Shown here piece after piece: positions 1 through 64,000 of a stretch of DNA of 64,000 nucleotides. The number at the start of each line of letters is the position of its first letter. Within the stretch, counting starts at the first letter, position 1. The translations under genes and the position numbers were made by a program. Source of the stretch: an uncultured Acidimicrobiales bacterium (lineage in GTDB: Bacteria; Actinomycetota; Acidimicrobiia; Acidimicrobiales; CATQHL01); contig CATQHL010000001.1 in assembly GCA_958295925.1 (NCBI GenBank), positions 464,676-528,675 on the forward strand, given 5' to 3'. The notes under the pieces were generated by a model, which had not been told where the DNA came from, searched no databases, and saw only the letters and a list, made by a program, of their open reading frames with translations.

Positions 1-443
1 GCGCTAATACTGCAGTTGAGGGCTCAATTGAAGATCTACAAAGTATCACGAAACAGGCAATAAACGATGGACATGCCGAATATGTTAATGCCAAGTTGAC
101 AGAAATGCAAAGAGTGGAACTAAGACCGATAACAATTAGGCTACTAATTGCTGCTTGTTTTGGAATAGTCATACCAAGTATATTACTTGTAATTAATCTA
201 AACTTAACATCTTATACTTTTGGAATAGTTATTTTATTTGTGCTGCTATTTGTTGCATTATATCAAGTTTCAAACAGTGCATATTATCTATTTGCGATAT
301 GCCGATGGTGGGCAGTCATAGCAACAAGTCAAGCAGGAAATAAGGATTTACCACCAAAGCCCCGCATGGGCATTATGTCAAGCATGATTAGCACGTGTTC
401 GATCGCCGTTCGTAAGCACCTAAGTAGAAATACTAGACAGTAA
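1..443 (+). CDS. Two-TM membrane protein, 5' truncated by the window edge
   Basis: The reading frame is already open at base 3 and ends with TAA at 441-443, so the true start lies outside the window. A TTG at 96 and an ATG at 105 are in-frame but have no convincing ribosome site. The visible part is about 146 residues: a polar N-terminal segment, two adjacent hydrophobic stretches (roughly bases 140-210 and 220-300) and a basic C-terminal tail. This looks like a small integral membrane protein with a cytoplasmic basic tail. It is clearly AT-richer than the genes around 4-6 kb, which suggests acquired DNA. I do not recognise the family. Confidence 0.55.
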   Translation, partial: ANTAVEGSIEDLQSITKQAINDGHAEYVNAKLTEMQRVELRPITIRLLIAACFGIVIPSILLVINLNLTSYTFGIVILFVLLFVALYQVSNSAYYLFAICRWWAVIATSQAGNKDLPPKPRMGIMSSMISTCSIAVRKHLSRNTRQ

Positions 444-1015
444 TACTATCGTTTTCTAGCTAGACAGTACTACTATTGTTTTCTAGACTGTGGTCATTAA
501 TTTGTTGTAGAAATCAAAATCGCTTATCTGCTTAGCTATTTGAGAAGTATGAGGTGCAAATCTTGTGCCCCTTTACATCCTCCGTTCAGAAGCTGCAGCG
601 ATTGGAACTCAGCTAGGAGACCATCTCCGTCAACTCGTCTATCTGTCCTGGCCGTCCCATTGGGATGCGGTCGATCATATGCAGGCCCGCACACCGACAC
701 CTTCTTGCCCTCGAGGTCGTGGAAGACGAGCAGCAGCACTGGGGATGCCCGTCCGGCCTTGCGTTTGCGCTAGGCGCTCCGCATGTCTGTGGCGGTTGGA
801 CGTCGGCTCGCCTGTGCGAGCACCACCTCGAAGCCGTGGAAGACGTGAACCTGCCGCCCATCTGTATAGCCCACGTCATTTGCGAGCTGAGGGAACATGC
901 CCAGGGGCCTCAGGTACTTAGGAAGGCCCTCCGGTGCTTGCTAAGGAATGGGGTCTCGGTCGGGCAGGAAGTTCTCAGGCATGCGCTAGTGATGCTGGGA
1001 GGGGGTGCGATAGGG
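444..1015. other. Gene-free stretch holding a remnant of an SDR 3' end
   Basis: Several short open frames cross this stretch on both strands but they overlap each other and have no family-like features. The only recognisable content is the degenerate SDR tail copy at 585-685, listed separately. Bases 444-500 contain a short AT-rich direct repeat of about 20 nt around 'ctagacagta'. Confidence 0.5.
585..685 (-). pseudogene. Degenerate copy of the 3' end of the SDR gene at 4037-4762
   Basis: Bases 585-685 align base for base, with about ten substitutions, to 4081-4178, the last 100 bases of the SDR gene. On the minus strand one frame reads RIPMGRPGQIDELTEMVS, against RIPMGRLGQIDEVAEMVS in the intact SDR. 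No SDR cofactor motif or active site exists nearby, so this is a terminal fragment and not a gene. It lies about 3.4 kb from its presumed parent, farther than the other terminal copies in this window. Confidence 0.8.
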
Positions 1016-2254
1016 CTATGCCCGGGGAGGTTTTGTTTTCCAGAGTCGAACAATAAATCTGCTCTCCTCTTCTATCAAATCAGGCTCAGTTCCATTGTGC
1101 TCACGCATCGAACTAATTAACTTGTTGCGGATACCCATTCCTTGATGCTCAATATACTGATAATCGCGAATGATATCTTTAAGCAGTTTGTTTCGAGTAA
1201 CTCTATTACCTTCTTTTATCTTCTCTACTGTGGCACCGTTTGGCAGTTTTCCTGGTGAAATGACCTCAAGTCGATCGCTGTACAGCGATACCTCGATATC
1301 CGTGCCAGCAATGGTGTAGTCACGATGGACAACTGCGTTTACTATCGCCTCTCTTATGGCGCTTTCCGGGAGTTCCTTTTTATTGGTTCGAACGGCCCCG
1401 TTCAACCGAGCCTCGGAACGAATATTGCGCATCACAAAGTCCTGGGCACGATCTATGACACCTTTTTCAATTATTTGCTGGTCTGTTGTTCGGCTTGAGA
1501 CCAGCGGACCTCGGATTATCTCGTTGTCGATCCGGTTGTAGTCTTTTTCTTCGCCAGGATACGCTGTCGCCGTTATTCCTGCTTGAGGCAGCCTGCGGTT
1601 TGGGTTCTTTCCAAAGAGCAGCAAACCGGCCGCCGTGGCCAGCAACTCATCTTCGTGTTCTGTCAAGATGTCTAGATTAGTAAGTATTTTGCTCCAAGAT
1701 TCTTGCTCATCTAGACTTGGAGCATCGCGTTTCAGGATGACTATAAAATAATTTTCTACTCTATCGAGATCAAGACTACAAATATTTGTGTGAGGTACAG
1801 GCTTTATCTCATAGCGGGCGATTTGGGCAGTTTTATGCAGTCGCCAGATTTCCTCACGAGTGGCAACTCGCGACGTGGTGCCAGATCGAAAAAATGCAGT
1901 CCAATCGTTTCCTACCTTTGCCTCATACGGCTTTTCAAACAAATCAGAATGCAGGTTAATTACGACAACTTCCTTGTCTTCATCTAGCACAACAGTACGC
2001 CAATCAAGTGCTGCTGCTGGACGCACATTGTTGTGTGCAATATTCACAGCCCAAGTCTCTATCTCGCGTAGCGAGCGAGTCAACCCAGAAATCTTGCCGT
2101 CATCCTCTACTCCCAATAGTATTTTCCCACCATTATGGTTTAACAAAGCAGACATCTCTTTAGCAAGCTGCTTTGGACAAACATCGTCCCTCTTGAATTC
2201 AAGCGAGGAACTCTCGCCGTTTAGAATTAATTCACGTAGGATTCTTTCATTCAT
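1016..2254 (-). CDS. AlbA_2 (Schlafen AAA_4) domain ATP-binding protein
   Basis: 412 residues. The N-terminus (about 1-130) matches the AlbA_2/Schlafen-type domain: SSLEFKRD, then LLNHNGGKILLGVEDDG. The C-terminal third (about 290-400) carries the HATPase-like region of this family: ESAIREAIVNAVVHRDY, then a DRLEVISPGKLP strand and a HQGMGI motif. Such proteins are annotated as putative transcriptional regulators or RecG-like ATP-binding proteins and are frequent in defence and mobile islands. Their biochemical role is not settled. The gene has a lower GC than its neighbours and shares strand with the MNT-HEPN gene 517 bp upstream. The ATG at 2254 gives the usual family N-terminus. Confidence 0.85.
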   Translation of the reverse strand: MNERILRELILNGESSSLEFKRDDVCPKQLAKEMSALLNHNGGKILLGVEDDGKISGLTRSLREIETWAVNIAHNNVRPAAALDWRTVVLDEDKEVVVINLHSDLFEKPYEAKVGNDWTAFFRSGTTSRVATREEIWRLHKTAQIARYEIKPVPHTNICSLDLDRVENYFIVILKRDAPSLDEQESWSKILTNLDILTEHEDELLATAAGLLLFGKNPNRRLPQAGITATAYPGEEKDYNRIDNEIIRGPLVSSRTTDQQIIEKGVIDRAQDFVMRNIRSEARLNGAVRTNKKELPESAIREAIVNAVVHRDYTIAGTDIEVSLYSDRLEVISPGKLPNGATVEKIKEGNRVTRNKLLKDIIRDYQYIEHQGMGIRNKLISSMREHNGTEPDLIEEESRFIVRLWKTKPPRA

Positions 2255-2770
2255 AAGTGTCGGCTATTGTTCGGGGAACGTCAAAGCCATACGTCAAATT
2301 GCGACGCTCAAATGCATGTTAACCGCTTTCGCGGACTTTCTCTTCCGCATTCTTCCGCACGTGCTAAGATTGTTCCTTGAGCCCTACAGATTGACCTGTA
2401 GGGCGCACTTGTGAAATATCGCACCCCTGTTGATCGTTTTCATGTCATCCATCGAAAATTTAATTGATGCTCCCTTTCATAGCAAAATTGTTTCGCAGTG
2501 TTGCTAACTCTTGACGCTTACCCTAACAGACTCGCTTCCTTTCCTAGTCAGTAGCGCTATCGGCGGACACCAGCCTTATCCTCGACACAGGCCAAGAACA
2601 ACAGCCTGAAGAGGATCGCCGTCGCCTGCTCGTGGGTGGCGGTGAGGGCTTCTGTGCTTGGGTCAGGCATCTGGCTAGCCATCGTCATTGGCCATCAAAC
2701 GACCGCACACTTCACCTTCGCGCCCGCGAAGCCCATCTGCCTCGGCAATTCTGAGGCTTCTTTGGGCACT
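2255..2770. other. Intergenic region with one perfect hairpin
   Basis: No coding frame here is convincing; short frames on both strands lack ribosome sites. The region holds the perfect inverted repeat at 2381-2404 and otherwise unremarkable sequence. It must contain the promoter of the minus-strand AlbA_2 gene, but I could not pick a unique -35/-10 pair. Confidence 0.4.
2381..2404. terminator. Perfect 9-bp hairpin, possible terminator
   Basis: GCCCTACAG (2381-2389) and CTGTAGGGC (2396-2404) form a perfect 9-bp stem around a 6-nt loop. No T-tract follows on either strand. It lies downstream of the minus-strand MNT-HEPN gene and upstream of the AlbA_2 gene, so it could end the former transcript or be an operator for the latter. 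Confidence 0.4.
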
Positions 2771-3751
2771 TCAGTCTGCCGTGAATAATATGTCGAGGTC
2801 TTTCTCTGCTCGTAGCGACTGGGTATCCTTAAGCAAATCGATGGCCTTCGCAATTTGTTGCCCAGAATCAGGTTGCCCACCAAGACTGTTTATCAGATAT
2901 TGCACCATGGTCTCTGCGGTTGAGATATAAGCTCTTGAATCTTCTGCAGTTGCTGGTTGATAAAAGGGTCTGACATATGTGGAGTTTACACGCCAGCGGC
3001 TGATGTTTTCACCGGTCAATAATTCCAGGGCATTTAATATTTTGTTATAGGTATCTTTGTCGCTAACTTGTTTGGCAAGTTCGGGAAGTTTGTGGTGTAA
3101 TACTGGCGGCTCTTCCCCAAAAATATGGATGAATCCCTTGATTGAGTTCTCAATAGCCATCTGGGCCGCATGACAGATATCGCTTAAACGCCACGCCAGT
3201 TCCTGGCTGTAGTTTGAAGCATCACCTCTCAAGTGGAAAGTTTTTTCCCTTTGGGTATGTGAAAGGTTTTGGAGCAGCGTCCTAAGATTCATTGTGGCAC
3301 TTTGAAGACACAATAATGCCTCTCCGTAGTCGGTATTAGGCATCCCAATCTCCTTTGACCAGTTCACCTCGTTTGGCGTTCTTTCTCGCAAAGGGAGGAC
3401 TTCGCTCTGAATAGCGCGCTCAAAAGTAGTGTCCATGCTCTCGCTGCGATGTCTCCACTCGGGCCAGTCGGTGACGTGCACGTGCACTGGGAAGTCGGCG
3501 GCTCCGCCCGCAATTTTCTCCAGCGCATGTTGAATCGCGAGACGCTTTTTATAGTCGAGGTCGTCGAACACAACCACGAGGTCTATGTCGCTGCTGCTGA
3601 CCTGTTCCCCGCGCGCAGTTGAGCCGAAAAGCAGCACGGTGGAGATGCCCGCCTCGGCTGTTGCCAAGGCGTCAGTCGCAATTAGCGCATCCTCAATGGT
3701 GGGCGTTTGCGTAGGTGCCGCATCGGGGAGTTTCGTCAACTTCACGGCCAC
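2771..3751 (-). CDS. Fused MNT nucleotidyltransferase-HEPN protein
   Basis: 326 residues. The N-terminal half has the minimal nucleotidyltransferase signature GSTARGEQVSSSDIDLVVVF (residues 43-62), with the GS and the metal-binding D55/D57 pair intact. The C-terminal half (about 165-300) is a helical HEPN-type domain: HAAQMAIENSIKGFI, HHKLPELAKQV, then a late RWRVNSTYVRPF segment in the position of the Rx4-6H-like region, though with no histidine there. In MNT-HEPN toxin-antitoxin pairs the MNT protein modifies and silences the HEPN RNase. Here both are one chain, which may be a self-regulated toxin or a nucleotidyltransferase that merely uses HEPN for dimerisation. Start GTG at 3751. The island context (AlbA_2 gene next door) fits defence. 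Confidence 0.75.
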   Translation of the reverse strand: MAVKLTKLPDAAPTQTPTIEDALIATDALATAEAGISTVLLFGSTARGEQVSSSDIDLVVVFDDLDYKKRLAIQHALEKIAGGAADFPVHVHVTDWPEWRHRSESMDTTFERAIQSEVLPLRERTPNEVNWSKEIGMPNTDYGEALLCLQSATMNLRTLLQNLSHTQREKTFHLRGDASNYSQELAWRLSDICHAAQMAIENSIKGFIHIFGEEPPVLHHKLPELAKQVSDKDTYNKILNALELLTGENISRWRVNSTYVRPFYQPATAEDSRAYISTAETMVQYLINSLGGQPDSGQQIAKAIDLLKDTQSLRAEKDLDILFTAD

Positions 3752-4036
3752 GGAATCATCCTAGCCCTGTAGTGGTCGACTCATCTCTAGCCTCCACATC
3801 TCGCTAGCCGTCTGCTCGTCCAATCTTCTATGCCATCCTCAACCCTGTTTACTATTCAGCTCAGTTAGTCGATCTGTCCCGGATGTCCACGCATCCAACC
3901 TCGTCCAGCCATCCCCTACTCGGCCAGCCATCCCAACCCATCTACACCATCCCAACCCGTCTTCACATCCCTACTCATCCACACTTCCCTACTCGTCCCC
4001 AACTCGCCCACACACCCCAACCTCACACTTCCTCAA
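3752..4036. other. Intergenic region with CATCC/CACCC-rich repeats
   Basis: From about 3890 to 4030 the plus strand is a pyrimidine-rich degenerate repeat of 'catcccaaccc' and 'ctactc' words. It translates to a low-complexity His/Pro/Thr-rich frame with no family resemblance. I regard it as non-coding. It flanks the 3' end of the SDR gene, which ends at 4037. Confidence 0.4.
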
Positions 4037-4762
4037 CTAGTAGGTCGCCCGCCCACCTGATAGGTCGTAGACGGCTGCTGTTGAGAAGCTGCAGCGATCG
4101 GAACTCAGCCAGGAGACCATCTCCGCCACCTCGTCTATCTGTCCTAGCCGTCCCATTGGGATGCGGGCGATCATGTAGTCGAGCACCTCAGGGGCGGTGT
4201 CGGTGTTCATTGGGGTGGCGATTACCGCCGGTGCGATGGCGTTTACTATCACTCCGTCGGCCGCAACCTCCTTGCCGACCGACTTCGTTAGGCCTATCAC
4301 TCCCGCCTTGCTCGCCGAGTATGCGGCCATGTTCGGGTTGCCCTCCTTGCCGGCGATGCTGGCGATGTTCACTATCCGACCCCAGCCGCGCCTGCGCATG
4401 CCGTCTATCACAGCACGGGTGGTGAGGAAAATGCCGGTGAGGTTGACCGACAGCGTGCGCTCCCACTCGTCGGGCGGCACCTCCCACACGGGCACGTTGG
4501 GGCCGACCACGCCGGCGCAGTTCACAAGCACGTCCACGTCGCCGAGTGTGGCTGCGATGGCGTCCACCGTCGAGCGCACCGAGTCTGCGTCGCTCACATC
4601 GCAAACGTGCGTGCTGGCAACCTCTTCGGCGATGTTGGCGAGATGCTCGGCGTCGACGTCCACAGCGGCCACTCGCAGGCCGTCGGCCGTCAATCGGCGG
4701 GCGCAGCCGAGGCCGATGCCGCTGGCCGCCCCTGTGACCATTGCCGTTCTGTGCTCTGTCAT
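4037..4762 (-). CDS. SDR-family NAD(P)-dependent oxidoreductase
   Basis: 241 residues, normal length for a classical short-chain dehydrogenase. It has the N-terminal TGAASGIG dinucleotide motif, NCAG after strand 4, the catalytic-serine segment NIASIAG, and the YSASK Tyr-Lys pair near residue 150. The substrate cannot be read; the 3-oxoacyl-ACP reductase/sugar or polyol dehydrogenase branch is most similar. The RraA-like gene follows upstream on the same strand 135 bp away, suggesting one transcription unit for sugar-acid or alcohol catabolism. The last 100 bases have a degenerate copy at 585-685, and a 27-bp tandem repeat (4791-4845) sits just upstream of the start. Confidence 0.88.
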   Translation of the reverse strand: MTEHRTAMVTGAASGIGLGCARRLTADGLRVAAVDVDAEHLANIAEEVASTHVCDVSDADSVRSTVDAIAATLGDVDVLVNCAGVVGPNVPVWEVPPDEWERTLSVNLTGIFLTTRAVIDGMRRRGWGRIVNIASIAGKEGNPNMAAYSASKAGVIGLTKSVGKEVAADGVIVNAIAPAVIATPMNTDTAPEVLDYMIARIPMGRLGQIDEVAEMVSWLSSDRCSFSTAAVYDLSGGRATY

Positions 4763-4788
4763 GTGTTCCTCGCTCGGTGCGTTCGTCT

Positions 4789-4846
4789 ATTGCTCGGTGC
4801 TGCTGCGCTCCGCCTGATGCTCGGTGCTGGTGCGCTCCGCCTGATG
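4789..4846. repeat. Two 27-bp tandem copies upstream of the SDR start
   Basis: Two near-identical 27-bp units beginning 'tgctcggtgctg' lie between the SDR start (4762) and the RraA-like stop (4898). A shorter related copy ('gctcggtgcg') sits at 4772-4781 next to the SDR start. It follows the pattern of terminal echoes seen elsewhere. Confidence 0.7.
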
Positions 4847-4897
4847 CTCTTGGGCGAAGATCGCCTGCTTAGCCTTGTCGGACGATTCTGCCCTGGC

Positions 4898-5557
4898 TCA
4901 CAGCACTTCGTAGCGGGCGTAGGCCTCGCTTGGGGAGACTCCATCACGAACTGCGCGGCGGAAGTCGCCTTCGGTGGCGCTTTTGGCGAGGGCGGCTGCG
5001 ATAATCCCCTCCGCTCGGTCGGCGGGCACTATCACCACGCCGTCGTCGTCGCCAACCACCAGGTCGCCTGGCTCGATGGGCACGCCGTCGACTCTTACCG
5101 GCACCCTGTGGGCCACGGCCAGCGTCCGTCCGGTGATGTCTGTGGGGGCGGTTCCCTTGCAAATCAGCGGAAAGCCCATTTCCAGGATTTCCGTGACGTC
5201 GCGGGCGAGCCCTTCGAGCACGGCGCCTGTCGATCCCGCCTTCTTGACGGATGTGGTCATCAGCTCACCCCAGGACGCCACGTGGCTGAAGTTGGCGCCG
5301 GCGCTCACCCACACCTCCCCCTCGCCGATGTCGTCGAGGGCGACGAGAAGGTCACGATACGGGTCGACGTCGGCGTTGGCCGCGTTCACCGGCGTCCACT
5401 GGACGGGAAAGGCGTAGCCCACCAGCGACATCCCGGCGGCCAAGGGCCGGTAGCCAGGGCCGAGCACGTAGCCGCGCAGGCCGGCTGCGTCCATCACGTC
5501 GGAGATGAGCGAGGCGCCGATTTGATCTTGCAGTGCGATTAGCTCGGTGCGCGACAA
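4898..5557 (-). CDS. RraA-like / 4-hydroxy-4-methyl-2-oxoglutarate aldolase family protein
   Basis: About 219 residues, typical for the RraA/HMG-aldolase fold (old name 'dimethylmenaquinone methyltransferase'). Signature features: SDVMDA near the N-terminus, the G-x-A-x-T-P-like segment around the nucleotide/substrate pocket (YAFPVQW variant), VLEGLARDVTEI as the family's 'GG..RD' region, then GDLVVGDDDGVVIVP near residue 170. Members cleave 4-carboxy-4-hydroxy-2-oxoadipate-type compounds or act as oxaloacetate decarboxylases; others only bind RNase E. The start is uncertain: TTG at 5557 has no ribosome site and the frame continues upstream into proline-rich low-complexity sequence without a better start. 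Confidence 0.8.
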   Translation of the reverse strand: MSRTELIALQDQIGASLISDVMDAAGLRGYVLGPGYRPLAAGMSLVGYAFPVQWTPVNAANADVDPYRDLLVALDDIGEGEVWVSAGANFSHVASWGELMTTSVKKAGSTGAVLEGLARDVTEILEMGFPLICKGTAPTDITGRTLAVAHRVPVRVDGVPIEPGDLVVGDDDGVVIVPADRAEGIIAAALAKSATEGDFRRAVRDGVSPSEAYARYEVL

Positions 5558-7050
5558 TCGCGTTGGGGGTGCGTTCTGCGTGGGGGGTGATGGGGGCGGG
5601 GAGGGTGATGGGGGTGTGGGGGGCGGGGGGGGACGCGGGGGACGCGGAGGGTGCGGAGGACGCGGAGGGTGCGTTCTGCGATTGGGAGGGGCCTGGGTCC
5701 GCCTGTGAGATTGGGCTTGCTTCTTCTCTCATGTCATCCTGCTCTCTGTCTGTTGTCTGAAGACTACTGCCCACCCGGCATGCTCACCTTTCCTAACGCT
5801 TGGCGCGCCATCAACTCGCCTTTCCCAGCCTTGGCGCGCCATTAGAACGGCCCTACAAGCCAGACCACAGCCCCCCCTGGCGCGCAACTAGAACTACGCG
5901 TAGAAACGCGCCACTAACTCACTCCGCAAGAACGGCCCACCAAGCCAAACCACAACCCTCCAGGCGCCAGCGCGCGACGCACTACGACGTGTGCCGACGC
6001 GCCACTCAATCCAGATGATCGATCCAGACCGCTGCGATGTTCCCTCCTCTAGGAGCGAATGTCTCCTCAGCAAGCTGCAGCGCGACACTGAGCCTCCAAA
6101 TACAGCAGGTGTAGAAGCCCTCTAAAAGCGAATGTCTCCTCAGCAAGCTGCAGCGTTCCAGCGGCGCTTCATCTCCGAGCTGGTGCGGCCCCCTCAAGAG
6201 CGAATGTCTCCTCAGCAAGCTGCAGCGGCTACCAACTTCGCTGCAACGTCTGCCTTCAGGCGAAAGCCTGCTCGCAGCCGAACCAGACTGGCACTGACCA
6301 CTCCAAGAAATCTCCACGGCAACCCGCCGAAGTCGGCCACCGTCGGACGGAGGATGCCACTGATTCGCCCAAGCCTGGGAGGTTGCGGCGACAGCCCGCC
6401 GAAGTCGGCCACCATCAGCCTGACTGACTATGGCTACGGCGGGCAGATGCGATCAGCGACGAAAGCTACGCACTATCACAACCCGCCTACACCTCCCGAA
6501 GAAACCCGGCGACGACAACAGCTCACGCCAACGTCTGCGTTCGGTGGCAAAGCCTGCTCGCTGCCCGCCGGCGCCGTCGACGTCCCTTCGTCCACGTCGT
6601 CGCCCCACCTGCTGGGCGTCCTCGCCTACTACCAGAACAAGTTCGGCGCCGTCGACGTCTCTCCGTCCACGTCGTCGCCCCACAGCGAATCGGGACGGGC
6701 GGCCGCTCGCCGGGGGGCCGCTCGCCTGAAGCCCTGGCATGGATCGCCTCAGTAGCGCCCGTAACGAGCCGCTGCCCGGCGCGACCATTGCGCAGTCGCC
6801 CTGCCTGGCATGGATCGCCTCAAGTAGCGCCCGTAGCGAGGGCGGGGCACCCAGGGGCGTGAGACCTGTCCTCTTCGAATCGTTGATTGATCCTCCACTC
6901 AGCCTTCTTCAGGGCGGGGCACCCAGGGGTGAGACCTGTCCTCTGGCACCGGCATGGATCGCCTCAAGTAGCGCCCGTAGCGAGAATCTCACGACTCGCG
7001 CAGCTGAGCGGCACGCTGCGATGCTGAATTGTCATACCCTCTTTGTAATG
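5558..7050. repeat. 1.5-kb gene-free, repeat-rich region
   Basis: I see no credible gene. Contents: a G-rich tract (5570-5660); three copies of a 'gcgaatgtctcctcagcaag' element near 6055, 6130 and 6202, each followed by ctgcagcg; two copies of 'cccgccgaagtcggccacc' (about 6324 and 6397); a 31-bp GTCGACGTC-containing duplication (about 6577 and 6649); three copies of 'atggatcgcctcaagtagcg' (about 6738, 6810 and 6955) and two of an 'agggcggggcacccaggg' element (6838, 6912). Open frames on both strands here have low complexity and no ribosome sites. Confidence 0.7.
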
Positions 7051-7071
7051 TAAATGACGGGAAATATGGAG

Positions 7072-7100
7072 TTGACAAATATCCAAATATTCAGTAGAAT
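7072..7100 (+). promoter_or_regulatory. Consensus sigma-70-type promoter, TTGACA-N17-TAGAAT
   Basis: TTGACA (7072-7077) and TAGAAT (7095-7100) are separated by exactly 17 bp inside a short AT-rich pocket of an otherwise GC-rich region. This is the best promoter match in the window. It points at the DUF222/HNH gene whose first start codon is at 7585, leaving a leader of about 480 nt with no clear gene. Confidence 0.75.
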
Positions 7101-7584
7101 ACGAAAAAACTCAAATTCAATAAAAATATTGTCATACCTTGTAGCTAGTGTGTATGCAGCGGGAACGGAGGGGACATGCGACAAAATGGAACAAGCGGAC
7201 AAAGCAAGACCATCCAACGGGGCGGGGCAGATCCGGTCGGAGAGGCGAGGACTAGTGATGAGCGGAGACGGGGCGGCGAGCGCGGCGACCGGGCGGTTTG
7301 CGCGACGAGGTGGCGACCGGTCGGCGACCGGTCGGTGTGCGGGCGGCAAACGGCAAACGGGCAGTTTGCGCGACGAGGACAGCGACCGGGCGGCACGATT
7401 ACAGCCAGAACAGGCGACGCGATCTTGACGGTCGCTGGAGATCAAGCCGTCGCCTTCATGGGCGGCGAGGGCGATGGCTGGATCAGCGACGCCGACGCCC
7501 CGATCTGATCCTCCCCGTGACGAGCGGGCGACGAGGGCACAGGGTGACACGGCAACAGAAACCGAGGACAGCGGCAATTGAAAC
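7101..7584 (+). other. Long leader between promoter and DUF222 gene
   Basis: The first 50 bases are AT-rich, the rest is a degenerate repeat of 'gcgacgaggtggcgaccgg' type words (7270-7400). An open frame at 7176-7508 starts with ATG four bases after GGAGGGG, so a 110-residue Arg/Gly-rich peptide could be made, but its composition follows the repeat and I do not call it a gene. Confidence 0.4.
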
Positions 7585-9759
7585 ATGAAATCACCCACTA
7601 ACAACATGAAATCAACCACCACCAACGACATGAATGCTTTTGTCTCCACCACTTCGAAGTCGTCTCCCTTCAAGAGGGCCGCTTCAGTTGAGGCAGCGTG
7701 TGCGCTGCTGCGATCGGTGGATGTGGATGGCTCAACCCAAAAGGAGTTGGAAGATTTGGCGTCGATCCTGGGACGAGCAAAGAGCCTGGTTGCGTGGTTG
7801 CTTTGCGAGATTGCCCGAGTCGCCGCAGAGGCCGATCCCGGTCTGGGAACGGTGGACATGCTCAAGGATTCTGTGCGTTTGTCGGGAAAGGAGGCGAAGC
7901 AAATATCTGCGGTTGGAGGGGCGCTGGCCGAGATGCCAAACGTTGCGCGCGAGCTCGCCGAGGGTCGAATCACAATTTCTCATGCAGCGTCTTTGGCATC
8001 AGCCGCCAGGGAGTGCGGCGCAGATGTGGTGGACAGCGACGAAGAGCTTCTCAAGCAGGCCGTCGACGTGGGCGCTGACCGCTTCGCCCGCGTGGCAAGA
8101 GAGTTCGCTTCCAGGCACTCAGAAGATAATGGTGTCTCCAAACTTGAGAGACAGCGCAAGCGACGTCAGGCAACTCTGTTCACCGACGGCGAGTCGGGCA
8201 TGGGGATTCTGCGAGGGGAATTCGATCCTGTGTCATTCAACTTGATGCAACAAACCATCGACACTCACGCCGAAGCGCTTTGGCGGGGCGATGGCGGGCT
8301 AGACGGTAAGCCGAGCGCAATTCGGTCGCACAAGCAGCGCATTTGCGATGCCGTCTTTGAGCTGATCACGGGCAAAGACGCCGCCTCACACGACCCTCTG
8401 CCGGTCGAAGGCACCGAGACGCTCGCCAAGCGGGCGAAAGCCGCCGCTCAACTGATTGTCTTGGCCGACATAGGGGCGTTGGACGGGACAAATCCGCAGG
8501 GTCGTTGCGAGATTCACGGCACAGGTCGTGTGCCAACAGACATCATTCGCTCTCTTTCACCTGATACGGAGTTAGCGGGTCTGATTTTCGGAGGCAAGTC
8601 TCGACCGCTTTGGCTGGGAAGAAGCCAGAGATTGGCCAGTGCCGCTCAAAGGTTGGCATTGGCGGTTCGTGACGGTGGTTGCGTGCTCTGCGACGAGCCG
8701 ACTCACCGTTGCCAGATACACCACATCAAAGAATGGAACACCGAAGGGGGGAAGACCGACCTGGACAACCTCGCAACTCTCTGCGGTCGCCATCATCGAT
8801 GGCTGCATAACCATGGCAAGACTCTCGTGCGCAAGCGGGAGGGCGGCTGGAAGGTTTGCGACAAGGAGACTGCTAAGCACCTGGACGCCTGGAAGTCGGC
8901 GAAGAATGCCAGGAGGCAAGCGAAGGGCATCGAAAACCCGGCGAAAAGCAGCGAAAACCCGGCAGAAGACCAGAGTGAGAGACCGGCAGAAGACCAGAGT
9001 GAGAGACCGGCGAACAGGAATTCTTTCGACAGAGATGTAGGCCAGACAGGGAAGCCTGGGATAACAGTCATCCCCAAATCAGGATTGTCGGACGAGTTGA
9101 AAGCGACCTCGGTGCCAGCACGCGGTGGCGCGGTAGGCAGCGAGACAGCGCGCAAAATGGTGGCAGAAAGGGGAACAGACACGCCCCAACCAGACATCAG
9201 CACCCCACCACCAGGCAACAGCACGCCGGGAAGGGCTGGCTTCAGTCAGACCAGTTCTCCCGGTAGACGAGCCAAACAGGAAGCAGGCAATTGCTCGCCG
9301 GGCGGGGTTAGTGACAGGGAGGTTAGTAACTGCGGGGCTAGTAAAAGGGACGACAAGACACGAGTTTCTGACCCGCCCACTGGGGATTCTTCAAACCGGA
9401 AGACCAATGGCACCGTGCCACTCCAGAACAAACGAGTTTCCGTTATGCGAAGAGAAGGTTCTTCAACAGTGTTAAGAGTCCAGTCATCGGATGTCGAGAG
9501 AACCTTCGATTTGTGTCGACCGATTAGCAATCAGACTGGTCGTATATCGCTTGTGCTTCCGCCACTTTCTTTATCACAGCCTGAGAAACCGCTCACTCGA
9601 ATCCCGTCTGGAGTATCCAGCGCCGATTCCAATTTGGGCAATACGAACGACATCGAGTTAAGCAAGGACGACTCCGAACTGAACCACGAGACAGCTACGA
9701 ATCCCGTCCTTGGCCGAACCCGATACCAGAATTCCCAACGAGGCCCGCCGCGCTCATGA
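7585..9759 (+). CDS. DUF222 / HNH endonuclease (13E12-repeat type) with long disordered tail
   Basis: 724 residues from ATG 7585. About residues 30-330 form the DUF222 helical region typical of actinobacterial '13E12 repeat' proteins. An HNH nuclease motif follows at about 365-410: a CxxC pair, then HIKEWNTEGGKTDLDNLATL and CGRHHRWLH, with both zinc-type ligands and the His-Asn-His core present. Residues 450-724 are Ser/Pro/Glu-rich, contain tandem SERPAEDQ units and have no domain. Function is unproven; these genes are multicopy and intron- or mobile-element-like in actinobacteria. The start is ambiguous: ATGAAATCA occurs at 7585 and again 24 bases on, with a third ATG at 7630, so the first codons look duplicated. 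Confidence 0.88.
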   Translation: MKSPTNNMKSTTTNDMNAFVSTTSKSSPFKRAASVEAACALLRSVDVDGSTQKELEDLASILGRAKSLVAWLLCEIARVAAEADPGLGTVDMLKDSVRLSGKEAKQISAVGGALAEMPNVARELAEGRITISHAASLASAARECGADVVDSDEELLKQAVDVGADRFARVAREFASRHSEDNGVSKLERQRKRRQATLFTDGESGMGILRGEFDPVSFNLMQQTIDTHAEALWRGDGGLDGKPSAIRSHKQRICDAVFELITGKDAASHDPLPVEGTETLAKRAKAAAQLIVLADIGALDGTNPQGRCEIHGTGRVPTDIIRSLSPDTELAGLIFGGKSRPLWLGRSQRLASAAQRLALAVRDGGCVLCDEPTHRCQIHHIKEWNTEGGKTDLDNLATLCGRHHRWLHNHGKTLVRKREGGWKVCDKETAKHLDAWKSAKNARRQAKGIENPAKSSENPAEDQSERPAEDQSERPANRNSFDRDVGQTGKPGITVIPKSGLSDELKATSVPARGGAVGSETARKMVAERGTDTPQPDISTPPPGNSTPGRAGFSQTSSPGRRAKQEAGNCSPGGVSDREVSNCGASKRDDKTRVSDPPTGDSSNRKTNGTVPLQNKRVSVMRREGSSTVLRVQSSDVERTFDLCRPISNQTGRISLVLPPLSLSQPEKPLTRIPSGVSSADSNLGNTNDIELSKDDSELNHETATNPVLGRTRYQNSQRGPPRS

Positions 9760-11268
9760 AGCACTCAATCGTCGCTCAACAGCCGTTGCGGGTGTAGTGC
9801 TGGGGCTGGGTGAGGCCCACCGCAACCCGTAACGCGAGACGCCTCGCTGGGAATCGTCGCGGGTGTAGTGCCAGGGACCGGGTGAGGCCCAGGGTTTGGG
9901 TAACGCCCAGGTCCTAGACGACGCCCACCCAAGACTCGGGCGACGCTAAGGGCCGTATGTGTTACCGCCCAGGGCCTATGAGGCGCCTGGGCGCCTTGAA
10001 GCATCCATCAGCCGCTCAACAACCGTGCTCGAATTGCTAGACCGACGCGCGGCAAGAAAGCCTTACAACAATTTGAGTAAGCCAGCACGATTTAGGGGCC
10101 GACGGGACGCGGGGCCGCGAATCGCGCGACCACCCTTACAACAATTCGAGTAAGCCAGCACGATTTAGGGGAACCTGCCGAATTCAAAAGCGGGGCCGGT
10201 TCGGTACACGTTCCCTGATCTGGCGACCAACACGATTCCAGGGAACTCACCGACTTCAAGAGGGCTAGCACGATCTTCAAGAGGGCCAGCCGATGGCCAC
10301 GAAACCTAGTGCTAGACCGATGAGAGTCAGGACAGCCTTGAACCACGACGCCTGCACACCGGAGATTGCGACTTATTTCTAGCAACGAGAAGGCAAAAAC
10401 ACAAGCGTTGCACCATCGCAACATCTTGGTTGTGCGATCGCAACATCACGGAGAGGGATGGAGAGGCGCTAGGAGAAATCCGAGGGAACAATAAAAGCGT
10501 TGCACCATCGCAACGTCCACGCAAGGGACGGCCTGGGGGCGGGATTTGGCCGAACTGCGCAACAATAAAAGCGTTGCACCATCGCAACGTCCACTCTCGC
10601 TAAAGCGCAACCCGGCCGAAAACTCGCTTACCCCCCCCCCCCGCAACAGAACGATCCTGAACACTGGAGAATCACGAAGAGATGACGCAGAACAAGGCCG
10701 CTCAGCACCAAGTGCTTGAACGGACCAGCCGGAATTCCTGTGCACACAGCGACACCACGGGCACCCGCACCCACTCGGCGCACTACACGCCGTCTGGTGG
10801 TTCTTGGCGGGTGCACACAGCGACACCACGGGCACCCTCACCCACTGCCAGACTAGTTTGTCGAGGTCGGGCTACGACGGCCGATTCACCACCTCGAACT
10901 TGAAGGCCCCCTCACCCACTGCCTGACCGAGCAGACGGGGTTGGGCGGTTCAATCTTCGCACGCCAAGCACCGAAACGGATCAACACGCACCCACTACCT
11001 GACTGGGCAGTCCCGCACCCACTGCCAGACTAGTTAGTCGAGGTCAGGCTACGACGGCCGATTCACCACCTCGAACTTGAAGGCCCCCGCACCCACTGCC
11101 TGACCGAGCAGACGGGGTTGGGCGGCGCTGGGGACGGCGGGGCGACACAACGGGCACCCGCACTTACTGCCTGACCGCTGAGCCTGAGCTGGATGCCGAA
11201 ATACTGTGCACGACGGTATAGACATTTATTATCATCATCCAAGACGCGGCACCCAAAGGAGCACGACA
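9760..11268. repeat. 1.5-kb intergenic region of nested direct repeats
   Basis: No gene supported. A 'gcgggtgtagtgc' element with following cccag-rich sequence occurs twice (about 9787 and 9868). 'cttacaacaattgagtaag'-like units occur at about 10063 and 10134. Three copies of a GCGTTGC-hairpin lie at 10405-10594 (separate entry). A block of about 100 bp containing 'gactagtttgtcgaggtcgg' and 'cactgcctgaccgagcagac' is present at about 10850-10950 and again at 11028-11125, nearly identical. The NIPSNAP gene begins immediately afterwards. Confidence 0.75.
10405..10594. repeat. Three copies of a GTTGC-loop-GCAAC hairpin element
   Basis: The word 'gcgttgcaccatcgcaac' occurs at about 10405, 10497 and 10571; the latter two share the longer context 'aacaataaaa' before and 'gtccac' after. 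Each copy can fold as a 6-7 bp stem (CGTTGC/GCAACG) with loop ACCATC. A reversed partial copy is at about 10433. No neighbouring gene explains it. Confidence 0.65.
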
Positions 11269-11583
11269 ATGATCATCGAACAACGTGACTACCACATCCA
11301 TACAGGAAAGCTCAAGGAAGTAGTTCGCCTTTTCGAAACCGAAGGCATACCGATTCAGAAGGAGATTCTGGGAAACATGATCGGCTGGTTCACCGTGGAG
11401 ATCGGCTCCCTCTCCACCACCGTTTCAATGTGGGGTTACGAGGACTTCGCCGACCGGGAGCGGCGACGTGCGGCGATGGCCGCCGACCCGCGCTGGCCAG
11501 TGTTCCTGGCCAAGGTGCACCCGCTCATCGAAAGTCAGCAGAATCGCATCCTGGTGCCCGCCCCGTTCTCCCCCATCAACTAG
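11269..11583 (+). CDS. NIPSNAP family protein
   Basis: 104 residues from ATG 11269, chosen because AAAGGAG (11256-11262) precedes it at the correct distance; the frame is open further upstream but without a ribosome site. The sequence has the NIPSNAP pattern: EQRDYHIHTGKLKEVVRLF, a central GWFTVEIGSL, WGYEDFADRERRRAAM and the late DPRWPVFLAKV. These small ferredoxin-fold (dimeric alpha-beta barrel) proteins are of unknown activity in bacteria and often sit with catabolic genes. The last 25 bases have a degenerate copy at 11625-11653. Confidence 0.85.
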   Translation: MIIEQRDYHIHTGKLKEVVRLFETEGIPIQKEILGNMIGWFTVEIGSLSTTVSMWGYEDFADRERRRAAMAADPRWPVFLAKVHPLIESQQNRILVPAPFSPIN

Positions 11584-12217
11584 CAAAAGGACTCTGGAAC
11601 ACGCACCAGACCAGCAACGCAAAGGCGCCCGCACAATTCCCCCCCATCTAGTAGCGATGGAATCCAAACAATCCAAGGACGCAGCCATTGCCCGAAAACC
11701 TCTTCCGGCACTGAATGAAGTCCAAGTACATGACATCCGAACAAACAACTGACGCAGCCACTCATGCACCAGACGCAAACGCAGAATTGCAGCAGCCGGC
11801 GACTCCCTAGACGATCGCCCATCGGCTCCGGGGTTGTTGCCCGCCACTTGCCGCAAGAGTTGCAATTCGCTCAACCTCAGACGATCGCCCGCCGGCTCCG
11901 GGTTGCTGTCGCCAGAGGCTAAGCGACGACAAGCCATTGCCGAGAGGGACCACCCCAGCAATTAGGGACTGACGTGTCGCCGGTGGTGCTGGGTCGTGGC
12001 TCGCTGCTCGGCGGGTGGGGAGCCACCCCAGCAATTAGGGACTGGCGTGTCGCAGCGAAAGGCTAAGCTACGACATTAACTCTCTTTCACCTGCCCTGCC
12101 GCGGTTCTGCTGGCAGGGCGCACTACACGAAAGGCTGGGCTACGACATGACGGCTCCTCAGATTCATCCGCCCACCCCGAGCCGGTTCTTTAGCGTCATC
12201 CAGGCGGGTGCTACGAC
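11584..12217. repeat. Intergenic region with echoes of both flanking genes
   Basis: No gene supported. Bases 11625-11653 repeat the NIPSNAP 3' end (original 11555-11583, including the CTAG stop context). A 'gacgatcgcccatcggctcc' element is at about 11811 and 11880, and 'cccagcaattagggactg' at about 11953 and 12028. Bases 12139-12186 (gctacgacATG followed by cctcagattcatccgccca) are a copy, 71 bp upstream, of the following SDR gene's start region. Confidence 0.7.
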
Positions 12218-13015
12218 ATGAACTCTTCCGCAGATTCGTCCGCCCAAGCCGAGCAGCGGGCGACTCCCCCCCTGGCCGGGCAAAACGCCATCGTGACCGG
12301 CGGAGCACAGGGCATCGGCCGAGCCATCGCCGACGGGCTCGCACGAGCCGGAGCCAGGATCGTAATCGCCGACATTGCCGGAGCCGCCAAAGCGGCAGCC
12401 TCCTACCCCGACGGACTAGGCATCACAGCAGACGTGGCCGACGAAAACGACGTAGAAAGGCTCGTGAAGGAAACGATCTCCGACTGTGGGAGCATCGACA
12501 TCCTCGTGAACAACGCCAGCATCTACACCTCGCTGGCCATGCGAGGCTTCGAGCAGATTCCGCTGGAGGAATGGCGAGAGGTCATCCGCGTCAACATCGA
12601 CAGCGTGTTCTTGATGTGTCGAGCCGTCGTTCCTCACATGAGGCGACAGGGTGGTGGGCGAATACTCAACATCTCCTCCGGCGTGGTGTTCAGGGGCGTG
12701 CCACTGCTGCTGCACTACGTCTCCAGCAAGGGGGCGGTGGTGGCGTTCACTCGTGCGCTGGCGCGGGAATTGGGGGGCGACAACATCCTCGTAAACAGCG
12801 TTGCGCCGGGCTTCACTTTGAGCGACGGGATATTGGAGAACCCAGCGGGAGTTGACTTCGAGGAGGTCAGCCGCATGTCGATTGCCGCCCGAACCCTCAA
12901 GCGGGATCAGCTACCTGAAGACGTGGTGTCGGCGTCGGTGTTCCTGTGCAGCCCGGGCGCCGAGTTCGTGACCGGCCAGACCATCGTCATCGACGGTGGG
13001 CAGTATTTCCACTAG
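12218..13015 (+). CDS. SDR-family NAD(P)-dependent oxidoreductase
   Basis: 265 residues. Classical SDR: TGGAQGIGRAIA Rossmann motif near residue 28, a DVADENDVERL acidic strand, NNAS, the NISSG serine region and YVSSK active-site Tyr-Lys, with a C-terminal GQTIVIDGG tail typical of the 3-ketoacyl/glucose-dehydrogenase-like group. The substrate is not deducible. The preceding gene is a NIPSNAP protein and the next a cupin protein, both separated by long repeat regions, so it may be transcribed alone. The ATG at 12218 lies after 'gctacgac' with no clear ribosome site. The same start context occurs 71 bp upstream, and the 3' end is copied at 13197-13226. Confidence 0.88.
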   Translation: MNSSADSSAQAEQRATPPLAGQNAIVTGGAQGIGRAIADGLARAGARIVIADIAGAAKAAASYPDGLGITADVADENDVERLVKETISDCGSIDILVNNASIYTSLAMRGFEQIPLEEWREVIRVNIDSVFLMCRAVVPHMRRQGGGRILNISSGVVFRGVPLLLHYVSSKGAVVAFTRALARELGGDNILVNSVAPGFTLSDGILENPAGVDFEEVSRMSIAARTLKRDQLPEDVVSASVFLCSPGAEFVTGQTIVIDGGQYFH

Positions 13016-14018
13016 CCGGGCGGAACATTCATTAGACGCCGGAAGCCCCACGCTATAGACCGACGATTGGCAATTCCGTCGTGGCCTGAAGGCAGAACAT
13101 CCAATAGACGCCGGAAGCCCCCGGGCGAGGCGACGGCACAGTCGGTGCATTCCACCAGCCGCCAGGAACCAGCCCAATCCCTCCCCCGCCCGAGAATCAT
13201 CAGCAACGGTAGGCAGTGTTTCCATTAGCCGGGCTGCCGCTTCACCGTCACCCGGTATCGGCGAACTCGCAGTGGCAGACACCGCAATCCGCCACTTTGA
13301 GCCGCCGCTTTCGCAGGAAAGAAGAGAGCAAATACTGAGAAGTGAGCAACTTGCGCGCGGCCCGAGTGGAGTTTCTGGCGCTTGAGGCTCTTCTCGCGAG
13401 CAAATACTGAGAAGTGAGCAACTTGCGCGCGGCTGCCGAGACTCCGAACTTCAACCGGCAAGACAGCCGACTCCCAGATCCCCTCAACTCGACCCAGAAC
13501 TCCTCACAGACTCCGAACTTCAACCGGCAAGATAGTCCCCGACGGCTTTGGGTGAGCAAACTTGTCCGCGGCTGTCGAGACTCGTTCGGCCCGCCTGCCT
13601 GGATGGGCCGATGCGGGCCGTGCGATCAAAGACATGTGGCGGCTAATACATGTGGCTGGAAATTGTTGTCCCCAATGGATAGGTCTCAGTCGTGCGATCT
13701 GGTGCTTGTGGTGACTAATGCTTGCGGCGGCCAACGCTTGTGATAGCCAACACCTGCGGACCAACACCTGCGACAGCCAACACTTGCGGACCAACACCTG
13801 CGACACCTCTATGGTCTCGCCGGCGGCGTCGAAGCCGCGGTGCGGCAACCAACGTTTGCGGACCAACACCTGCGACAGCCAACGCTTGCGGACCAACACT
13901 TGTAACGACCAACACTCTTGGCAGCCAACACTCTTGCGGGCTAATACTTGTAGCGGCTGCCTAGGTCTCTCTGAAGATTGAGTCCAGCCGTTGCACCTAG
14001 AAAGAAGGGAGTTAATTC
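13016..14018. repeat. 1-kb intergenic repeat region
   Basis: No gene supported. 13197-13226 is a copy of the SDR 3' end (original 12993-13020). 'gagcaaatactgagaagtga' occurs at about 13327 and 13399, each followed by gcaacttgcgcgcggc; 'actccgaacttcaaccggca' occurs at about 13441 and 13511. From 13718 to 13960 a roughly 30-bp unit containing 'ccaacacctgcggaccaaca' is repeated about eight times with drift. AAGGGAG at 14006-14011 is the ribosome site of the next gene. Confidence 0.75.
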
Positions 14019-15248
14019 TTGAGTTTGACCGACCTCCGGGCGCGGCGACAACTAGTGCTTGCGCTGTTTGAGCATCCAGGCGGATACGACGCCGCTACCA
14101 GGACTGGGGAAAGCTCGATTGGCGCCGAACAGGGCAGGGCAGGAACAGTCCCCCGCCGGAGGAGCGTGACTAGCCACCCAGATGACTCAAGTGAAGCCCG
14201 CCGAGACCTCGGCAGCGCAGCCATAAGCCACCGCGGGAGTTTGACCAACCACCCAGAGGACTCAAGTGAAGCCAATCAGATCTGGTTAGCAACCCAAGAG
14301 AGCCCAGGAGATGACCGTCCTCACCCATCGGACTCAAATAAAGGCAATCAGGCCTTGTCAGCAATCGGCCCGACGGTCGGCGAGCAAGCAGACGCAGTCT
14401 TGAGAACCGCTAATCAGGCGGAGATAGATGCGAGAGCCGTAATTGACGCTGGCGCGGAGTCACGTGTTCTGGCTCAGTTCATCTACGACATCAACGGCAA
14501 CTCTGCAGTCTTTGGCGCACCTCCCGAGAGCTTCGACGGCCCTGTGCTGCGCTGGGTTCTGATCGAATACAAGATCGCCGACGAGATCAACGACACAATC
14601 GACTCAGCGTGTCGGTCAGGCCGCGAGTGCGTAGACGGCGACGAGATCAACGACAAGATCGACACCGCAAAGCAGGACGCTGGTGTAGGTGGCGGGGGTC
14701 AGACACTCGCTAACGAAGCCAACGACACAATCGCCGACACCCTCAAAGACTCGTCAGTGGCAGAAGGTTCAGAAGCAGAGTTTGTTGGCCCCGCGCATCG
14801 CGCTACGCACCATGAATTCCCCGCGCCCATCCGATCCACGCCCCGCTCAGCGCCCAACCACCTGGCGCTCGCCCACCTGGCGCTCGCCCACGTAGTCAAC
14901 CTCGAATCCTCGCGACGCTGGGTGATGCGCTGCGACCGTGTCGACTTCGGCCCGGGCGCCGTCGCATACAAACACACACATCCTGGCCCTGGAATACGTC
15001 GGCTGCTGTTCGGAAAGCTGACGGTCACCACTGCCGGTAAGACCACCACCCACAGCGCAGGCGACGCCTGGTTTGAGAGCGGCCCCGATGTCGTGTACGC
15101 CGAGGCCACGCCCGTCGAGGAGACAGCCTTCGTTCGAGTGATGCTGCTGCCCGACCGTTGGGCGGGGCGCCGCACTATACGCTACGTGGAACCGGGCATT
15201 ACCAGCGGTAGCCAGCGCGCCGAAATCCTGGGCGAGGCGACGCTTTGA
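14019..15248 (+). CDS. Cupin-domain protein with repetitive N-terminal region
   Basis: 409 residues from TTG 14019 (AAGGGAG seven bases before). The recognisable part is C-terminal (about 300-395): a cupin with YKHTHPGPGIRRLLFGKLTV as motif 1 (His-x-His metal ligands) and a SAGDAWFESG segment, consistent with a small metal-binding beta-barrel. Residues 45-100 repeat SHPDDSSEA/NHPEDSSEAN units, and residues 185-245 repeat DEINDTID/DEINDKID/NEANDTIA. Such repeats are absent from ordinary cupins and resemble the in-frame expansions seen in the enzymes that follow. The sequence 'gagtttgacc' of the start recurs at 14232, so part of the N-terminus may be a duplicated gene start. Confidence 0.65.
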   Translation: MSLTDLRARRQLVLALFEHPGGYDAATRTGESSIGAEQGRAGTVPRRRSVTSHPDDSSEARRDLGSAAISHRGSLTNHPEDSSEANQIWLATQESPGDDRPHPSDSNKGNQALSAIGPTVGEQADAVLRTANQAEIDARAVIDAGAESRVLAQFIYDINGNSAVFGAPPESFDGPVLRWVLIEYKIADEINDTIDSACRSGRECVDGDEINDKIDTAKQDAGVGGGGQTLANEANDTIADTLKDSSVAEGSEAEFVGPAHRATHHEFPAPIRSTPRSAPNHLALAHLALAHVVNLESSRRWVMRCDRVDFGPGAVAYKHTHPGPGIRRLLFGKLTVTTAGKTTTHSAGDAWFESGPDVVYAEATPVEETAFVRVMLLPDRWAGRRTIRYVEPGITSGSQRAEILGEATL

Positions 15249-15705
15249 GACTCAACAAGAACACAACCCTCAACAAGGACGACTCCAGCTCAGCGCCCGA
15301 AGCCGGCGAACAAAACACAACCCTCAACAAACACTCAAGATCGGTGAGGGCCCACAGGGGAAGCTCCTATGCTGAGACTAAACAAGGACACAACCCTCAA
15401 CTAACACGACTCCAGCGCTGTGCCGATGCCAGCAAACCCTCAACAAGGAAACGCTCTGCAGCTAAACAAGTACACAACCCTCAACTAACACTCACAATCG
15501 CCGCCATAGCCCGAACCACCCGCGTTTGCTGAGACTAAGCAAGTACACAACCCTCAACTAGAATACGCACTGAGACTAAGCAAGTACACAACCCTCAACT
15601 AACACGGCTCCAGCACGCCCCCGAACGCAGCAAACAAAAACACAACCCTCAAGAAGGACACACACTGAGACTCAACAAAAACACAACCCTCAACGAGGAC
15701 ACGCT
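15240..15705 (+). repeat. About nine copies of a leader repeat before the ThDP gene
   Basis: The word 'acacaaccctcaac' recurs at about 15256, 15312, 15387, 15472, 15545, 15587, 15640 (imperfect) and 15680, with a partial copy near 15434. Most copies are preceded by 'ctgagact(a/c)a(a/g)caa'. The last copy runs directly into the ThDP gene start ('gaggacacgctTTGAG'), and the cupin gene's end carries 'gacgctttgag', the same junction. The array therefore looks like repeated duplication of the gene's 5' leader. Confidence 0.85.
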
Positions 15706-17655
15706 TTGAGCCCTCGTGAGGGCGGCAAGGTTATCGTCGACCAACTCCGCATTCAGGGCATACGCACGCTGTTCACGGTGCCAGGCGAGAGCTTCCTGCC
15801 TGTCCTGGAGGCTGTGCGCGAGCAGAGAGACGACCAAGACAGCATCGAGTTGGTGGTGTGCAGACATGAGGCCGGTGCAGCGATCATGGCCGAGGCTCAG
15901 GCGCGCCTCACCGGAAGACCGGCAGCCTGCTTCGTAACACGTGGGCCGGGCGCCACGCACGCATCCATTGCCGTCCACAACGCGACCTTCAGCAACGCCC
16001 CGCTGCTGCTGCTCATTGCGCAGGTGCCCCGCGCCCACAGGGGCAGGCGCGCGTTCCAGGAAATCGATCACGCTGCCATGTTCGCCCCGCTGGCAAAGCA
16101 TGCGATAGAGGTCTCCCAAGCGTCCGACATCCCGACAACCCTGGCGCAAATGGTCGAACTGGCGATGACGCCGGCGCGGGGGCCGGTAGTGGCGGCTTTC
16201 CCAAGCGACGTTCTATCTGAGATGGTTCAGGTGGAGGACGCTCCATTTGCGGGGGCGCCGAGTCCCCTCGCCCCCGGCGACGTGGCTGCCGCCGGAAAAC
16301 TGCTCGTCTCGCACCCCCACGACAAAACCGAAAACCCGCCCCCCGCCGCCGCCCGAAAACTGCCCAACACGCACCCCCACGACAAAACCGAAAACCCGCC
16401 CCCCGCCGCCGCCCGAAAACTGCCCGACACGCACCCCCACGACAAAACCGAAAACCCGCCCCCCGCCGCCGCCCGAAAACTGCCCATCTCGCACCCCCAC
16501 GACAAAACCGAAGAGTCGCCCCCCGCCGCCGCCCGAAAACTGCTCATCTCGCACTCCCGACCAATGGTGTTGGTCGGGGGAGGAATCTGGTCGCAACGCG
16601 CCGCCGACAAGCTGGCAGCCTGGGCTGAGGCCAACCACCTGCCGGTGGCCGCCACATTCCGGCGGCAGGACTACATCGACAACCGCTCCCCCTCCTATGT
16701 GGGATACGCAGGGGTTGGGATGGTCAGATCGCTGGCCGAGCGCATTCGGCAATCCGACCTGATTTTGGCGATCGGCACGCGCCTGGGCGACACCGCCACA
16801 CGCGGCTACACGCTGCTGCGACCACCAGTGCCCGATCAGTGCCTGATACACGTCCACCCCGACGCCAACGAGTTGGGGAAGGTCTACACCCCGCACCTGG
16901 CCGTGCACGCCCAGGCTGAGGATTTTGTGGACGCCCTGGCTGCCGCGCAACCGCTAATCGGCGCTGCCTGGGGTGACTGGTGCGCACAGGCACGAGATGA
17001 TTACCTGAAGTCTCTGGAGCGAGTCCCCGTGCCGGGCGACCTCGATCTTTGGGAGATCATGGCCTTCCTCCGAAAGACCTTGCCCCCCGAGGCGGTGATT
17101 ACAAAAGGCGCGGGCAACTTCACGCTCTGGCCGCAGAGATACCGGGTCTTCCAGCGGCACGGAACGCAGCTAGGCCCTCAAAGCGGGGCGATGGGGTATG
17201 CGATCCCTGCGGCAATCGGCGCCAAGTCCTTAAACCCAAAATGTCCTGTGGTGGCGTTCACGGGCGACGGCGACTTCCTGATGACCGGTCAGGAAATAGC
17301 AACGGCGGTTCAATACAACCTTCCGATTGTGGTGCTGGTGTTCAACAACGGAATGTTCGGGACGATCCGCGCCCATCAAGAGCGCATGTACCCCGGGTGT
17401 CCAAGTGGCACATACTTGCGAAACCCCGACTTCGCAGCCTATGCACGGGCTTTCGGTGCATTCGGCGCAACGGTCAAACGCACCGAGGAGTTCGCCCCGG
17501 CGTTTGAGGCTGCCATGGGATCGGGGCTGCCGGCGGTGCTCGACATGCACGTCCACCCGGCGGTGCTGAGCCCGGGCGTCACGCTCGAAGACGAGTTAGA
17601 CCGGAAGGCAGGGGAGGATTTCGCTCCGGAGAGGCGCAGCAAGACCCCTGGCTAG
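15706..17655 (+). CDS. ThDP-dependent enzyme, acetolactate synthase/benzoylformate decarboxylase-like, with inserted 20-residue repeats
   Basis: 649 residues from TTG 15706; typical relatives have 540-570. The N-terminal PYR-type domain has the catalytic glutamate in CRHEAGA (E55) and the RGPGATHA loop. The central domain begins at RPMVLVGGG. The C-terminal PP-type domain carries the ThDP/Mg motif GDGDFLMTGQEI...NN near residue 520-550. Substrate is uncertain, but it is not the biosynthetic IlvB, which is at 45413-47143 with its small subunit. The excess length is a tandem repeat (about residues 198-285) of a 20-residue unit, KLPNTHPHDKTENPPPAAAR and variants, placed exactly in the linker between the first two domains. 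Confidence 0.88.
   Translation: MSPREGGKVIVDQLRIQGIRTLFTVPGESFLPVLEAVREQRDDQDSIELVVCRHEAGAAIMAEAQARLTGRPAACFVTRGPGATHASIAVHNATFSNAPLLLLIAQVPRAHRGRRAFQEIDHAAMFAPLAKHAIEVSQASDIPTTLAQMVELAMTPARGPVVAAFPSDVLSEMVQVEDAPFAGAPSPLAPGDVAAAGKLLVSHPHDKTENPPPAAARKLPNTHPHDKTENPPPAAARKLPDTHPHDKTENPPPAAARKLPISHPHDKTEESPPAAARKLLISHSRPMVLVGGGIWSQRAADKLAAWAEANHLPVAATFRRQDYIDNRSPSYVGYAGVGMVRSLAERIRQSDLILAIGTRLGDTATRGYTLLRPPVPDQCLIHVHPDANELGKVYTPHLAVHAQAEDFVDALAAAQPLIGAAWGDWCAQARDDYLKSLERVPVPGDLDLWEIMAFLRKTLPPEAVITKGAGNFTLWPQRYRVFQRHGTQLGPQSGAMGYAIPAAIGAKSLNPKCPVVAFTGDGDFLMTGQEIATAVQYNLPIVVLVFNNGMFGTIRAHQERMYPGCPSGTYLRNPDFAAYARAFGAFGATVKRTEEFAPAFEAAMGSGLPAVLDMHVHPAVLSPGVTLEDELDRKAGEDFAPERRSKTPG
16300..16560 (+). 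repeat. In-frame 60-bp tandem repeat inside the ThDP gene
   Basis: Four full 60-bp units plus a partial one, beginning 'gcacccccacgacaaaaccg', nearly identical at DNA level. The 60-bp period preserves frame. The unit ends with a KL(L/P)xSH motif that also opens the native linker, so the array probably grew from the linker itself. Confidence 0.9.
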
Positions 17656-17902
17656 CGCCACCGCAGGAGAGACGCACCTCGCCTGACGAAGCGCCACCGC
17701 TGGGGCCAGAACACGGGCGGTTGGCCTGGAGGCACAAGCAGTTGCGGGCCAGCGACTGCGGGTAGGCGGTATAAGGGAGGGCGCCTACACATCCCAGCTG
17801 AACTCTGCTTCAGCGGCGACGAGCCGGAGACCACCCGCCCCAAACCAAAAAGACGCCAACCCTGCCGGACTCTTCTTGGCTGGCGTTGCTGTCTCGGCCC
17901 TG
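17656..17902. other. Convergent intergenic region
   Basis: Lies between the stop of the plus-strand ThDP gene and the stop of the minus-strand enoyl-CoA hydratase gene. The word 'gcgccaccgc' appears at 17656 and 17690, a short echo of the ThDP 3' end. I see no strong terminator hairpin. Confidence 0.4.
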
Positions 17903-18775
17903 CTAGCCGCCCGTAAACCGTGGGCGGCGCTTTTCGGCAAACGCCTCCACGCCCTCGCGGAAGTCGTCGGTGGTGCGCATGAAGCCATAAGCCAGGCCTT
18001 CAAGTTCGAGCCCCACCGAAATCGGCGCTTCGTATGCCTGGTTGAGCACACGCTTGGCCATGCTCAGCGCCAGGGGGGATAGGCGGCAAAGGTCGGCTGC
18101 GAGACCGTAGGCGGCTGCGTCCAACTCGTCGAACGGGACGACCCTGGAGACCAGGCCAACATGCAGCGCCTCGTCGGCGTGCATTCTTCGACCCGTCATA
18201 ATGAGGTCTTTGGCGCGGCCCAGTCCGATCATGCGCGCCAGGCGCTGCGTGCCGCCGCTGCCTGGAATCATTCCCAGAGAAATTTCAGGCTGTCCGAGCA
18301 CGAGGTTGTCGGCTGCGAGGCGGAAGTCGCATGCCAGGGCGAGTTCCAGCCCCACCCCAAACGTGTAGCCGGCGAGCTTGGCGATGACGGGCTTGGGGCA
18401 GCGCTCCGGGGCTGCCACGTTGTGATGAAGGCGGGTGAGATCCTTCGGCAAGGCTTTCAGGAAGCCTGTGATGTCGCCACCGGCGGTAAACGCCTGGATG
18501 CCTGCGCCGGCGAGCATCACCACTTGCACGTCAGGATCTTCCCCGCACGCCTTGAATAGTTCCGAGAGGTGGCCGCGTGCCAGCATCGAGACCCTGTTGA
18601 GCTTGCCTGGCACGTCCAGGGTGATGCTGGCCACGCCGCTCGCAGGATTCTTCTCGAAAGTGATTCCGTCGAGTTCCTTGGGATAGTTCACGTGCTCGTC
18701 GGGGTGATTCACTGGCTGGTTGAGGTGATTCACTGGCTGGTTGAGGTGATTCACTGGCTGGTCGGGATAGTTCAC
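17903..18775 (-). CDS. Enoyl-CoA hydratase/isomerase (crotonase) family protein
   Basis: 290 residues. Both catalytic glutamates of crotonases are present: E144 in GVGLELALACDF and E164 in GQPEISLGMIPG; the oxyanion-hole segment AFTAGGDI is at about 95-102. It likely hydrates or isomerises an acyl-CoA made by the ligase encoded just upstream: the ligase stop (TGA) overlaps this GTG start in a 4-base GTGA, implying translational coupling. The first 35 residues are five tandem heptads, each starting with a GTG codon (18775, 18754, 18733, 18712, 18691), ahead of the normal crotonase N-terminus. The gene seems to have had its start repeatedly duplicated in frame. Confidence 0.9.
   Translation of the reverse strand: MNYPDQPVNHLNQPVNHLNQPVNHPDEHVNYPKELDGITFEKNPASGVASITLDVPGKLNRVSMLARGHLSELFKACGEDPDVQVVMLAGAGIQAFTAGGDITGFLKALPKDLTRLHHNVAAPERCPKPVIAKLAGYTFGVGLELALACDFRLAADNLVLGQPEISLGMIPGSGGTQRLARMIGLGRAKDLIMTGRRMHADEALHVGLVSRVVPFDELDAAAYGLAADLCRLSPLALSMAKRVLNQAYEAPISVGLELEGLAYGFMRTTDDFREGVEAFAEKRRPRFTGG
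18679..18775 (-). repeat. Five 21-bp units, each with an in-frame GTG start
   Basis: On the minus strand the unit GTGAATCACCTCAACCAGCC(A) and variants is repeated five times at the very 5' end of the enoyl-CoA hydratase gene. Each unit begins with GTG-Asn codons and could in principle initiate translation. The most downstream unit is the one that runs into conserved crotonase sequence. Confidence 0.9.
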
Positions 18776-21573
18776 GGACTGGTTTCCTCCTTGCGGGTGT
18801 TTGCTGCTTGATGTTCTCGCAGCTTTCGCCTAAGTATCTTGCCCGACGGACTCTTAGGCAGCGACTCAACGAAGTGGTAGCGGCGGGGGCGCTTGAAGCG
18901 GGCAAGGGACGGTTCGGCCAAACAGAAGGCATCCAGTCGAGCGGCGAGTTCCCCTTCGGCTGATTCGCTCACCCTGGGGTGACGCCCGTGCCAGGCGTCG
19001 ACGTCCAGTCGAGCGGCGAGTTCCCCTTCGAAGGATTCGACTCCGACAACGCCTTCAGGGTCAATCGCAGGAACAGGCATTAATGCGGCGAACTCCTCCT
19101 CGAAGGATTCGACTCCGACGACCGCTCCAGCGGCTCCGACGACTGGGCCATCCGCGCCAACTTCACCGGTGCGGGTGTTGCGACTGGATGTTCCAATGCC
19201 ATCCGCCACACCGACAGAGCCAACCGCGCCAATGGCTAAATCGTCAGCAGGGATGCCGTCGCTACCGGGCAGGGCGTAGGGGATGGCGCCGACATCCATG
19301 CCAGCGGCCACGTCTGCGGCAGCCATCGCCGCTGGCACTACGAAGGCAGTCACAATGGCACCCAGGCGGGCGTCGGGCGTGCCGACCACCGCAGCCTCAA
19401 GCACGTCCGGGGAGCGAACCAGGGCCTCTTCCACCTCCAGGGGGTGGATGTTCTCGCCGCCGCTGACGATCATGTCGTCTATCCGACCGACTATCCAGAG
19501 GTTGCCTTCGGCGTCCTTACAACCGAGGTCTCCGGTGAAGAACCAGCCGTCTCTTATCGACTTGGCGTCGGCATCGGGGCGGTTGTGATACCCGCCGAAA
19601 GCCTCTGGGGAACTCAGATGGCAGATAATCTCGCCGACCTCGCCCGTGGGCACCTCTTCGGATGGCGAGGCGCCCGCTTCCGGACGCACCAGACGCAGGC
19701 GGGCGTTGACGGCGGGCAGTCCCGCACAACCCGGCGACCTGCGCTGATCGCTGTGGATGGAGTAGGTGTAGACCTCGGTTGAGCCATAGTGGTTCACAAA
19801 CAGGTCAGGGGCGAACACCTCTGAGCAGCGCTCCACCAAATCGGCGGTCATCGCCGCTCCCGCATAGGCCAGCCTGCGCACCGACGAGAGATCTGGCATG
19901 TCGTCAGGAGAAACACCGCGCCCCCGCGGCCCCTGGGGGGATTCCCCCCGAAATCCCGGAACCCCCGGCACGTCATCAGGGCCAACATCACGCCCTCGCG
20001 ACGGCTCAGCGAAACCGCCGGCGGGGCCCGAAGACGGCGACACGCCAGACGAATCACTTGACGACGCACCCCCACGCCCACGCGACAATTCAGCTACCGA
20101 ACCAATGGCCCCCGACGGCGACACACCAGACGACACACCAGGCAAATCACCCCCACTCAATGGCGATGGTGCGTTCCTCCTCGGCAACTCCCCAGGGGCA
20201 CGAGTGCGAGTCGCCGATCCCGGGCCGCGCCCCTGCGACGGCGAATGAATAAGGGACGAGTACACCAAGTCGTGAAACAGCGTCGGCGCCAAGAACAACG
20301 AGGTGATCCGCTCCGCCTCTATAAGCCTCAGCGCCTCCTCGGCGTCCCAAGACGGCATGCACACGAAACACCCGCCAACCAGGTGAGCCGCCAGCAAGGT
20401 GTGTACGCCCATCGTGTGGTAAAACGGCATCACGCCCAGCGTGCGCTCCCCCGGCTCGTATCCCTGATGCAGACACTGCGACAGCCCGCTCGCCCGCTCG
20501 GCCGATTGACTGCGTGGCACCCCCTTAGGGCGGCCGGTGGTGCCGGACGTATAGAGGATGATGGACGGGGCGCGGTCGTCAAGATCGGCAGCCGGGGGGC
20601 AGAGGGCGGTCCGGGCTGCAGAGGTGCCGATACTTGCGGACGAGCGGACACCTGCAGAGGCACTGACACCAGCAGGCGCGCTGACACTGGAAACGGCGGA
20701 ATCGGCAGCAGCACCCACCCCCGGCTTACGCCCAACAGACGAAGAAACATCAGAAACGGCGGCATCGGCAGCGGCGGCATCGGCATCGGCAGGATCGGCA
20801 TCGGGAGGGATGACTGAGAAAGAAGCAGGATCGGCTGGCAACTTCAGCGATTCGTACGGGACACTCCCTGGGATTTGGGCCGTCGCTCCCCCGACTCCCA
20901 CCAGAGTCACCCCTATACCCAAAGCCTTGACCTCCTCACTCGCCCTTTCTGGCCACCCAGCTTGATGACCACTCAAAGTCACCCCAGTGTCCGAAGCCTT
21001 AACAGTGCCCGAAGCCTTGGCCTTCCCGACGCAGGACGCTCCGCCTCCTCCACCCGGCTTATGCATACCCTCCACGACACCCGGCAACCCAACACCCACA
21101 CCCGGCAACCCAACACCCTCCACGTCGCCCGAAGCCGAGACAGACAACTCAGACCGTTTAGCGGTGAATGTTGTTTTTTCTGTTGACCCGTCCTCCTCGC
21201 CCGAAGCCGAGACAGACAGTTCACGCCGCAGCTCGATGGCGTGTGTCACGCTCGCCTCCTCAAAGACGACCAGACGGGCTTCGGAGTCGGCGACGCAGTA
21301 GGCGACATCTTGCGGGGAGACGCGCCAGGAAAGCGGAACAATCACCGCCCCAAGCCACTGACATGCCCAGAAAATCTCGACCGCCTCCAGCCGATTGGAG
21401 AGGATCATCGCAACGCTGTCGCCCCGTCTCACGCCATTCGCTGCCAGCCCCTGCGCCAAAGAGTGGGCGGTAGTAGCCAGTTTCAGGTAGTTAAGTCGTT
21501 GTTCGCCGTCGCAGACAGCCTCTGCCGTTGGGCTCCGCTCTGCGGCGTAAAGCAAGGAAAGCCCAAGATTCAT
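18772..21573 (-). CDS. AMP-forming acyl-CoA synthetase with three expanded linkers
   Basis: 933 residues from ATG 21573; normal members are about 500-550. All core motifs are present: YTSGTTGRPKGVP (about residue 343), the FFTGDLGCKDAEG and GRIDDMIVSGGENIHP motifs near 660-690, and the C-terminal LPKSPSGKILRRKL with the catalytic lysine. The extra length is three Ala/Gly/Ser/Pro-rich stretches: about 125-328 (before the P-loop), 435-560 (before LSSVRRLAYAG) and 750-880 (in the C-terminal lid, with repeated GVESFEGELAARLD). The ligase presumably activates an organic acid for the overlapping enoyl-CoA hydratase gene. The frame continues upstream of 21573, but only through duplicated start sequences. 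Confidence 0.88.
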   Translation of the reverse strand: MNLGLSLLYAAERSPTAEAVCDGEQRLNYLKLATTAHSLAQGLAANGVRRGDSVAMILSNRLEAVEIFWACQWLGAVIVPLSWRVSPQDVAYCVADSEARLVVFEEASVTHAIELRRELSVSASGEEDGSTEKTTFTAKRSELSVSASGDVEGVGLPGVGVGLPGVVEGMHKPGGGGGASCVGKAKASGTVKASDTGVTLSGHQAGWPERASEEVKALGIGVTLVGVGGATAQIPGSVPYESLKLPADPASFSVIPPDADPADADAAAADAAVSDVSSSVGRKPGVGAAADSAVSSVSAPAGVSASAGVRSSASIGTSAARTALCPPAADLDDRAPSIILYTSGTTGRPKGVPRSQSAERASGLSQCLHQGYEPGERTLGVMPFYHTMGVHTLLAAHLVGGCFVCMPSWDAEEALRLIEAERITSLFLAPTLFHDLVYSSLIHSPSQGRGPGSATRTRAPGELPRRNAPSPLSGGDLPGVSSGVSPSGAIGSVAELSRGRGGASSSDSSGVSPSSGPAGGFAEPSRGRDVGPDDVPGVPGFRGESPQGPRGRGVSPDDMPDLSSVRRLAYAGAAMTADLVERCSEVFAPDLFVNHYGSTEVYTYSIHSDQRRSPGCAGLPAVNARLRLVRPEAGASPSEEVPTGEVGEIICHLSSPEAFGGYHNRPDADAKSIRDGWFFTGDLGCKDAEGNLWIVGRIDDMIVSGGENIHPLEVEEALVRSPDVLEAAVVGTPDARLGAIVTAFVVPAAMAAADVAAGMDVGAIPYALPGSDGIPADDLAIGAVGSVGVADGIGTSSRNTRTGEVGADGPVVGAAGAVVGVESFEEEFAALMPVPAIDPEGVVGVESFEGELAARLDVDAWHGRHPRVSESAEGELAARLDAFCLAEPSLARFKRPRRYHFVESLPKSPSGKILRRKLREHQAANTRKEETSP

Positions 21574-21950
21574 GACAAGCCCGCGTGAGCGCACACTCCA
21601 GATCCCGCACGGGAGGCGCATAACAAGGAAAACCCAAAACTCATGACAGGCACGTCCTCCACGCTGAGCACAGAACTTGCGTTCTCGGCGCAAAACAAGG
21701 AAAACAAAGACTCATAACAGGCACGCGTGGGCGCACACTCCAGATCCCGCACGGGAGGCGCATAACAAGGAAAACCCAAAACTCATGACAGGCACGTCCT
21801 CCACGCTGAGCACGGAACTTGCGTTCTCGGCGCAAAACAAGGAAAACAAAGACTCATAACAGGCACGCGTGGGCGCACACTCCGCATCCCGCACGGGGGG
21901 CACAAAGCAAGGAAAACCCAAGACTCATGGCAGGCACTCCATCAGGTGAC
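21574..21950 (-). repeat. 142-bp tandem repeat of degenerate ligase start copies
   Basis: A 142-bp unit starting 'gcacactcc' occurs at 21591, 21733 and (partial) 21875. Each unit contains two copies of 'aacaaggaaaac-ccaaaactcat'-like sequence. Read on the minus strand these give MSFGFSLLCA-type peptides, matching the genuine ligase start MNLGLSLLYA at 21573. Six degenerate copies of the gene's first ten codons can be counted upstream of the gene. Confidence 0.88.
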
Positions 21951-22445
21951 TCATTGACGACGACCGGTTTCTTGCTCACCGTGAGCGTACGCCTCAACGG
22001 CGTCGATTATCGGCAGATACCCCGTGCATCGACATAGGTGGCCTGACAGCAATTCGGCGATCTCATCACGTGAAGGAATGGGGTTTTTCTGCAGGCAGTC
22101 GACAGCGGACATCAGGATTCCGGCAGTGCAGAACCCGCATTGCAAAGCAAAATGCTCCCGAAACGATTCCTGGAGAGGGTGGAGCTTCTCTAGGTCTGCC
22201 AGACCCTCCACCGTCTCTATCCTCCAGCCGTCTGCCTGAACCGCAAAAAGCAGGCACGAGCGCACGGCTTCTCCGTCTAATAGCACCGTGCAGGCTCCAC
22301 AGACACCGTGCTCGCAACCCACATGGGTGCCAGTAAGCCCCAGCCGATGCCGAAGAAAGTCGGAGAGAAGCAGTCGAGGTTCAACCACCTCGGAGTAGAC
22401 ACGCCCGTTCACCACCACGTTCACCTCTACCGAATCCCCGCGCAT
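21951..22445 (-). CDS. [2Fe-2S] small subunit of a molybdenum hydroxylase (xanthine dehydrogenase/CO dehydrogenase family)
   Basis: 164 residues. The plant-type cluster ligands are in CEHGVCGACTVLLDGEAVRSC (here split as CEHGVCGAC and the later C), and the second cluster in CGFCTAG and CRCTGY, as in CoxS/XdhC-type subunits. It passes electrons from the molybdopterin subunit, encoded 277 bp upstream on the same strand (22723-25278). No FAD-binding medium subunit gene is present in the window, so the enzyme either uses one encoded elsewhere or another electron acceptor. The start region ATGCGCGGGGAT is copied several times upstream (22450-22625). Confidence 0.92.
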   Translation of the reverse strand: MRGDSVEVNVVVNGRVYSEVVEPRLLLSDFLRHRLGLTGTHVGCEHGVCGACTVLLDGEAVRSCLLFAVQADGWRIETVEGLADLEKLHPLQESFREHFALQCGFCTAGILMSAVDCLQKNPIPSRDEIAELLSGHLCRCTGYLPIIDAVEAYAHGEQETGRRQ

Positions 22446-22722
22446 TACAGCTCAGCATCCCCGCGCATTGCCCCCGGGAGCGGCTCCGGGCGATGCGACA
22501 CGAACACGGCGATACCTGCAGGGAATCCGAAAGACAGCGCGCATTGCCCCCGGAGCGATTCCGGGCGATGCGGCTGCGCCCGAATTTCACGCACTACGGC
22601 GCTGAATCTCCGCGCATTGTCCCTGCGAGATTTGCCCTTCACCCCGCGATCCCCTCTCGGCGCGCAATTAGCCGTCAACCCGCGCTCCCCATCAACCCGC
22701 ACACCCCATCAACCCGCACTCG
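22446..22722 (-). repeat. Intergenic echoes of the small-subunit start
   Basis: The start context of the preceding minus-strand gene appears as 'ccgcgcattgcccccgg'-like copies at about 22457, 22538 and 22610, spaced roughly 75-80 bp, each with a following 'gagc(g)g(c/a)(t)tccgggcgatg' block in the first two. Also 'catcaacccgcac' occurs three times near 22690-22720. No gene. Confidence 0.75.
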
Positions 22723-25278
22723 CTATTCACTACGCAGTAAGCCCTTCACCCGCATGGCCTCCCAGATACCGGGGGCGCTCATCGGAAGCTCGATGTCGTC
22801 GATGCCCAGAGCGTCGCAGACTGCGTTGGCCAGGGCCGACGGTGCGCTCATCGTGTTGCCCTCGCCAAGTCCTTTTGCTCCCAGAGGTGTGAACGGGCTT
22901 GGCGTTTCGCGGTGGAGGATGCGAAGAGGTGGCACCTCGGCGGCGGTCGGGCACAAATAGTCCATGAAACTGCCGGTCAGAAGCGTGCCTTCCTTGTCGT
23001 AAACGACCCGCTCGCCTGTTGCCGGACCGAAGCCGTGAGCAAAACTGCCCAACACCTGACCGTCGGCCAAGCGGGGATGGAGCAGCGTGCCGGCGTCGTG
23101 GACTGTCACGTAGTCGAGCACGCTCAGCTCGGCTGTGTGGGGATCGACTTCTACCACGGCAATGTCAACCACAAAGCCGTGGGCGGCTGCGGCCACCACC
23201 TCGTCGTTGTCGTTCGGAGGCTGCAGATTGGGGGCGGATACGAATGCTGTGACGGCGAGGCCGACCTCGACGTCGGCGGGGAGCGACTCCGGGTTCCAGT
23301 GAGCCTGCCCCGCAAGGCGGCGGAGGGAGACGCCACCTGCCGGATGACCCGCCACGCTCGCCCGCCCGTCGCGCAGCACCACGTCGGACGGGGCGCACTC
23401 CAGATGCTCGGCGGCGATGGAGCGCAACCGATCGGCAAGGCGACGGGCGGCCTCGGACGCAGCCGCCGCTCCGATGCCCGAGAAGCGTGAGGAGTAGTTG
23501 CCTGAGGAGACCGTCCAGGCGTCGGAGTGCGTGTCGAAGCCGCTCAGCACATCAACCTGATCGGGTCGAAGTCCCAGTTCGTCAGCCACCACCTGCGCCG
23601 CAACGGTGCGATGTCCCTGGCCCTGGGGCACGGTGGACAACCGGACGGTCACGCCGCCAAGGGGGTTCATGGCAACGCCTGCCGCCTCGGAGTTTCCCGA
23701 CTTGGGCAGTCCAACTCGGCGGCGTTCCGGCGGCTCGGCCAAGCTCACGTATCCCATGTTGGAGACCGACGGCTCCACCACGCAAGCCAGCCCGATGCCC
23801 AGCAGACGGCCATTCGACCTGCCGACACCCTGAACACCGCCCAGCGTCGAACCGCCACCCTCACACCCAACCACACCGTCGACACCTCGAACACCGCCCA
23901 GAACCGAACCGCCATCCGCACGCCCATCGGCGACTGCCCGACAGTTCTCAGCCGGGCCGCCGGAGCGGGCGGCTGCCTGCTCGCGCCGAATCTGCTCGTA
24001 GCCGATGGCTGCAAGCGCGTCATCGAGGCAGGCGTGGTAGTCGCCAGAGTCATAGAGGCCGCCGGACGCCGTTCGATGGGGAAACTCGTCTGCCCGCAGC
24101 AGGTTGCGGCGAGCCAGCTCAGCCGGATCAAGCTCCAGTCGGGCGGCGGCGAGCGCCATCGTGCGCTCGAGAGGAAGGTACATCTGAGGGCCGCCGAAGC
24201 CTCTGTTCAGACCGGTCGGGCATCGGTTGGTCAGCACCACCCTGTTGCGCACGGCCAGGTGCTCCACCCGGTAAGCGCCTGTGAGCGTGCCATGCATGCG
24301 GTAAAGGCTGGCCGGCTCAGGCGCTCGCAAATATGCGCCCACATCCTCGACCGTGTCGTAGCGCAATGCCAGCAGCCGGCCTTCGGCGCTGAAGCCGGCG
24401 GTGAGGTCGGTGATGCGTTCGGTGGCCATTGAGCTTGAGGCGAGGTGTTCACTGCGGTCTTCCGTCCAGCGGACGGGGATGCCCAAGATGCGTGAAACTG
24501 CCCCGAGCGCCACGATGTAGGAGACGACGGAAGCCTTCACCCCGAAACTGCCGCCGCTGTCGGGGGGCGTGATGAGGCGCAGCTTTGAGGCGGGCAATCC
24601 GAGGGCTGCGGCGGCCACGGTGTGGAGCGTGAACGGCCCCTGGAAGTTGGCCCAGGCAGTAAGCGATCTGTCGGCGGGATTCCAGTCGGCCACCACGCAG
24701 GCGCACTCCACGGGTGCGCCCGACCAGCGGGGAAACCGGAAGCGCCGCTGCAACACGAGGTCGGCGGCTTCGAAGGCGGCGTCGGGGTCGCCGTAGTTGA
24801 AGGTGCGGTCGGAGACGACGGCGCCCGAGGGAGCGCCGATGTAGGCAGCGCCAACCCCTGCAGCGACAAGCGGATCAAGCAGCGGCTCCAGAGGTGAATA
24901 GTCAACTACAACCAACTCGCCGGCGTCCTCCGCCCTGTAGCGATCTCGGGCCGCCACAGCTGCCACCGGCTCGCCCGCGTACCGCGCGCTGCCGACGGCC
25001 AGGGGGTAGTAGGGGACATCGCAGGGAATGACCGCCCCCATCGGCGCGCAGACCGCCGCCAGTTGTGCGCCGGTGACCACGCCCATTACGCCCGGAGCTT
25101 CCGCAGCAGCTTTGACGTCGACCGAGTCGATGCGGGCGTGGGCGAACGGCGAGCGGACGAAGGCGACCTGAGCGGCACCTGGGACTGGATTGAGATCGTC
25201 GAGGAAGCGCCCCCGACCGCGCAATAGAGCCTCGTCCTCCACACGGGGGACAGACTGGCCCACCCAGCGCCGCTCCAT
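22723..25278 (-). CDS. Molybdopterin-binding large subunit of a molybdenum hydroxylase
   Basis: About 851 residues; ATG 25278 is preferred over GTG 25284, neither having a clear ribosome site. Family hallmarks: RVEDEALLRGRGRFLDD at the N-terminus, the TPPDSGGSFGVKASV motif, NRGFGGPQM, and GAKGLGEGNTMSAPSALANA near the C-terminus with the active-site glutamate in KGLGE. It hydroxylates an unknown aldehyde, N-heterocycle or CO-like substrate; the CoxL active-site VAYRCSFR loop is not present, so carbon monoxide is unlikely. A Gly/Val-rich insertion with repeated GGVRGVDGV/GGVQGVGRS units interrupts residues about 440-480. Confidence 0.92.
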   Translation of the reverse strand: MERRWVGQSVPRVEDEALLRGRGRFLDDLNPVPGAAQVAFVRSPFAHARIDSVDVKAAAEAPGVMGVVTGAQLAAVCAPMGAVIPCDVPYYPLAVGSARYAGEPVAAVAARDRYRAEDAGELVVVDYSPLEPLLDPLVAAGVGAAYIGAPSGAVVSDRTFNYGDPDAAFEAADLVLQRRFRFPRWSGAPVECACVVADWNPADRSLTAWANFQGPFTLHTVAAAALGLPASKLRLITPPDSGGSFGVKASVVSYIVALGAVSRILGIPVRWTEDRSEHLASSSMATERITDLTAGFSAEGRLLALRYDTVEDVGAYLRAPEPASLYRMHGTLTGAYRVEHLAVRNRVVLTNRCPTGLNRGFGGPQMYLPLERTMALAAARLELDPAELARRNLLRADEFPHRTASGGLYDSGDYHACLDDALAAIGYEQIRREQAAARSGGPAENCRAVADGRADGGSVLGGVRGVDGVVGCEGGGSTLGGVQGVGRSNGRLLGIGLACVVEPSVSNMGYVSLAEPPERRRVGLPKSGNSEAAGVAMNPLGGVTVRLSTVPQGQGHRTVAAQVVADELGLRPDQVDVLSGFDTHSDAWTVSSGNYSSRFSGIGAAAASEAARRLADRLRSIAAEHLECAPSDVVLRDGRASVAGHPAGGVSLRRLAGQAHWNPESLPADVEVGLAVTAFVSAPNLQPPNDNDEVVAAAAHGFVVDIAVVEVDPHTAELSVLDYVTVHDAGTLLHPRLADGQVLGSFAHGFGPATGERVVYDKEGTLLTGSFMDYLCPTAAEVPPLRILHRETPSPFTPLGAKGLGEGNTMSAPSALANAVCDALGIDDIELPMSAPGIWEAMRVKGLLRSE

Positions 25279-25378
25279 CAGCACAAGTGCTTGGCCGCTG
25301 CGGCGCTTATCTCAAGGGGCAAGCTACCCCAGCGCCGCTCCATCAGCGCAGGTGCTTGGCCGCTGCGGCGCTTATCTG
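25265..25378. repeat. Duplicated gene junction, about 50 bp x 2
   Basis: The block containing 'cagcgccgctccatcagc' and then 'ggtgcttggccgctgcggcg' occurs at 25265-25316 and again at 25328-25378. It spans the 5' end of the large-subunit gene and the 3' end of the DUF1858-like gene, so the very junction between the two genes was duplicated. Confidence 0.9.
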
Positions 25379-25723
25379 CTCGGGACTGGGGCCGTCCGGC
25401 TCGTAAAGCGCCCTGAACGCCTCCAGCACAGCCCTTGGCGAGTTACGGTGACGCTTGGCGGCCATCGCAAGCGGTTCGTGGAAAGCCCCTCCGCAGTGAG
25501 CGCAGGGCCAAGATAGCTGCTGCATCAAGCGGGCGGCCTCCCCGCCCGGGAACTGACGCAGCACCTCCACGACGGTCGTGCCGCCCTTTATCAGGTCACG
25601 AGGCGAGTGGCCCGCATCTGACAGTTCAACATCGGAAATTCCAGCAGCAGACAATTCCGGCCTACCCGGCGTCACCAAATCCGGCAACCCCAGAACCGTT
25701 GCCCGGCCCACCGACAGTGGCAC
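25343..25723 (-). CDS. DUF1858-like CxxC protein
   Basis: 126 residues from GTG 25723, which lacks a clear ribosome site, so the true start may be internal. The C-terminal part (about 45-110) matches the DUF1858 pattern: TTVVEVLRQFPGGEAARLM, then WPCAHCGGAFHEPLAMAAK and a helix ending in LEAFRALYE. These small proteins have a CxxC pair and are often found near redox enzymes; the function is unknown. It lies directly upstream of the molybdenum hydroxylase large subunit on the same strand and may be in its operon. Confidence 0.65.
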   Translation of the reverse strand: MPLSVGRATVLGLPDLVTPGRPELSAAGISDVELSDAGHSPRDLIKGGTTVVEVLRQFPGGEAARLMQQLSWPCAHCGGAFHEPLAMAAKRHRNSPRAVLEAFRALYEPDGPSPEQISAAAAKHLR

Positions 25724-26124
25724 GACACAACCCAGATCGTGGCGTCAACATTCCCGGCAATCCCTCCGTCAACAAACCCGGACTACCTGACACAAAATCC
25801 TGGTCTTGCGCTCTTCACAATTCCGGCAATCCCTTGCACTATCCCGGCAACCCCTCCGTCAACAAACCCGGACTACCTGACATGAAATCCTGGTCTTGCG
25901 CTCTTCACAATTCCGGCAATCCCTTGCACCATCCCGGCAATCCCTCCGTCAACAAACCCGAACTTGTGCTCTTCCAGACTCTGTAATCTCTCTGTCACCA
26001 ATTTGGCGCGCCATCCTGTTAAACCACTGACCCAAACCGCCCAGCGGCGAGCTACATGAGCACACCGACAAATACCTGAGCCCCCTGACATCGCGCCGCC
26101 CTGCACCATCCGCCCAGCGACGAA
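25724..26124. repeat. 90-bp tandem repeat upstream of the DUF1858-like gene
   Basis: A 90-91 bp unit containing 'caacaaacccggactacctg' is repeated at about 25769, 25860 and (truncated) 25950. On the minus strand the unit resembles the first 40 bases of the DUF1858-like gene (GGATTTGGTGACG... versus GGATTTCATGTCA...). Bases 25990-26124 show no recognisable feature. Confidence 0.8.
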
Positions 26125-27546
26125 CTACAGGCGCACCTGCTCCAACACCCGCACCTCCTCTGCATGCATGCGCACAGCGTTGCGAGGGAACTGGTAGCGG
26201 GCATAGGGCAGCACGATGACCTTGGCGTCTGCGCCGTGCCGCCCCATTGCAGCGGCGAAAGCCTCGTCGAGGCTCGTGGTGACGTCGATTCCGATGTCGG
26301 CGGCCATCTCCAGGTTCTCCTCCAAAGTGACCATCGTGAGGTGCTTGCGGGTCATCACCTCGTAGATGGGCACCCAAATGCAGCCCGCCCACATCTGGAT
26401 GTTGCGGGCGTGGATGTCCCGCAGAACCCGCTGGTAGTTCTCGTTGGAGGCGGGCATGTAAGGCTTCATCAAGTCCATCAGCGCCAGCCCGGGGAACTCG
26501 CCCACGGCGGTGACCACCCCAGGTGAGGGTGAGCAGTAGATGATGGTGCCGCCCTCACGCACTACCAGGTCCGACGACATGCACCCCCAGCCTGTGTGGA
26601 AGAAGAGGTGGTCTGTGGGAGCGAAGACACCGCAGACGGCAATGTCGGCGGGGCCGAGGTCGGCCACAGGGTTGTCGAAGGCGTAGATGTCGTTGAAACG
26701 CTCGATGGCTTCTCGGTGGGCAGCGGGATGCGACCCGAAGATGCAGTCGATGACCCGCCCGCGGGTGTCTAGGAGCACGTTCATCGTGGCGTCGAGTCCG
26801 CTGAGGGTGGCAGCTTCGTCGATGTCGGACCGCATAGGCCCGGCGTAGGCGCCGTAGTGGGTCTGGGGCGACGGCACGAAGGCGCAGTGGTTGGACTCCA
26901 CCGTCTCGTCGGAGACCGTGCCCGGCAGTATCAGCTTGCCCCCGCCGCCTGCCCCCCAGTGGTTGGACTGCGCCTGGCCGATGGCCAGTTTCACCTCGGA
27001 ACGGGCCACTTCGTTGTGCAGCCAAACAGGGGTGCCACGAGATGTGACACCCTGGTAGGTATAGGCGTCAGCGTTGCGGGGCTCGTTCTGAAAGAATCCG
27101 ATGCCCAGACGATCCATGCGGGCGAGGTTCGCAACCCCCAGCTTCTGCGGAATGTCCGTATCCGACATCGGGAAGACCTTGCCGTTGGCGCAGACCACCC
27201 GTGCGTCGCTTATGCCTGCGGCTTCGATGGCGTCAAGCACGGGTGGAAGCAGCTTCGATGCAGGTGTGGGACGGAACTGGTTGTCGATAATCACCGCCAC
27301 GCTTTGCGCCCCTGCCAGCAATTCGGAGAAGCGCGGGCCGCTGTGAGGGTTCTCCAGGGCATCTCGGGCCGCTTCGGTGGCGTCGGGAACCGGGGGCGGC
27401 TCCTCGGGCCAGATGGCGGCCAGGAGATTTTCGTCGGGGATCTCCAGTTCAATGGATTCTCGGGAGACCTTCGTCTCGTCGTCGGCCGCCCCGATGGTGA
27501 GCGGGTCAAGCGATTCGTACGGAATCTCGTAGGTTTGAGTGCTCAT
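26125..27546 (-). CDS. LarA-like (DUF2088) nickel-dependent racemase/epimerase family protein
   Basis: 473 residues, near the 420-450 of lactate racemase LarA. The N-terminal domain shows the family's HWGAGGGGKLILPG region, followed by VESNHC. The protein probably belongs to the broad LarA-homologue group that racemises or epimerises 2-hydroxy acids using the NPN cofactor. No larB, larC or larE cofactor genes are in the window. The ATG at 27546 has AGAGGAG eight bases upstream. Its neighbours suggest organic-acid catabolism; substrate unknown. Confidence 0.8.
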   Translation of the reverse strand: MSTQTYEIPYESLDPLTIGAADDETKVSRESIELEIPDENLLAAIWPEEPPPVPDATEAARDALENPHSGPRFSELLAGAQSVAVIIDNQFRPTPASKLLPPVLDAIEAAGISDARVVCANGKVFPMSDTDIPQKLGVANLARMDRLGIGFFQNEPRNADAYTYQGVTSRGTPVWLHNEVARSEVKLAIGQAQSNHWGAGGGGKLILPGTVSDETVESNHCAFVPSPQTHYGAYAGPMRSDIDEAATLSGLDATMNVLLDTRGRVIDCIFGSHPAAHREAIERFNDIYAFDNPVADLGPADIAVCGVFAPTDHLFFHTGWGCMSSDLVVREGGTIIYCSPSPGVVTAVGEFPGLALMDLMKPYMPASNENYQRVLRDIHARNIQMWAGCIWVPIYEVMTRKHLTMVTLEENLEMAADIGIDVTTSLDEAFAAAMGRHGADAKVIVLPYARYQFPRNAVRMHAEEVRVLEQVRL

Positions 27547-28061
27547 TGATCGCTCCTCTGCTGTTGGCTCGTCTTGTTGTGTGCTGTCTTGGGTTGCTCG
27601 TCTCGCCGATCGCCCGTGTTGCCGATTACCCGCCTCGCTGTGCGCCCGTGTTGCCGATTACCCGTGTGGCTGTTTGCCCGTCTTGCCGATTACCCGTGTG
27701 GCTGTGCGCCCGTGTTGCCGATCGCCCGTGTGGCTGTTTGCCCGTCTTGTTGTGTGACTGCCATGGATTGCTCGTCTTGCCGTTCGCCTACCTCGCTGTT
27801 CGCCTACCTCGCTGTTCGCCTACCTCGCTGTTCGCCTACCTCGATTTTCGCCTACCTCGATTTTCGCCTACCTCGATTTTCGCCTACCTCGATTTTCGCC
27901 TACCTCGATTTTCGCCTACCTCGATTTTCGCCTACCTCGATTTTCGCCTACCTCGATTTTCGCCTACCTCGATTTTCGCCTACCTCGATTTTCGCCTACC
28001 TCGATTTTCGCCCGCCTTGCCGATTGCCTGTCTCGCGATTACCCCTCTGCTTGGGTCTTAA
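27547..28061. repeat. Tandem repeats upstream of the LarA-like gene, including a 16-bp array
   Basis: 27590-27780 holds degenerate 'ttgccgattacccgtgtggc' units. From 27785 to about 28010 there are fourteen copies of a 16-bp unit, 'cgcctacctcgatttt', the first four with 'cgctgtt' instead of 'cgatttt'. The array is open in plus-strand frames because 16 bp read three times gives a 16-residue repeat; these frames start without ribosome sites and I do not call a protein. Confidence 0.9.
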
Positions 28062-28937
28062 CTCGAAATCTTGAACGCAGGTTGTCTTCGCAAAGCATAA
28101 TTTCTTTCATCGCTGCGTCCAGCAGGAATGGGCCGCAGCGTCCAGAAGGATGGGGCAACGGGGCGGTCGGGCGGTGTGTAGAGGTTTGCAATTTCGGCCT
28201 GATTCTCAGTTTCAGCGTCGGATGGGGCAACGGGGCGGTCGGGCGGTGTGTAGAGGCTGGTGAGCAAGGAGATGGACAGGCGTGACAGGGCAAAAAGCTG
28301 GCCAAGCTAAACGAGACAAGTGAGACAGCGAGGCTAACTAGACGCGCCCGGGCGAGACGGCGGGGCAACATAGACGACGAGACAAGCGCGAAAACGGGGC
28401 AGGGCAGACGGTCGCCGAGCGTCCACCAGTCTCACAAGGCGGTAGCGGACGAGACAAGCGCGAAAACGGGCAAGGTCAGACGGCAGCTTCCCCAAACGCA
28501 AGACCATTAGGCGTGAACTCGACGAGACAAGCGCGAAAACAGGGCAGGGCAGACTGGGGTCAAGATAACCGGAATCCGATCCTGGGGAAGCAGAAACACC
28601 TGGGGAAGCAGAAACACCTGGGGAAGCAGAAACAGGAGTGACAGCAGGGATGGACAAGGCGAGACAGCAGGGCAGCGTAGACGTGACAGGTGGGAAAGAA
28701 GTTGCTGGACAGCAGCGTGGATAGGTGGGCGAGACAGCGGAGGCCGGGCAGACATACCGAGATGGGACAGCAAACCAAGTGCTGCGGGATGAAAGTGGAC
28801 AGCCAAGCCGCTCACATACCGATCAACCCAAATTGAGCCGACCCCAACAAACCAGATTGACGCGTCAGGCCTAACGAATACCGATCAACCCAAACAGAGC
28901 CGACCCCAACTAACCCCCGACAAACCAGGCTGACGCG
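28062..28937. repeat. 0.9-kb repeat region downstream of the epimerase gene
   Basis: A 40-bp block containing 'ggggcaacggggcggtcggg' is present at about 28151 and 28223. 'gacgagacaagcgcgaaaac' is present at about 28377, 28450 and 28518. 'ctggggaagcagaaacac' is present three times in a row at 28582-28635. Two copies of the epimerase 3' end ('accgatcaaccca') are at about 28818 and 28879, with 'gacgcgtcaggcct' twice between them and the gene. No gene supported. Confidence 0.8.
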
Positions 28938-29951
28938 TCAGGCCTTACGAATGTCGATCAACCCGGACGGAGGCAGCGGACGACCTTCAGACATCGCCCT
29001 GCGGAACCACTCAGCGGTCGCTGCCACAGCCTCGGCCAGCGGCGTGTACTGAACCGAGGGCAGGCGACTGCGCAAACCAGGGTCATCCAACCCCTGCGGG
29101 ATGGCGATCTGCTCATCGCCGTGAGTTATACCACTCGAACCCGTTGCCTCGCCGATGGCCTCCACGAACTCCGCCACCGACGCCGTGCTTCCTGCGATGT
29201 TGTAGACGTCGCATCCGCCCGGGGCGGCACGCGCACAGTCGAGCAAAATCCGGGCGACATCCGGGGCATATTGAAAGCCAAGCGTGCCGCCATAGGGGAT
29301 GTGGAACGCCTCCCCGCGCACGGCGGCGAGCAGCGCCTGAGTGGGATAGGAGGTAAATCCCTGATCGCGCCCTGGACCGAAGACGGTGTGCGGGCGCAGC
29401 CCGACGCTGGGGAGTTGATTTTCGTTCCAGTAGACGGCGGCAGTGTCTTCATTAGTCACCTTGTAGACGCCGTAGTGGGTGTTGGGCAGCCGCTCGGCGT
29501 CGTCGCCGAGGATGTTGCTCTCGTAGTTGTCGGGGTGGCCGAACACCGCCACGCTGCTTGTATAGACGAGGTTGTCTACACCGTTGGCGCGGGCCGCTTC
29601 GAAGACGTTCACCGTGCCCAGGACGTTCACCGCCGCCCCCATCGACGGGTTGGCCCGGCAGTGGGGAATTTGCAAGGCGGCGAGGTGAACGATGTGTGTG
29701 ACGCCCTCGGCTGCGGCCAGCACGTCGTCAATTCTTGTGAGGTCTCCTGTGATACGCCGCCCGAAGTCAACGTCAGCGGGCTCGAGCATGAGACGCAGTC
29801 GGCTGTCGTCGGGGTTGAGGTCAAAAAGGGTCACCTCGGCGCCTGAGGATGCCAGGAAACGCACCACCCAAGATCCGATACAGCCGACTGCGCCGGTTAC
29901 AAGAAACCTCTCGCCGCCCGCTCTGATGTTGCCTGCTTGTTCTTCGTTCAC
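28938..29951 (-). CDS. NAD-dependent epimerase/dehydratase (extended SDR)
   Basis: 337 residues from GTG 29951, chosen because AAAGGAG (29958-29964) sits seven bases upstream; the open frame extends further but without support. It has VTGAVGCIGSWVVRFL at the N-terminus, an acidic FDLNPD ending strand 2, HLAALQIP and TSSVAVFG. The active-site tyrosine is in HYGVYKVTNE (YxxxK), and HTVFGPGRDQG is the substrate-binding loop. Such enzymes act on nucleotide sugars or sugar lactones; the context (FAH hydrolase, 43 bp upstream in the same direction) favours a sugar-acid or cis-diol dehydrogenase role over cell-wall sugars. The 3' end is echoed at 28818 and 28879. Confidence 0.87.
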   Translation of the reverse strand: MNEEQAGNIRAGGERFLVTGAVGCIGSWVVRFLASSGAEVTLFDLNPDDSRLRLMLEPADVDFGRRITGDLTRIDDVLAAAEGVTHIVHLAALQIPHCRANPSMGAAVNVLGTVNVFEAARANGVDNLVYTSSVAVFGHPDNYESNILGDDAERLPNTHYGVYKVTNEDTAAVYWNENQLPSVGLRPHTVFGPGRDQGFTSYPTQALLAAVRGEAFHIPYGGTLGFQYAPDVARILLDCARAAPGGCDVYNIAGSTASVAEFVEAIGEATGSSGITHGDEQIAIPQGLDDPGLRSRLPSVQYTPLAEAVAATAEWFRRAMSEGRPLPPSGLIDIRKA

Positions 29952-29994
29952 TTGTGACTCCTTTGAAAAGCGCTTGCTGTTCGCATCCGCAGCC

Positions 29995-30915
29995 CTAGAC
30001 GCAGCGGTTGCGTATCTCACCTATGCCTTCAATCGAGGAGATAATCTCGTCACCAGGCTGCAGAAACTGTGGAGGGTCCATGCCCAGCCCGACGCCGGAC
30101 GGCGTGCCGGTGAAGATAAGGTCGCCCGCCCTCAGCTCGCAGATCGACGAGATGTAGGCCAACAGCCTGGGAATCTTGTGTATGAGCAGGTTGGTGCGGG
30201 CGTTCTGAACGTACTCGCCGTTGCGGACGCAGTAGATGCCCAGATCCCACGGGTCGCTCCCTCGCCTCTTCAACTCGTCGAGCGTCACGAGCGCCGGCCC
30301 CAGCGGGGCGAAGTTGCGATACGACTTTGCGAGGTTGAACTGCGGCCTCTCCCCCGCCATTTGGCCCACGCGCTCGCTCACGTCCTGGCCGACGCTGAAA
30401 CCGGCTATGCAGGAGACTGCTACAGACTCGGGGATGCTGCGGGCGGTGCGTCCGACTACTACCACAAGCTCCACCTCCCAGTCGCATTTTCCTTCCACCA
30501 GCGGCACCTCGGCGGTCGGGCCGGCAAGGGAGGACGGGAATTTGGTGAACACCAGGGGATTCTCCGGCAATTCGTGACTTGTCTCACTTGCGTGGTCGGC
30601 GTAGTTGAGGCCGATGCCGAAGACCTGGCTGGGGCGCGGCACCGGACAGGTTAGATCCTCGTAGGAAAAGGGCTCGGCGTCGTGAGAGGCCGGGTCGACC
30701 TCCGCCGCCCAGGCCAAGAAGCGCTCCCAGTCATTGAAGGCGTCCATCGGATCGGGGCCGCAGCAGCCGGAGGTGGCGGTGGCCACGTCAACGTAGACGT
30801 AATCGAAAATTTGTGTGCCCTCTTCGGAGAACGCCCAAAGCCCACTTGTTGGTGCGGGTGCGGCGGGGTGATCAAAAATCAACGCCGCCCGCTCGTTTAC
30901 TGCTCCGTATCTCAT
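29995..30915 (-). CDS. Fumarylacetoacetate hydrolase (FAH) family protein
   Basis: 306 residues, a normal length. It has VFGIGLNYADHASE, FTKFPSSLAGP, the metal-binding acidic cluster in CDWEVELVVVVGR (ExE), and the late ELRAGDLIFTGTPSGVG loop. Members hydrolyse or decarboxylate C-C bonds of acylpyruvates or 2,4-diketo-3-deoxy sugar acids. With the downstream epimerase it probably forms a two-gene operon; the 2,4-diketo-3-deoxy-L-fuconate-type branch would fit but is inference. The ATG at 30915 is the first in-frame start, with a direct repeat of the upstream region at 30916-31010. Confidence 0.88.
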   Translation of the reverse strand: MRYGAVNERAALIFDHPAAPAPTSGLWAFSEEGTQIFDYVYVDVATATSGCCGPDPMDAFNDWERFLAWAAEVDPASHDAEPFSYEDLTCPVPRPSQVFGIGLNYADHASETSHELPENPLVFTKFPSSLAGPTAEVPLVEGKCDWEVELVVVVGRTARSIPESVAVSCIAGFSVGQDVSERVGQMAGERPQFNLAKSYRNFAPLGPALVTLDELKRRGSDPWDLGIYCVRNGEYVQNARTNLLIHKIPRLLAYISSICELRAGDLIFTGTPSGVGLGMDPPQFLQPGDEIISSIEGIGEIRNRCV

Positions 30916-31376
30916 ACCTGTTGTCTAGCAAGTCTGAACATGAGTTGCTGCAGACCGTGCCGGGTGGTCTCCGGCGGCGGGTTGTCTAGCAAGTCTGAAC
31001 ATGAGTTGATGCAGACGACGCGCAGCGCGCAACTGCTTCGCCGAAGCCCCGATTGTTTCCTTCTTCCAGCTTTCATCCGTCACTTCACGGGCTCTTTTTT
31101 GCACCCCGCAGACTGCTGACCTCTTCCACACCCTTATCCCCATCCTCGCTCCCCCTTCCCTCGCATCTCAAAGCAGCCAAACACCAGCATGCAACCGCAT
31201 CTGCCAAGTGAATTTTCCTGCTGTTTCGCTTTTTCCACATGAAACTTCTGCCGTTGCCTGTGAAGACACTGAGAACTCTCTGAGAACACGGCACGGAAAT
31301 TTGACTCTTCAAGCGAAGGCGCTAACTCCGCCGATCGCTTCGCAAATTAACCAGCAACGACCCCAAGGAGGCAACA
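30916..31376. other. Divergent intergenic region with a 30-bp direct repeat
   Basis: 'ttgtctagcaagtctgaaca', followed by tgagttg(c/a)tgcag, occurs at 30920 and 30979, immediately upstream of the FAH gene. From 31060 to 31320 the sequence is less GC-rich and pyrimidine-rich on the plus strand. It must carry promoters for both the FAH operon (minus) and the small gene at 31377 (plus), but I cannot single one out. AAGGAGG before 31377 is clear. Confidence 0.45.
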
Positions 31377-31628
31377 ATGTCCATGATTTGCGCTACCTCA
31401 ATCTCGGTTTCCAACCCTGATTCAAACGACTCATCCGACATCTGCGTCTGTGGCACGCTTCGGCTCATCGACCCGGCGCAGGCGTGCTCTCGCCTGCACG
31501 CTCAAGACGAAGATCTGCTTCGGATGGTCAATGAAGGTCTGATTCCCGCCTATCGGATAGGGCCGTTCGTGAGAGTCTGTGAAGCGTGCGTCGACAAACT
31601 GGCGCGCAGCAGCAACATCGCGAACTAA
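31377..31628 (+). CDS. Small protein with helix-turn-helix-like (excisionase-type) segment
   Basis: 83 residues. The ATG at 31377 follows a strong AAGGAGG at 31365-31371. Two Cys pairs (ICVCGT near residue 24 and RVCEAC near residue 68) flank a segment LLRMVNEGLIPAYRIGPFVRV that resembles the wing-containing helix-turn-helix of excisionase/MerR-like small DNA-binding proteins. I do not recognise the exact family. It stands alone, divergent from the FAH operon and convergent with gatB. Confidence 0.6.
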   Translation: MSMICATSISVSNPDSNDSSDICVCGTLRLIDPAQACSRLHAQDEDLLRMVNEGLIPAYRIGPFVRVCEACVDKLARSSNIAN

Positions 31629-31785
31629 GCGGCGAGCAGCGGGCCCAACGGCCAGCAGCAGGCCAACGCCCAACGCCCAACGGCGAGCAGCGGGCCCAAC
31701 GCCCAACGGCGAGGAGCGAAGAGCAGATCTGAGCCGCTCAGACCGGTAAGAACGGACCGAGCGGCTCAGACCTGCTCAGACCTGC
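31629..31785. other. Convergent region with repeats and a hairpin
   Basis: 'caacgcccaacggcgagcag' type words are repeated about four times in 31640-31715. A strong hairpin follows at 31730-31768. Then 'cagacctgctcagacctgct' copies the gatB 3' end ('cagacctgcgctcg'). Confidence 0.65.
31730..31768. terminator. Probable bidirectional terminator hairpin
   Basis: TGAGCCGCTC (31730-31739) and GAGCGGCTCA (31759-31768) form a perfect 10-bp stem with a 19-nt loop, between the convergent gene at 31377 and gatB. There is no T-tract, as often in high-GC actinobacteria. Confidence 0.55.
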
Positions 31786-33249
31786 TCAGACCTGCGCTCG
31801 TTTCCTCAGCAATTCGGCGACTGCTCGACCGTCGGCCTGACCCTTGGTCAAGCGCATTATCTTGCCGGTGAAGAAGCCCTGCAGCTTCTTTCGCTCTCTT
31901 GAGTCACCCTCGCGGTAGCGCTCCCACTCCACAGGGTTTTCGGCTACGAGCTCGTCAAGAACGCTGGAGAGGCGGGAAGACGAGACAGCCTGGTAATCGG
32001 CATCGGCCAAAACCGACTTGAGATCTGCGCCGGTGGCCGCCATCTCGGCGAGCGTGGCCTTGACCTGGTTGGACGTGAGTTCACCCTTGGACTCCATTGC
32101 AATCAACTCGGCGAACGCCCCGGCGGTCAGGCGGCCCGTCCCTTCGGAGAGATTGTGCTCAAGGTGCTTCAACACAGCAGCGGGATCGGCCCCGGCAGCA
32201 ACTGCCTCTATCGCCAAAGTGTCCTGGTTTCGCTCCACGAACAGGGCGACAGAGGAAGCGTCCCGGCCTACGGCGGCTGCCAGCCTTGCTCGACGGAATC
32301 GAGGAAGTTCGGGCAAAGCCGAGCGGATGCTTTCCACCCACTCACTGCTGGGGCGGAGAGGCACAAGGTCGGGCTCGGGGAAGTAGCGGTAGTCAGTGGC
32401 TTCCTCTTTCCCCCTCAGAGTGAGAGTTCGCCCCTCGGACTCGTTCCAGTGTCTCGTCTCCTGGCTGACCGACTCTCCGGCGCTCAGAAGAGCGACCTGA
32501 CGCTTCGCCTCGTACTCGATTCCCCTTCCAATAGAGCGCAGGGAGTTCATGTTCTTGATCTCGCAGCGCGTGCCTAGCCGCTCGCCCCTGCGCCTCACGG
32601 AAACGTTGGCGTCGACGCGAAGCGATCCCTCCTCCATCTTCCCGTCGGAGGCGCCGACCGCAAGCAGCACCGCTCGAAGTTCGCTCACGTATTCCCGCGC
32701 CTCCGCTGCTGAGCGAAGGTCGGGTTGGCTCACGATCTCCAGAAGCGGAACCCCGGCCCTGTTGTAGTCCACCAGGGAGTACTCCGCGCCGTCTATGCGT
32801 CCGGTTCCTCCAACGTGAGTGGATTTGCCCGTGTCTTCCTCGATGTGCGCCCTCACGATTCCGACTTTCTTGCCAGACGGAAGTTCCAGGAAGCCCCCTA
32901 CTCCGATTGGCTTGTCGTACTGGCTGATCTGATAGTCCTTGGGCATGTCGGGATAGAAGTAGTTCTTGCGCGCAAACTCCGACGGTCGCACCTCGCTGTT
33001 CAGGGCAAGACAAACCCTTATGGCCAGCTCAACTGCTTGGACGTTCAGCACAGGCAGAGTTCCGGGGAGCCCCAGGCATACCGGGTCAATGTTGGTGTTC
33101 GGATCGCCCTCGAAAGAGTTGGGGCTGGCGCTGAAGAGCTTCGTTCGGGTGGCCAGTTCGGCGTGGACTTCGAGGCCGACGACGATCTCCCATTCATGCC
33201 CGCCGGCTTGCGCCTGAATGCTCCCACCACCTCGCGCCTGTGTGCTCAT
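31786..33249 (-). CDS. gatB: Aspartyl/glutamyl-tRNA amidotransferase subunit B
   Basis: 487 residues, full length. It carries EIVVGLEVHAEL, DYNRAGVPLLEIVSQPD (GatB signature) and GSLRVDANVSVR, with the YqeY-like tRNA-binding tail in the last 150 residues (ELTSNQVKATLAEM). GatB activates the misacylated Glu-tRNA(Gln) or Asp-tRNA(Asn) by phosphorylation and receives ammonia from GatA. The gatA stop and gatB start overlap in ATGA (33246-33249), so the two are translationally coupled. Confidence 0.97.
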   Translation of the reverse strand: MSTQARGGGSIQAQAGGHEWEIVVGLEVHAELATRTKLFSASPNSFEGDPNTNIDPVCLGLPGTLPVLNVQAVELAIRVCLALNSEVRPSEFARKNYFYPDMPKDYQISQYDKPIGVGGFLELPSGKKVGIVRAHIEEDTGKSTHVGGTGRIDGAEYSLVDYNRAGVPLLEIVSQPDLRSAAEAREYVSELRAVLLAVGASDGKMEEGSLRVDANVSVRRRGERLGTRCEIKNMNSLRSIGRGIEYEAKRQVALLSAGESVSQETRHWNESEGRTLTLRGKEEATDYRYFPEPDLVPLRPSSEWVESIRSALPELPRFRRARLAAAVGRDASSVALFVERNQDTLAIEAVAAGADPAAVLKHLEHNLSEGTGRLTAGAFAELIAMESKGELTSNQVKATLAEMAATGADLKSVLADADYQAVSSSRLSSVLDELVAENPVEWERYREGDSRERKKLQGFFTGKIMRLTKGQADGRAVAELLRKRAQV

Positions 33250-34664
33250 GCGCGCTCAAGGGCGGCAGCCGCCGCGAACATGTCGGCTTCGCGCAAGGGA
33301 GGGGCGAGAATCTGAACCCCCACCGGCAGCCCGCCAGCACCGGTACCGAACGGAACCGAGATAGCAGGATGCCCCGCCAAACTAGACGGAATCGTGCATA
33401 CGTCGGAGTAGTACATCGACATCGGGTCGTCGATGCGCTCTCCGAAGGCGAAGGCCACCGACGGGGAGGTGGGTGCCAACAGGACGTCGCAGCTGCGGTA
33501 AGCGGCTTCGAAGTCTCGAATCACAAGGGTCCTCACCTTCTGCGCCTTCTTGTAGTAGGCGTCGTAGTACCCGACAGACAGGGCAAAGGTGCCAAGCATG
33601 ATGCGGCGCTTCACCTCGTCGCCAAAGCCTGCCGTGCGGGTGGCTACGTTCATCTTCTCGGTGTTCTCGCCTTTTACACGAAGGCCGTAGCGCACCCCGT
33701 CGTAGCGAGCCAGGTTGCTAGACGCCTCGGCGGGAGCGATGAGGTAATAGGCGGATAGGCCGTATGAAATAGATGGGACGCTTACCTCCTGCACCTCCGC
33801 CCCGGATTCTTCAAGGGCTCGTGCCGCTGCCTCCACCCGCTCTGTCACGTCGTGATCGATCCCTTCTCCAAGGAGATCGGTTATGAGCCCGACACGCATT
33901 CCCCCAACATCCCGCTCAACAGCCGCGAGCAGGCTCTCGCATGGATCGGGAATCGAGGTGGAGTCCATAGGGTCGTGGGAGGCGATTACCTCAAGAGCGA
34001 GAGCGGCGTCGGCCACGTCAGCCGCTATCGGGCCTATCTGATCCAGCGAGGAGGCGAACGCCACCAACCCGTAGCGGGAGACCCGCCCGTAGGTGGGCTT
34101 GGCGCCCACTACTCCGCAGAGGGCCGCTGGCTGACGGATTGAACCGCCGGTGTCGCTGCCCAGCGCCAGGGGCGTCATTCCTGCAGCCACTGCTGCGGCG
34201 CTTCCACCTGAGGAGCCGCCTGGCACCCTGGAAAGGTCGCAGGGGTTGCGCGTGGGGCCAGTGGCTGACGCTTCGGTGGATGAACCCATGGCGAACTCGT
34301 CCATGTTGGTTTTTCCGATAATCACAGCACCCGCAGCCTGCAGACGTGTCACCACCGTGGCGTCGTACGGCGGCAGCCACCCCTCAAGTATCCGCGAGGA
34401 ACAGGTGGTCGGCACGCCGCTGGCGCAAATGTTGTCTTTAAGGGCGACAGGAATGCCAGCGAGCGGGCCTGGATCTTCCCCCAAAGCCACTTGCCGGTCA
34501 ATCTCGGCGGCTCGGCGGCGGCTGCGCTCACCCAACACTGCGTTGAAGGCCGAGATGCGACCGTCTTTTGCCTTTATTTGCGCCAGCGACTCCTCGACTA
34601 CCTCTACGGCCGACATCTCGCCTGAGCGAACGTGCCGAGCCAGCGTCAGCGCGCCCTGCCTCAT
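33246..34664 (-). CDS. gatA: Glutamyl-tRNA(Gln) amidotransferase subunit A
   Basis: 472 residues. The amidase-signature triad is intact: the lysine in ALKDNICASG (about residue 75), the cis-serine in the GGSSGGSAAAVAAG segment (about 150), and the nucleophile serine in GSDTGGSIRQPA (about 175). GatA releases ammonia from glutamine or asparagine for GatB. It lies 10 bp after gatC and overlaps gatB by 4 bp; the order C-A-B is the common bacterial one. Confidence 0.97.
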   Translation of the reverse strand: MRQGALTLARHVRSGEMSAVEVVEESLAQIKAKDGRISAFNAVLGERSRRRAAEIDRQVALGEDPGPLAGIPVALKDNICASGVPTTCSSRILEGWLPPYDATVVTRLQAAGAVIIGKTNMDEFAMGSSTEASATGPTRNPCDLSRVPGGSSGGSAAAVAAGMTPLALGSDTGGSIRQPAALCGVVGAKPTYGRVSRYGLVAFASSLDQIGPIAADVADAALALEVIASHDPMDSTSIPDPCESLLAAVERDVGGMRVGLITDLLGEGIDHDVTERVEAAARALEESGAEVQEVSVPSISYGLSAYYLIAPAEASSNLARYDGVRYGLRVKGENTEKMNVATRTAGFGDEVKRRIMLGTFALSVGYYDAYYKKAQKVRTLVIRDFEAAYRSCDVLLAPTSPSVAFAFGERIDDPMSMYYSDVCTIPSSLAGHPAISVPFGTGAGGLPVGVQILAPPLREADMFAAAAALERA

Positions 34665-34674
34665 CGCGCCGCGC

Positions 34675-35010
34675 TCACTGTCGCATGGCTGCGGCGCCAG
34701 ACTGCTGACTGCGAATCAAAATGGGAGGCACACGAAACTGCCCGTCCTCCACTTCAGGCCCCTGAGACAGGGCTTCTTCAGAAGACAAGGTCGGGCCGGG
34801 ATCGTCGGAACGAAAAACGTTCGACAACGGATAGGGGTGGGAGGTGGGCTCTACTTCTTCGGTATTCAGCGACTCAATGTCTGAAGCGTGGTCTAGAACG
34901 TCGGCCAGCTGGGTCGTGAAACGCAGAATCTCCTCATCGCTGAGGTGAAGGCGGGCGAGTTTGGCGACATGAGCCACGTCTTCGATTGAGATTCGATGCT
35001 CGGAACTCAC
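34675..35010 (-). CDS. gatC: Aspartyl/glutamyl-tRNA amidotransferase subunit C
   Basis: 111 residues. GatC wraps around GatA and stabilises the amidotransferase. The start ISIEDVAHVAKLARLHLSDEE and the RSDDPGPTLSSEEAL segment are typical. First gene of gatCAB, 9 bp downstream of the pseudokinase gene on the same strand, so probably cotranscribed with it. Confidence 0.95.
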   Translation of the reverse strand: MSSEHRISIEDVAHVAKLARLHLSDEEILRFTTQLADVLDHASDIESLNTEEVEPTSHPYPLSNVFRSDDPGPTLSSEEALSQGPEVEDGQFRVPPILIRSQQSGAAAMRQ

Positions 35011-35019
35011 GACCGCACG

Positions 35020-36999
35020 CTATCCGGGGGCTGAGATCACCAAGTCCACTTCTGAACCCCTTGGAAGTTCAGGGGATTGCTCGTCGATAGCCACCACGAT
35101 GTCCGGCTCCAGACCAGACTCCGGCCGTGACTCCACCTCCCCTAGCTGCAAGCCGATCTCCGACAACCTCAGCCTGGCTTCGGGAAGAGGGATGCCCAGC
35201 AAGTCGAGAGGCACCACTACCAGAGGACCGCCAAGGGACACTTGCACCTTCACCACTTGCCCCTCGTCGAGCAGGCTCGCGGCGTCCGGCATCTGACCGA
35301 CGACTTCGGAGTAGGTGCTTCCCTCCGTCCGGACATCCAGCCGACGTGGCAGCCAGCCGAAGCTTCGCAACGTGGCGTCGGCCTCGTCCCAGCTCATCCC
35401 GACAACTGCCGGAACCTCGTGGCTCGGGGTTTCATCGGTTCGGCCCACCCCCAACAGCAGAAGGCCGGCGCAGACCACGACCGCCAGGGAAGCCGCTACG
35501 GCAGTGATCACAGAAGTGCGTCGCCCTGTCTCTGAGCCTTCATCCTCACCCTCGGGGAGTTCCTCCTCCGACGGCTGGCGGGGTTCCTCAATCGCAACGA
35601 GGATGCTGTCGAAACGCTCGGGCGGCGTCATCATTTCAGCCGTGGAACGCAGCGCCAGGATGAACTCCCCGACACTGGGCCGGGCTGCGGGGTCGGACTG
35701 CACCGCCTGCATGAAAATAGGGGCCAGGGGGCCGAGAAGGCGAACCGGATCGTCGTAATCCGGGGTAAGGAGGCTGCCTTCCGAACGCCGAAGCAGGTGC
35801 GGCGGGACATACGAACCGACAGCGGCCTCAGCCAGGAGCAGGGCCAGGGAGTAGATGTCTGCCGAAGCCTGATCGAGGGGGCCCAGCCCGGAGCCTTGGG
35901 TGAGAAGTTCAGGAGCTGCGTAGCGGTCCACGGCATGCGGGTTGCCCCAGTTCTGAAGGAGCAGGTCGGCGGTGCCAACTCCCAGCAGCCTGAGCCTGAC
36001 GAAGGCGTCCACCGTCAACGTCTCGGGGCGCAGGTCTCCATGGGGGAAGCGCAGACCTTCAAGGGTTTCAGCAACCTGCAGCCCGATGAGCAGCACCTGG
36101 GATGGGCTGAGGCGAATCTCGGCGTCGATGATTCGGCGAAGGCTCACCCCCTCGCTGGGATAGACCAGGAATGGGGGATGCTCCAGGCTCCAGTCCCTAA
36201 TCGCCTGCACGTGGTCATGGCTCAACTCCCCCAGGGCATCAAGGAGACTGATCGTCGAATCAACTGTCGATTCAACCGGCCCTTCGGCTGCGGCGGCTGT
36301 TTTCCCGCCTACCGGTTCTTCTGCGAGGAGCATTCCCTCGGGCTTTAGAAGAACCAGAAACACCGCCTCACCCTCTTCGGAATCCCAGCCCTCGTATATC
36401 CTCCCCAGTCGGCACTCGCCCAACGGCTTTACGGCTTGGTAGTGGCCGAACATCATCGGGTCGAGGGCTTCCCCCGGCTCCTCTTTTTCTCCCGATTCCT
36501 GGGCCGCATCCGCTGCTAATTCCTTGCCCTCACTCGCTGGCGGCGGGAAACCGTTGTCAAGCTCCACCTCAGCGGTTTCGCCCCAGCCGTCTTCCTGTCG
36601 CCTGGTTTCGGCTGCTGGGGCCTCGAGGTCGTGGGCGTCTGTGTCGTCGACCTTCGTTTCCTCTGCCGAGTCCGGCACAACTTCGGGTTCGCCGGGGCCT
36701 GAAGTGTTGCGAATCTCCCTCGCAACCTCGTCCTCCGGGCTGGACCACCTCACAGCCATGGTCTTTGGCACCCCACGTTGTCGTCGGGGATTGATGCGAA
36801 ATCGGCTGCTCTCACCGACCACGAACTTGCGGAATTTAGATGCGCCGGTGAGTCTGCCGGCTACGCCCCTGCCAAACCTGGGGTTGTCCTGGACACCTCT
36901 GGTGTCGTGCCCGCCGCGTTTTCCCCTGCGACGCCCGGGACGCCGCCTTCGTCCGTGATGCCCCCTCTCTGTCGAGGTGTCGCCGGAATCTGATGCCAT
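35020..36999 (-). CDS. Membrane protein with kinase-like (probable pseudokinase) and two PASTA domains
   Basis: 659 residues. Order: very basic N-terminus (1-85), acidic low-complexity stretch (95-180), a protein-kinase-like domain (about 185-460), one membrane segment (about 507-530, TAVAASLAVVVCAGLLLLGVG), and two extracellular PASTA-like repeats (about 540-600 and 605-659). The kinase catalytic signature HRDLKPEN is replaced by HGDLRPETL and the DFG magnesium motif by LGVGTAD, so phosphotransfer is doubtful. The APE-like segment (YAAPELLTQ) remains. It resembles the MviN/PknB group of envelope sensors. The nine-base gap to gatC puts it at the head of the gatCAB operon. ATG 36999. Confidence 0.8.
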   Translation of the reverse strand: MASDSGDTSTERGHHGRRRRPGRRRGKRGGHDTRGVQDNPRFGRGVAGRLTGASKFRKFVVGESSRFRINPRRQRGVPKTMAVRWSSPEDEVAREIRNTSGPGEPEVVPDSAEETKVDDTDAHDLEAPAAETRRQEDGWGETAEVELDNGFPPPASEGKELAADAAQESGEKEEPGEALDPMMFGHYQAVKPLGECRLGRIYEGWDSEEGEAVFLVLLKPEGMLLAEEPVGGKTAAAAEGPVESTVDSTISLLDALGELSHDHVQAIRDWSLEHPPFLVYPSEGVSLRRIIDAEIRLSPSQVLLIGLQVAETLEGLRFPHGDLRPETLTVDAFVRLRLLGVGTADLLLQNWGNPHAVDRYAAPELLTQGSGLGPLDQASADIYSLALLLAEAAVGSYVPPHLLRRSEGSLLTPDYDDPVRLLGPLAPIFMQAVQSDPAARPSVGEFILALRSTAEMMTPPERFDSILVAIEEPRQPSEEELPEGEDEGSETGRRTSVITAVAASLAVVVCAGLLLLGVGRTDETPSHEVPAVVGMSWDEADATLRSFGWLPRRLDVRTEGSTYSEVVGQMPDAASLLDEGQVVKVQVSLGGPLVVVPLDLLGIPLPEARLRLSEIGLQLGEVESRPESGLEPDIVVAIDEQSPELPRGSEVDLVISAPG

Positions 37000-37233
37000 A
37001 TGGCCTCAGATTACCTCAAAGGAGGATTCCCCGGCCCCAACCTGCCAGTCCCCGCCGGCGCCAACGATTAGACGACAAGAGAGGACGTTGAAGGGTGGGA
37101 AAGCGGCTCATGCCCTCAAGTCGCCATCAGACGGAAAATCTCTTGCCTCTGTTCGACAAAGAGTGCGAAGGCTGCTCATGTCCTTACCAAGGATCCCCCT
37201 TTCGCATCTGGTCGGCTCGCTAGCCTGATTGGG
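37000..37233. other. Divergent promoter region
   Basis: Separates the pseudokinase-gatCAB operon (minus) from the small membrane gene at 37234 (plus). No convincing -35/-10 pair or repeat found. Confidence 0.35.
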
Positions 37234-37656
37234 GTGCCTCTCACCCCCCGCAAACAGGTGGTCATAGCTGCGTTGGCCGTAGCCGCCGGGATTGCATCCA
37301 TCACGACAGGGGTGATGCTCCGGGGGTCGACCGGCCCCCCGCCGATCGACCCCCGGATAGAGAGGCTCATTCCAGCTGCCCAAAGCGAGGTGCTCACACA
37401 AGAGACCCTGGGCATAGACCTGATCGACACCCCAAGGTTCAAAGTTGAGCTTTACCTGAACGGTATCCGCATACCCAATGAAGAAATGATTGAGGTCGCC
37501 TCCACCAATCGGGTTGTATACAGATCCGGTGCAGGGCAGACCATTGAGTCGCTCAGGGCCGACAGGAACTGCCTGAGAGCCGTCTTCCACCCCTTGGCGC
37601 AAGACCCAGACTCTGCTGATCGAGGCGAGCACGTCTGGTGCTTCAACGCCAGCTAG
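37234..37656 (+). CDS. Small membrane-anchored protein of unknown function
   Basis: 140 residues from GTG 37234. One N-terminal membrane segment (about residues 8-29, VVIAALAVAAGIASITTGVML), then a short extracytoplasmic domain containing RIERLIPAAQSEVLTQ and a C-terminal pair of cysteines (NCLRA, WCFNAS). This topology and size suggest an envelope protein. I do not recognise the family. It is divergent from the PASTA gene. Confidence 0.65.
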   Translation: MPLTPRKQVVIAALAVAAGIASITTGVMLRGSTGPPPIDPRIERLIPAAQSEVLTQETLGIDLIDTPRFKVELYLNGIRIPNEEMIEVASTNRVVYRSGAGQTIESLRADRNCLRAVFHPLAQDPDSADRGEHVWCFNAS

Positions 37657-37820
37657 CCCCTGTTGTTCTGGCCGCCAACCACACGACGATCGGCGACTTC
37701 TGGATTGAGGGCAATCGCCAGGGCTGGAAGACCGAGTTGCACGGCCCGCCAAACCACACGACAACCGGCGCCCCCTCATATCCATCATTTCTTCGCCTTG
37801 CGCTGCTCATGTCTCACTGT
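37657..37820. other. Short intergenic region with echo
   Basis: 'ccgccaaccacacgacgatc' at 37667 recurs as 'ccgccaaaccacacgacaac' at 37746. No gene. Base composition falls sharply to AT-rich beyond 37800. Confidence 0.5.
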
Positions 37821-38033
37821 TTACGACACAAGTATCAGGACAATCAGCAACAAAATCAGCCCATAGAGCGGGATTGCCCACAGTACGCCGACAAATAAAG
37901 ACTTCGCCGCCAGTTTTTCTCTGTCATTTGACGCGAATATCCGGGTGAATAACGCCGCAAAGAAACATATGACGGGAAAAAGCATCCCCAGAACTATTAA
38001 ACTTTTTTTCATTTTTGGCTCTTCATAATTCAT
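37821..38033 (-). CDS. Small two-TM membrane protein
   Basis: 70 residues from ATG 38033, with GAGGAG seven bases upstream. Two hydrophobic segments, LIVLGMLFPVICFFAALF (about 12-30) and LFVGVLWAIPLYGLILLLIV (about 45-67), are separated by a charged loop. The codon use is AT-rich compared with everything around it, as in the prepilin-like gene just upstream (14 bp gap). The two look like one imported unit. Function unknown. Confidence 0.6.
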   Translation of the reverse strand: MNYEEPKMKKSLIVLGMLFPVICFFAALFTRIFASNDREKLAAKSLFVGVLWAIPLYGLILLLIVLILVS

Positions 38034-38047
38034 GATTGTCTCCTCAC

Positions 38048-38473
38048 TTATTGTATCTCCAGTTTACATTTAATATTCGTAAGACTTATGTTTGCAGGGT
38101 CCCTTATAGGTGTTAAACTATATACCCATCCACTAAAGTTAGTATGAACTTCTCTCCATTTTTTTCTAATATTATTGCGGTTATCAAAGAGCGTTGGAAT
38201 GACTGTTTTTGAGCAATACGGAATAATGTAATAATAGCCTCCAAATGAATTACCAATTAATGACATGACTGTTGGTATTATTTCTTTATCAAATAAGTCG
38301 TCAACTTCATTTTGGAATACTGCTGCTATTTCTTCGTTTGATGATCGATCTGCATCTTCTCCTGCGTCATCAACAGAACCTCGTACGACAATTATTCCGA
38401 GGGTTGCTAGTCCTCCGACTGCCGCGACGAGTAGTATCCATTCTAGTGTTGATAGTCCTAATTACCTCTTCAC
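38048..38473 (-). pseudogene. Prepilin-like gene interrupted by an in-frame TAA at codon 4
   Basis: The minus frame from GTG 38473 reads V-K-R-stop-LGLSTLEWILLVAAVGG and continues without another stop to 38048. The GLSTLEW followed by about 20 hydrophobic residues is a type IV prepilin-type N-terminus: a short basic leader, Gly before the cleavage site, Glu at position +5 of the mature chain. The rest (about 115 residues) is hydrophilic, with two cysteines near the end. The stop falls where a Gln or Arg leader residue would be (TAA for CAA is one change), and no other start lies before the hydrophobic segment. An internal ATG at 38266 would drop the pilin helix. Either a recent pseudogene or a base error. 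Confidence 0.55.
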
Positions 38474-38786
38474 GATAATTCCTAATTTTTTCCACTTTAC
38501 GAATATTGGAGACTCCAGACGGAACAAGTGATTGCCACAATTGTCCTGCAATCCATTTCTGCAATCCATTTCTGCAATCCATTTCTGCAATCCATTTCTG
38601 CAATTCACATGTCCAATTCGTGCTATTTGCCAATTTGCCAGAAACTCTTGGCGGCCAGTTGAGTGTGTTGAGTGAGAGTGAACCCCCTTGGGTGGGAATG
38701 AGTGAGAGACCAGAAACTCTTGGCGGCCATCTGAGTGTTTTGAGTGATTTAGACGAAGAGAACGATTTGTCTTTTGGCCAAAACTC
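38474..38786. repeat. Repeat-rich spacer with echoes of the next gene's 3' end
   Basis: A 13-bp unit 'tgcaatccatttc' is repeated five times at about 38545-38605. 'aaactcttggcggcca', followed by (g/t)(t/c)tgagtg, occurs at 38642 and 38713. It matches the 3' end of the minus gene that stops at 38787 ('aaactcttaggccgccaggg'). Confidence 0.8.
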
Positions 38787-39137
38787 TTAGGCCGCCAGGG
38801 ACACAGTTAGGGGCACTTTGGCCAACGGCGAATCTCCCAACCCTCTTGAGTCACCCAACTGCTGCCAAAGAGCGTTGCGAACCCGGTCGGCGGCGATGGC
38901 CGAAAGATCATTGGCGCAAACAACGCCCTCGATCATGTCTGCCAGGACTGCATCCAAGGTTCGCCCGCGCACGACCACGGAAATCAGCACCACATTTCCG
39001 TCGCGGCGGATAGTGCGATTGAACCCCACCACCCTCGGCGGGGTGCGAAACGACGGGGCTACCAGCCCCAGTTCTCTTGCGGCTGTCGCAAGGATTCTTC
39101 CTGCTTGGGCAAAGCTTGCCAGCTGAGTTGTATTCAT
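38787..39137 (-). CDS. Conserved-looking hypothetical protein
   Basis: 116 residues from ATG 39137. The open frame extends about 600 bases upstream, but through a 73-bp GC-rich tandem repeat, so the first plausible start is used. The sequence alternates strands and helices: AGRILATAARELGL, FNRTIRRDGNVVLISVVVRGR, DMIEGVVCANDLSAIAADRVRNALW. It reads like a compact soluble protein. No catalytic motif or family recognised. Its last codons are echoed twice downstream. Confidence 0.6.
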   Translation of the reverse strand: MNTTQLASFAQAGRILATAARELGLVAPSFRTPPRVVGFNRTIRRDGNVVLISVVVRGRTLDAVLADMIEGVVCANDLSAIAADRVRNALWQQLGDSRGLGDSPLAKVPLTVSLAA

Positions 39138-40311
39138 ACTTGCAAGTTGGCATGGGGGTATGACAAGAAAGCCCAGCAACTCTCCGGGCTCTCGGAGCCG
39201 AGGGCATGCGCGCCGCCCCGCGCCCCCGGCCTGGGGCGGCGTCGGCCAGCAACTCTCCGGGCACTCAGAGCCGAGGGCATGCGCGCCGCCCCGCGCCCCC
39301 GGCCTGGGGCGGCGTCGGCCAGCAACTCTCCGGGCTCTCGGAGTCGAGGGCATGCGTAGTGGAAAATCAATCAAGGGGGCACTCAACCTCCCAGCCTCCC
39401 GGACGCTCCTGAAATTCCTGAGGCGCTTATCGCTGGCGGTGTGCGGACAGGACAAGCCGTTGTATAGCTGCGCCCACTGAGGACGCTCATCCTTGCTCGC
39501 CGGCGCAATTCCGCAAGTCGGGATTGACGTTGCATAGCTGCACATTCCTTTCGACATCGGTCGTCGGCCGCAGGAGCGAGAGGACAGGCTGCGGGAGGCG
39601 AAGGAGCATCGAGCCAGGAGCGGAATGCTCACGGGTACCCGCACCGTTGAGACGAGGAAGAAATCCAGGCGCGACGATCGCGCCGCCTGCCGCCGCCCGC
39701 TGACCCTGCGCGAGGTCCTGGAGTCGCTGACCAAATGTCACACCCCTCTCGGATGATGTTTGTATGATCAAGCAACTTCATCTTTTTTGCTCCGCCTCCT
39801 ACGAAGCATCCGCTAGGCGTTCTTCAGCAGGCGGGCCTGGTTTGGATCACCTCGACAACGCCACCAGAGACCTTGGGCTGCGGCGAATCCGAGAGGTTCA
39901 GGACGTCCTGAGATCCATGTCGGATAATCCCGAGATAAATCTCAGGCGAGTTCGGGTTGGTGGCAACGCTCTCTCCGAGAGGAGGCTGGTGGCCTGAGGC
40001 TCTCCAGCGGATCGGCGGCTGCGCTTGAGGAACTCATCTGAGCACCAACAGCGGATCGGCGGCTGAGCTTGAGGAACTCATCTGAGCACCAACGGCGGGT
40101 TGGCGGGAATTCGGCAAGGCGGAAGCAGAGAAGCAGGTGAGATCAGCGACAGCGTTTGGGGGCGATGCACGTGAACAACAATCTAAATGCGAGAGACGTT
40201 CGGAGACTGCCTTCGGTGCTCTGCGGCTCCTTGACGGGGTTGAAGAGTTTCACGATCCTGGCCTTCACGATCTTCGGGCAGCGAGCGGGCAGTGCCGCGA
40301 TACGCACCTTG
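39138..40311. repeat. Gene-poor region with two tandem arrays
   Basis: A 73-bp GC-rich unit beginning 'cagcaactctccggg' is present at 39174, 39247 and (partial) 39320. A 44-bp unit beginning 'cagcggatcggcggctg' is present twice at 40005-40092. Between them (39400-39990) short frames exist on both strands, including one at 39764-39997 with ATG but no clear ribosome site; none is convincing. Bases 40240-40308 are an in-frame echo of the signal peptide of the next gene. Confidence 0.65.
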
Positions 40312-41076
40312 TTGAAGTGTTTCACAATCCTGACATCCACGATCCTGGCCTTGACGATCCTGACCAGCTGCGGCTTCCTGGGTGAAAACGTCACATACAG
40401 CACCGGGGCCGCAGTCACGACACACTCCAATCCCGGCGTAAAGCGGCCTTCGCCCAATCCCGCCAATGCTGGAGGGGCAGGCGACAGCAGGCGGGGAGAA
40501 GCGGGAGAGGTCCACGACTCTCCGCCGACGGTCTCTATCGACGGGCCCACGGGGGAATCCGACTCTAGGAAGTATCCGGTCGACCAGTTCCGGGTTCCGG
40601 AAAAATATGTCGAAGCGACGGTTCTCAGAGTTGTCGACGGCGACACGATTGTCGTCAAATTCGCGCACGGTCGTGAGGAAAACGTCAGATTCATAGGGAT
40701 AGACACACCGGAAAAGCCAGGAAGTCTTCGTCCAGCAGAGTGTTTCGGAACCGAAAGCACCGAATTCATGAAGTCTCTGCTGCCGGAGGGAAGCAAGGTT
40801 CTACTCACGGGCGGCGCAGAAACCTATGACATCTTCGAGCGGCTTCTCGCCTACGTCTATGGCAGCAACGGCTTGTTCTTGAACATGCTGATGGCGCGCG
40901 AAGGATTCGCCGACACCCTGTCGATTCCCCCCAATACCGAGTACAGGGAAGTCTTCAAGATTGCTGTCGCGCTAGCCCGGAAGGAAGGGCTGGGAATCTG
41001 GGGTGCTTGCGGCGGGGCAGACACCCCCCTTGCCGAATTCAGTGCGGACGGCGGCGGTGTTGGCCAAGCCCAATAA
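40312..41076 (+). CDS. Thermonuclease (SNase)-like secreted lipoprotein
   Basis: About 254 residues from TTG 40312. The lipoprotein signal MKCFTILTSTILALTILTSC ends in the lipobox cysteine. A low-complexity linker follows, then the nuclease domain with VLRVVDGDTIVVKF, RFIGIDTPE and FERLLAYVY, which hold the metal and arginine ligands of staphylococcal-type nucleases. It probably degrades extracellular nucleic acid at the cell surface. The frame is open back to 40156; the segment GLKSFTILAFTIFG there is a degenerate copy of the signal peptide, so the true start could be TTG 40240 or 40156. Confidence 0.85.
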   Translation: MKCFTILTSTILALTILTSCGFLGENVTYSTGAAVTTHSNPGVKRPSPNPANAGGAGDSRRGEAGEVHDSPPTVSIDGPTGESDSRKYPVDQFRVPEKYVEATVLRVVDGDTIVVKFAHGREENVRFIGIDTPEKPGSLRPAECFGTESTEFMKSLLPEGSKVLLTGGAETYDIFERLLAYVYGSNGLFLNMLMAREGFADTLSIPPNTEYREVFKIAVALARKEGLGIWGACGGADTPLAEFSADGGGVGQAQ

Positions 41077-41309
41077 GCCGCAGACCAAGCCCAAGCCGCA
41101 AACCAAGACACCCGACCCGCCGAGAGGGGGAGAAATGCCTCAACAAATCGCTAGCCTCATTGCCCTGTCAATAGAGCAGAAAATCGTGTAACGGCATCAT
41201 GAAAATCGCGTAAACGGCATCATGAAGCACGCGAAGCAGCGAGTCCGTGCACCGCTCGGATCGCCCACTAAATGTCTTCGCAGTCCGAGTCCGCAAGGGA
41301 GGCTGGATC
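41077..41309. other. Intergenic region
   Basis: Holds 'gcatcatgaaaatcgcgtaa'-like words repeated three times (about 41185-41235). The ribosome site AAGGGAGG at 41295-41302 belongs to the aldolase gene. No other feature seen. Confidence 0.45.
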
Positions 41310-42104
41310 TTGAACCCCTCGAACAACCCCTTGAAAGAAAAATGGCGGGGCGGCGACTGCACTGTCGGTGCTTGGCTGGTCGTCCCAAGCATGATCACCG
41401 CCGAGGTCGTAGGGAAGGCCGGGTACGACTACGTGTGCGTTGACATGCAGCACGGCTTGGCGGACTACGGCGATCTGCGGGCGATGATCCCGGCAATTGA
41501 ACTCGGCGGCAGCGTACCTATTGCAAGAGTCCCCTGGAACGAGCCCGGAATCATCGGGAGGGTTCTCGACGTCGGGGCTTTCGGGGTGATCATCCCCATG
41601 GTCAACAACGCCGCAGACGCCGAAGCGGCCGTCGCCGCCTGCCGCTTTCCACCCGACGGTCTGCGCAGCTTCGGCAAGACCAGAGCCACCATAGGAAGGC
41701 CCGGCTATCTGAAAGAGGCGAACGAGTCGGTCGTCTGCATCGTGATGATCGAGACGGCCGAGGCCATCTCCAACCTTGACGAGATTCTCTCTGTGCCGGG
41801 AATCGACGTCGCCTACATAGGTCCGTCGGATCTTTCTGTTGCACTGGGGCTGGCGCCACTGCCGCATCACGACAACGAAAAGTTCCGCGCTGCGCTCGAC
41901 AAAGTCCTGGCAGCCTGCGGAAGGCACGGCGTCACCCCTGGCATGCACACCAACTCCTCGCTGGTCGGGCGCCGTCGCCAGGAAGGTTTTCAGATGCTGA
42001 CAGCCACCGCAGACTTGGCCGTCTTCAGCGCCGCCATCGAAACCGATCTGGCTACCGCCCGGGCGGCAACCAGCCAGCCTGCCCGCAGCCCTGGCAACGA
42101 CTAG
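41310..42104 (+). CDS. HpcH/HpaI-family class II pyruvate aldolase
   Basis: 264 residues from TTG 41310, preceded by AAGGGAGG; the frame is open upstream but without a ribosome site. Family features: VGAWLVVPSMITAEVVGKAGYDYVCVDMQHG (here only in part conserved: DMQHG), VPIARVPWNEPGIIGRVLDVGAFGVIIPMV, the metal-binding IETAEAISNLDEI, and YIGPSDLSVALG. Such enzymes cleave 2-keto-3-deoxy acids, for example 2,4-dihydroxyhept-2-ene-1,7-dioate or 2-keto-3-deoxyrhamnonate, to pyruvate and an aldehyde. The stop overlaps the convergent lipoprotein gene by 4 bp. Confidence 0.9.
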   Translation: MNPSNNPLKEKWRGGDCTVGAWLVVPSMITAEVVGKAGYDYVCVDMQHGLADYGDLRAMIPAIELGGSVPIARVPWNEPGIIGRVLDVGAFGVIIPMVNNAADAEAAVAACRFPPDGLRSFGKTRATIGRPGYLKEANESVVCIVMIETAEAISNLDEILSVPGIDVAYIGPSDLSVALGLAPLPHHDNEKFRAALDKVLAACGRHGVTPGMHTNSSLVGRRRQEGFQMLTATADLAVFSAAIETDLATARAATSQPARSPGND

Positions 42105-43765
42105 CCAGGCTGCCCCCCTTCGGTTTCGGCTGAACCCTCCAATTCCGCAAGTTCGTCTCCACCTGTCCCGGAGTCCTGGGGATCCCCGTCATCGGCGAGG
42201 CTCAGCCCCAGTTCAGCGGTCATGACCAACTCATAGAGGTTCTCAGGGGAGCAGTCGAACATCCCGGGCTCAGACGGTTGGACGCGCTCCCAGCCGTCGG
42301 CTGTAACTGAAAGCACCACCCCGCAGGGAGTCCCCTCCCCCTTGCCAGGGTGGGTGAGTCCGTGCAAGCCAAACCCGTTCCAGTTGAGGATCCCACGGGC
42401 GGAGTCGGCCACACCCTGCAGGGAGAGCGTCCCGAAGTCCTCGCCCGGGGTGCCCGCCCTCACTGATCGTCGTACCGCCTCCTCAAAGAGCCGCGCCGAG
42501 GCCCAGGCGGCAACTCCGCGCAAGTCCCCGACGGCATCGGGCTCAATCTCTGCCAGCCACTGACCGTACGTCGCCAACTCGGGGCTGTGGGCCTCTTCCC
42601 CGAGAGGCAGGTAGGGGCTCCACGTAAGTATCTGGACACCGCCTTCGCTGAGAGCCTTGCCCGCCAGGGCCGCAAACCGCGAGCTGTGGCAGGCTGCGGC
42701 GCAGCGCACCTTCAAGTCCAGGGACTCGGCGGCGGCGGCCCGCAGGAACTCGGCCAGGCGGAACTCGTCGCCTGCCCAGACGAGGCTTTCGACACCCAGA
42801 GACGAAATCACTGCTGCGTGCCCACTGAAATCGACATCGAAGCCCACCGTGGGGGAGTACACGAATTCGAAGCCGTAAGCGAGAGCAGCCTCAAGCGCCT
42901 GCTCTGTGGCCACCACGGTGGAAGGAAAGTTGACGAAGATCGCCGACGAAGCCTTGATCGCCTCAGGGTGTCGTTCGGCGAGTGCGCGCAACGCCCCCGA
43001 CTCCACCACTCCGCGGGGTGTCGGCACCGACAGAAAGGTGATCGGGGACGCTGCCCTGAGTGGAGTATTCGCCCTCGCAGGGAAATCCAGCAACTCGCAG
43101 GACGACTCGCTCAGCAATTCGGCCCCCTCGTCATCGAAGAGGGCGTCGCTGCCCACGATGGCGAAGAAGTCGCCCTCGCAGACCTGTGCCAGCGCTGAAT
43201 GATGACCGAACAGCCCTGCGTCTATCAGTCCCACCCGAACCCTGCGCCCGGCTAGGCCGCCTTCGGAGTTCACGGCCTCTGCCCACGCCAGCACCGCCAG
43301 AAAAGCAGAATTCGAACGCCCGTCGGCGACTCCCCCCGTCTCGTCGTCAACCACGACGCCTACCTTTATGGATTGGTCCGTGAGGCCCGCCGCCTCGACG
43401 CGGGACGCCGCACTGGTGGTTGACGGGGCGGAGACGGGCTCTGACATCGACGGCGAGGCGCTCGGTTCGGCGGCTGCAGGTGCTTGGCTCTGGCGAGGCT
43501 CGGTCGCCTCGACAGCCCCGGCGGCATCAGACTGTGTCTGCGTGGTGTCGGGGCTCGGCGCAGGCGGGGGCTGCTCCGAGTAGGGGGCCTCGAGGGAGTC
43601 CCCCTGCTCCTCCGCCGCCACGACGCCCTCCGCCGCCACGACGCGGAGTTCCGGAACGGGGACACCGACTGTCAGGTCGGGCCGGGCGCAGGCGACGAGC
43701 ACCCCCGCCAGGACGATCGAAGCTACAAACCAGAAGCGAAATGCGCCGCCGGGGCCTTGGCGCAT
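42101..43765 (-). CDS. Leu/Ile/Val-binding-protein-like lipoprotein
   Basis: 554 residues. Signal peptide FWFVASIVLAGVLVAC with lipobox cysteine at about 26, then an Ala/Pro/Ser-rich linker to about 130. The rest is a periplasmic-binding-protein type I fold of the ABC branched-chain amino-acid family: DQSIKVGVVVDDETGG, AVNSEGGLAGRRVRV, and AIVGSDALFDDEG. No permease or ATPase genes are near, so it may be a receptor or an orphan binding protein. It lies 36 bp downstream of ilvC on the same strand; a link to branched-chain metabolism is tempting but inferred. Confidence 0.8.
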   Translation of the reverse strand: MRQGPGGAFRFWFVASIVLAGVLVACARPDLTVGVPVPELRVVAAEGVVAAEEQGDSLEAPYSEQPPPAPSPDTTQTQSDAAGAVEATEPRQSQAPAAAEPSASPSMSEPVSAPSTTSAASRVEAAGLTDQSIKVGVVVDDETGGVADGRSNSAFLAVLAWAEAVNSEGGLAGRRVRVGLIDAGLFGHHSALAQVCEGDFFAIVGSDALFDDEGAELLSESSCELLDFPARANTPLRAASPITFLSVPTPRGVVESGALRALAERHPEAIKASSAIFVNFPSTVVATEQALEAALAYGFEFVYSPTVGFDVDFSGHAAVISSLGVESLVWAGDEFRLAEFLRAAAAESLDLKVRCAAACHSSRFAALAGKALSEGGVQILTWSPYLPLGEEAHSPELATYGQWLAEIEPDAVGDLRGVAAWASARLFEEAVRRSVRAGTPGEDFGTLSLQGVADSARGILNWNGFGLHGLTHPGKGEGTPCGVVLSVTADGWERVQPSEPGMFDCSPENLYELVMTAELGLSLADDGDPQDSGTGGDELAELEGSAETEGGQPG

Positions 43766-43801
43766 TTCGCCTACCCGCCGACTGAGCCTCGGCGGGCTAA
43801 A

Positions 43802-44836
43802 TCAAACCTGGCCGCCCGAGGCCTCCTGAACCGATGTCTTTCCGGCGCTGATCCACGGCATTCTCGCCCGCAGCATCTCACCTACCTGCTCGATGGGGTG
43901 ATGCCTTCCAGCTTCGGCCAGCGCCAGGAACCGTTCCCGGCCGCCGCGGCTCTCGGCGATCCACTCGGAGGCGAATGTCCCGTCCTGCACCTCGGCGAGG
44001 ATCTGCTTCATGGTTGCCTTCACGTGCTCGTCGACGAGGCGGGGGCCCCGTGTGAGGTCGCCGTACTCGGCTGTGTCTGAGATGGAGTAGCGCATGCCCG
44101 CAATGCCCTCCTCGTACATGAGGTCGACGATCAGCTTGAGTTCGTGCAGACACTCGAAGTAGGCCACCTCGGGGGCGTAGCCGGCCTCCACCAGGATTTC
44201 AAAGGCGGCCTGGGTGATGGAAGTAAGTCCTCCACAGAGCACCACCTGCTCGCCGAAGAGGTCGGTCTCGCACTCCTCGGCGAAGGTGGTCTCGATCACG
44301 CCTGCCTGCGTCCCGCCAATTGCGTCGGAGTAGGCGAGGGCGATTTCCCGCGCATTGCCCGTGGCGTCCTGCTCCACAGCTATCAGGCAAGGCACGCCGC
44401 CCCCCTCAACGAAGGTGCGGCGCAGCAGGTGACCCGGCCCCTTGGGGGCGACCATCATCACGTCGATGCCCTGCGGAGGCACGATGCTGCGGAAACGGAT
44501 GTTGAAACCGTGCGCAAACATCAGCGCCTCCCCGTCCTTCTGGTTGGGGGCCACGTGCTCTTCGTAGACGTCCGGCTGGAGGGTGTCGGGCAGCAGCAGC
44601 ATGACGATGTCGGACTCTTCGGAAGCCTCCGACATTCCGAGCACCCTCAGCCCCTCCTCCCGCGCCTTGGCCGCCGAGGGTGAGCCTTCACGCAGGCCAA
44701 CCCTCACGTCCACGCCCGAGTCCTTGAGGTTCAGCGCGTGGGCGTGACCTTGTGAGCCGTATCCCAGAACCGCCACCTTTCGATCTTCGACAAAGGCACG
44801 GTCTGCGTCGTCGGCATAGTACATCTGTGCGGCCAT
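43802..44836 (-). CDS. ilvC: Ketol-acid reductoisomerase
   Basis: 344 residues, class I (short) length. [20 protein letters not shown] is the nucleotide-binding loop with the usual NADPH-type residues, followed by [18 protein letters not shown] and two-magnesium-site segments [13 protein letters not shown] and [20 protein letters not shown]. It isomerises and reduces 2-acetolactate or 2-aceto-2-hydroxybutyrate. AAGGAGAAGCC precedes the ATG. It follows ilvN by 48 bp in the ilvBNC operon. Confidence 0.97.
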
Positions 44837-44884
44837 GGCTTCTCCTTGTGTGGTCTACGTGTGTGATTCCGAGCCGTAAATGGG

Positions 44885-45397
44885 CTAGAACTCGCCCACC
44901 TCACCGCCCGCGCTTGCGAGGCGGGGAAGGGCCACTTTGCCGGTGCGCTGAAGTTCGACTATCCCGAAAGGCTCCAGCAGGCTCTCGAAGTCGTCCACCC
45001 GGTTTGGCCCGCCCGACAAGGACACCATCAACTTGTCGTGCCCAACGTTCAGCACCCGGGCGTCGAAAATGCGCACAAGGTCCATGACTTGGCTCCTTGT
45101 TTCGGGGAAGGCCCTCACCGTGGCCACCAACAGTTCCCGTTCCACGGAATCCTCCGGCTGGAGTTCCCGGATGCTTACCACGTTGATGAGCTTGTCGAGT
45201 TGCTTGATCACCTGATCGAGGGGAGTGGCGGCGGTGGCCAGCGTTATTCGGCTGATGCGCGGGTCGGCGCTGGGCGCAACTGCCAGGGACTCGATGTTGA
45301 ACCCCCGGCGCGCGAACAACCCGGCCACTCGGGCAAGCACCCCGGCCTTGTTCTCCACGAGCACCACAAGGGTGTGAAGTCGCCTCTTGTCAACCAT
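44885..45397 (-). CDS. ilvN: Acetolactate synthase small (regulatory) subunit
   Basis: 170 residues. The N-terminal ACT domain is clear: LHTLVVLVENKAGVLARVAGLFARRGFNIESLAV, where valine would bind for feedback inhibition. The C-terminal half matches the ALS_SS_C domain. Fifteen bases separate it from the ilvB stop, so it is cotranslated with the catalytic subunit. The family is known to activate the large subunit and confer valine sensitivity. Confidence 0.96.
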   Translation of the reverse strand: MVDKRRLHTLVVLVENKAGVLARVAGLFARRGFNIESLAVAPSADPRISRITLATAATPLDQVIKQLDKLINVVSIRELQPEDSVERELLVATVRAFPETRSQVMDLVRIFDARVLNVGHDKLMVSLSGGPNRVDDFESLLEPFGIVELQRTGKVALPRLASAGGEVGEF

Positions 45398-45412
45398 GCC
45401 TGACGCTGCCGC

Positions 45413-47143
45413 CTACCCCAGATGATCGGGCGAGAGCACGATGTCGTCGTTTGAGGCGCCGGCAGGCACCATCGGGTAGACGTTCTCTTCCGGGTCTACA
45501 CGAAACTCGATCACCACCGGTCGGTCGTTAATCTCGTTGGCTTTCTCGATGGCCGGGCGCACCTCCGCGGGGGCGGTGATGCGCATCGCCTCGCAGCCCA
45601 TCGACTCGGCCCAGCCCCTGTAGTCGGGCAGGCTCTCGGTGAGGTGCACCTCGGAGTAGCGCTCGCCGTAGAAGAGTTCCTGCCACTGACGCACCATTCC
45701 CAGGAAGGCGTTGTTGAGGATCGCCACCTTCACAGGCAGGCGCTCGGTGGCGGCGGTGACCAGCTCCTGCGCCGTCATCTGGAAGCAGCCGTCGCCGTCT
45801 ATCGCCCAGACCATGCGGTCGGGGCAGCCCGCCTTGGCGCCGATGGACGCCGGCACCGCGTATCCCATTGTCCCCAGACCGCCGGAGTTGATCCACGTAT
45901 TCGGGTGGTTAAAGCTCCAGAACTGGCTGGCCCACATCTGGTGCTGACCCACCCCGGCGCACACGATGGTGTCGTCCGGGGTGGCGTCGCGCAGTTCCTC
46001 TATGACGTACTGGGGCTTGATGACGTCTCCCTGGAGGTCCTGATCGTAGGTAAGCGGGTATCGCTCCTTCCAGCCTGCAATGGTGCTCATCCACTCCCTG
46101 CGATCAGGCTGGGCGTCCCTTCCCCCCAAGGCGGCGACAGCGGCGGTGAGCGCCTCTATGGCCTTTCGGCAGTCAGCCGCAATCCCCACTTCCGGAACGC
46201 GCACCTTTCCCAACTCGGCGGAGTCGATGTCGACGTGGATGACTTTGGCGTCAGGGGCAAAGGCGTCCACCTTGCCTGTGACCCGGTCGTCGAAGCGGGC
46301 TCCGAGGGTTATGAGCAAATCGGAGCGCTGCATGGCCGTGACTGCCGTGTAGTTGCCGTGCATGCCTGGCATGCCCAGACAAAGCGGATGGTCGTCGGGG
46401 AAACCGCCCCGGTTCATCAGGGTCGTGACCACCGGAATCTGAACCATCTCGGCAAACGCCAGCAAAGCCTCCGACGCCCGCGACTTCAGGATGCCGCCGC
46501 CGGAGTAGATGACGGGACGACGCGCCTCGCAGATCAGCCTGCCCGCGGCTGCCACGGCATCGGCGTCAGGCGCTGTTTGAGGGTTGTAGCCGGGAAGGTC
46601 GGGCCCCTCAGGCTCGTACCACTCCAACTTCGATCGGGGGTTGCGCGGGTCGACCACGCACTTGGGGATGTCCACAAGCACAGGGCCTGGGCGACCGGTG
46701 GTGGCGATGTGAAAGGCGTTGTGGATCACCTGCGGAATGTCGGATGCTTCGGTAACTAGGAAGTTGTGCTTGGTCACCGCCATCGTGATGCCAGTGGTGT
46801 CGCACTCTTGGAAGGCATCGGTGCCGATGGCGGCATACGGCACTTGGCCGGTGATTACAACGATCGGCACAGAATCCATGTGCGCGTCGCAGAGAGGGGT
46901 GACGATGTTGGTGGCGCCCGGCCCGCTGGTAACCATCGCCACGCCCGGTTTGCCAGTGGCCTGCGCGAAGCCCTGGGCCATGTGCCCCGCCCCCTGTTCA
47001 TGGCGAACGAGCACGTGACGGATGCTGGACTCCAGCAGAGGGTCGTAAACGGGAAGGATGGCGCCACCAGGGAGGCCGAAGATGATCTCGACTCCCTCCC
47101 TCTCCAGGCTCTGCATGAGGGCTTGGCCTCCGTTCATTTCCAT
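45413..47143 (-). CDS. ilvB: Acetolactate synthase large (catalytic) subunit
   Basis: 576 residues. It has [12 protein letters not shown] and the ThDP-activating glutamate in [13 protein letters not shown] (about residue 47), [11 protein letters not shown], and the ThDP/Mg motif [12 protein letters not shown]...NN at about 450-480. First step of valine/leucine/isoleucine synthesis. AAGGTGA precedes the ATG at 47143. Expression is probably controlled by the attenuator at 47254-47359 immediately upstream. Confidence 0.97.
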
Positions 47144-47253
47144 TTTCTCACCTTGTTTCCGTCGCAGGCGACTGATCTGGGGTTGTGTGTCTCGAATTGG
47201 CTAATTATCTGCTTCCTGCTCCTGGCTTGTCTGGCGACCTGGTTTCCCCACTA

Positions 47254-47308
47254 AGAAAATGTCCTCCCGGAGGGGAGGACAATTCGCGCGACGACCAGCC
47301 GCGCGTCA
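47254..47308 (-). terminator. ilvB attenuator: overlapping-position stem and intrinsic terminator
   Basis: On the minus strand, right after the leader-peptide stop, CGCGCG (47305-47300) and CGCGCG (47290-47285) form one stem. Then TGTCCTCCC (47281-47273) pairs perfectly with GGGAGGACA (47268-47260) around a 4-nt loop, followed by TTTTCTT. That is a textbook rho-independent terminator placed about 110 bp before ilvB. It could also end ilvD transcription. Confidence 0.85.
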
Positions 47309-47359
47309 GAGAATGACTACTCGGACGACGAGAGCTCTAAAAGCACTTTCTGCATTCAC
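47306..47359 (-). CDS. ilvB leader peptide (attenuation), 17 residues
   Basis: GTG 47359 opens MNAESAFRALVVRVVIL, then TGA. Seven of the last eight residues are Leu, Val or Ile (LVVRVVIL), exactly the products of the operon. A stem and an intrinsic terminator follow, the layout known from actinobacterial ilvB and enterobacterial ilv leaders: ribosome stalling at these codons would change folding and allow read-through. A TATACT -10 box (47372-47367) ends seven bases before the GTG, so the message may start at or next to the GTG, giving a leaderless peptide ORF. No ribosome site precedes it, which agrees. Confidence 0.8.
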   Translation of the reverse strand: MNAESAFRALVVRVVIL

Positions 47360-47366
47360 TCCACTG

Positions 47367-47396
47367 AGTATAGCCCAGGTTTGCGACGCCAACCCG
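47367..47396 (-). promoter_or_regulatory. Predicted ilvB promoter
   Basis: TATACT on the minus strand at 47372-47367 is a good -10 element. The -35 is weak (GGGTTG or TTGCGG at about 47390-47399 with 17- or 21-bp spacing). The predicted transcript begins at about 47360-47359, at the leader peptide's GTG. Confidence 0.5.
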
Positions 47397-47414
47397 CAAC
47401 TCCGAGACGCCTTC

Positions 47415-49094
47415 CTACGCCGCGGTGACGGCCCCCCGCTCGGCTCCCTGAGCGAGCCGGGCGTACTTGGCCAGGAATCCTGAGTCGTAGCGCGGAGGTG
47501 GGGCCTTCCAGGCGTCTCGGCGCCCGGCAAGCACCTCGGGCGGCACCAGCACGTCAATGACGTGCTTCCTCACGTCGATATGGATGCGGTCGCCGTCCTC
47601 CACCAGCGCCAGAGGCCCTCCCTCTGAAGCCTCGGGTGCCACATGACCAATGCAGAACCCGTGCGTACCTCCGGAAAAGCGCCCGTCGGTCACCAGAGCG
47701 GCGTCAGCGCCCCGCCCGGCGCCCTTCATCGCCCCCGTGATGGCCAGCATCTCCCGCATGCCCGGCCCCCCCTTTGGGCCTTCGTATCTGATCACCACCA
47801 CGTCGCCGGCGTTGATGCCACCCGCCAACACCACGGCCATGGCGTCGTCTTCGCTGTCGAACACCCTGGCAGAGCCCTCGAATCTGTCCGAGTCGATTCC
47901 CGCCACCTTCACCACCGCCCCGGCGGGAGCCAGGCTGCCGGTGAGAACCGCTATGCCGCCGATGTCCCAGATGGGGTCGTCAAAGGAGTGGATGACGCTG
48001 CCGTCGGGGGCGGGCGGGTCGAGTTCCGCCAGGTTCTCCCCCATTGTCCTGCCCGTGACGGTGAGGGCGTCGCCGTGGATCAGCCCCTCCTCGGAAAGCA
48101 TCCGCAGCACCACCGGTATGCCACCCACCCGGTCAATGTCGAGCATGTGGAAGCGTCCGTGGGGCTTGGTGTCGGCCAGGTGCGGCACCTTGCCCGCTAT
48201 GCGGTTGAAGTCGTCCAGCTCCAGGGAGACCCGCGCCTCGTACGCGATTGCCAGCAGGTGAAGCACGGCGTTCGTGGAGCCGCCCAACGCCATCACAAGT
48301 GCGATTGCGTTCTCGAAGGCCTCCTTGCCGAGGATGTCCCGGGGGCGTATGCCGGCCCGCAACAGCTCAATCACCGCCCGCCCGCTCGCATAGGCGATAT
48401 CGTCCCTGCGCGAGTCAGGCGCTGCGGGCGAGGCGCTTCCCGGCAGCGACATGCCCAGCCCCTCCCCCACTGAGGCCATCGTGTTAGCGGTAAACATCCC
48501 GGCGCAGCTGCCCTCGCTGGGGCAGGCGTTGCGCTCGATCTCGCTGAGTTCCTCGCTGTCAATGCCACCAACGGCGTGAGCCCCCACCGCCTCGAAAACA
48601 CTCACGATGTCGAGCGTGCGCTCCCCGATTCTCCCAGGAAGGATGGATCCGCCGTAGACGAAAACGCTGGGCAGGTTGATTCGGGCAGCCGCCATGAGCA
48701 TGCCTGGCAGCGACTTGTCGCACCCTGCAAACCCCACAAAGGCGTCGAGGCGCTCGCCGTGCATCACCGCCTCCACCGAGTCGGCGATGATCTCCCTGCT
48801 TACCAGCGATGCCCGCATGCCCTCGGTGCCCATGGAGATGGCGTCGCTCACTGCGATGGTGTTGAACTCCATCGGAAAGCCGCCAGCGCGCCGCACGCCG
48901 TCTTTGCAGCGCCGAGCCAGCCTCGACAGCGGGAGGTTGCACGGGGTGACCTCGTTCCAGGAAGAGGCCACCCCGACCTGCGGCTTGTCCCAGTCGTCGT
49001 CTGTCATCCCCACTGCCCGCAGCATTGCCCGCTGCGGCGCCCGCTGGGGGCCTGAGGTGACTTCGTGGCTTCTGATCTTCAGGTCTTTGGTCAT
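47415..49094 (-). CDS. ilvD: Dihydroxy-acid dehydratase
   Basis: 559 residues. Cysteines for the Fe-S cluster are in [20 protein letters not shown] and [12 protein letters not shown]; the C-terminal [16 protein letters not shown] and [19 protein letters not shown] motifs are intact. It converts dihydroxy-acids to 2-keto acids in the same pathway as ilvBNC, lying 272 bp upstream of ilvB on the same strand and separated from it by the attenuator. ATG 49094. Confidence 0.97.
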
Positions 49095-49371
49095 GGCATT
49101 CAGAGTATTCCCTTGCTGGCCCGCGCGCGGCGCAAGGCGCGCTCAGGTTTGGAGGGACGTGTATGCCCAGTCTGCGGCGGCGGTAGAATCCCATTGGGCA
49201 GAGGGCTGCAACCTTGGCAAGTCGAAGCCTTAGGCGCGAACCGATGCCGGGGGTTCTCACGATCGCCAGGCTCGGCTGAAACCTGGGAAAGCCGAAGCCC
49301 AAGCACAAGCCCCAAAGCCCAAGGCACAAGCCGAATCTGCGGAAAGTCGCATCAGAAAGACAGAAAGCCCA
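49095..49371. other. Divergent region between ilvD and the SelW-like gene
   Basis: 'ccttggcaagtcgaagcc' (49212) and 'cctgggaaagccgaagcc' (49282) are degenerate copies, and 'aagccca' words follow up to the SelW-like start (49366-49371), an echo-type pattern. No gene seen. Promoters for both flanking genes must be here but are not obvious. Confidence 0.45.
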
Positions 49372-49656
49372 ATGTGGTCCTCACCCAAGAAGCACGAAGT
49401 TTCCATCACCTACTGCGTCCCTTGAGACTATTCCTCGAGTGCCGTGAGCGCCGCCAAGGAACTCCTAATTGCATACCAGCACGTCATCTCCGAGCTCAAG
49501 CTCATTACTGGCACCGCAGGCATCTTCGAAGTGAGCATCGACGGGGAATTGGTGTTTTCCAAGCACGCCTGTGCTGACCGCTTCCCCCACCCGGGCGAAC
49601 TGACCGAGGCATTCACCAAAATCGCCGGCCTCGACGTCCCCCGTTTCGGGACTTAG
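49372..49656 (+). CDS. SelW/Rdx-family selenoprotein candidate (UGA-encoded Sec at codon 18)
   Basis: The frame from ATG 49372 reads MWSSPKKHEVSITYCVP, then TGA (49423-49425), then DYSSSAVSAAKELLIAYQHV to a TAG at 49656. If TGA is read as selenocysteine this is a 94-residue protein with a CxxU redox motif (C15-V-P-U18) after a first beta strand. LITGTAGIFEVSIDGELVFSKH and RFPHPGEL follow in the right places for the thioredoxin-fold Rdx (SelW/SelT/SelH) family, whose motif is CxxC or CxxU. Without recoding, translation from GTG 49444 would lack the whole first strand and active site. A hairpin just after the TGA fits a bacterial SECIS. selA, selB, selC and selD are not in this window. Confidence 0.8.
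49423..49461 (+). promoter_or_regulatory. Candidate bacterial SECIS element
   Basis: Starting at the TGA, TTCCT (49431-49435) can pair with AGGAA (49457-49461), and GTGC (49439-49442) with GCGC (49448-49451; one G-U) around a CGTGA loop. The apical loop is about 18-22 nt after the TGA and has G as its second base, as in bacterial SECIS models. The internal part is imperfect. Confidence 0.5.
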
Positions 49657-49750
49657 ATCGTCAGAACCCTCGGCCCCTGGAGGCAGGCCAGCGGCCCGAC
49701 TCCTGGAGGTCCCCCGTTTCTGGACTTAGGACGTCAGACCGGCCTGATCG
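49657..49750 (+). repeat. Echo of the SelW-like gene's 3' end
   Basis: 'gtcccccgtttctggactta', then ggacgtcag (49710-49738), repeats 'gtcccccgtttcgggactta', then gatcgtcag (49638-49666), which includes the stop codon of the SelW-like gene. The copy is 72 bp downstream. Confidence 0.9.
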
Positions 49751-50152
49751 TCAGGCCGACCTGTCGACCAAGTCTGACATCTTTCGCCTGAGGGCCGCAA
49801 GCGACTCTCCCGAAGCCCCTGCGAGCATCGGGCGCAGGCCGAAGAGGACCCGCTCATACGCTCCCGAGAGCTTGAGCCTGCCCTGCATGTACGCCACCGC
49901 AGGAGAGAGATGGCCGTCCAGCATCGCCAGGGCTTCCTCGAAATCGACCTCCACCTTGCAGTCGGCATTCGCCTGAAGACCCGAGGAAGCCTCCAGGAGA
50001 CGCCCGTCCTCCAGACGCAGCCCAAGCCGCATCTTGCCCGATGGCGTCCCGGAGACTTCCAGGCGCAGGCTCACGCTGCAGCCAGGCACTTCAGTCAGGT
50101 CGGCTGTCTCCGTCGCCAGGGCAGCCAGCCATTCATCACTCAGGAAACGCAC
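49751..50152 (-). CDS. SCP2 sterol-carrier-domain protein
   Basis: 133 residues. The SCP2 fold is suggested by RLEVSGTPSGKMRLGLRLEDGRL, ADCKVEVDFEEALAMLDGHLSPAVAYMQGRLKLSGAYE (here only KVEVDFEEALAML and AYMQGRLKLSG need be noted) and the closing helix. SCP2 domains bind lipids or acyl-CoAs non-specifically. It is the gene after mca on the same strand, 13 bp away, so probably cotranscribed; a functional link is unclear. Confidence 0.8.
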   Translation of the reverse strand: MRFLSDEWLAALATETADLTEVPGCSVSLRLEVSGTPSGKMRLGLRLEDGRLLEASSGLQANADCKVEVDFEEALAMLDGHLSPAVAYMQGRLKLSGAYERVLFGLRPMLAGASGESLAALRRKMSDLVDRSA

Positions 50153-50165
50153 TCCATCGCCCCTT

Positions 50166-51095
50166 TCAGCAGCCCAAATCAGACGTGTGGAGTCCTGCCC
50201 TCGCGAACGCTCCGCGAAGGCCGGCGAAGAGGTCCTCTTCGGGCAAGCCGGACGGAACGTGCGAGCGGGCGAGAATGTAGTCGTCGGTGGTGTAGACGCT
50301 GCGAGCCACGTCCCTCGGCAGGGCGAACCAGAAGACGGAGTTCGGGTCTACCTGCGTGGCGTGCGCCAGCAGGGCATCGCAGCGACGGTCGTACCACTTC
50401 TCCACCTCTATTCGAGTGGTGATGCGGTGATCCAGCCACCTGCGCTCGAACCAGCGCTCGTTGTAGGGCGAGGAAAGACCGATCTCAAGAATCTTCTCGT
50501 GAGTTGCCAAGAGCCTGGCCCTCGACCAGATGGAGTAATAGAGCTTTGGAACCTGCCAGGGCTCGCCGGCGTCAGGAAATGCCAAAGGGTCGCCGGATGC
50601 CTCAAACGCCGCAGCCCCCACGTCGTGCACCCTCAGGTGGTCGGGATGGCGGTAGCCCTGCTGATCGTCGGCGTAGATGATCATCACGTGCGGACGCACG
50701 TCCCTTACGATTGCCACCAGCCGCCCTGTGGCCTCGTCCAGTGGTGCTGCGGCGAAGCTCTCGGGAGCAGGTGGATGCTCGGCGTCGGGCATGCCCGAGT
50801 CACGGTAACCCAGCCAGATCACCTCGTGGTAGCCGATGATCTCAGCGGCTCTGGCCAGTTCCTCCCGTCGTATCTCCGTCAGGCGCTCACGCGCCTCAGG
50901 GGTGTCCACTGCCGGGTTGAGGATCGAACCCTCCTCCCCTCCGGTGCAGCAGACCAACACCGCCCGCACGCCCTCGTCAACGTAGCGGGCGACGGTTGCC
51001 GCGCCCTTGGAGGACTCGTCGTCGGGGTGGGCGTGAACGGTGAGCAGGCGCAGCGTACCGTCGGTTTGCGGTGCGTTTTCGAGCGGGTCTGTCAT
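50166..51095 (-). CDS. mca: Mycothiol S-conjugate amidase (PIG-L deacetylase family)
   Basis: 309 residues from ATG 51095; the longer open frame runs into the upstream gene. The zinc motif AHPDDESSKGAA (about residue 21-32) and the second His in YRHPDHLRVH are intact. TGGEEGSILNPAVD, YRDSGMPDAEHP, and SRARLLATHEKILE match Mca more than MshB. Mca cleaves mycothiol conjugates so that the toxin can leave as a mercapturate. Its presence implies mycothiol metabolism and supports an actinobacterial origin. Confidence 0.88.
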   Translation of the reverse strand: MTDPLENAPQTDGTLRLLTVHAHPDDESSKGAATVARYVDEGVRAVLVCCTGGEEGSILNPAVDTPEARERLTEIRREELARAAEIIGYHEVIWLGYRDSGMPDAEHPPAPESFAAAPLDEATGRLVAIVRDVRPHVMIIYADDQQGYRHPDHLRVHDVGAAAFEASGDPLAFPDAGEPWQVPKLYYSIWSRARLLATHEKILEIGLSSPYNERWFERRWLDHRITTRIEVEKWYDRRCDALLAHATQVDPNSVFWFALPRDVARSVYTTDDYILARSHVPSGLPEEDLFAGLRGAFARAGLHTSDLGC

Positions 51096-51111
51096 TGGCA
51101 GGCACTCACTT

Positions 51112-52347
51112 CTAAAACGACCCCACCGCCCCTGTCGGCTCGAGCGCCTCGCTTCCAAGCTCGTCGCGGTAAAGCTCCCAGCCCAGCAGCGCCGCATACG
51201 CCTCGCGTCCCTCGTCGGGGCCGGTGGCAATCACTTTGTCGTCCGCCTTCAGCATCGTACGGCCAGACGGCCGGTAGATGTAGCGCTTGCCCCTGAGGAT
51301 GGCGAGCACTGTGAACCCCGGCTCGATGTTGAGGCTGAGATCGGCCAGGCTGCGGCCGTCGACCTCGGAGCCTGCAGCCACCGGGTAGTCCACCATCACG
51401 TCGTCGGAGTCGCCCAGGGCGATCTCCAGTATCGGGTGGACCTCCTCGCCCTTCTCCACCAGCCAGACCATCTGACTGGCCTGATCTCCCAAGTCTTCGG
51501 CGGCGTTGGAGAGATGAAGCAGCCCACGCAGCGGGCCGAGGTCGCTGGCGGAGGAGGCCGCCCGAAGCACCCAGAGCTCCAGTTGGTCGTTCATCTCGTC
51601 TAGGCGGCTCTCGAGATGGCGAACCTGGGCGACCAGCCCTGCGTGGCCCAGAACCAGGGTGGAATAGGCCAGGCCCACCGCCACTTCGGAGAGGTCTTTC
51701 ATCTCCACGAGCAGGTCCACAGCACGGTCGAGGTCAGTGATCCAAGTGGACTCCGGCATTCGCGGCGGCTCCCAGAGCTGCTGGCCGGCCAACTCGCGCA
51801 AGCGCGTGATGCCGTCGGGCGAGCCTCGCATGAAAAGGGCGTCGTCAGGCAGGAGAATGAGGCTGCCGTCAACGTCGGTAATCCACTTGCGCCCTCTACG
51901 GATTGCCATGATGCGCATTCCGGTTGCCACCGGAAGCTCCAGGGCCTCCACGGGGCAGTTGGCCATGTTCGAGCCTTCGCTCACTTCCACCCTGTGGGAG
52001 ACCTCCGCAGCCGCATACAAGTCGGCCACGAGGGCGGGGGGAATGCCGAGATGGTATGTGACTATGCGGGCTATGTCCACCGCGTCGTTGGCGATGCGCT
52101 CAATGGCGCTTACCACCTGGAGTACCGACGACATGCCGTCGGCGTCACGTGGGTGACGGGTGGCTTTTACGCAAACCGAGCGCATGTCGTGGACAAGGTC
52201 GCTCATGCGCTCTTCCAGGTTGTGGACTTCGGCGGCCATGTCCTTGTCGTCGAAATAGACCGATGCGTAGGCAAGATCCACCATTAACTCGCTGAGGTCT
52301 TTGGCCTCGGCGAGCATCGAGCGCAGGTTTCGGGGGCGTTCGTCCAT
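51112..52347 (-). CDS. Duplicated PhoU-like / RCK_C (TrkA-C) regulatory protein
   Basis: 411 residues in two similar halves. Each half has a PhoU-like helical part (EAKDLSELMVDLAYASVYF at about 14, and VEMKDLSEVAVGLAYSTLVL at about 215) followed by an RCK_C/TrkA-C-like part (LELPVATGMRIMAIRRGRKW and LNIEPGFTVLAILRGKRYI), the second ending KADDKVIATGP. Such proteins regulate potassium or magnesium channels or transporters; the adjacent MgtE-like gene 57 bp downstream on the same strand makes it a likely partner. ATG 52347. Confidence 0.82.
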   Translation of the reverse strand: MDERPRNLRSMLAEAKDLSELMVDLAYASVYFDDKDMAAEVHNLEERMSDLVHDMRSVCVKATRHPRDADGMSSVLQVVSAIERIANDAVDIARIVTYHLGIPPALVADLYAAAEVSHRVEVSEGSNMANCPVEALELPVATGMRIMAIRRGRKWITDVDGSLILLPDDALFMRGSPDGITRLRELAGQQLWEPPRMPESTWITDLDRAVDLLVEMKDLSEVAVGLAYSTLVLGHAGLVAQVRHLESRLDEMNDQLELWVLRAASSASDLGPLRGLLHLSNAAEDLGDQASQMVWLVEKGEEVHPILEIALGDSDDVMVDYPVAAGSEVDGRSLADLSLNIEPGFTVLAILRGKRYIYRPSGRTMLKADDKVIATGPDEGREAYAALLGWELYRDELGSEALEPTGAVGSF

Positions 52348-52404
52348 CAGGTGTTCAGCGAATTATAGGCTGCGGGGCTTGCTGCATCTGCGGGCTTCCA
52401 TCTT

Positions 52405-53562
52405 CTAAATCGTCCCTATCACGCTCAAAGCAGCCACGAGCGTGAAGGCGCCGAGCAAATCCATGAAGGAGGTAACGAGAGGGATGCCGTAGGTGTCGGG
52501 GTCCAGACCGTGCCGTTCAGCGGCAATCGTGCCGTAGTAGGCAACGAAGGTGGCAATGACAGTGGCCACCATACCGCCCACCAGGGCGGCCGAGACCATC
52601 TCAGCGATCCCAGGCGAAGTCAGGTCGCCCAACAAAGCCGCAAACTGAGACAGCGCAGCCAAGCCCACGAAAGCGGGTGCTGCGAGCAGAAAGATGCGAA
52701 ACATCTCGCGACGGGCGTCACGCCCAGGCAGGTTCGAAGGTTCGATGAGGCCGAGGTGGAGCTTGCTGGCAAGACGGCTGGAGAGGATGCCTCCGAGCGC
52801 ACCGGCCAGAGCCAGATAGCCGGGCAGCAGCACCAGCAGGGCTGGCCGAATCATCAGCACCGACTCCTGCTGTTCAACTATCACGCCCGCAATCAGGTCA
52901 ATGAGGATGGCTAGCAGCAAAACGGGGAACGACTCCCGCAGGATGGTGCGAAGCGACCTGCGCCCCAGTACCAGCGTCAGGACGGTCGCAATCGTGGCTG
53001 CGATCAGACAGGCGCTGCCCACGATGAGCGCAGCGCCCCTCGTCTGGGCGATTGGGACGACAAGCAGCATGGCAGGCAGGGTGAAAACGTCGCCCGCGGC
53101 GGTGGCCATTGGGGCGGTCACGTTGTCGGGATCCCAGCCGAAGCGAGCGGAGCCGGCTGCGAGCACCAGCGCAACGACAAGCACGAAGATCGAGGCGAGG
53201 AAGCCGCCAAGGACGCTTATGGTAAGAAACGCCTCCAGGCTTATGGAGTCAGCGATCCCGAAAATCCAGGCAGAGGCCTTGGCCAGCATCGCCAAGGCGG
53301 CCGAGGCGGTGAGGCTCAGCGACAAGCTTGCCACCACGTTCTCACCCATGACCGAGGCTGGGCGCAGACTGAGGCGGAAAGTGCCTGAGTGGATGGCGGT
53401 GCCGAGTCTGGATCCCATCGCCCCGAAGATGTTTCCCCGCAACGCTGTTGCAGCAGGCACCATCAGCAAGAGCCCGCCCATCTCCTCTAGGCGGTCAGCG
53501 CTTGAGCCGAGGACAAGCCCCACCAACACGCTGACAACCAGAAGCAACCCCAGCGCTACCAC
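52405..53562 (-). CDS. MgtE-type divalent-cation transporter, membrane domain
   Basis: About 385 residues with around ten hydrophobic segments in two repeats. PAATALRGNIFGAMGSRLGTAIHSG and WDPDNVTAPMATAAGD (first repeat), then LDPDTYGIPLVTSFMDLLG (second repeat) match the SLC41/MgtE pore, including the acidic residues of the ion path. The CBS regulatory domain of classical MgtE is absent. The GTG at 53562 starts at the edge of the first membrane helix, so the true start is probably upstream; the frame is open to about 53690 with a palindrome inside it and no good start there. The strong AGAGGAG-GTG at 53694 is in another frame. Confidence 0.78.
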   Translation of the reverse strand: MVALGLLLVVSVLVGLVLGSSADRLEEMGGLLLMVPAATALRGNIFGAMGSRLGTAIHSGTFRLSLRPASVMGENVVASLSLSLTASAALAMLAKASAWIFGIADSISLEAFLTISVLGGFLASIFVLVVALVLAAGSARFGWDPDNVTAPMATAAGDVFTLPAMLLVVPIAQTRGAALIVGSACLIAATIATVLTLVLGRRSLRTILRESFPVLLLAILIDLIAGVIVEQQESVLMIRPALLVLLPGYLALAGALGGILSSRLASKLHLGLIEPSNLPGRDARREMFRIFLLAAPAFVGLAALSQFAALLGDLTSPGIAEMVSAALVGGMVATVIATFVAYYGTIAAERHGLDPDTYGIPLVTSFMDLLGAFTLVAALSVIGTI

Positions 53563-53611
53563 GCTTTGGGCGCCAGACCAGCCGAGGCTGCCGAGCAGGG
53601 TGCGCGTGCCT

Positions 53612-53643
53612 CCCCCCAGGCGCCTGAGGGTGCGCCTGGGGGG
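53612..53643. promoter_or_regulatory. Perfect 12-bp hairpin at the 5' end of the mgtE-like gene
   Basis: CCCCCCAGGCGC (53612-53623) and GCGCCTGGGGGG (53632-53643) are perfectly complementary across an 8-nt loop. It lies 50-80 bp upstream of the first plausible start (53562). In the message it would be a very stable structure and could hide or expose a start, or end an upstream transcript. Confidence 0.7.
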
Positions 53644-53807
53644 ACGAAAACGCTTGCGGTGTCGGTCGGCGTTCAGGGACTTTCACTCCTCTTGCGATTG
53701 CTGTTCTTACGATTGTTGTCGATGGGACGCTCATTCAACGCTCACCGACTCAGGCATTAAATTTGGATCGGCCTTTCGCAGACTCTGAAACAACCCTTGC
53801 ATTAACC

Positions 53808-54581
53808 ATGACACCAACTCTTTCATCAAGCTTGGAGCAGTCCGCACAGCTCAGTGAGTGCGTCCCCGAATCGGAAACGAGCCAACCAGAGCAAGCCGCG
53901 CCAGCCGAATCGGCTGTGCGGCGCAGCAAGGGCGTTTCCCTGGCGACGACCGCTCGCCTTGCCGTGCTATTTGCGCTTGCCGCACTTCTGATCGGCTGCG
54001 GGTCGCCAGGAACGGAACTGCGCCCCCCGTCTGAGTTTGCCGCCCGAGACGCTGAGGATTCATCTCAGAACGTGGTTGCCGCCGGGGAGTTCTATGAAGA
54101 CCCCGCCGGCTTGCGCATAGGAGGCGCGGGCTTCGCCCCGGGCGAGGATGTTCCATTAGCCGACTTCAGGGCCGACAAGGCGCCAGTGCTGGCTTGGTGG
54201 AACATCCCCCCCGAAGCCGTTGAGCTGGCGTTGTTCGTGCTCCTGCCCGACACGGAATTCCGAACCTTCCTCTGGGCGACGGCGGGACTGTCTCCCAACA
54301 GCACCGGTTTCGGGGGCAACACCCTTGATCCCACTATCCGCCCCCTGCTCCGAACCGTGTGGCTTGACGGCGTCCCCCTGCTTGAGCCGAGCACCGACTG
54401 GGCGGGGTATCCGAGCGAGGAGGTGACGGCCGGCGAGCGGGTGATGTTCCTGGTTTGCGCAGTAGACGCCCCGTTGGCCCCGTCGCTGAACGCAATTGAG
54501 GTCTGGGAGATCTGCGTGGCCGGCGAATCCATCGGCACCGCCTGGGTAAACGCCCGCCTGCCAAGCCACCCGCCGGAGTGA
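53808..54581 (+). CDS. Lipoprotein with a PEBP-like (YbhB/YbcL) domain
   Basis: 257 residues from ATG 53808, or 221 from GTG 53916, which would put the lipobox at a normal distance. The signal segment LAVLFALAALLIGC ends in the lipobox Cys. A disordered stretch follows, then a domain starting GFAPGEDVPLADFRADKAPVL with LAWWNIPPEAVELALFVLLPD, similar to the substrate-pocket start of PEBP/YbhB proteins; the rest is less clear. The function of bacterial PEBP proteins is unknown. Divergent from the mgtE-like gene. Confidence 0.6.
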   Translation: MTPTLSSSLEQSAQLSECVPESETSQPEQAAPAESAVRRSKGVSLATTARLAVLFALAALLIGCGSPGTELRPPSEFAARDAEDSSQNVVAAGEFYEDPAGLRIGGAGFAPGEDVPLADFRADKAPVLAWWNIPPEAVELALFVLLPDTEFRTFLWATAGLSPNSTGFGGNTLDPTIRPLLRTVWLDGVPLLEPSTDWAGYPSEEVTAGERVMFLVCAVDAPLAPSLNAIEVWEICVAGESIGTAWVNARLPSHPPE

Positions 54582-55058
54582 GGGGCGGAAGAGCCGAAGA
54601 GGGGCGGAAACGCCGAAGTGAGGGGCAAAACGCCGAAGAGATAGGCAAATAATTGCGAGAAAAAGAAGAGACGGGTCTGCGCCTTGCTCCCACAACGCAG
54701 ACCCGCCTTCGCAGTCGCCGAAACTCTTCTTCAAACGCCGCAGCGCTCCCGAACTGCGACGTTTCAAGTTTCGGCTGTCAAGATGATCCCGACGAAGTCG
54801 AACTTCACCCATACAGACGCATCAGCGACCGGTTCGGTTGACAAGCATTTTGGGCAAATCTCGAGATTCCGCGAATCTGCGCCGCAAGCGTCGGGGGGCG
54901 CCAAGCAGCCCCGCGAGAGACGGTGCCGCAGAGACGGCTGACTGCGTGCTCGTCAACTGCCACTGCCTGGAGATGCCGACAGATGCTCCAAAGCCCCTCC
55001 GACGCTTTACCAGGCACTGTCGGGCGTCGTCTCCCCAGGACTTCGGCGCATCCGCCGC
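54582..55058. other. Convergent region with 3'-end echoes and a terminator
   Basis: 'gccgaagaggggc', 'gccgaagtgaggggc' and 'gccgaagagataggc' (54590-54650) copy the lipoprotein 3' end 'gccggagtgaggggc'. A terminator hairpin lies at 54672-54705. Bases 54706-55058 carry several short frames on both strands, none with a ribosome site or recognisable domain. Confidence 0.6.
54672..54705 (-). terminator. Intrinsic terminator hairpin
   Basis: CGGGTCTGCG (54672-54681) and CGCAGACCCG (54696-54705) form a perfect 10-bp stem. On the minus strand it is followed by TCTCTTCTTTTTCTC. It could stop transcription from the OLD-family gene (55059-56723) and, from the other side, from the lipoprotein gene. Confidence 0.75.
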
Positions 55059-56723
55059 CTAAGGCCTGACCAGCACCTCCGCTATTGCGTCCAGCTTCTC
55101 TATGACCTCGGGGTGGATTTCGTCCGCCCGCATCTCGGCGGCGATCAAGTGCAGGCTCCGCTTGTCGGTGGGCTCGCTGGCGCTGGCTAGGAGCGGAAGC
55201 AGAAACTCCTCACTCGCCTTGATGCGCACAAGAGAAACATGATCCCCAAAGAGATCTGTCCCCGTCGGAACCTGTTTTCCGAACTCCTCTTCTACCAAGT
55301 GTTCTTTTAAGGGGAAACGCATAAAGCGCTTGATGGCATCGGGTATCAGCAGGTAGTTCTCGATCTCGTAGCGGCTCCAGCGTAAAATCTTGAGACCCGA
55401 CCTCTTTATTTCGATGTCTAGCTCTTCGCGATTGTCTCCGTCGAGCAAACAAACCCCACGCACCTCCGGAAACGCCGCACGCAGAGCAAATAGATGCCCT
55501 TGCGCTTCGGCAAGCTTGCGTCCGCCCAGCCGATGGACAAATGGCCTCTCAAAGAAACTCTGCGCTTTGTGATCGAGCACCCGAGCCCACTCCGCCAAAA
55601 TCCTTTCATCGGTTTCACCTTCAACATAGAGCACCCCGCCTACTTCTTTGCCCTGCAGGAGTTCAGTAGTGGTAACTCGCTTGAGTGCCTCGCGGAGGCT
55701 GTTGCGCTCAGTCTTGTGTGCCAAGAGGCGCGGGTAGTCGCCGATAAACGACAACACTCTCTGGGGATCAGTGTTGTCGAGGAGTACTTCGGAGTGTGTA
55801 GCCACGATGATCTGGCCACCCCTCTTGCGGGCGACCTTGCGGATTGAGTCGTAGACCTGCCTTTGCAAGATGACATGCTGATGGGCGTCCGGTTCATCCA
55901 ACAAAATGACTGACGCAGGACGGGCGAACAAAAAAGCAAACAAGAGAAGAACTTGAAGCGAACCACTGCCGGTATTGGCGAGATCCATGGGCCTGGGTCG
56001 GCCACTTTCGCGGTACTCACTGAGAATGTAGGGCTGAGCAGGCGAATAAACAGGCTTAAGTATTTCCAGACCGAAAAGGCTTTTGACCTGTTCAGACAAT
56101 TCCTCCCAGTCACCTTCAGAACCCTCGTCAACCTCTAACAGCAGGTTCCTCAGTATCTCGCCCGGGCGACCCATGCCAACAAGCATGTCCTGCATGCCTC
56201 GATCACGCCTTGCCTCCTGCCGCTCAATACCTGAGAAGGGGGGAATGTGAACGACTTCAAGTTTTTCGGCCTCTTTCGGCGGAAAATTGCGGATTTCCTC
56301 CACGTCTAGATTCTTCGCACCTAATGGACGCACGTAAAACATCTCTCGGTTGGCGTATTCAAACTCGATACCACATTTCCAATCGTGCTCGCCTGACTTG
56401 CCTTCAACCTCAATCTCGATCTTGCGAGGCCGCCCAGGGCCATCGGAAACCCGTCTGTTGCTCCACAGTAAATTCATCTCACGGAGTGGAATCGCAGTGA
56501 AATCGCCGCGCGTAACGGCCACCCCGGTCTTTCTCGATGCCGCGCTTTTTACGCTCTGCCTCCGGTCCACCCAGTAATCAAGTCCGAATTTCCAAGTTGC
56601 TATTGCTTGAAGCAGGGTCGACTTGCCAGCGTTATTCGGGCCAGCCAGAACAACCGATTCGTTCAAGTCAAACGTCTGCTCCCCGAAACGCTTAAAACTT
56701 CTAACGGTTACCCGGCGAATCAT
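55059..56723 (-). CDS. OLD-family ATPase with TOPRIM nuclease domain
   Basis: 554 residues. Walker A GPNNAGKST (28-36), ABC-like NTGSGSLQVLLLF signature, Walker B VILLDEPDAHQH near residue 280, and switch THSEV. The TOPRIM half has LYVEGETDERIL (about 370) and LLDGDNRE (about 430), the acidic metal-binding residues of OLD nucleases. Related proteins (OLD of phage P2, GajA, PtuA-like ATPases) act in phage defence. It lies in an island with the PIN and AAA15 genes, 26 bp downstream of PIN on the same strand, with GC below the flanking genes. ATG 56723. Confidence 0.87.
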   Translation of the reverse strand: MIRRVTVRSFKRFGEQTFDLNESVVLAGPNNAGKSTLLQAIATWKFGLDYWVDRRQSVKSAASRKTGVAVTRGDFTAIPLREMNLLWSNRRVSDGPGRPRKIEIEVEGKSGEHDWKCGIEFEYANREMFYVRPLGAKNLDVEEIRNFPPKEAEKLEVVHIPPFSGIERQEARRDRGMQDMLVGMGRPGEILRNLLLEVDEGSEGDWEELSEQVKSLFGLEILKPVYSPAQPYILSEYRESGRPRPMDLANTGSGSLQVLLLFAFLFARPASVILLDEPDAHQHVILQRQVYDSIRKVARKRGGQIIVATHSEVLLDNTDPQRVLSFIGDYPRLLAHKTERNSLREALKRVTTTELLQGKEVGGVLYVEGETDERILAEWARVLDHKAQSFFERPFVHRLGGRKLAEAQGHLFALRAAFPEVRGVCLLDGDNREELDIEIKRSGLKILRWSRYEIENYLLIPDAIKRFMRFPLKEHLVEEEFGKQVPTGTDLFGDHVSLVRIKASEEFLLPLLASASEPTDKRSLHLIAAEMRADEIHPEVIEKLDAIAEVLVRP

Positions 56724-56749
56724 CTTGATCTTTCATCGACGCGTTTCTG

Positions 56750-57241
56750 TTATACCTTGCCACACAGGTTCTTTTTGTTGAGTAACTTACCACGGTTATC
56801 TTGATCGCTCTTGCTATCCCCCCTTGGGAAGACATTTCCTCTTGGCTTGCTTAGCAGTTTCTGGTTCCTAAAGTCCTGATGCAGATCCCTATCAGCGGAA
56901 TAGAGAAGACGAGCACCGCTAACCTGAGCCAAAGCTATTATGTGCTCATCGTTTGATTTGCAGGAATCGTCTTGTTTAAGCTTTTTTCTTTTCTTATCAA
57001 TCAATTCCTTCTTCGCACCCTTCTCAAAGGAAATAGCATTGCCAGCCTGAAGCGCCTCCTGCAACCACCTTCCGAAACCAATATGATCTATTTCAGCTGC
57101 CAAATCGGCACCGAATACCAGCCGACCTGCGCGCGGTCTACTTCCTCGACGGTCGATCCAGTTTAATAATTGCTTGCCTGCTCTTGAAGGACTAGTTCCA
57201 AACATTTCACCGACACAGTTTGCGTCAACGATTACGCACAT
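56750..57241 (-). CDS. PIN-domain nuclease-like protein
   Basis: 163 residues. The N-terminal VIVDANCV (D6) and the SNDEHIIALAQVSGARLLYSADRDLHQDF segment (about 97-125), with D99/E100 and D117/D119, fit the acidic quartet of PIN nucleases. The C-terminal 35 residues are basic and Asn/Gly-rich. The ATG overlaps the stop of the AAA15 ATPase gene by one base (TAATG), so the pair is translationally coupled. A PIN nuclease tied to an ATPase is typical of a two-gene effector-sensor unit; target unknown. Confidence 0.8.
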   Translation of the reverse strand: MCVIVDANCVGEMFGTSPSRAGKQLLNWIDRRGSRPRAGRLVFGADLAAEIDHIGFGRWLQEALQAGNAISFEKGAKKELIDKKRKKLKQDDSCKSNDEHIIALAQVSGARLLYSADRDLHQDFRNQKLLSKPRGNVFPRGDSKSDQDNRGKLLNKKNLCGKV

Positions 57242-58638
57242 TATTGCAATCCCAGCGATCTACGCGTCTCTTCCATAAAGAATTTGCGATACCCATCGGG
57301 CGCACCAATAATATTACCATTCTCGTCTAACTCAATCGAATGAATGGTAACATCTAAATTACCGCGCTCAAAATACAGTATAGAAACATCTTCATGAGTT
57401 AAATCTGTTCTCCCATCTCGTATATCCATACGGATTCTATCAAGCACATGATCGCTATGCGTCTCAACAAAAAATTGGCGTCCACGTCCAGCCATTTCGC
57501 AGAACAAACTGCCCAAAGCTGCTTGTGCGCTAGGATGCAGGTGCACTTCTGGTTGCTGCAACAAGAAATTTTTCGGCGCATCTTTGCGCAAGACTTCTGT
57601 TATCACAGGGAGCACCTGACTTACTCCATATCCGACATCTATAAGACTATGCGACGGACCCTTAGCCTTGGTACCATATTTTCTTATCTGAACTTGAAAT
57701 GGATCACTCTCTTTCTTGCTGAGTAACCTTACATTAATCTCGTCAAATAATCCTGCTTCCTTTCCGAATTTTTCTAGAGCACCTTTAAGTTCAGTCCATT
57801 CCTCGAGATTTCGATTATATAATCCCGCCAAGTACATTGGAATATAAGTTCCTTCAGAGTCGCTCTCTATACGTGCTGGATCATAATTACGGAGTGGCTT
57901 CGAGCGAACTGGAGCACTGGCATATAAATTCTCATCCTCATGGGGAAAATAGCTAGATATTGACATCGTAATCCGTAACAACTTCTCGATATCTTCTTCT
58001 GAGGGATTCTCACTGCCATTGATCTTCTCGAGTATTATATTGCTGTTTTCTTCCTTTCTATCAAACATTCTATATCGCAGTAAGCTCAGAACATAATCTA
58101 GATGAACCAGTCTAGATAAATTTACACTACCCCTGAAAGCTTTCATTTCCCGGAGGTCTATCCTCCAAGAGCCATTTCCTGTTCCGAAAGATAGAAAACA
58201 GTCACGGTCGGAGTTGACCTCTTCTCTAATCCAACTCGCTTCGCTCTCAAGTTTCCGCACGATAGGAAACGGAGCAGTTGCTTCACGCCCAAATGTGACT
58301 TCATAATTGAATGTACTGGATTTACGATGACTTCGATTTCTGCTTGCTGGAATACTGCGTTCTGGAAAACGAAACTCAAGCCCAGCGTTAAATGTCTCGG
58401 CTCTTCCGCCTCTACCCCCTCTGTAATGAGCAATTTCGTCAAAGCTGCCTAGATCGTACGGTTCTTTCTTGAAATTTGGGAGTCTGTTCTCAAAGGCGAT
58501 ATCCCGCAGAGCGCGAATTAATGCCAAGAATGAGGTTTTGCCAGTGCTGTTTTCTCCTACTAGCAGAGTCAAAGGCGCCAATCGGGCGGTTTGCTTCTCT
58601 CTGAAGCACCGATAATTCTCTAAGGTAATACTGTCCAC
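57241..58638 (-). CDS. AAA15-family (DUF3696-type) ATPase
   Basis: 465 residues. Walker A GENSTGKTS (28-36), LRALRDIAFENR, the signature-like VGYGVSQVLPVI (about 345), Walker B-like FLLQQPEVHLHPSAQAAL (about 370) with the QPE..H core of SMC/ABC-type ATPases, and ETHSDHVLDRIR as the switch. These single ATPases are common partners of nucleases in defence units (for example PARIS AriA, Septu PtuA). The gene is the least GC-rich long gene in the window. It is first of the AAA15-PIN-OLD set. Confidence 0.88.
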   Translation of the reverse strand: MDSITLENYRCFREKQTARLAPLTLLVGENSTGKTSFLALIRALRDIAFENRLPNFKKEPYDLGSFDEIAHYRGGRGGRAETFNAGLEFRFPERSIPASRNRSHRKSSTFNYEVTFGREATAPFPIVRKLESEASWIREEVNSDRDCFLSFGTGNGSWRIDLREMKAFRGSVNLSRLVHLDYVLSLLRYRMFDRKEENSNIILEKINGSENPSEEDIEKLLRITMSISSYFPHEDENLYASAPVRSKPLRNYDPARIESDSEGTYIPMYLAGLYNRNLEEWTELKGALEKFGKEAGLFDEINVRLLSKKESDPFQVQIRKYGTKAKGPSHSLIDVGYGVSQVLPVITEVLRKDAPKNFLLQQPEVHLHPSAQAALGSLFCEMAGRGRQFFVETHSDHVLDRIRMDIRDGRTDLTHEDVSILYFERGNLDVTIHSIELDENGNIIGAPDGYRKFFMEETRRSLGLQ

Positions 58639-58863
58639 TTCTTCACACTCCTATTCCTGACACGATTCTCAAGCGGCGTAACAGGTGCTGTTTCCAAGGA
58701 TTGCTGCACAAGGCTCCCAAATTGTTGTTCCTCTGTCCATTCTAATTCTTACCCGCAGTAACCCCCGGCTCGTCCGCCTAGTCAGACACTCACCTGCTCT
58801 TCGACAAACGATTGCCAGATGGCCGGACGCTCGCCTCACCTCACCCCAACCGCCACCAGACAC
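58639..58863. other. Intergenic region with echo of the hyuB 3' end
   Basis: Upstream of the AAA15 gene. Bases 58826-58863, read on the minus strand, give SGGGWGEV followed by other residues, a degenerate copy of the GGGGWGEAPGGEGE end of hyuB. The word 'agacactcac' occurs at 58785 and 58857. No gene. Confidence 0.6.
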
Positions 58864-60459
58864 TCACTCGCCCTCGCCGCCGGGCGCCTCACCCCAGCCG
58901 CCGCCGCCAGGGGTGAGCATCCGCACCACGTCACCCTCGTTTAGATCCAGCGTGGCCTTGTCGGGCAGTTCCTCTGCCTCGGACTCCCGCCCGCCCGGCA
59001 ACAGCCAGTTCTCGCCCGTCGCTCCGGGGCTGCCTCCCGCCAAGCCCCAGGGGCGGCTGCGACGCCGCTCGGTGATCAAGGAAACCGTGCACGGCTCCAG
59101 CAGTTCCAGGTCGCGCTCCACGCCCTCGCCGCCGCGGAAGCGTCCCTCGCCTCCGCTTCCGGTGCGCAGCCGAAGCCGCCTCACACGCAGGCCGTACGAA
59201 CGCTCCAACGCCTCCACCGGCGTGTTCAGGGTGTTCGTCATTCCAGTATGGACGCCGTTCATGCCGTCACGCCCGGGGCGTGCGCCCTGCCCCCCGCAGA
59301 CCGTCTCGTAGTACACCCACTCCCGGCCGCCGACCAGCAGGTTGTTCATCGTCCCCTGGGATGCTGCGCCCACTCGTTCGGGCGCCAGCGCCGCCAGCGC
59401 CCCAAGGCAAACGTCCGCAATCCGCTGGCTCGCCTCCACGTTGCCCGCCCCCACTGCCGCCGGGGGCAGCGCCGCCACCAGCGTGCCCTCGGGCGCAATC
59501 ACCGACATTGGGCGCAACGCCCCCCCATTGGCGGGAATGCTCGGATCGGTGGCGCAGCGCAGGGCGAACGCAGCGCAGCTCACGGTCACCGCCCGAACCG
59601 CGTTCACGTTGCCCTGTCTCTGAGGGTCGGTGCCGGTGAAGTCGAACCGCACCTCGTCGCCCTCCAATGTCACGGTCACCGCTATGAGCGCAGGTTGCTG
59701 CTGCGAAGGGCGCGGCCCCACGCTGTCAAGCACATCCTCGAACTTCCAGATTCCGTCGGGCAGTCCCGCCAGCGCCGCCCGCATACGCCGCTCGCCGTAG
59801 TCGGTCACCTCGTGCATGGGCGCCTCGGCGTAGGCCATCAGACCCGATAGTCCGCTGCGGTTAGCGCCGATCTGAGCGTCGAGGTCTCCTCGCCTTTCGG
59901 CAGGGGTGCGGGAGGCGGCGCAGATCATCGCCTTTACGTCCTCCGTAAGTCGCACCGGGGGGATGCGCAGCCCCTCCTCAAAGATGGTGTTGGCGTCGGC
60001 GGGCATCGAACCAGGGGCCGCCCCGCCGAGGTCGGCGTGATGGGCCCTGTTCGCCGCCCAGCCCACCAGTCTCCCTGCCACGTGGCAAGGGGCCACCAAA
60101 GTCACGTCGTTGAGGTGAGTGCCGCCCTCGAACGGGTCGTTCACAATCACCTGTTCGCCTGGGCGAAGATCGTCGCCGAACCTGTCAATGGCCGCCCGCA
60201 CCGAAGCTGGCATTGATCCCAGGTGGACGGGGATGTGCTCGGCCTGCACCAGCAGTTCCCCCGACGGGGTGAACAACGCTGCAGAGCAGTCCACCCGCTC
60301 CTTGATGTTGGGGCTGAAGGCAGCCCGTCGCAGCACTGCGCCCATTTCGACGGCAACGCCCTCAAGGCCGGCGACGAGAATCTGCAGTTCTGCAGGGGAG
60401 AGCGAGCCTGAAACTCCCGATGGGGGGAAGCCCGGCGACTCCGGCATATACGAAGCAGT
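58864..60459 (-). CDS. hyuB: Hydantoinase B / N-methylhydantoinase-type subunit
   Basis: About 531 residues from GTG 60459 (AGGGG five bases before); ATG 60447 is an alternative. It shows SPAELQILVAGLEGVAVEMGAVLRRAAFSPNIKERVDCSAALF (here noted for RRAAFSPNIKERVDCSAALF), NDPFEGGTHLNDVTL, HADLGGAAPGSMPADANTIFEEG, and the C-terminal TPGGGGWGE, all hallmarks of HyuB/HydB. Together with HyuA it would hydrolyse 5-oxoproline, hydantoins or related cyclic amides with ATP. It begins 12 bases after the hyuA stop. Confidence 0.88.
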   Translation of the reverse strand, partial: TASYMPESPGFPPSGVSGSLSPAELQILVAGLEGVAVEMGAVLRRAAFSPNIKERVDCSAALFTPSGELLVQAEHIPVHLGSMPASVRAAIDRFGDDLRPGEQVIVNDPFEGGTHLNDVTLVAPCHVAGRLVGWAANRAHHADLGGAAPGSMPADANTIFEEGLRIPPVRLTEDVKAMICAASRTPAERRGDLDAQIGANRSGLSGLMAYAEAPMHEVTDYGERRMRAALAGLPDGIWKFEDVLDSVGPRPSQQQPALIAVTVTLEGDEVRFDFTGTDPQRQGNVNAVRAVTVSCAAFALRCATDPSIPANGGALRPMSVIAPEGTLVAALPPAAVGAGNVEASQRIADVCLGALAALAPERVGAASQGTMNNLLVGGREWVYYETVCGGQGARPGRDGMNGVHTGMTNTLNTPVEALERSYGLRVRRLRLRTGSGGEGRFRGGEGVERDLELLEPCTVSLITERRRSRPWGLAGGSPGATGENWLLPGGRESEAEELPDKATLDLNEGDVVRMLTPGGGGWGEAPGGEGE

Positions 60460-60470
60460 CACAACAACCC

Positions 60471-62351
60471 CTAGCCCTTCCGACGGATTACCCAGACACC
60501 TGCCGCCCCCGTGTCCGCCCGCCAGCCTTCCGGAACCCAAGTGCTCGAGTCCGCCTCGGCCAGCACTGCCGGGCCTTCAACAGGCTCTCGTCGCACTTCC
60601 GGCAGCCCCCCCAGCTCAACCGGGGAGGCGACAGTCGCCCGCACCCGCAATGCCACCACCTCCACAAGGTCGCCTTCCCGGGCATACCCGTTACGCCGGC
60701 GATGCTCCTCGTGGAACAGTTGGGGCGAAGCCACCGTGAGTTCGTGACTCTGTCCGCCATATCGACAGTCGAACGACACCGACACATCCACGCCAGCGCC
60801 GCTGACACCCACCTGATGCGTGCCTCCAATGTCCAGGCTGTCTACGGATTGACGCTGAAACCGAAGCGTCGACGCAGGAGGCGGTGAATCGGAAATCGCC
60901 TCCATCGCAGAACGCGCCAAGTCCCCCGCCTCCTCGGGGAGTCCCTCGTGCAGATTGGGGGTGGGCCACGAACGCACCACGTCGTGCTGCCGAGGCCCGC
61001 CCAGTATTCCCACGGCCGAGAGCGCCCCCGCCCTTGGCGGCACGATCACCGCAGGCATGCCCAGAGCCTCGGCCAAGTCGCAGGCGTGCAGGCCGCCAGC
61101 GCCACCGAAAGCCACCAGAGCCAACGTCCTCGGATCAACCCCGCGCTCCACCGTCACCTGTCGCAAAGCCCAGAGCATGTTGGAATTCACCACCGCCAGC
61201 ACGTCAGCGGCCGATAATCCGCTGCTTGCGAGGGCGGCAACAGCAGCATTCCTGTCAAGTCGCCCCAAATCCCCCAGCTCGGCGTCGGCGATGATGCGCC
61301 CTGCCACCAAATTGGCGTCTGTCACGGTCGCCAAACTTCCCCCCCGCCCGTAACACGCCGGGCCTGGCAAAGCGCCGGCGCTGCGCGGCCCCACCTTTAG
61401 GGCGCCCCCGGCGTCTACTTCGGCGATGGAGCCGCCACCCGCCCCGATCGTCAACACGTCCAGAGCAGGCATCCGCACGGGAAAGCCTGCCATCGTGCGC
61501 TGAGCGGCAGGGGCTGGGCGTCCGCCCTGAACGAGGCATACGTCGGTGCTCGTGCCGCCCATGTCGAACGTGACCGCGTCGGCGAATCCGTTCAATTCGG
61601 CGTAGAAGGCTCCAGCACGCACGCCCCCCGCCGGGCCCGACAGCAACAGTCGCACCGGCTCTGCGACAGCCTCCTCCACCGGCACCAGGCCGCCCGCCGA
61701 GGTCATAACCAGCACTTCGCCGGCCAGCGCCTCTAGGGAGCGCAGGTAGGAACTCACTCGGGGGCGCACATAGGCGTTCATAACAACAGTGGATGTGCGC
61801 TCGTATTCCCGGAACTCCGGGGCAAGGTCGCTCGAGCAGGTCACAGCCAGACCCCGCTGCTCAAGGGTGCTGCGCACGGCGGCCTCATGAGCAGGGTTAA
61901 GGTCGGAGTGAAGCAGGCAGACGGCAGCCACCTCAACCGAAGAGTCGATCTTCCCAAGGGAGGCGATGTCCAGCGGACAAATCTCAGAGCCGTCGGCCGC
62001 CAGGCGCCCTGACACCTCGTAGCGCAGACGACGCGGCACGAGAGGCTCCGGGCGGTCTGCGAAAGTGTCATAGAGGGACGGGCGATCCTGGCGGGCGATC
62101 TCGATGACGTCCGCGAATCCTTCGTTGGTAATCAGCGCCACAGTCGCCCCGCGACGCTCCAAGACGGCGTTGGTCGCCACCGTTGTGCCGTGCGTGAGCG
62201 TGCCCGGAACGCTGGCAGCCTCACCCAGCGCCCGCAGACCGCCGGCCAGAGCCCTGGACGGGTCGGCTGGCGTGGAGAGAACCTTCACGACCGAACCGGT
62301 CTCGTCGACCAGGTCTGTGAATGTCCCGCCGGTGTCGCTTCCGACCCTCAC
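60471..62351 (-). CDS. hyuA: Hydantoinase A / 5-oxoprolinase-type ATPase subunit
   Basis: 626 residues. The N-terminal GSDTGGTFTDLV (residues 4-15) and the later DMGGTSTDVCLVQGG (about 270) are the two ATP-binding glycine-rich motifs of the HyuA/acetone-carboxylase/5-oxoprolinase family. HGTTVATNAVLERRGA and LLSGPAGGVRAG are also typical. ATP-dependent partner of HyuB in the same operon. The substrate could be an N-methylhydantoin, 5-oxoproline or another cyclic ureide. Confidence 0.9.
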   Translation of the reverse strand: MRVGSDTGGTFTDLVDETGSVVKVLSTPADPSRALAGGLRALGEAASVPGTLTHGTTVATNAVLERRGATVALITNEGFADVIEIARQDRPSLYDTFADRPEPLVPRRLRYEVSGRLAADGSEICPLDIASLGKIDSSVEVAAVCLLHSDLNPAHEAAVRSTLEQRGLAVTCSSDLAPEFREYERTSTVVMNAYVRPRVSSYLRSLEALAGEVLVMTSAGGLVPVEEAVAEPVRLLLSGPAGGVRAGAFYAELNGFADAVTFDMGGTSTDVCLVQGGRPAPAAQRTMAGFPVRMPALDVLTIGAGGGSIAEVDAGGALKVGPRSAGALPGPACYGRGGSLATVTDANLVAGRIIADAELGDLGRLDRNAAVAALASSGLSAADVLAVVNSNMLWALRQVTVERGVDPRTLALVAFGGAGGLHACDLAEALGMPAVIVPPRAGALSAVGILGGPRQHDVVRSWPTPNLHEGLPEEAGDLARSAMEAISDSPPPASTLRFQRQSVDSLDIGGTHQVGVSGAGVDVSVSFDCRYGGQSHELTVASPQLFHEEHRRRNGYAREGDLVEVVALRVRATVASPVELGGLPEVRREPVEGPAVLAEADSSTWVPEGWRADTGAAGVWVIRRKG

Positions 62352-62475
62352 GGGGGCCTCACAGCCCCAATTGAGCTGAACTCATCCACGTGCGGCCCGT
62401 CGCCCATCGCCAATCGGGGCGCGTGAGGCTCAATGCCCGACGTGCGACAGGGAGCACGCCAGAATCTGACCCCTC

Positions 62476-63060
62476 TCAGAACAACTGCGTGGAACCCTCA
62501 AACGGATCGCCTCCCAACTCGTCCGTCGGCGTGCCTTGCTTTTCCTTGGCGTCCCGCGAAGCCAAGTATCGCTCTTCCCAGCCGGGCGAATCCATTATCT
62601 TGCTGCGGTTCGATGTTTGCATGCGAGCAGCCTCGTTGGCCTGGGAATCAGCAAATTCGTTCCAGAAATTTCCGCGGTGCCCTTTTACCCATCGAAAGGT
62701 CACACCCCCGTCAAGCACCCTGCCCACCAGTGGACGCCACAGATCCTGGTTCTTCACAGGCTTGCGCGAGGCGGTCTTCCACCCCCGTCTTTCCCATCCC
62801 TCCCACCACCTTTCCTCAAAGCAGCTCGACACGTAGCGGGAATCGGTCACCACCTCTATATTCCCGAATCCCGCCAAAGCCTCCAGCGCCCTGATTACAG
62901 CCATGAGCTCCATGCGGTTGTTGGTCGTCCGGGAGTCGAACCCCGACTCATAGGGCCCGTCTGGCAGGACCCACGCCCATCCTCCCATGCCTGGGTTGTC
63001 CAGGCAGGCGCCATCGGTGTAGACCGCAACGCGACGGGTGGTCGATTCGGTTCTTCTCAA
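62476..63060 (-). CDS. rnhA: Ribonuclease HI
   Basis: 194 residues, longer than the common 150 owing to a C-terminal tail (about 155-194, SPGWEERYLAS and GSTQLF). The catalytic set is intact: D16 in YTDGA, E51 in RMELMA, D73 in TDSRYV, the KGHRGNFWNE histidine and the final D in FADSQANEAA. It removes RNA from RNA-DNA hybrids, for example at replication primers. ATG 63060. Confidence 0.93.
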   Translation of the reverse strand: MRRTESTTRRVAVYTDGACLDNPGMGGWAWVLPDGPYESGFDSRTTNNRMELMAVIRALEALAGFGNIEVVTDSRYVSSCFEERWWEGWERRGWKTASRKPVKNQDLWRPLVGRVLDGGVTFRWVKGHRGNFWNEFADSQANEAARMQTSNRSKIMDSPGWEERYLASRDAKEKQGTPTDELGGDPFEGSTQLF

Positions 63061-63307
63061 AACTCCTCCTGCCTATTTACCCACTATTCGAAACTCGCAG
63101 CTCCTGCCCAGCCTATGTACCGCGCTCTCAACGCTAATTTCGGATTTCGCCCTTTAGCACCACCAACGTCCCATTTCGCCCTGTCGGTCGCCCCGCCGTT
63201 AGCCCCACCCGCACCCTCGTCTCACCATCGTTAGCCCTACCATCGCCCTACTACAGCAAGACACCGGCGTCCCAACCTCAGAGAGCCGACGTCGCAAACG
63301 CCCTCTG
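63061..63307. other. Divergent region
   Basis: Pyrimidine-rich; 'ttagccc(t/c)acc' words repeat at about 63198 and 63229, with 'ttagcaccacc' at 63154 and 'catttcgccct' before them. It must contain promoters for rnhA and aceE; no good consensus seen. Confidence 0.35.
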
Positions 63308-63415
63308 GTGTGCGACAATGAAAACTCCGATGCCCATGTCCCGCCCAGACCTATTCAGCCCTCAGGTGCGAGAGTCCTCACACGTCGTAACTCATCCCCA
63401 CAAGATCATGCGCTG

Positions 63416-64000
63416 ATGGTCGACCACTTCTCCCACCAGCTCCACGACACCGACCCGGGCGAAACCCGCGAATGGCTGGATTCCTTCGATGCCCTCGTCA
63501 GCCTCTCCGGCCCCGAGCGCGCCCGCTTCATCGTCGCGAGGATGCTCGCGCGGGCCCAGACGCTGGAAGTCGGCATCCCTGCAACCGTCACGACCCCGTA
63601 TGTGAACACCATTCCCGCAGAGAACGAGCCCTTCTACCCGGGCGATGAGCGCATCGAGCGTCGTATAAGGGCGTTCATCCGCTGGAACGCAGCCGTGATG
63701 GTCGTGAGAGCCAACAAGGCGGCCGAAGGCATCGGCGGGCATCTGTCCACCTTCGCCTCGGCCGCGACCTTGTTGGACGTGGGATACAACTGGTTCTTCC
63801 GAGGCAAGGACACAGGCAATCCGGGCGACCACGTCTACATTCAAGGACACAACTCCCCGGGCATCTACGCACGCAGCTACCTGGAGGGGCGATTCACCGC
63901 CTCGCAGCTGAATCGATTCCGCATGGAGATAGACGGACGCGGCATCTCCAGCTATCCGCACCCCCGCCTGATGCCTCAATACTGGGAGTATCCCACTGTC
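63416..64000 (+). CDS. aceE: Pyruvate dehydrogenase E1 component, homodimeric type (5' part)
   Basis: The frame is open from ATG 63416 to the window's end (195 residues seen of an expected 900). GTG 63308 is in frame and could add 36 residues. It matches the AceE start closely: [85 protein letters not shown] and [10 protein letters not shown]. ThDP- and lipoyl-dependent decarboxylation of pyruvate to acetyl-CoA. The gene is cut by the window edge. Confidence 0.95.

Follow-up and report, generated by a model that had tools for sequence, protein, structure and literature searches.

A SelW-like gene of an uncultured Acidimicrobiales bacterium with an active-site UGA that is very probably read as selenocysteine

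Main finding

In this analysis of a stretch of DNA from an uncultured Acidimicrobiales bacterium (64,000 nucleotides, hereafter the window), we found that positions 49372-49656 of the forward strand very probably encode a SelW-like protein of the Rdx family, the active-site UGA of which would be read as selenocysteine (Sec), as judged from the sequence of the gene, its relatives and its genome. The features to which the text refers are as follows:

49372..49656, + strand: predicted selenoprotein gene of the Rdx family, selW-like, running from ATG to TAG, 94 aa; from profile matches and relatives
49414..49425, + strand: CxxU active-site motif C15-V16-P17-U18, from the translation; the Cys forms carry CxxC here
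49423..49425, + strand: in-frame UGA codon predicted to be read as selenocysteine (U18); same site in 70 of the 70 rows read
49436..49453, + strand: predicted bacterial SECIS hairpin, upper stem 49439-49442/49448-49451, loop CGUGA 49443-49447; from covariation in 62 distinct sequences
49444..49445, + strand: GU of the predicted SECIS loop, with which the Val25 codon begins; all 70 Sec rows read have GTN
47415..49094, - strand: ilvD (dihydroxy-acid dehydratase), divergent neighbour of selW; f30 and f34 are further families that have it near selW
49751-50152, - strand: SCP2-domain gene on the other flank of selW, from the ORF list

The gene and its product

The frame runs from the ATG at 49372 to the TAG at 49654-49656, and its sole interruption is the TGA at 49423-49425, on either side of which it is intact. 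The translation, which begins MWSSPKKHEVSITYCVP-U-DYSSSA, is 94 residues long and has its U at position 18; given at greater length, it reads MWSSPKKHEVSITYCVP-U-DYSSSAVSAAKELL...VPRFGT. The preliminary description of this DNA had reported an Rdx-like domain in a frame broken only by this TGA, and the profile matches bear it out: the read-through product scored 63.4 bits against the Pfam Rdx model PF10262 (E 2.2e-17, cut-off 22.6) and 49.5 bits against TIGR02174 (cut-off 34.2). When all six frames of the genome were searched with PF10262 (E up to 0.001), this locus, with one TGA inside, was the only match.

The structural model agrees with this assignment. An AlphaFold2 model that was built from seven sequences (mean pLDDT 88.9, pTM 0.80; 76.3-88.9 across the five models) has a strand at residues 8-15, and C15-U18 sits at the end of that strand, which is the C-x-x-C/U arrangement of a thioredoxin-like fold. 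When compared with the PDB, the model matched 21 chains with E up to 0.001, which came from 2oka, 2fa8, 2obk, 3dex, 2p0g and 2ojl and had TM values of 0.76-0.83 by query length; the SelW-related structures were on top, and thioredoxins stood lower in the list. The same six entries were recovered by sequence, five at E up to 5e-5 and 2p0g at 0.062. Among them, 3dex (SAV_2001 of Streptomyces avermitilis), 2fa8, 2oka and 2obk are SelW-related proteins of the Cys type that share the family and the fold. The sequence of 3dex matched the window protein with an E of 2e-9, and both 3dex and 2fa8 align a Cys to its U18 and hence need no UGA decoding.

Because UGA is taken for a stop, ordinary ORF calling shortens the gene. 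As had been predicted, the mechanical ORF list contained, in this frame, only a 70-aa ORF that starts with the GTG at 49444 and ends at 49656. This output is what one would expect if only the short form were made and the UGA were the true stop of a leader, an explanation that we consider highly improbable. The short form would lose the first strand (residues 8-15) together with the CxxU motif that is invariant in the rows read; moreover, the GTG at 49444 is the Val25 codon, whose GU never varies in the 70 rows, 22 of which have GTT (17) or GTC (5) there instead.

Selenocysteine machinery of the genome

The source genome (3.2 Mb in 3 contigs, 94% complete) contains all four components of Sec decoding, each above its cut-off, namely selA (386.7 bits, cut-off 267.9), selB, which follows it at a distance of about 0.1 kb (262.9 bits, cut-off 242.25), selD (347.6 bits, cut-off 125) and tRNA-Sec (67 bits, gathering threshold 47), the last of which was called SeC with the anticodon TCA by ARAGORN. 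These are the genes that the preliminary description had proposed to look for. Additionally, selD has an in-frame TGA of its own, YSRGAG-U-AGK (L018:1531-1533), whose U we take to be the catalytic Cys/Sec position of SelD; judging by this codon, the SelD of the same genome is probably also a selenoprotein. With the formate dehydrogenase alpha model, one frame of 861 aa was hit in two parts, below the cut-off and with no TGA, a search of the genome for a CMD/AhpD-like selenoprotein gave three matches, none of them with a TGA, and the GRDB and PrdB models had no match in the genome and no control match either. Among the few families tried, selW and selD were the only selenoprotein genes found, a list that is incomplete.

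Relatives and the exchange of selenocysteine and cysteine

In a class-wide draw, TIGR02174 was found in 97 of 247 genomes at 98 places, 96 of which had one TGA and two of which had none, so that the TGA form of selW occurred in 95 of the 247 genomes. In a phylum-wide draw the family was present in 56 of 396 genomes (in 54 above the cut-off), and the match contained a TGA in 40 of these 56 and lacked it in 16. The earlier statement that selenoproteins of this family are unusual in Actinomycetota finds no support in these counts, and the 95 genomes of the class suggest that these bacteria are regular users of SelW-like proteins.

The codon-by-codon reading took in 70 of the 96 TGA places, i.e., 69 loci of relatives and the window. 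The TGA is the U of a C-x-x-U motif in every one of these rows, which form two groups: CVP-U in 23 rows, the window and 14 order-mates with a match among them, and another C-x-x-U in 47. Both groups occur in G125, with one gene each (L033 and L071). The window protein itself is somewhat diverged, with 31-55% identity to 14 relatives and one inserted residue near residue 69 relative to the others in the alignment. Such divergence could be expected of a gene in which a CxxC codon had been lost by a plain nonsense mutation or miscalled, i.e., of a pseudogene or a sequencing error; we give this explanation almost no weight, since the TGA occupies the same codon in all of the rows read and is internal in 96 of the 98 class matches, the frame is intact on both sides of it and the hairpin behind it covaries.

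Forms without a TGA were also found. In the class, the one in G152 is a fragment that lies at the start of a contig, while the one in G004 (L021) has CTQC and is a Cys form; the best tRNA-Sec score of G004 has an E of 3.3e-8, within the range that other tRNAs reach. Outside the class, 20 selW places were fetched, 17 with and three without a TGA. All four complete TGA-less forms that came from the genome searches (L021 and L154-L156) have Cys at the Sec site, and one of them, L154 of family f72, matches by eye almost all of the printed portion of the S. avermitilis protein 3dex, a resemblance that speaks for Actinomycetota as the phylum. Six further Cys forms (L089-L094) came from a contig scan with alignment A1, the single pattern of which read the active-site residue as Cys and therefore returned only Cys forms, at six loci. 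Thus, Sec and Cys are exchanged at the UGA site among homologues, and codon 18 was U or C in the relatives read, which was the comparison that had been suggested earlier.

The occurrence of tRNA-Sec, which was called at E up to 1e-10, follows the TGA form: it was found in 91 of the 95 TGA-form genomes versus 72 of the 150 genomes without the family (Fisher p 1e-16, uncorrected for kinship), with G004 (Cys form) and G152 (fragment) excluded from both groups. The four TGA-form genomes in which no tRNA-Sec was found at this threshold, G032 (L072), G104, G232 and G245, are all multi-contig, and missing contigs or decay may account for them. These data also bear on the idea that the UGA is read as an amino acid other than Sec, either by a reassigned code or by near-cognate read-through. 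Read-through alone would likewise yield a full-length protein; the idea is nevertheless very unlikely because TGA is the terminal stop of the selW frame in 46 of the 69 relatives read, Cys is the counterpart in the TGA-less forms, and the full Sec machinery is present and co-occurs with the TGA form. On the evidence given against each of them, the pseudogene, the sequencing error, the short GTG form and the other reassignment of UGA were all rejected.

The probable SECIS hairpin in the class

According to the preliminary description, a hairpin with a G in its apical loop follows the UGA at the distance of a bacterial SECIS, and this fits what we found, both in the covariation and in the published limits. 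In the window, the hairpin lies 17 nt after the UGA, and two more pairs, C49436-G49453 and G49437-C49452, extend the upper stem past the bulged A49438. In the consensus of the class, counted from the T of the TGA, nt 15-20 pair with nt 26-31 and nt 21-25 form the loop, for which each of the 70 rows has N-GU-N-N. Of the six pairs of the consensus, two (15-31 and 16-30) are non-canonical in the window.

The support for the SECIS comes from the relatives. Single-sequence folding was not significant: a 43-nt slice of the window folded alone had a z of -1.09, with 22 of 200 shuffles folding at least as well, and other folds win in the 60-nt and 81-nt slices. Across the 62 distinct sequences, 94.4% of the cells were paired versus 89.6 ± 0.7 in shuffles and 26 cells carried double changes versus 8.8 ± 2.6 (kinship not removed), values that were reached by 0 of 500 shuffles in both cases. 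Two weaker measures were the pairs with a double change, four of six versus 2.1 ± 0.8 (reached by 22 of 500), and the further pair types, nine versus 7.7 ± 0.7 (reached by 60 of 500). Control stems that had been slid along had 18-56% of their cells paired. These results support a stem that is kept by compensatory changes.

PMC13188914 gives as limits for the bacterial SECIS an apical loop of 3-9 nt with a G in its first two positions, an upper stem of 4-16 bp, a distance of 16-37 nt from the UGA and an MFE up to -7.5 kcal/mol. Measured against these values, the window has a loop of 5 nt with the G second, 4 bp plus two past the bulge, the 17 nt mentioned above and an MFE of -10.7 kcal/mol on 43 nt, or only -5.3 on slices of 31-36 nt, so that it falls within them. 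Among the 70 class rows, at least four contiguous consensus pairs were present in 65, an MFE of -7.5 was reached in some slice of 33-49 nt by 68, and the predicted fold included the two inner pairs in 63. The only place in the genome that the SECIS model R1 matched was the window, which belongs to the R1 training set. The Rfam search around the gene gave no meaningful match; three sub-threshold matches to microRNA families lie downstream, at 49729-49783.

The loop also coincides with a conserved residue. All 70 Sec rows of the class have Val at residue 25, as do 15 of the 17 Sec rows of other classes; in the Cys forms (L021, L089-L094 and L154-L156, by eye) the residue is F, L, A or S, with Val in 0 of 10, a distribution that is to be expected if the RNA demands GU. 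The simplest reading of these alignments would be that the RNA element, rather than the protein, fixes residue 25, which suggests that an RNA constraint may determine a protein residue.

Proposed mechanism

We are nearly certain that the gene encodes a SelW-like selenoprotein of the Rdx family with a thioredoxin-like fold into which Sec would be inserted at codon 18. SelB carrying Sec-tRNA-Sec (anticodon UCA) would bind the hairpin just 3' of the UGA, and the ribosome would then place selenocysteine at codon 18, which would create the CxxU site. The product would most likely be a thiol/selenol oxidoreductase: Sec18 would attack disulfides or peroxides and form a selenenylsulfide with Cys15, which a thiol donor would reset. 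We infer the actual Sec insertion, the redox chemistry and the partners from the features described above.

A second hairpin register

The sequence GCCGTCGGTCTG(G/A)CG is common to 15 of the 17 Sec forms fetched from other classes (L138-L152). In their consensus fold, nt 20-24 pair with nt 30-34 around the loop GGUCU, i.e., in a register about 4-5 nt further 3' than that of the hairpin of the class; the loop presumably resembles that of E. coli fdhF. Of the two remaining forms, L137 keeps the stem of the second register with the loop AGUUU, and L153 fits neither register. The two registers are non-exclusive. All six pairs of the first stem were present in 58 of the 70 class rows, and all five pairs of the second stem were also present in 11 of the 70; in the rows from other classes the corresponding numbers were one of 17 and 15 of 17. 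In the window's class, L067 (loop GGUCU) and L072 (loop AGUUU) have five of the five second-register pairs and four of the six class-stem pairs.

A hairpin that slid 3' in the other classes would be the better fit to these alignments, which is not proof. That homologous selW genes in one phylum place the SECIS hairpin in either of two positions over the same codons, offset by about 4-5 nt, is a possibility that we would entertain but not yet favour. If it is true, the two registers would represent a switch between lineages in how SelB recognises the RNA, by which Val25 would be dictated as well. The hairpin variants offer a ready-made set with which to test the recognition by SelB.

Comparison with known systems

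SelW-like bacterial selenoproteins were already in print by 2006, as can be seen from the available portion of PMC1794560, in which SelW-like is listed among 25 bacterial selenoprotein families and has ten bacterial members, one of them in Symbiobacterium, which was then placed under Actinobacteria. In the available portion of PMC2398784, 427 SelW-like sequences made up the largest selenoprotein family in the GOS ocean samples, and the part of PMC9402790 at hand puts SelW-like at 11.3% of the selenoprotein genes. As far as the excerpts of PMC1794560 and PMC2398784 go, these proteins are like the product of the window gene in having CxxU, an in-frame UGA and a SECIS just downstream. The window gene differs from them in its class, for which no SelW was named in the literature found: among the titles and the beginnings of abstracts on selenoproteins with Acidimicrobiia, Actinomarina, Actinomycetota or Actinobacteria, a body of text outside which most subscription papers fall, no SelW was described in the class. 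The spread of the selW selenoprotein in this class was likewise not found in print within that material. Members of the class are candidate sources of the SelW-like family that is abundant in the GOS ocean samples, as described in the accessible part of PMC2398784.

The same kind of hairpin as in the window gene was described for SelW of Epsilonproteobacteria in the part of PMC4607533 that is available: a hairpin of 5/6 bp a few nt after the UGA, with an invariant loop G, that was likened to the E. coli minimal SECIS. The same text mentions that some SelW genes had been missed in annotation. The window product differs from that group in that it does not reach the curated cut-off of the NF041051 SelTWH_Campy equivalog (69.6 bits versus 88 bits).

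Genomic neighbourhood

A first tblastn search covered 76 loci, whose flanks were of unequal length, and found ilvD in 11, ten from family f30 and one from f34. When 41 neighbourhoods of the class with flanks of up to 5 kb were compared (40 fetched loci, some shortened by contig ends, and the window), ilvD lay within 5 kb of selW in seven, namely in the window (f1), in G188 (f34) and, within f30, in five of the six genomes examined. Besides the window, the loci with ilvD or, in G181, ilvC and ilvBN nearby are L116, L118-L121, L135 and L104. The orientation of ilvD to selW varies among divergent, tandem and convergent, and in other classes ilvD was near selW in 0 of 20 neighbourhoods. This proximity could reflect either repeated retention or chance plus kinship. 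Because selW is near ilvD in three families and in different orientations, SelW might conceivably serve the branched-chain amino acid pathway, e.g., by protecting the Fe-S cluster of IlvD; this is the weaker reading and a lead only, one that was prompted by the window itself. The clustering of ORFs of at least 90 aa was uninformative about shared neighbours: only two groups spanned four families or more, a mixed one from 23 genomes, whose members lie across selW and ilvD, for the most part antisense to them, and a second one from four genomes. In G181, ilvC and ilvBN were observed 3-5 kb from selW.

The promoter scan upstream of selW gave no consensus promoter, no clear ribosome-binding site of selW was seen by eye, and the viral contigs scanned with the window protein held no relative. 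Short repeats of the CCCAAG/ACAAGCC type lie immediately upstream of the selW start, at 49298-49372. At the other end of the gene, there is a 37-nt direct repeat (49629-49665 and 49702-49738), the copies of which are 86% identical and 73 nt apart, and the first copy spans the final codons and the stop of selW.
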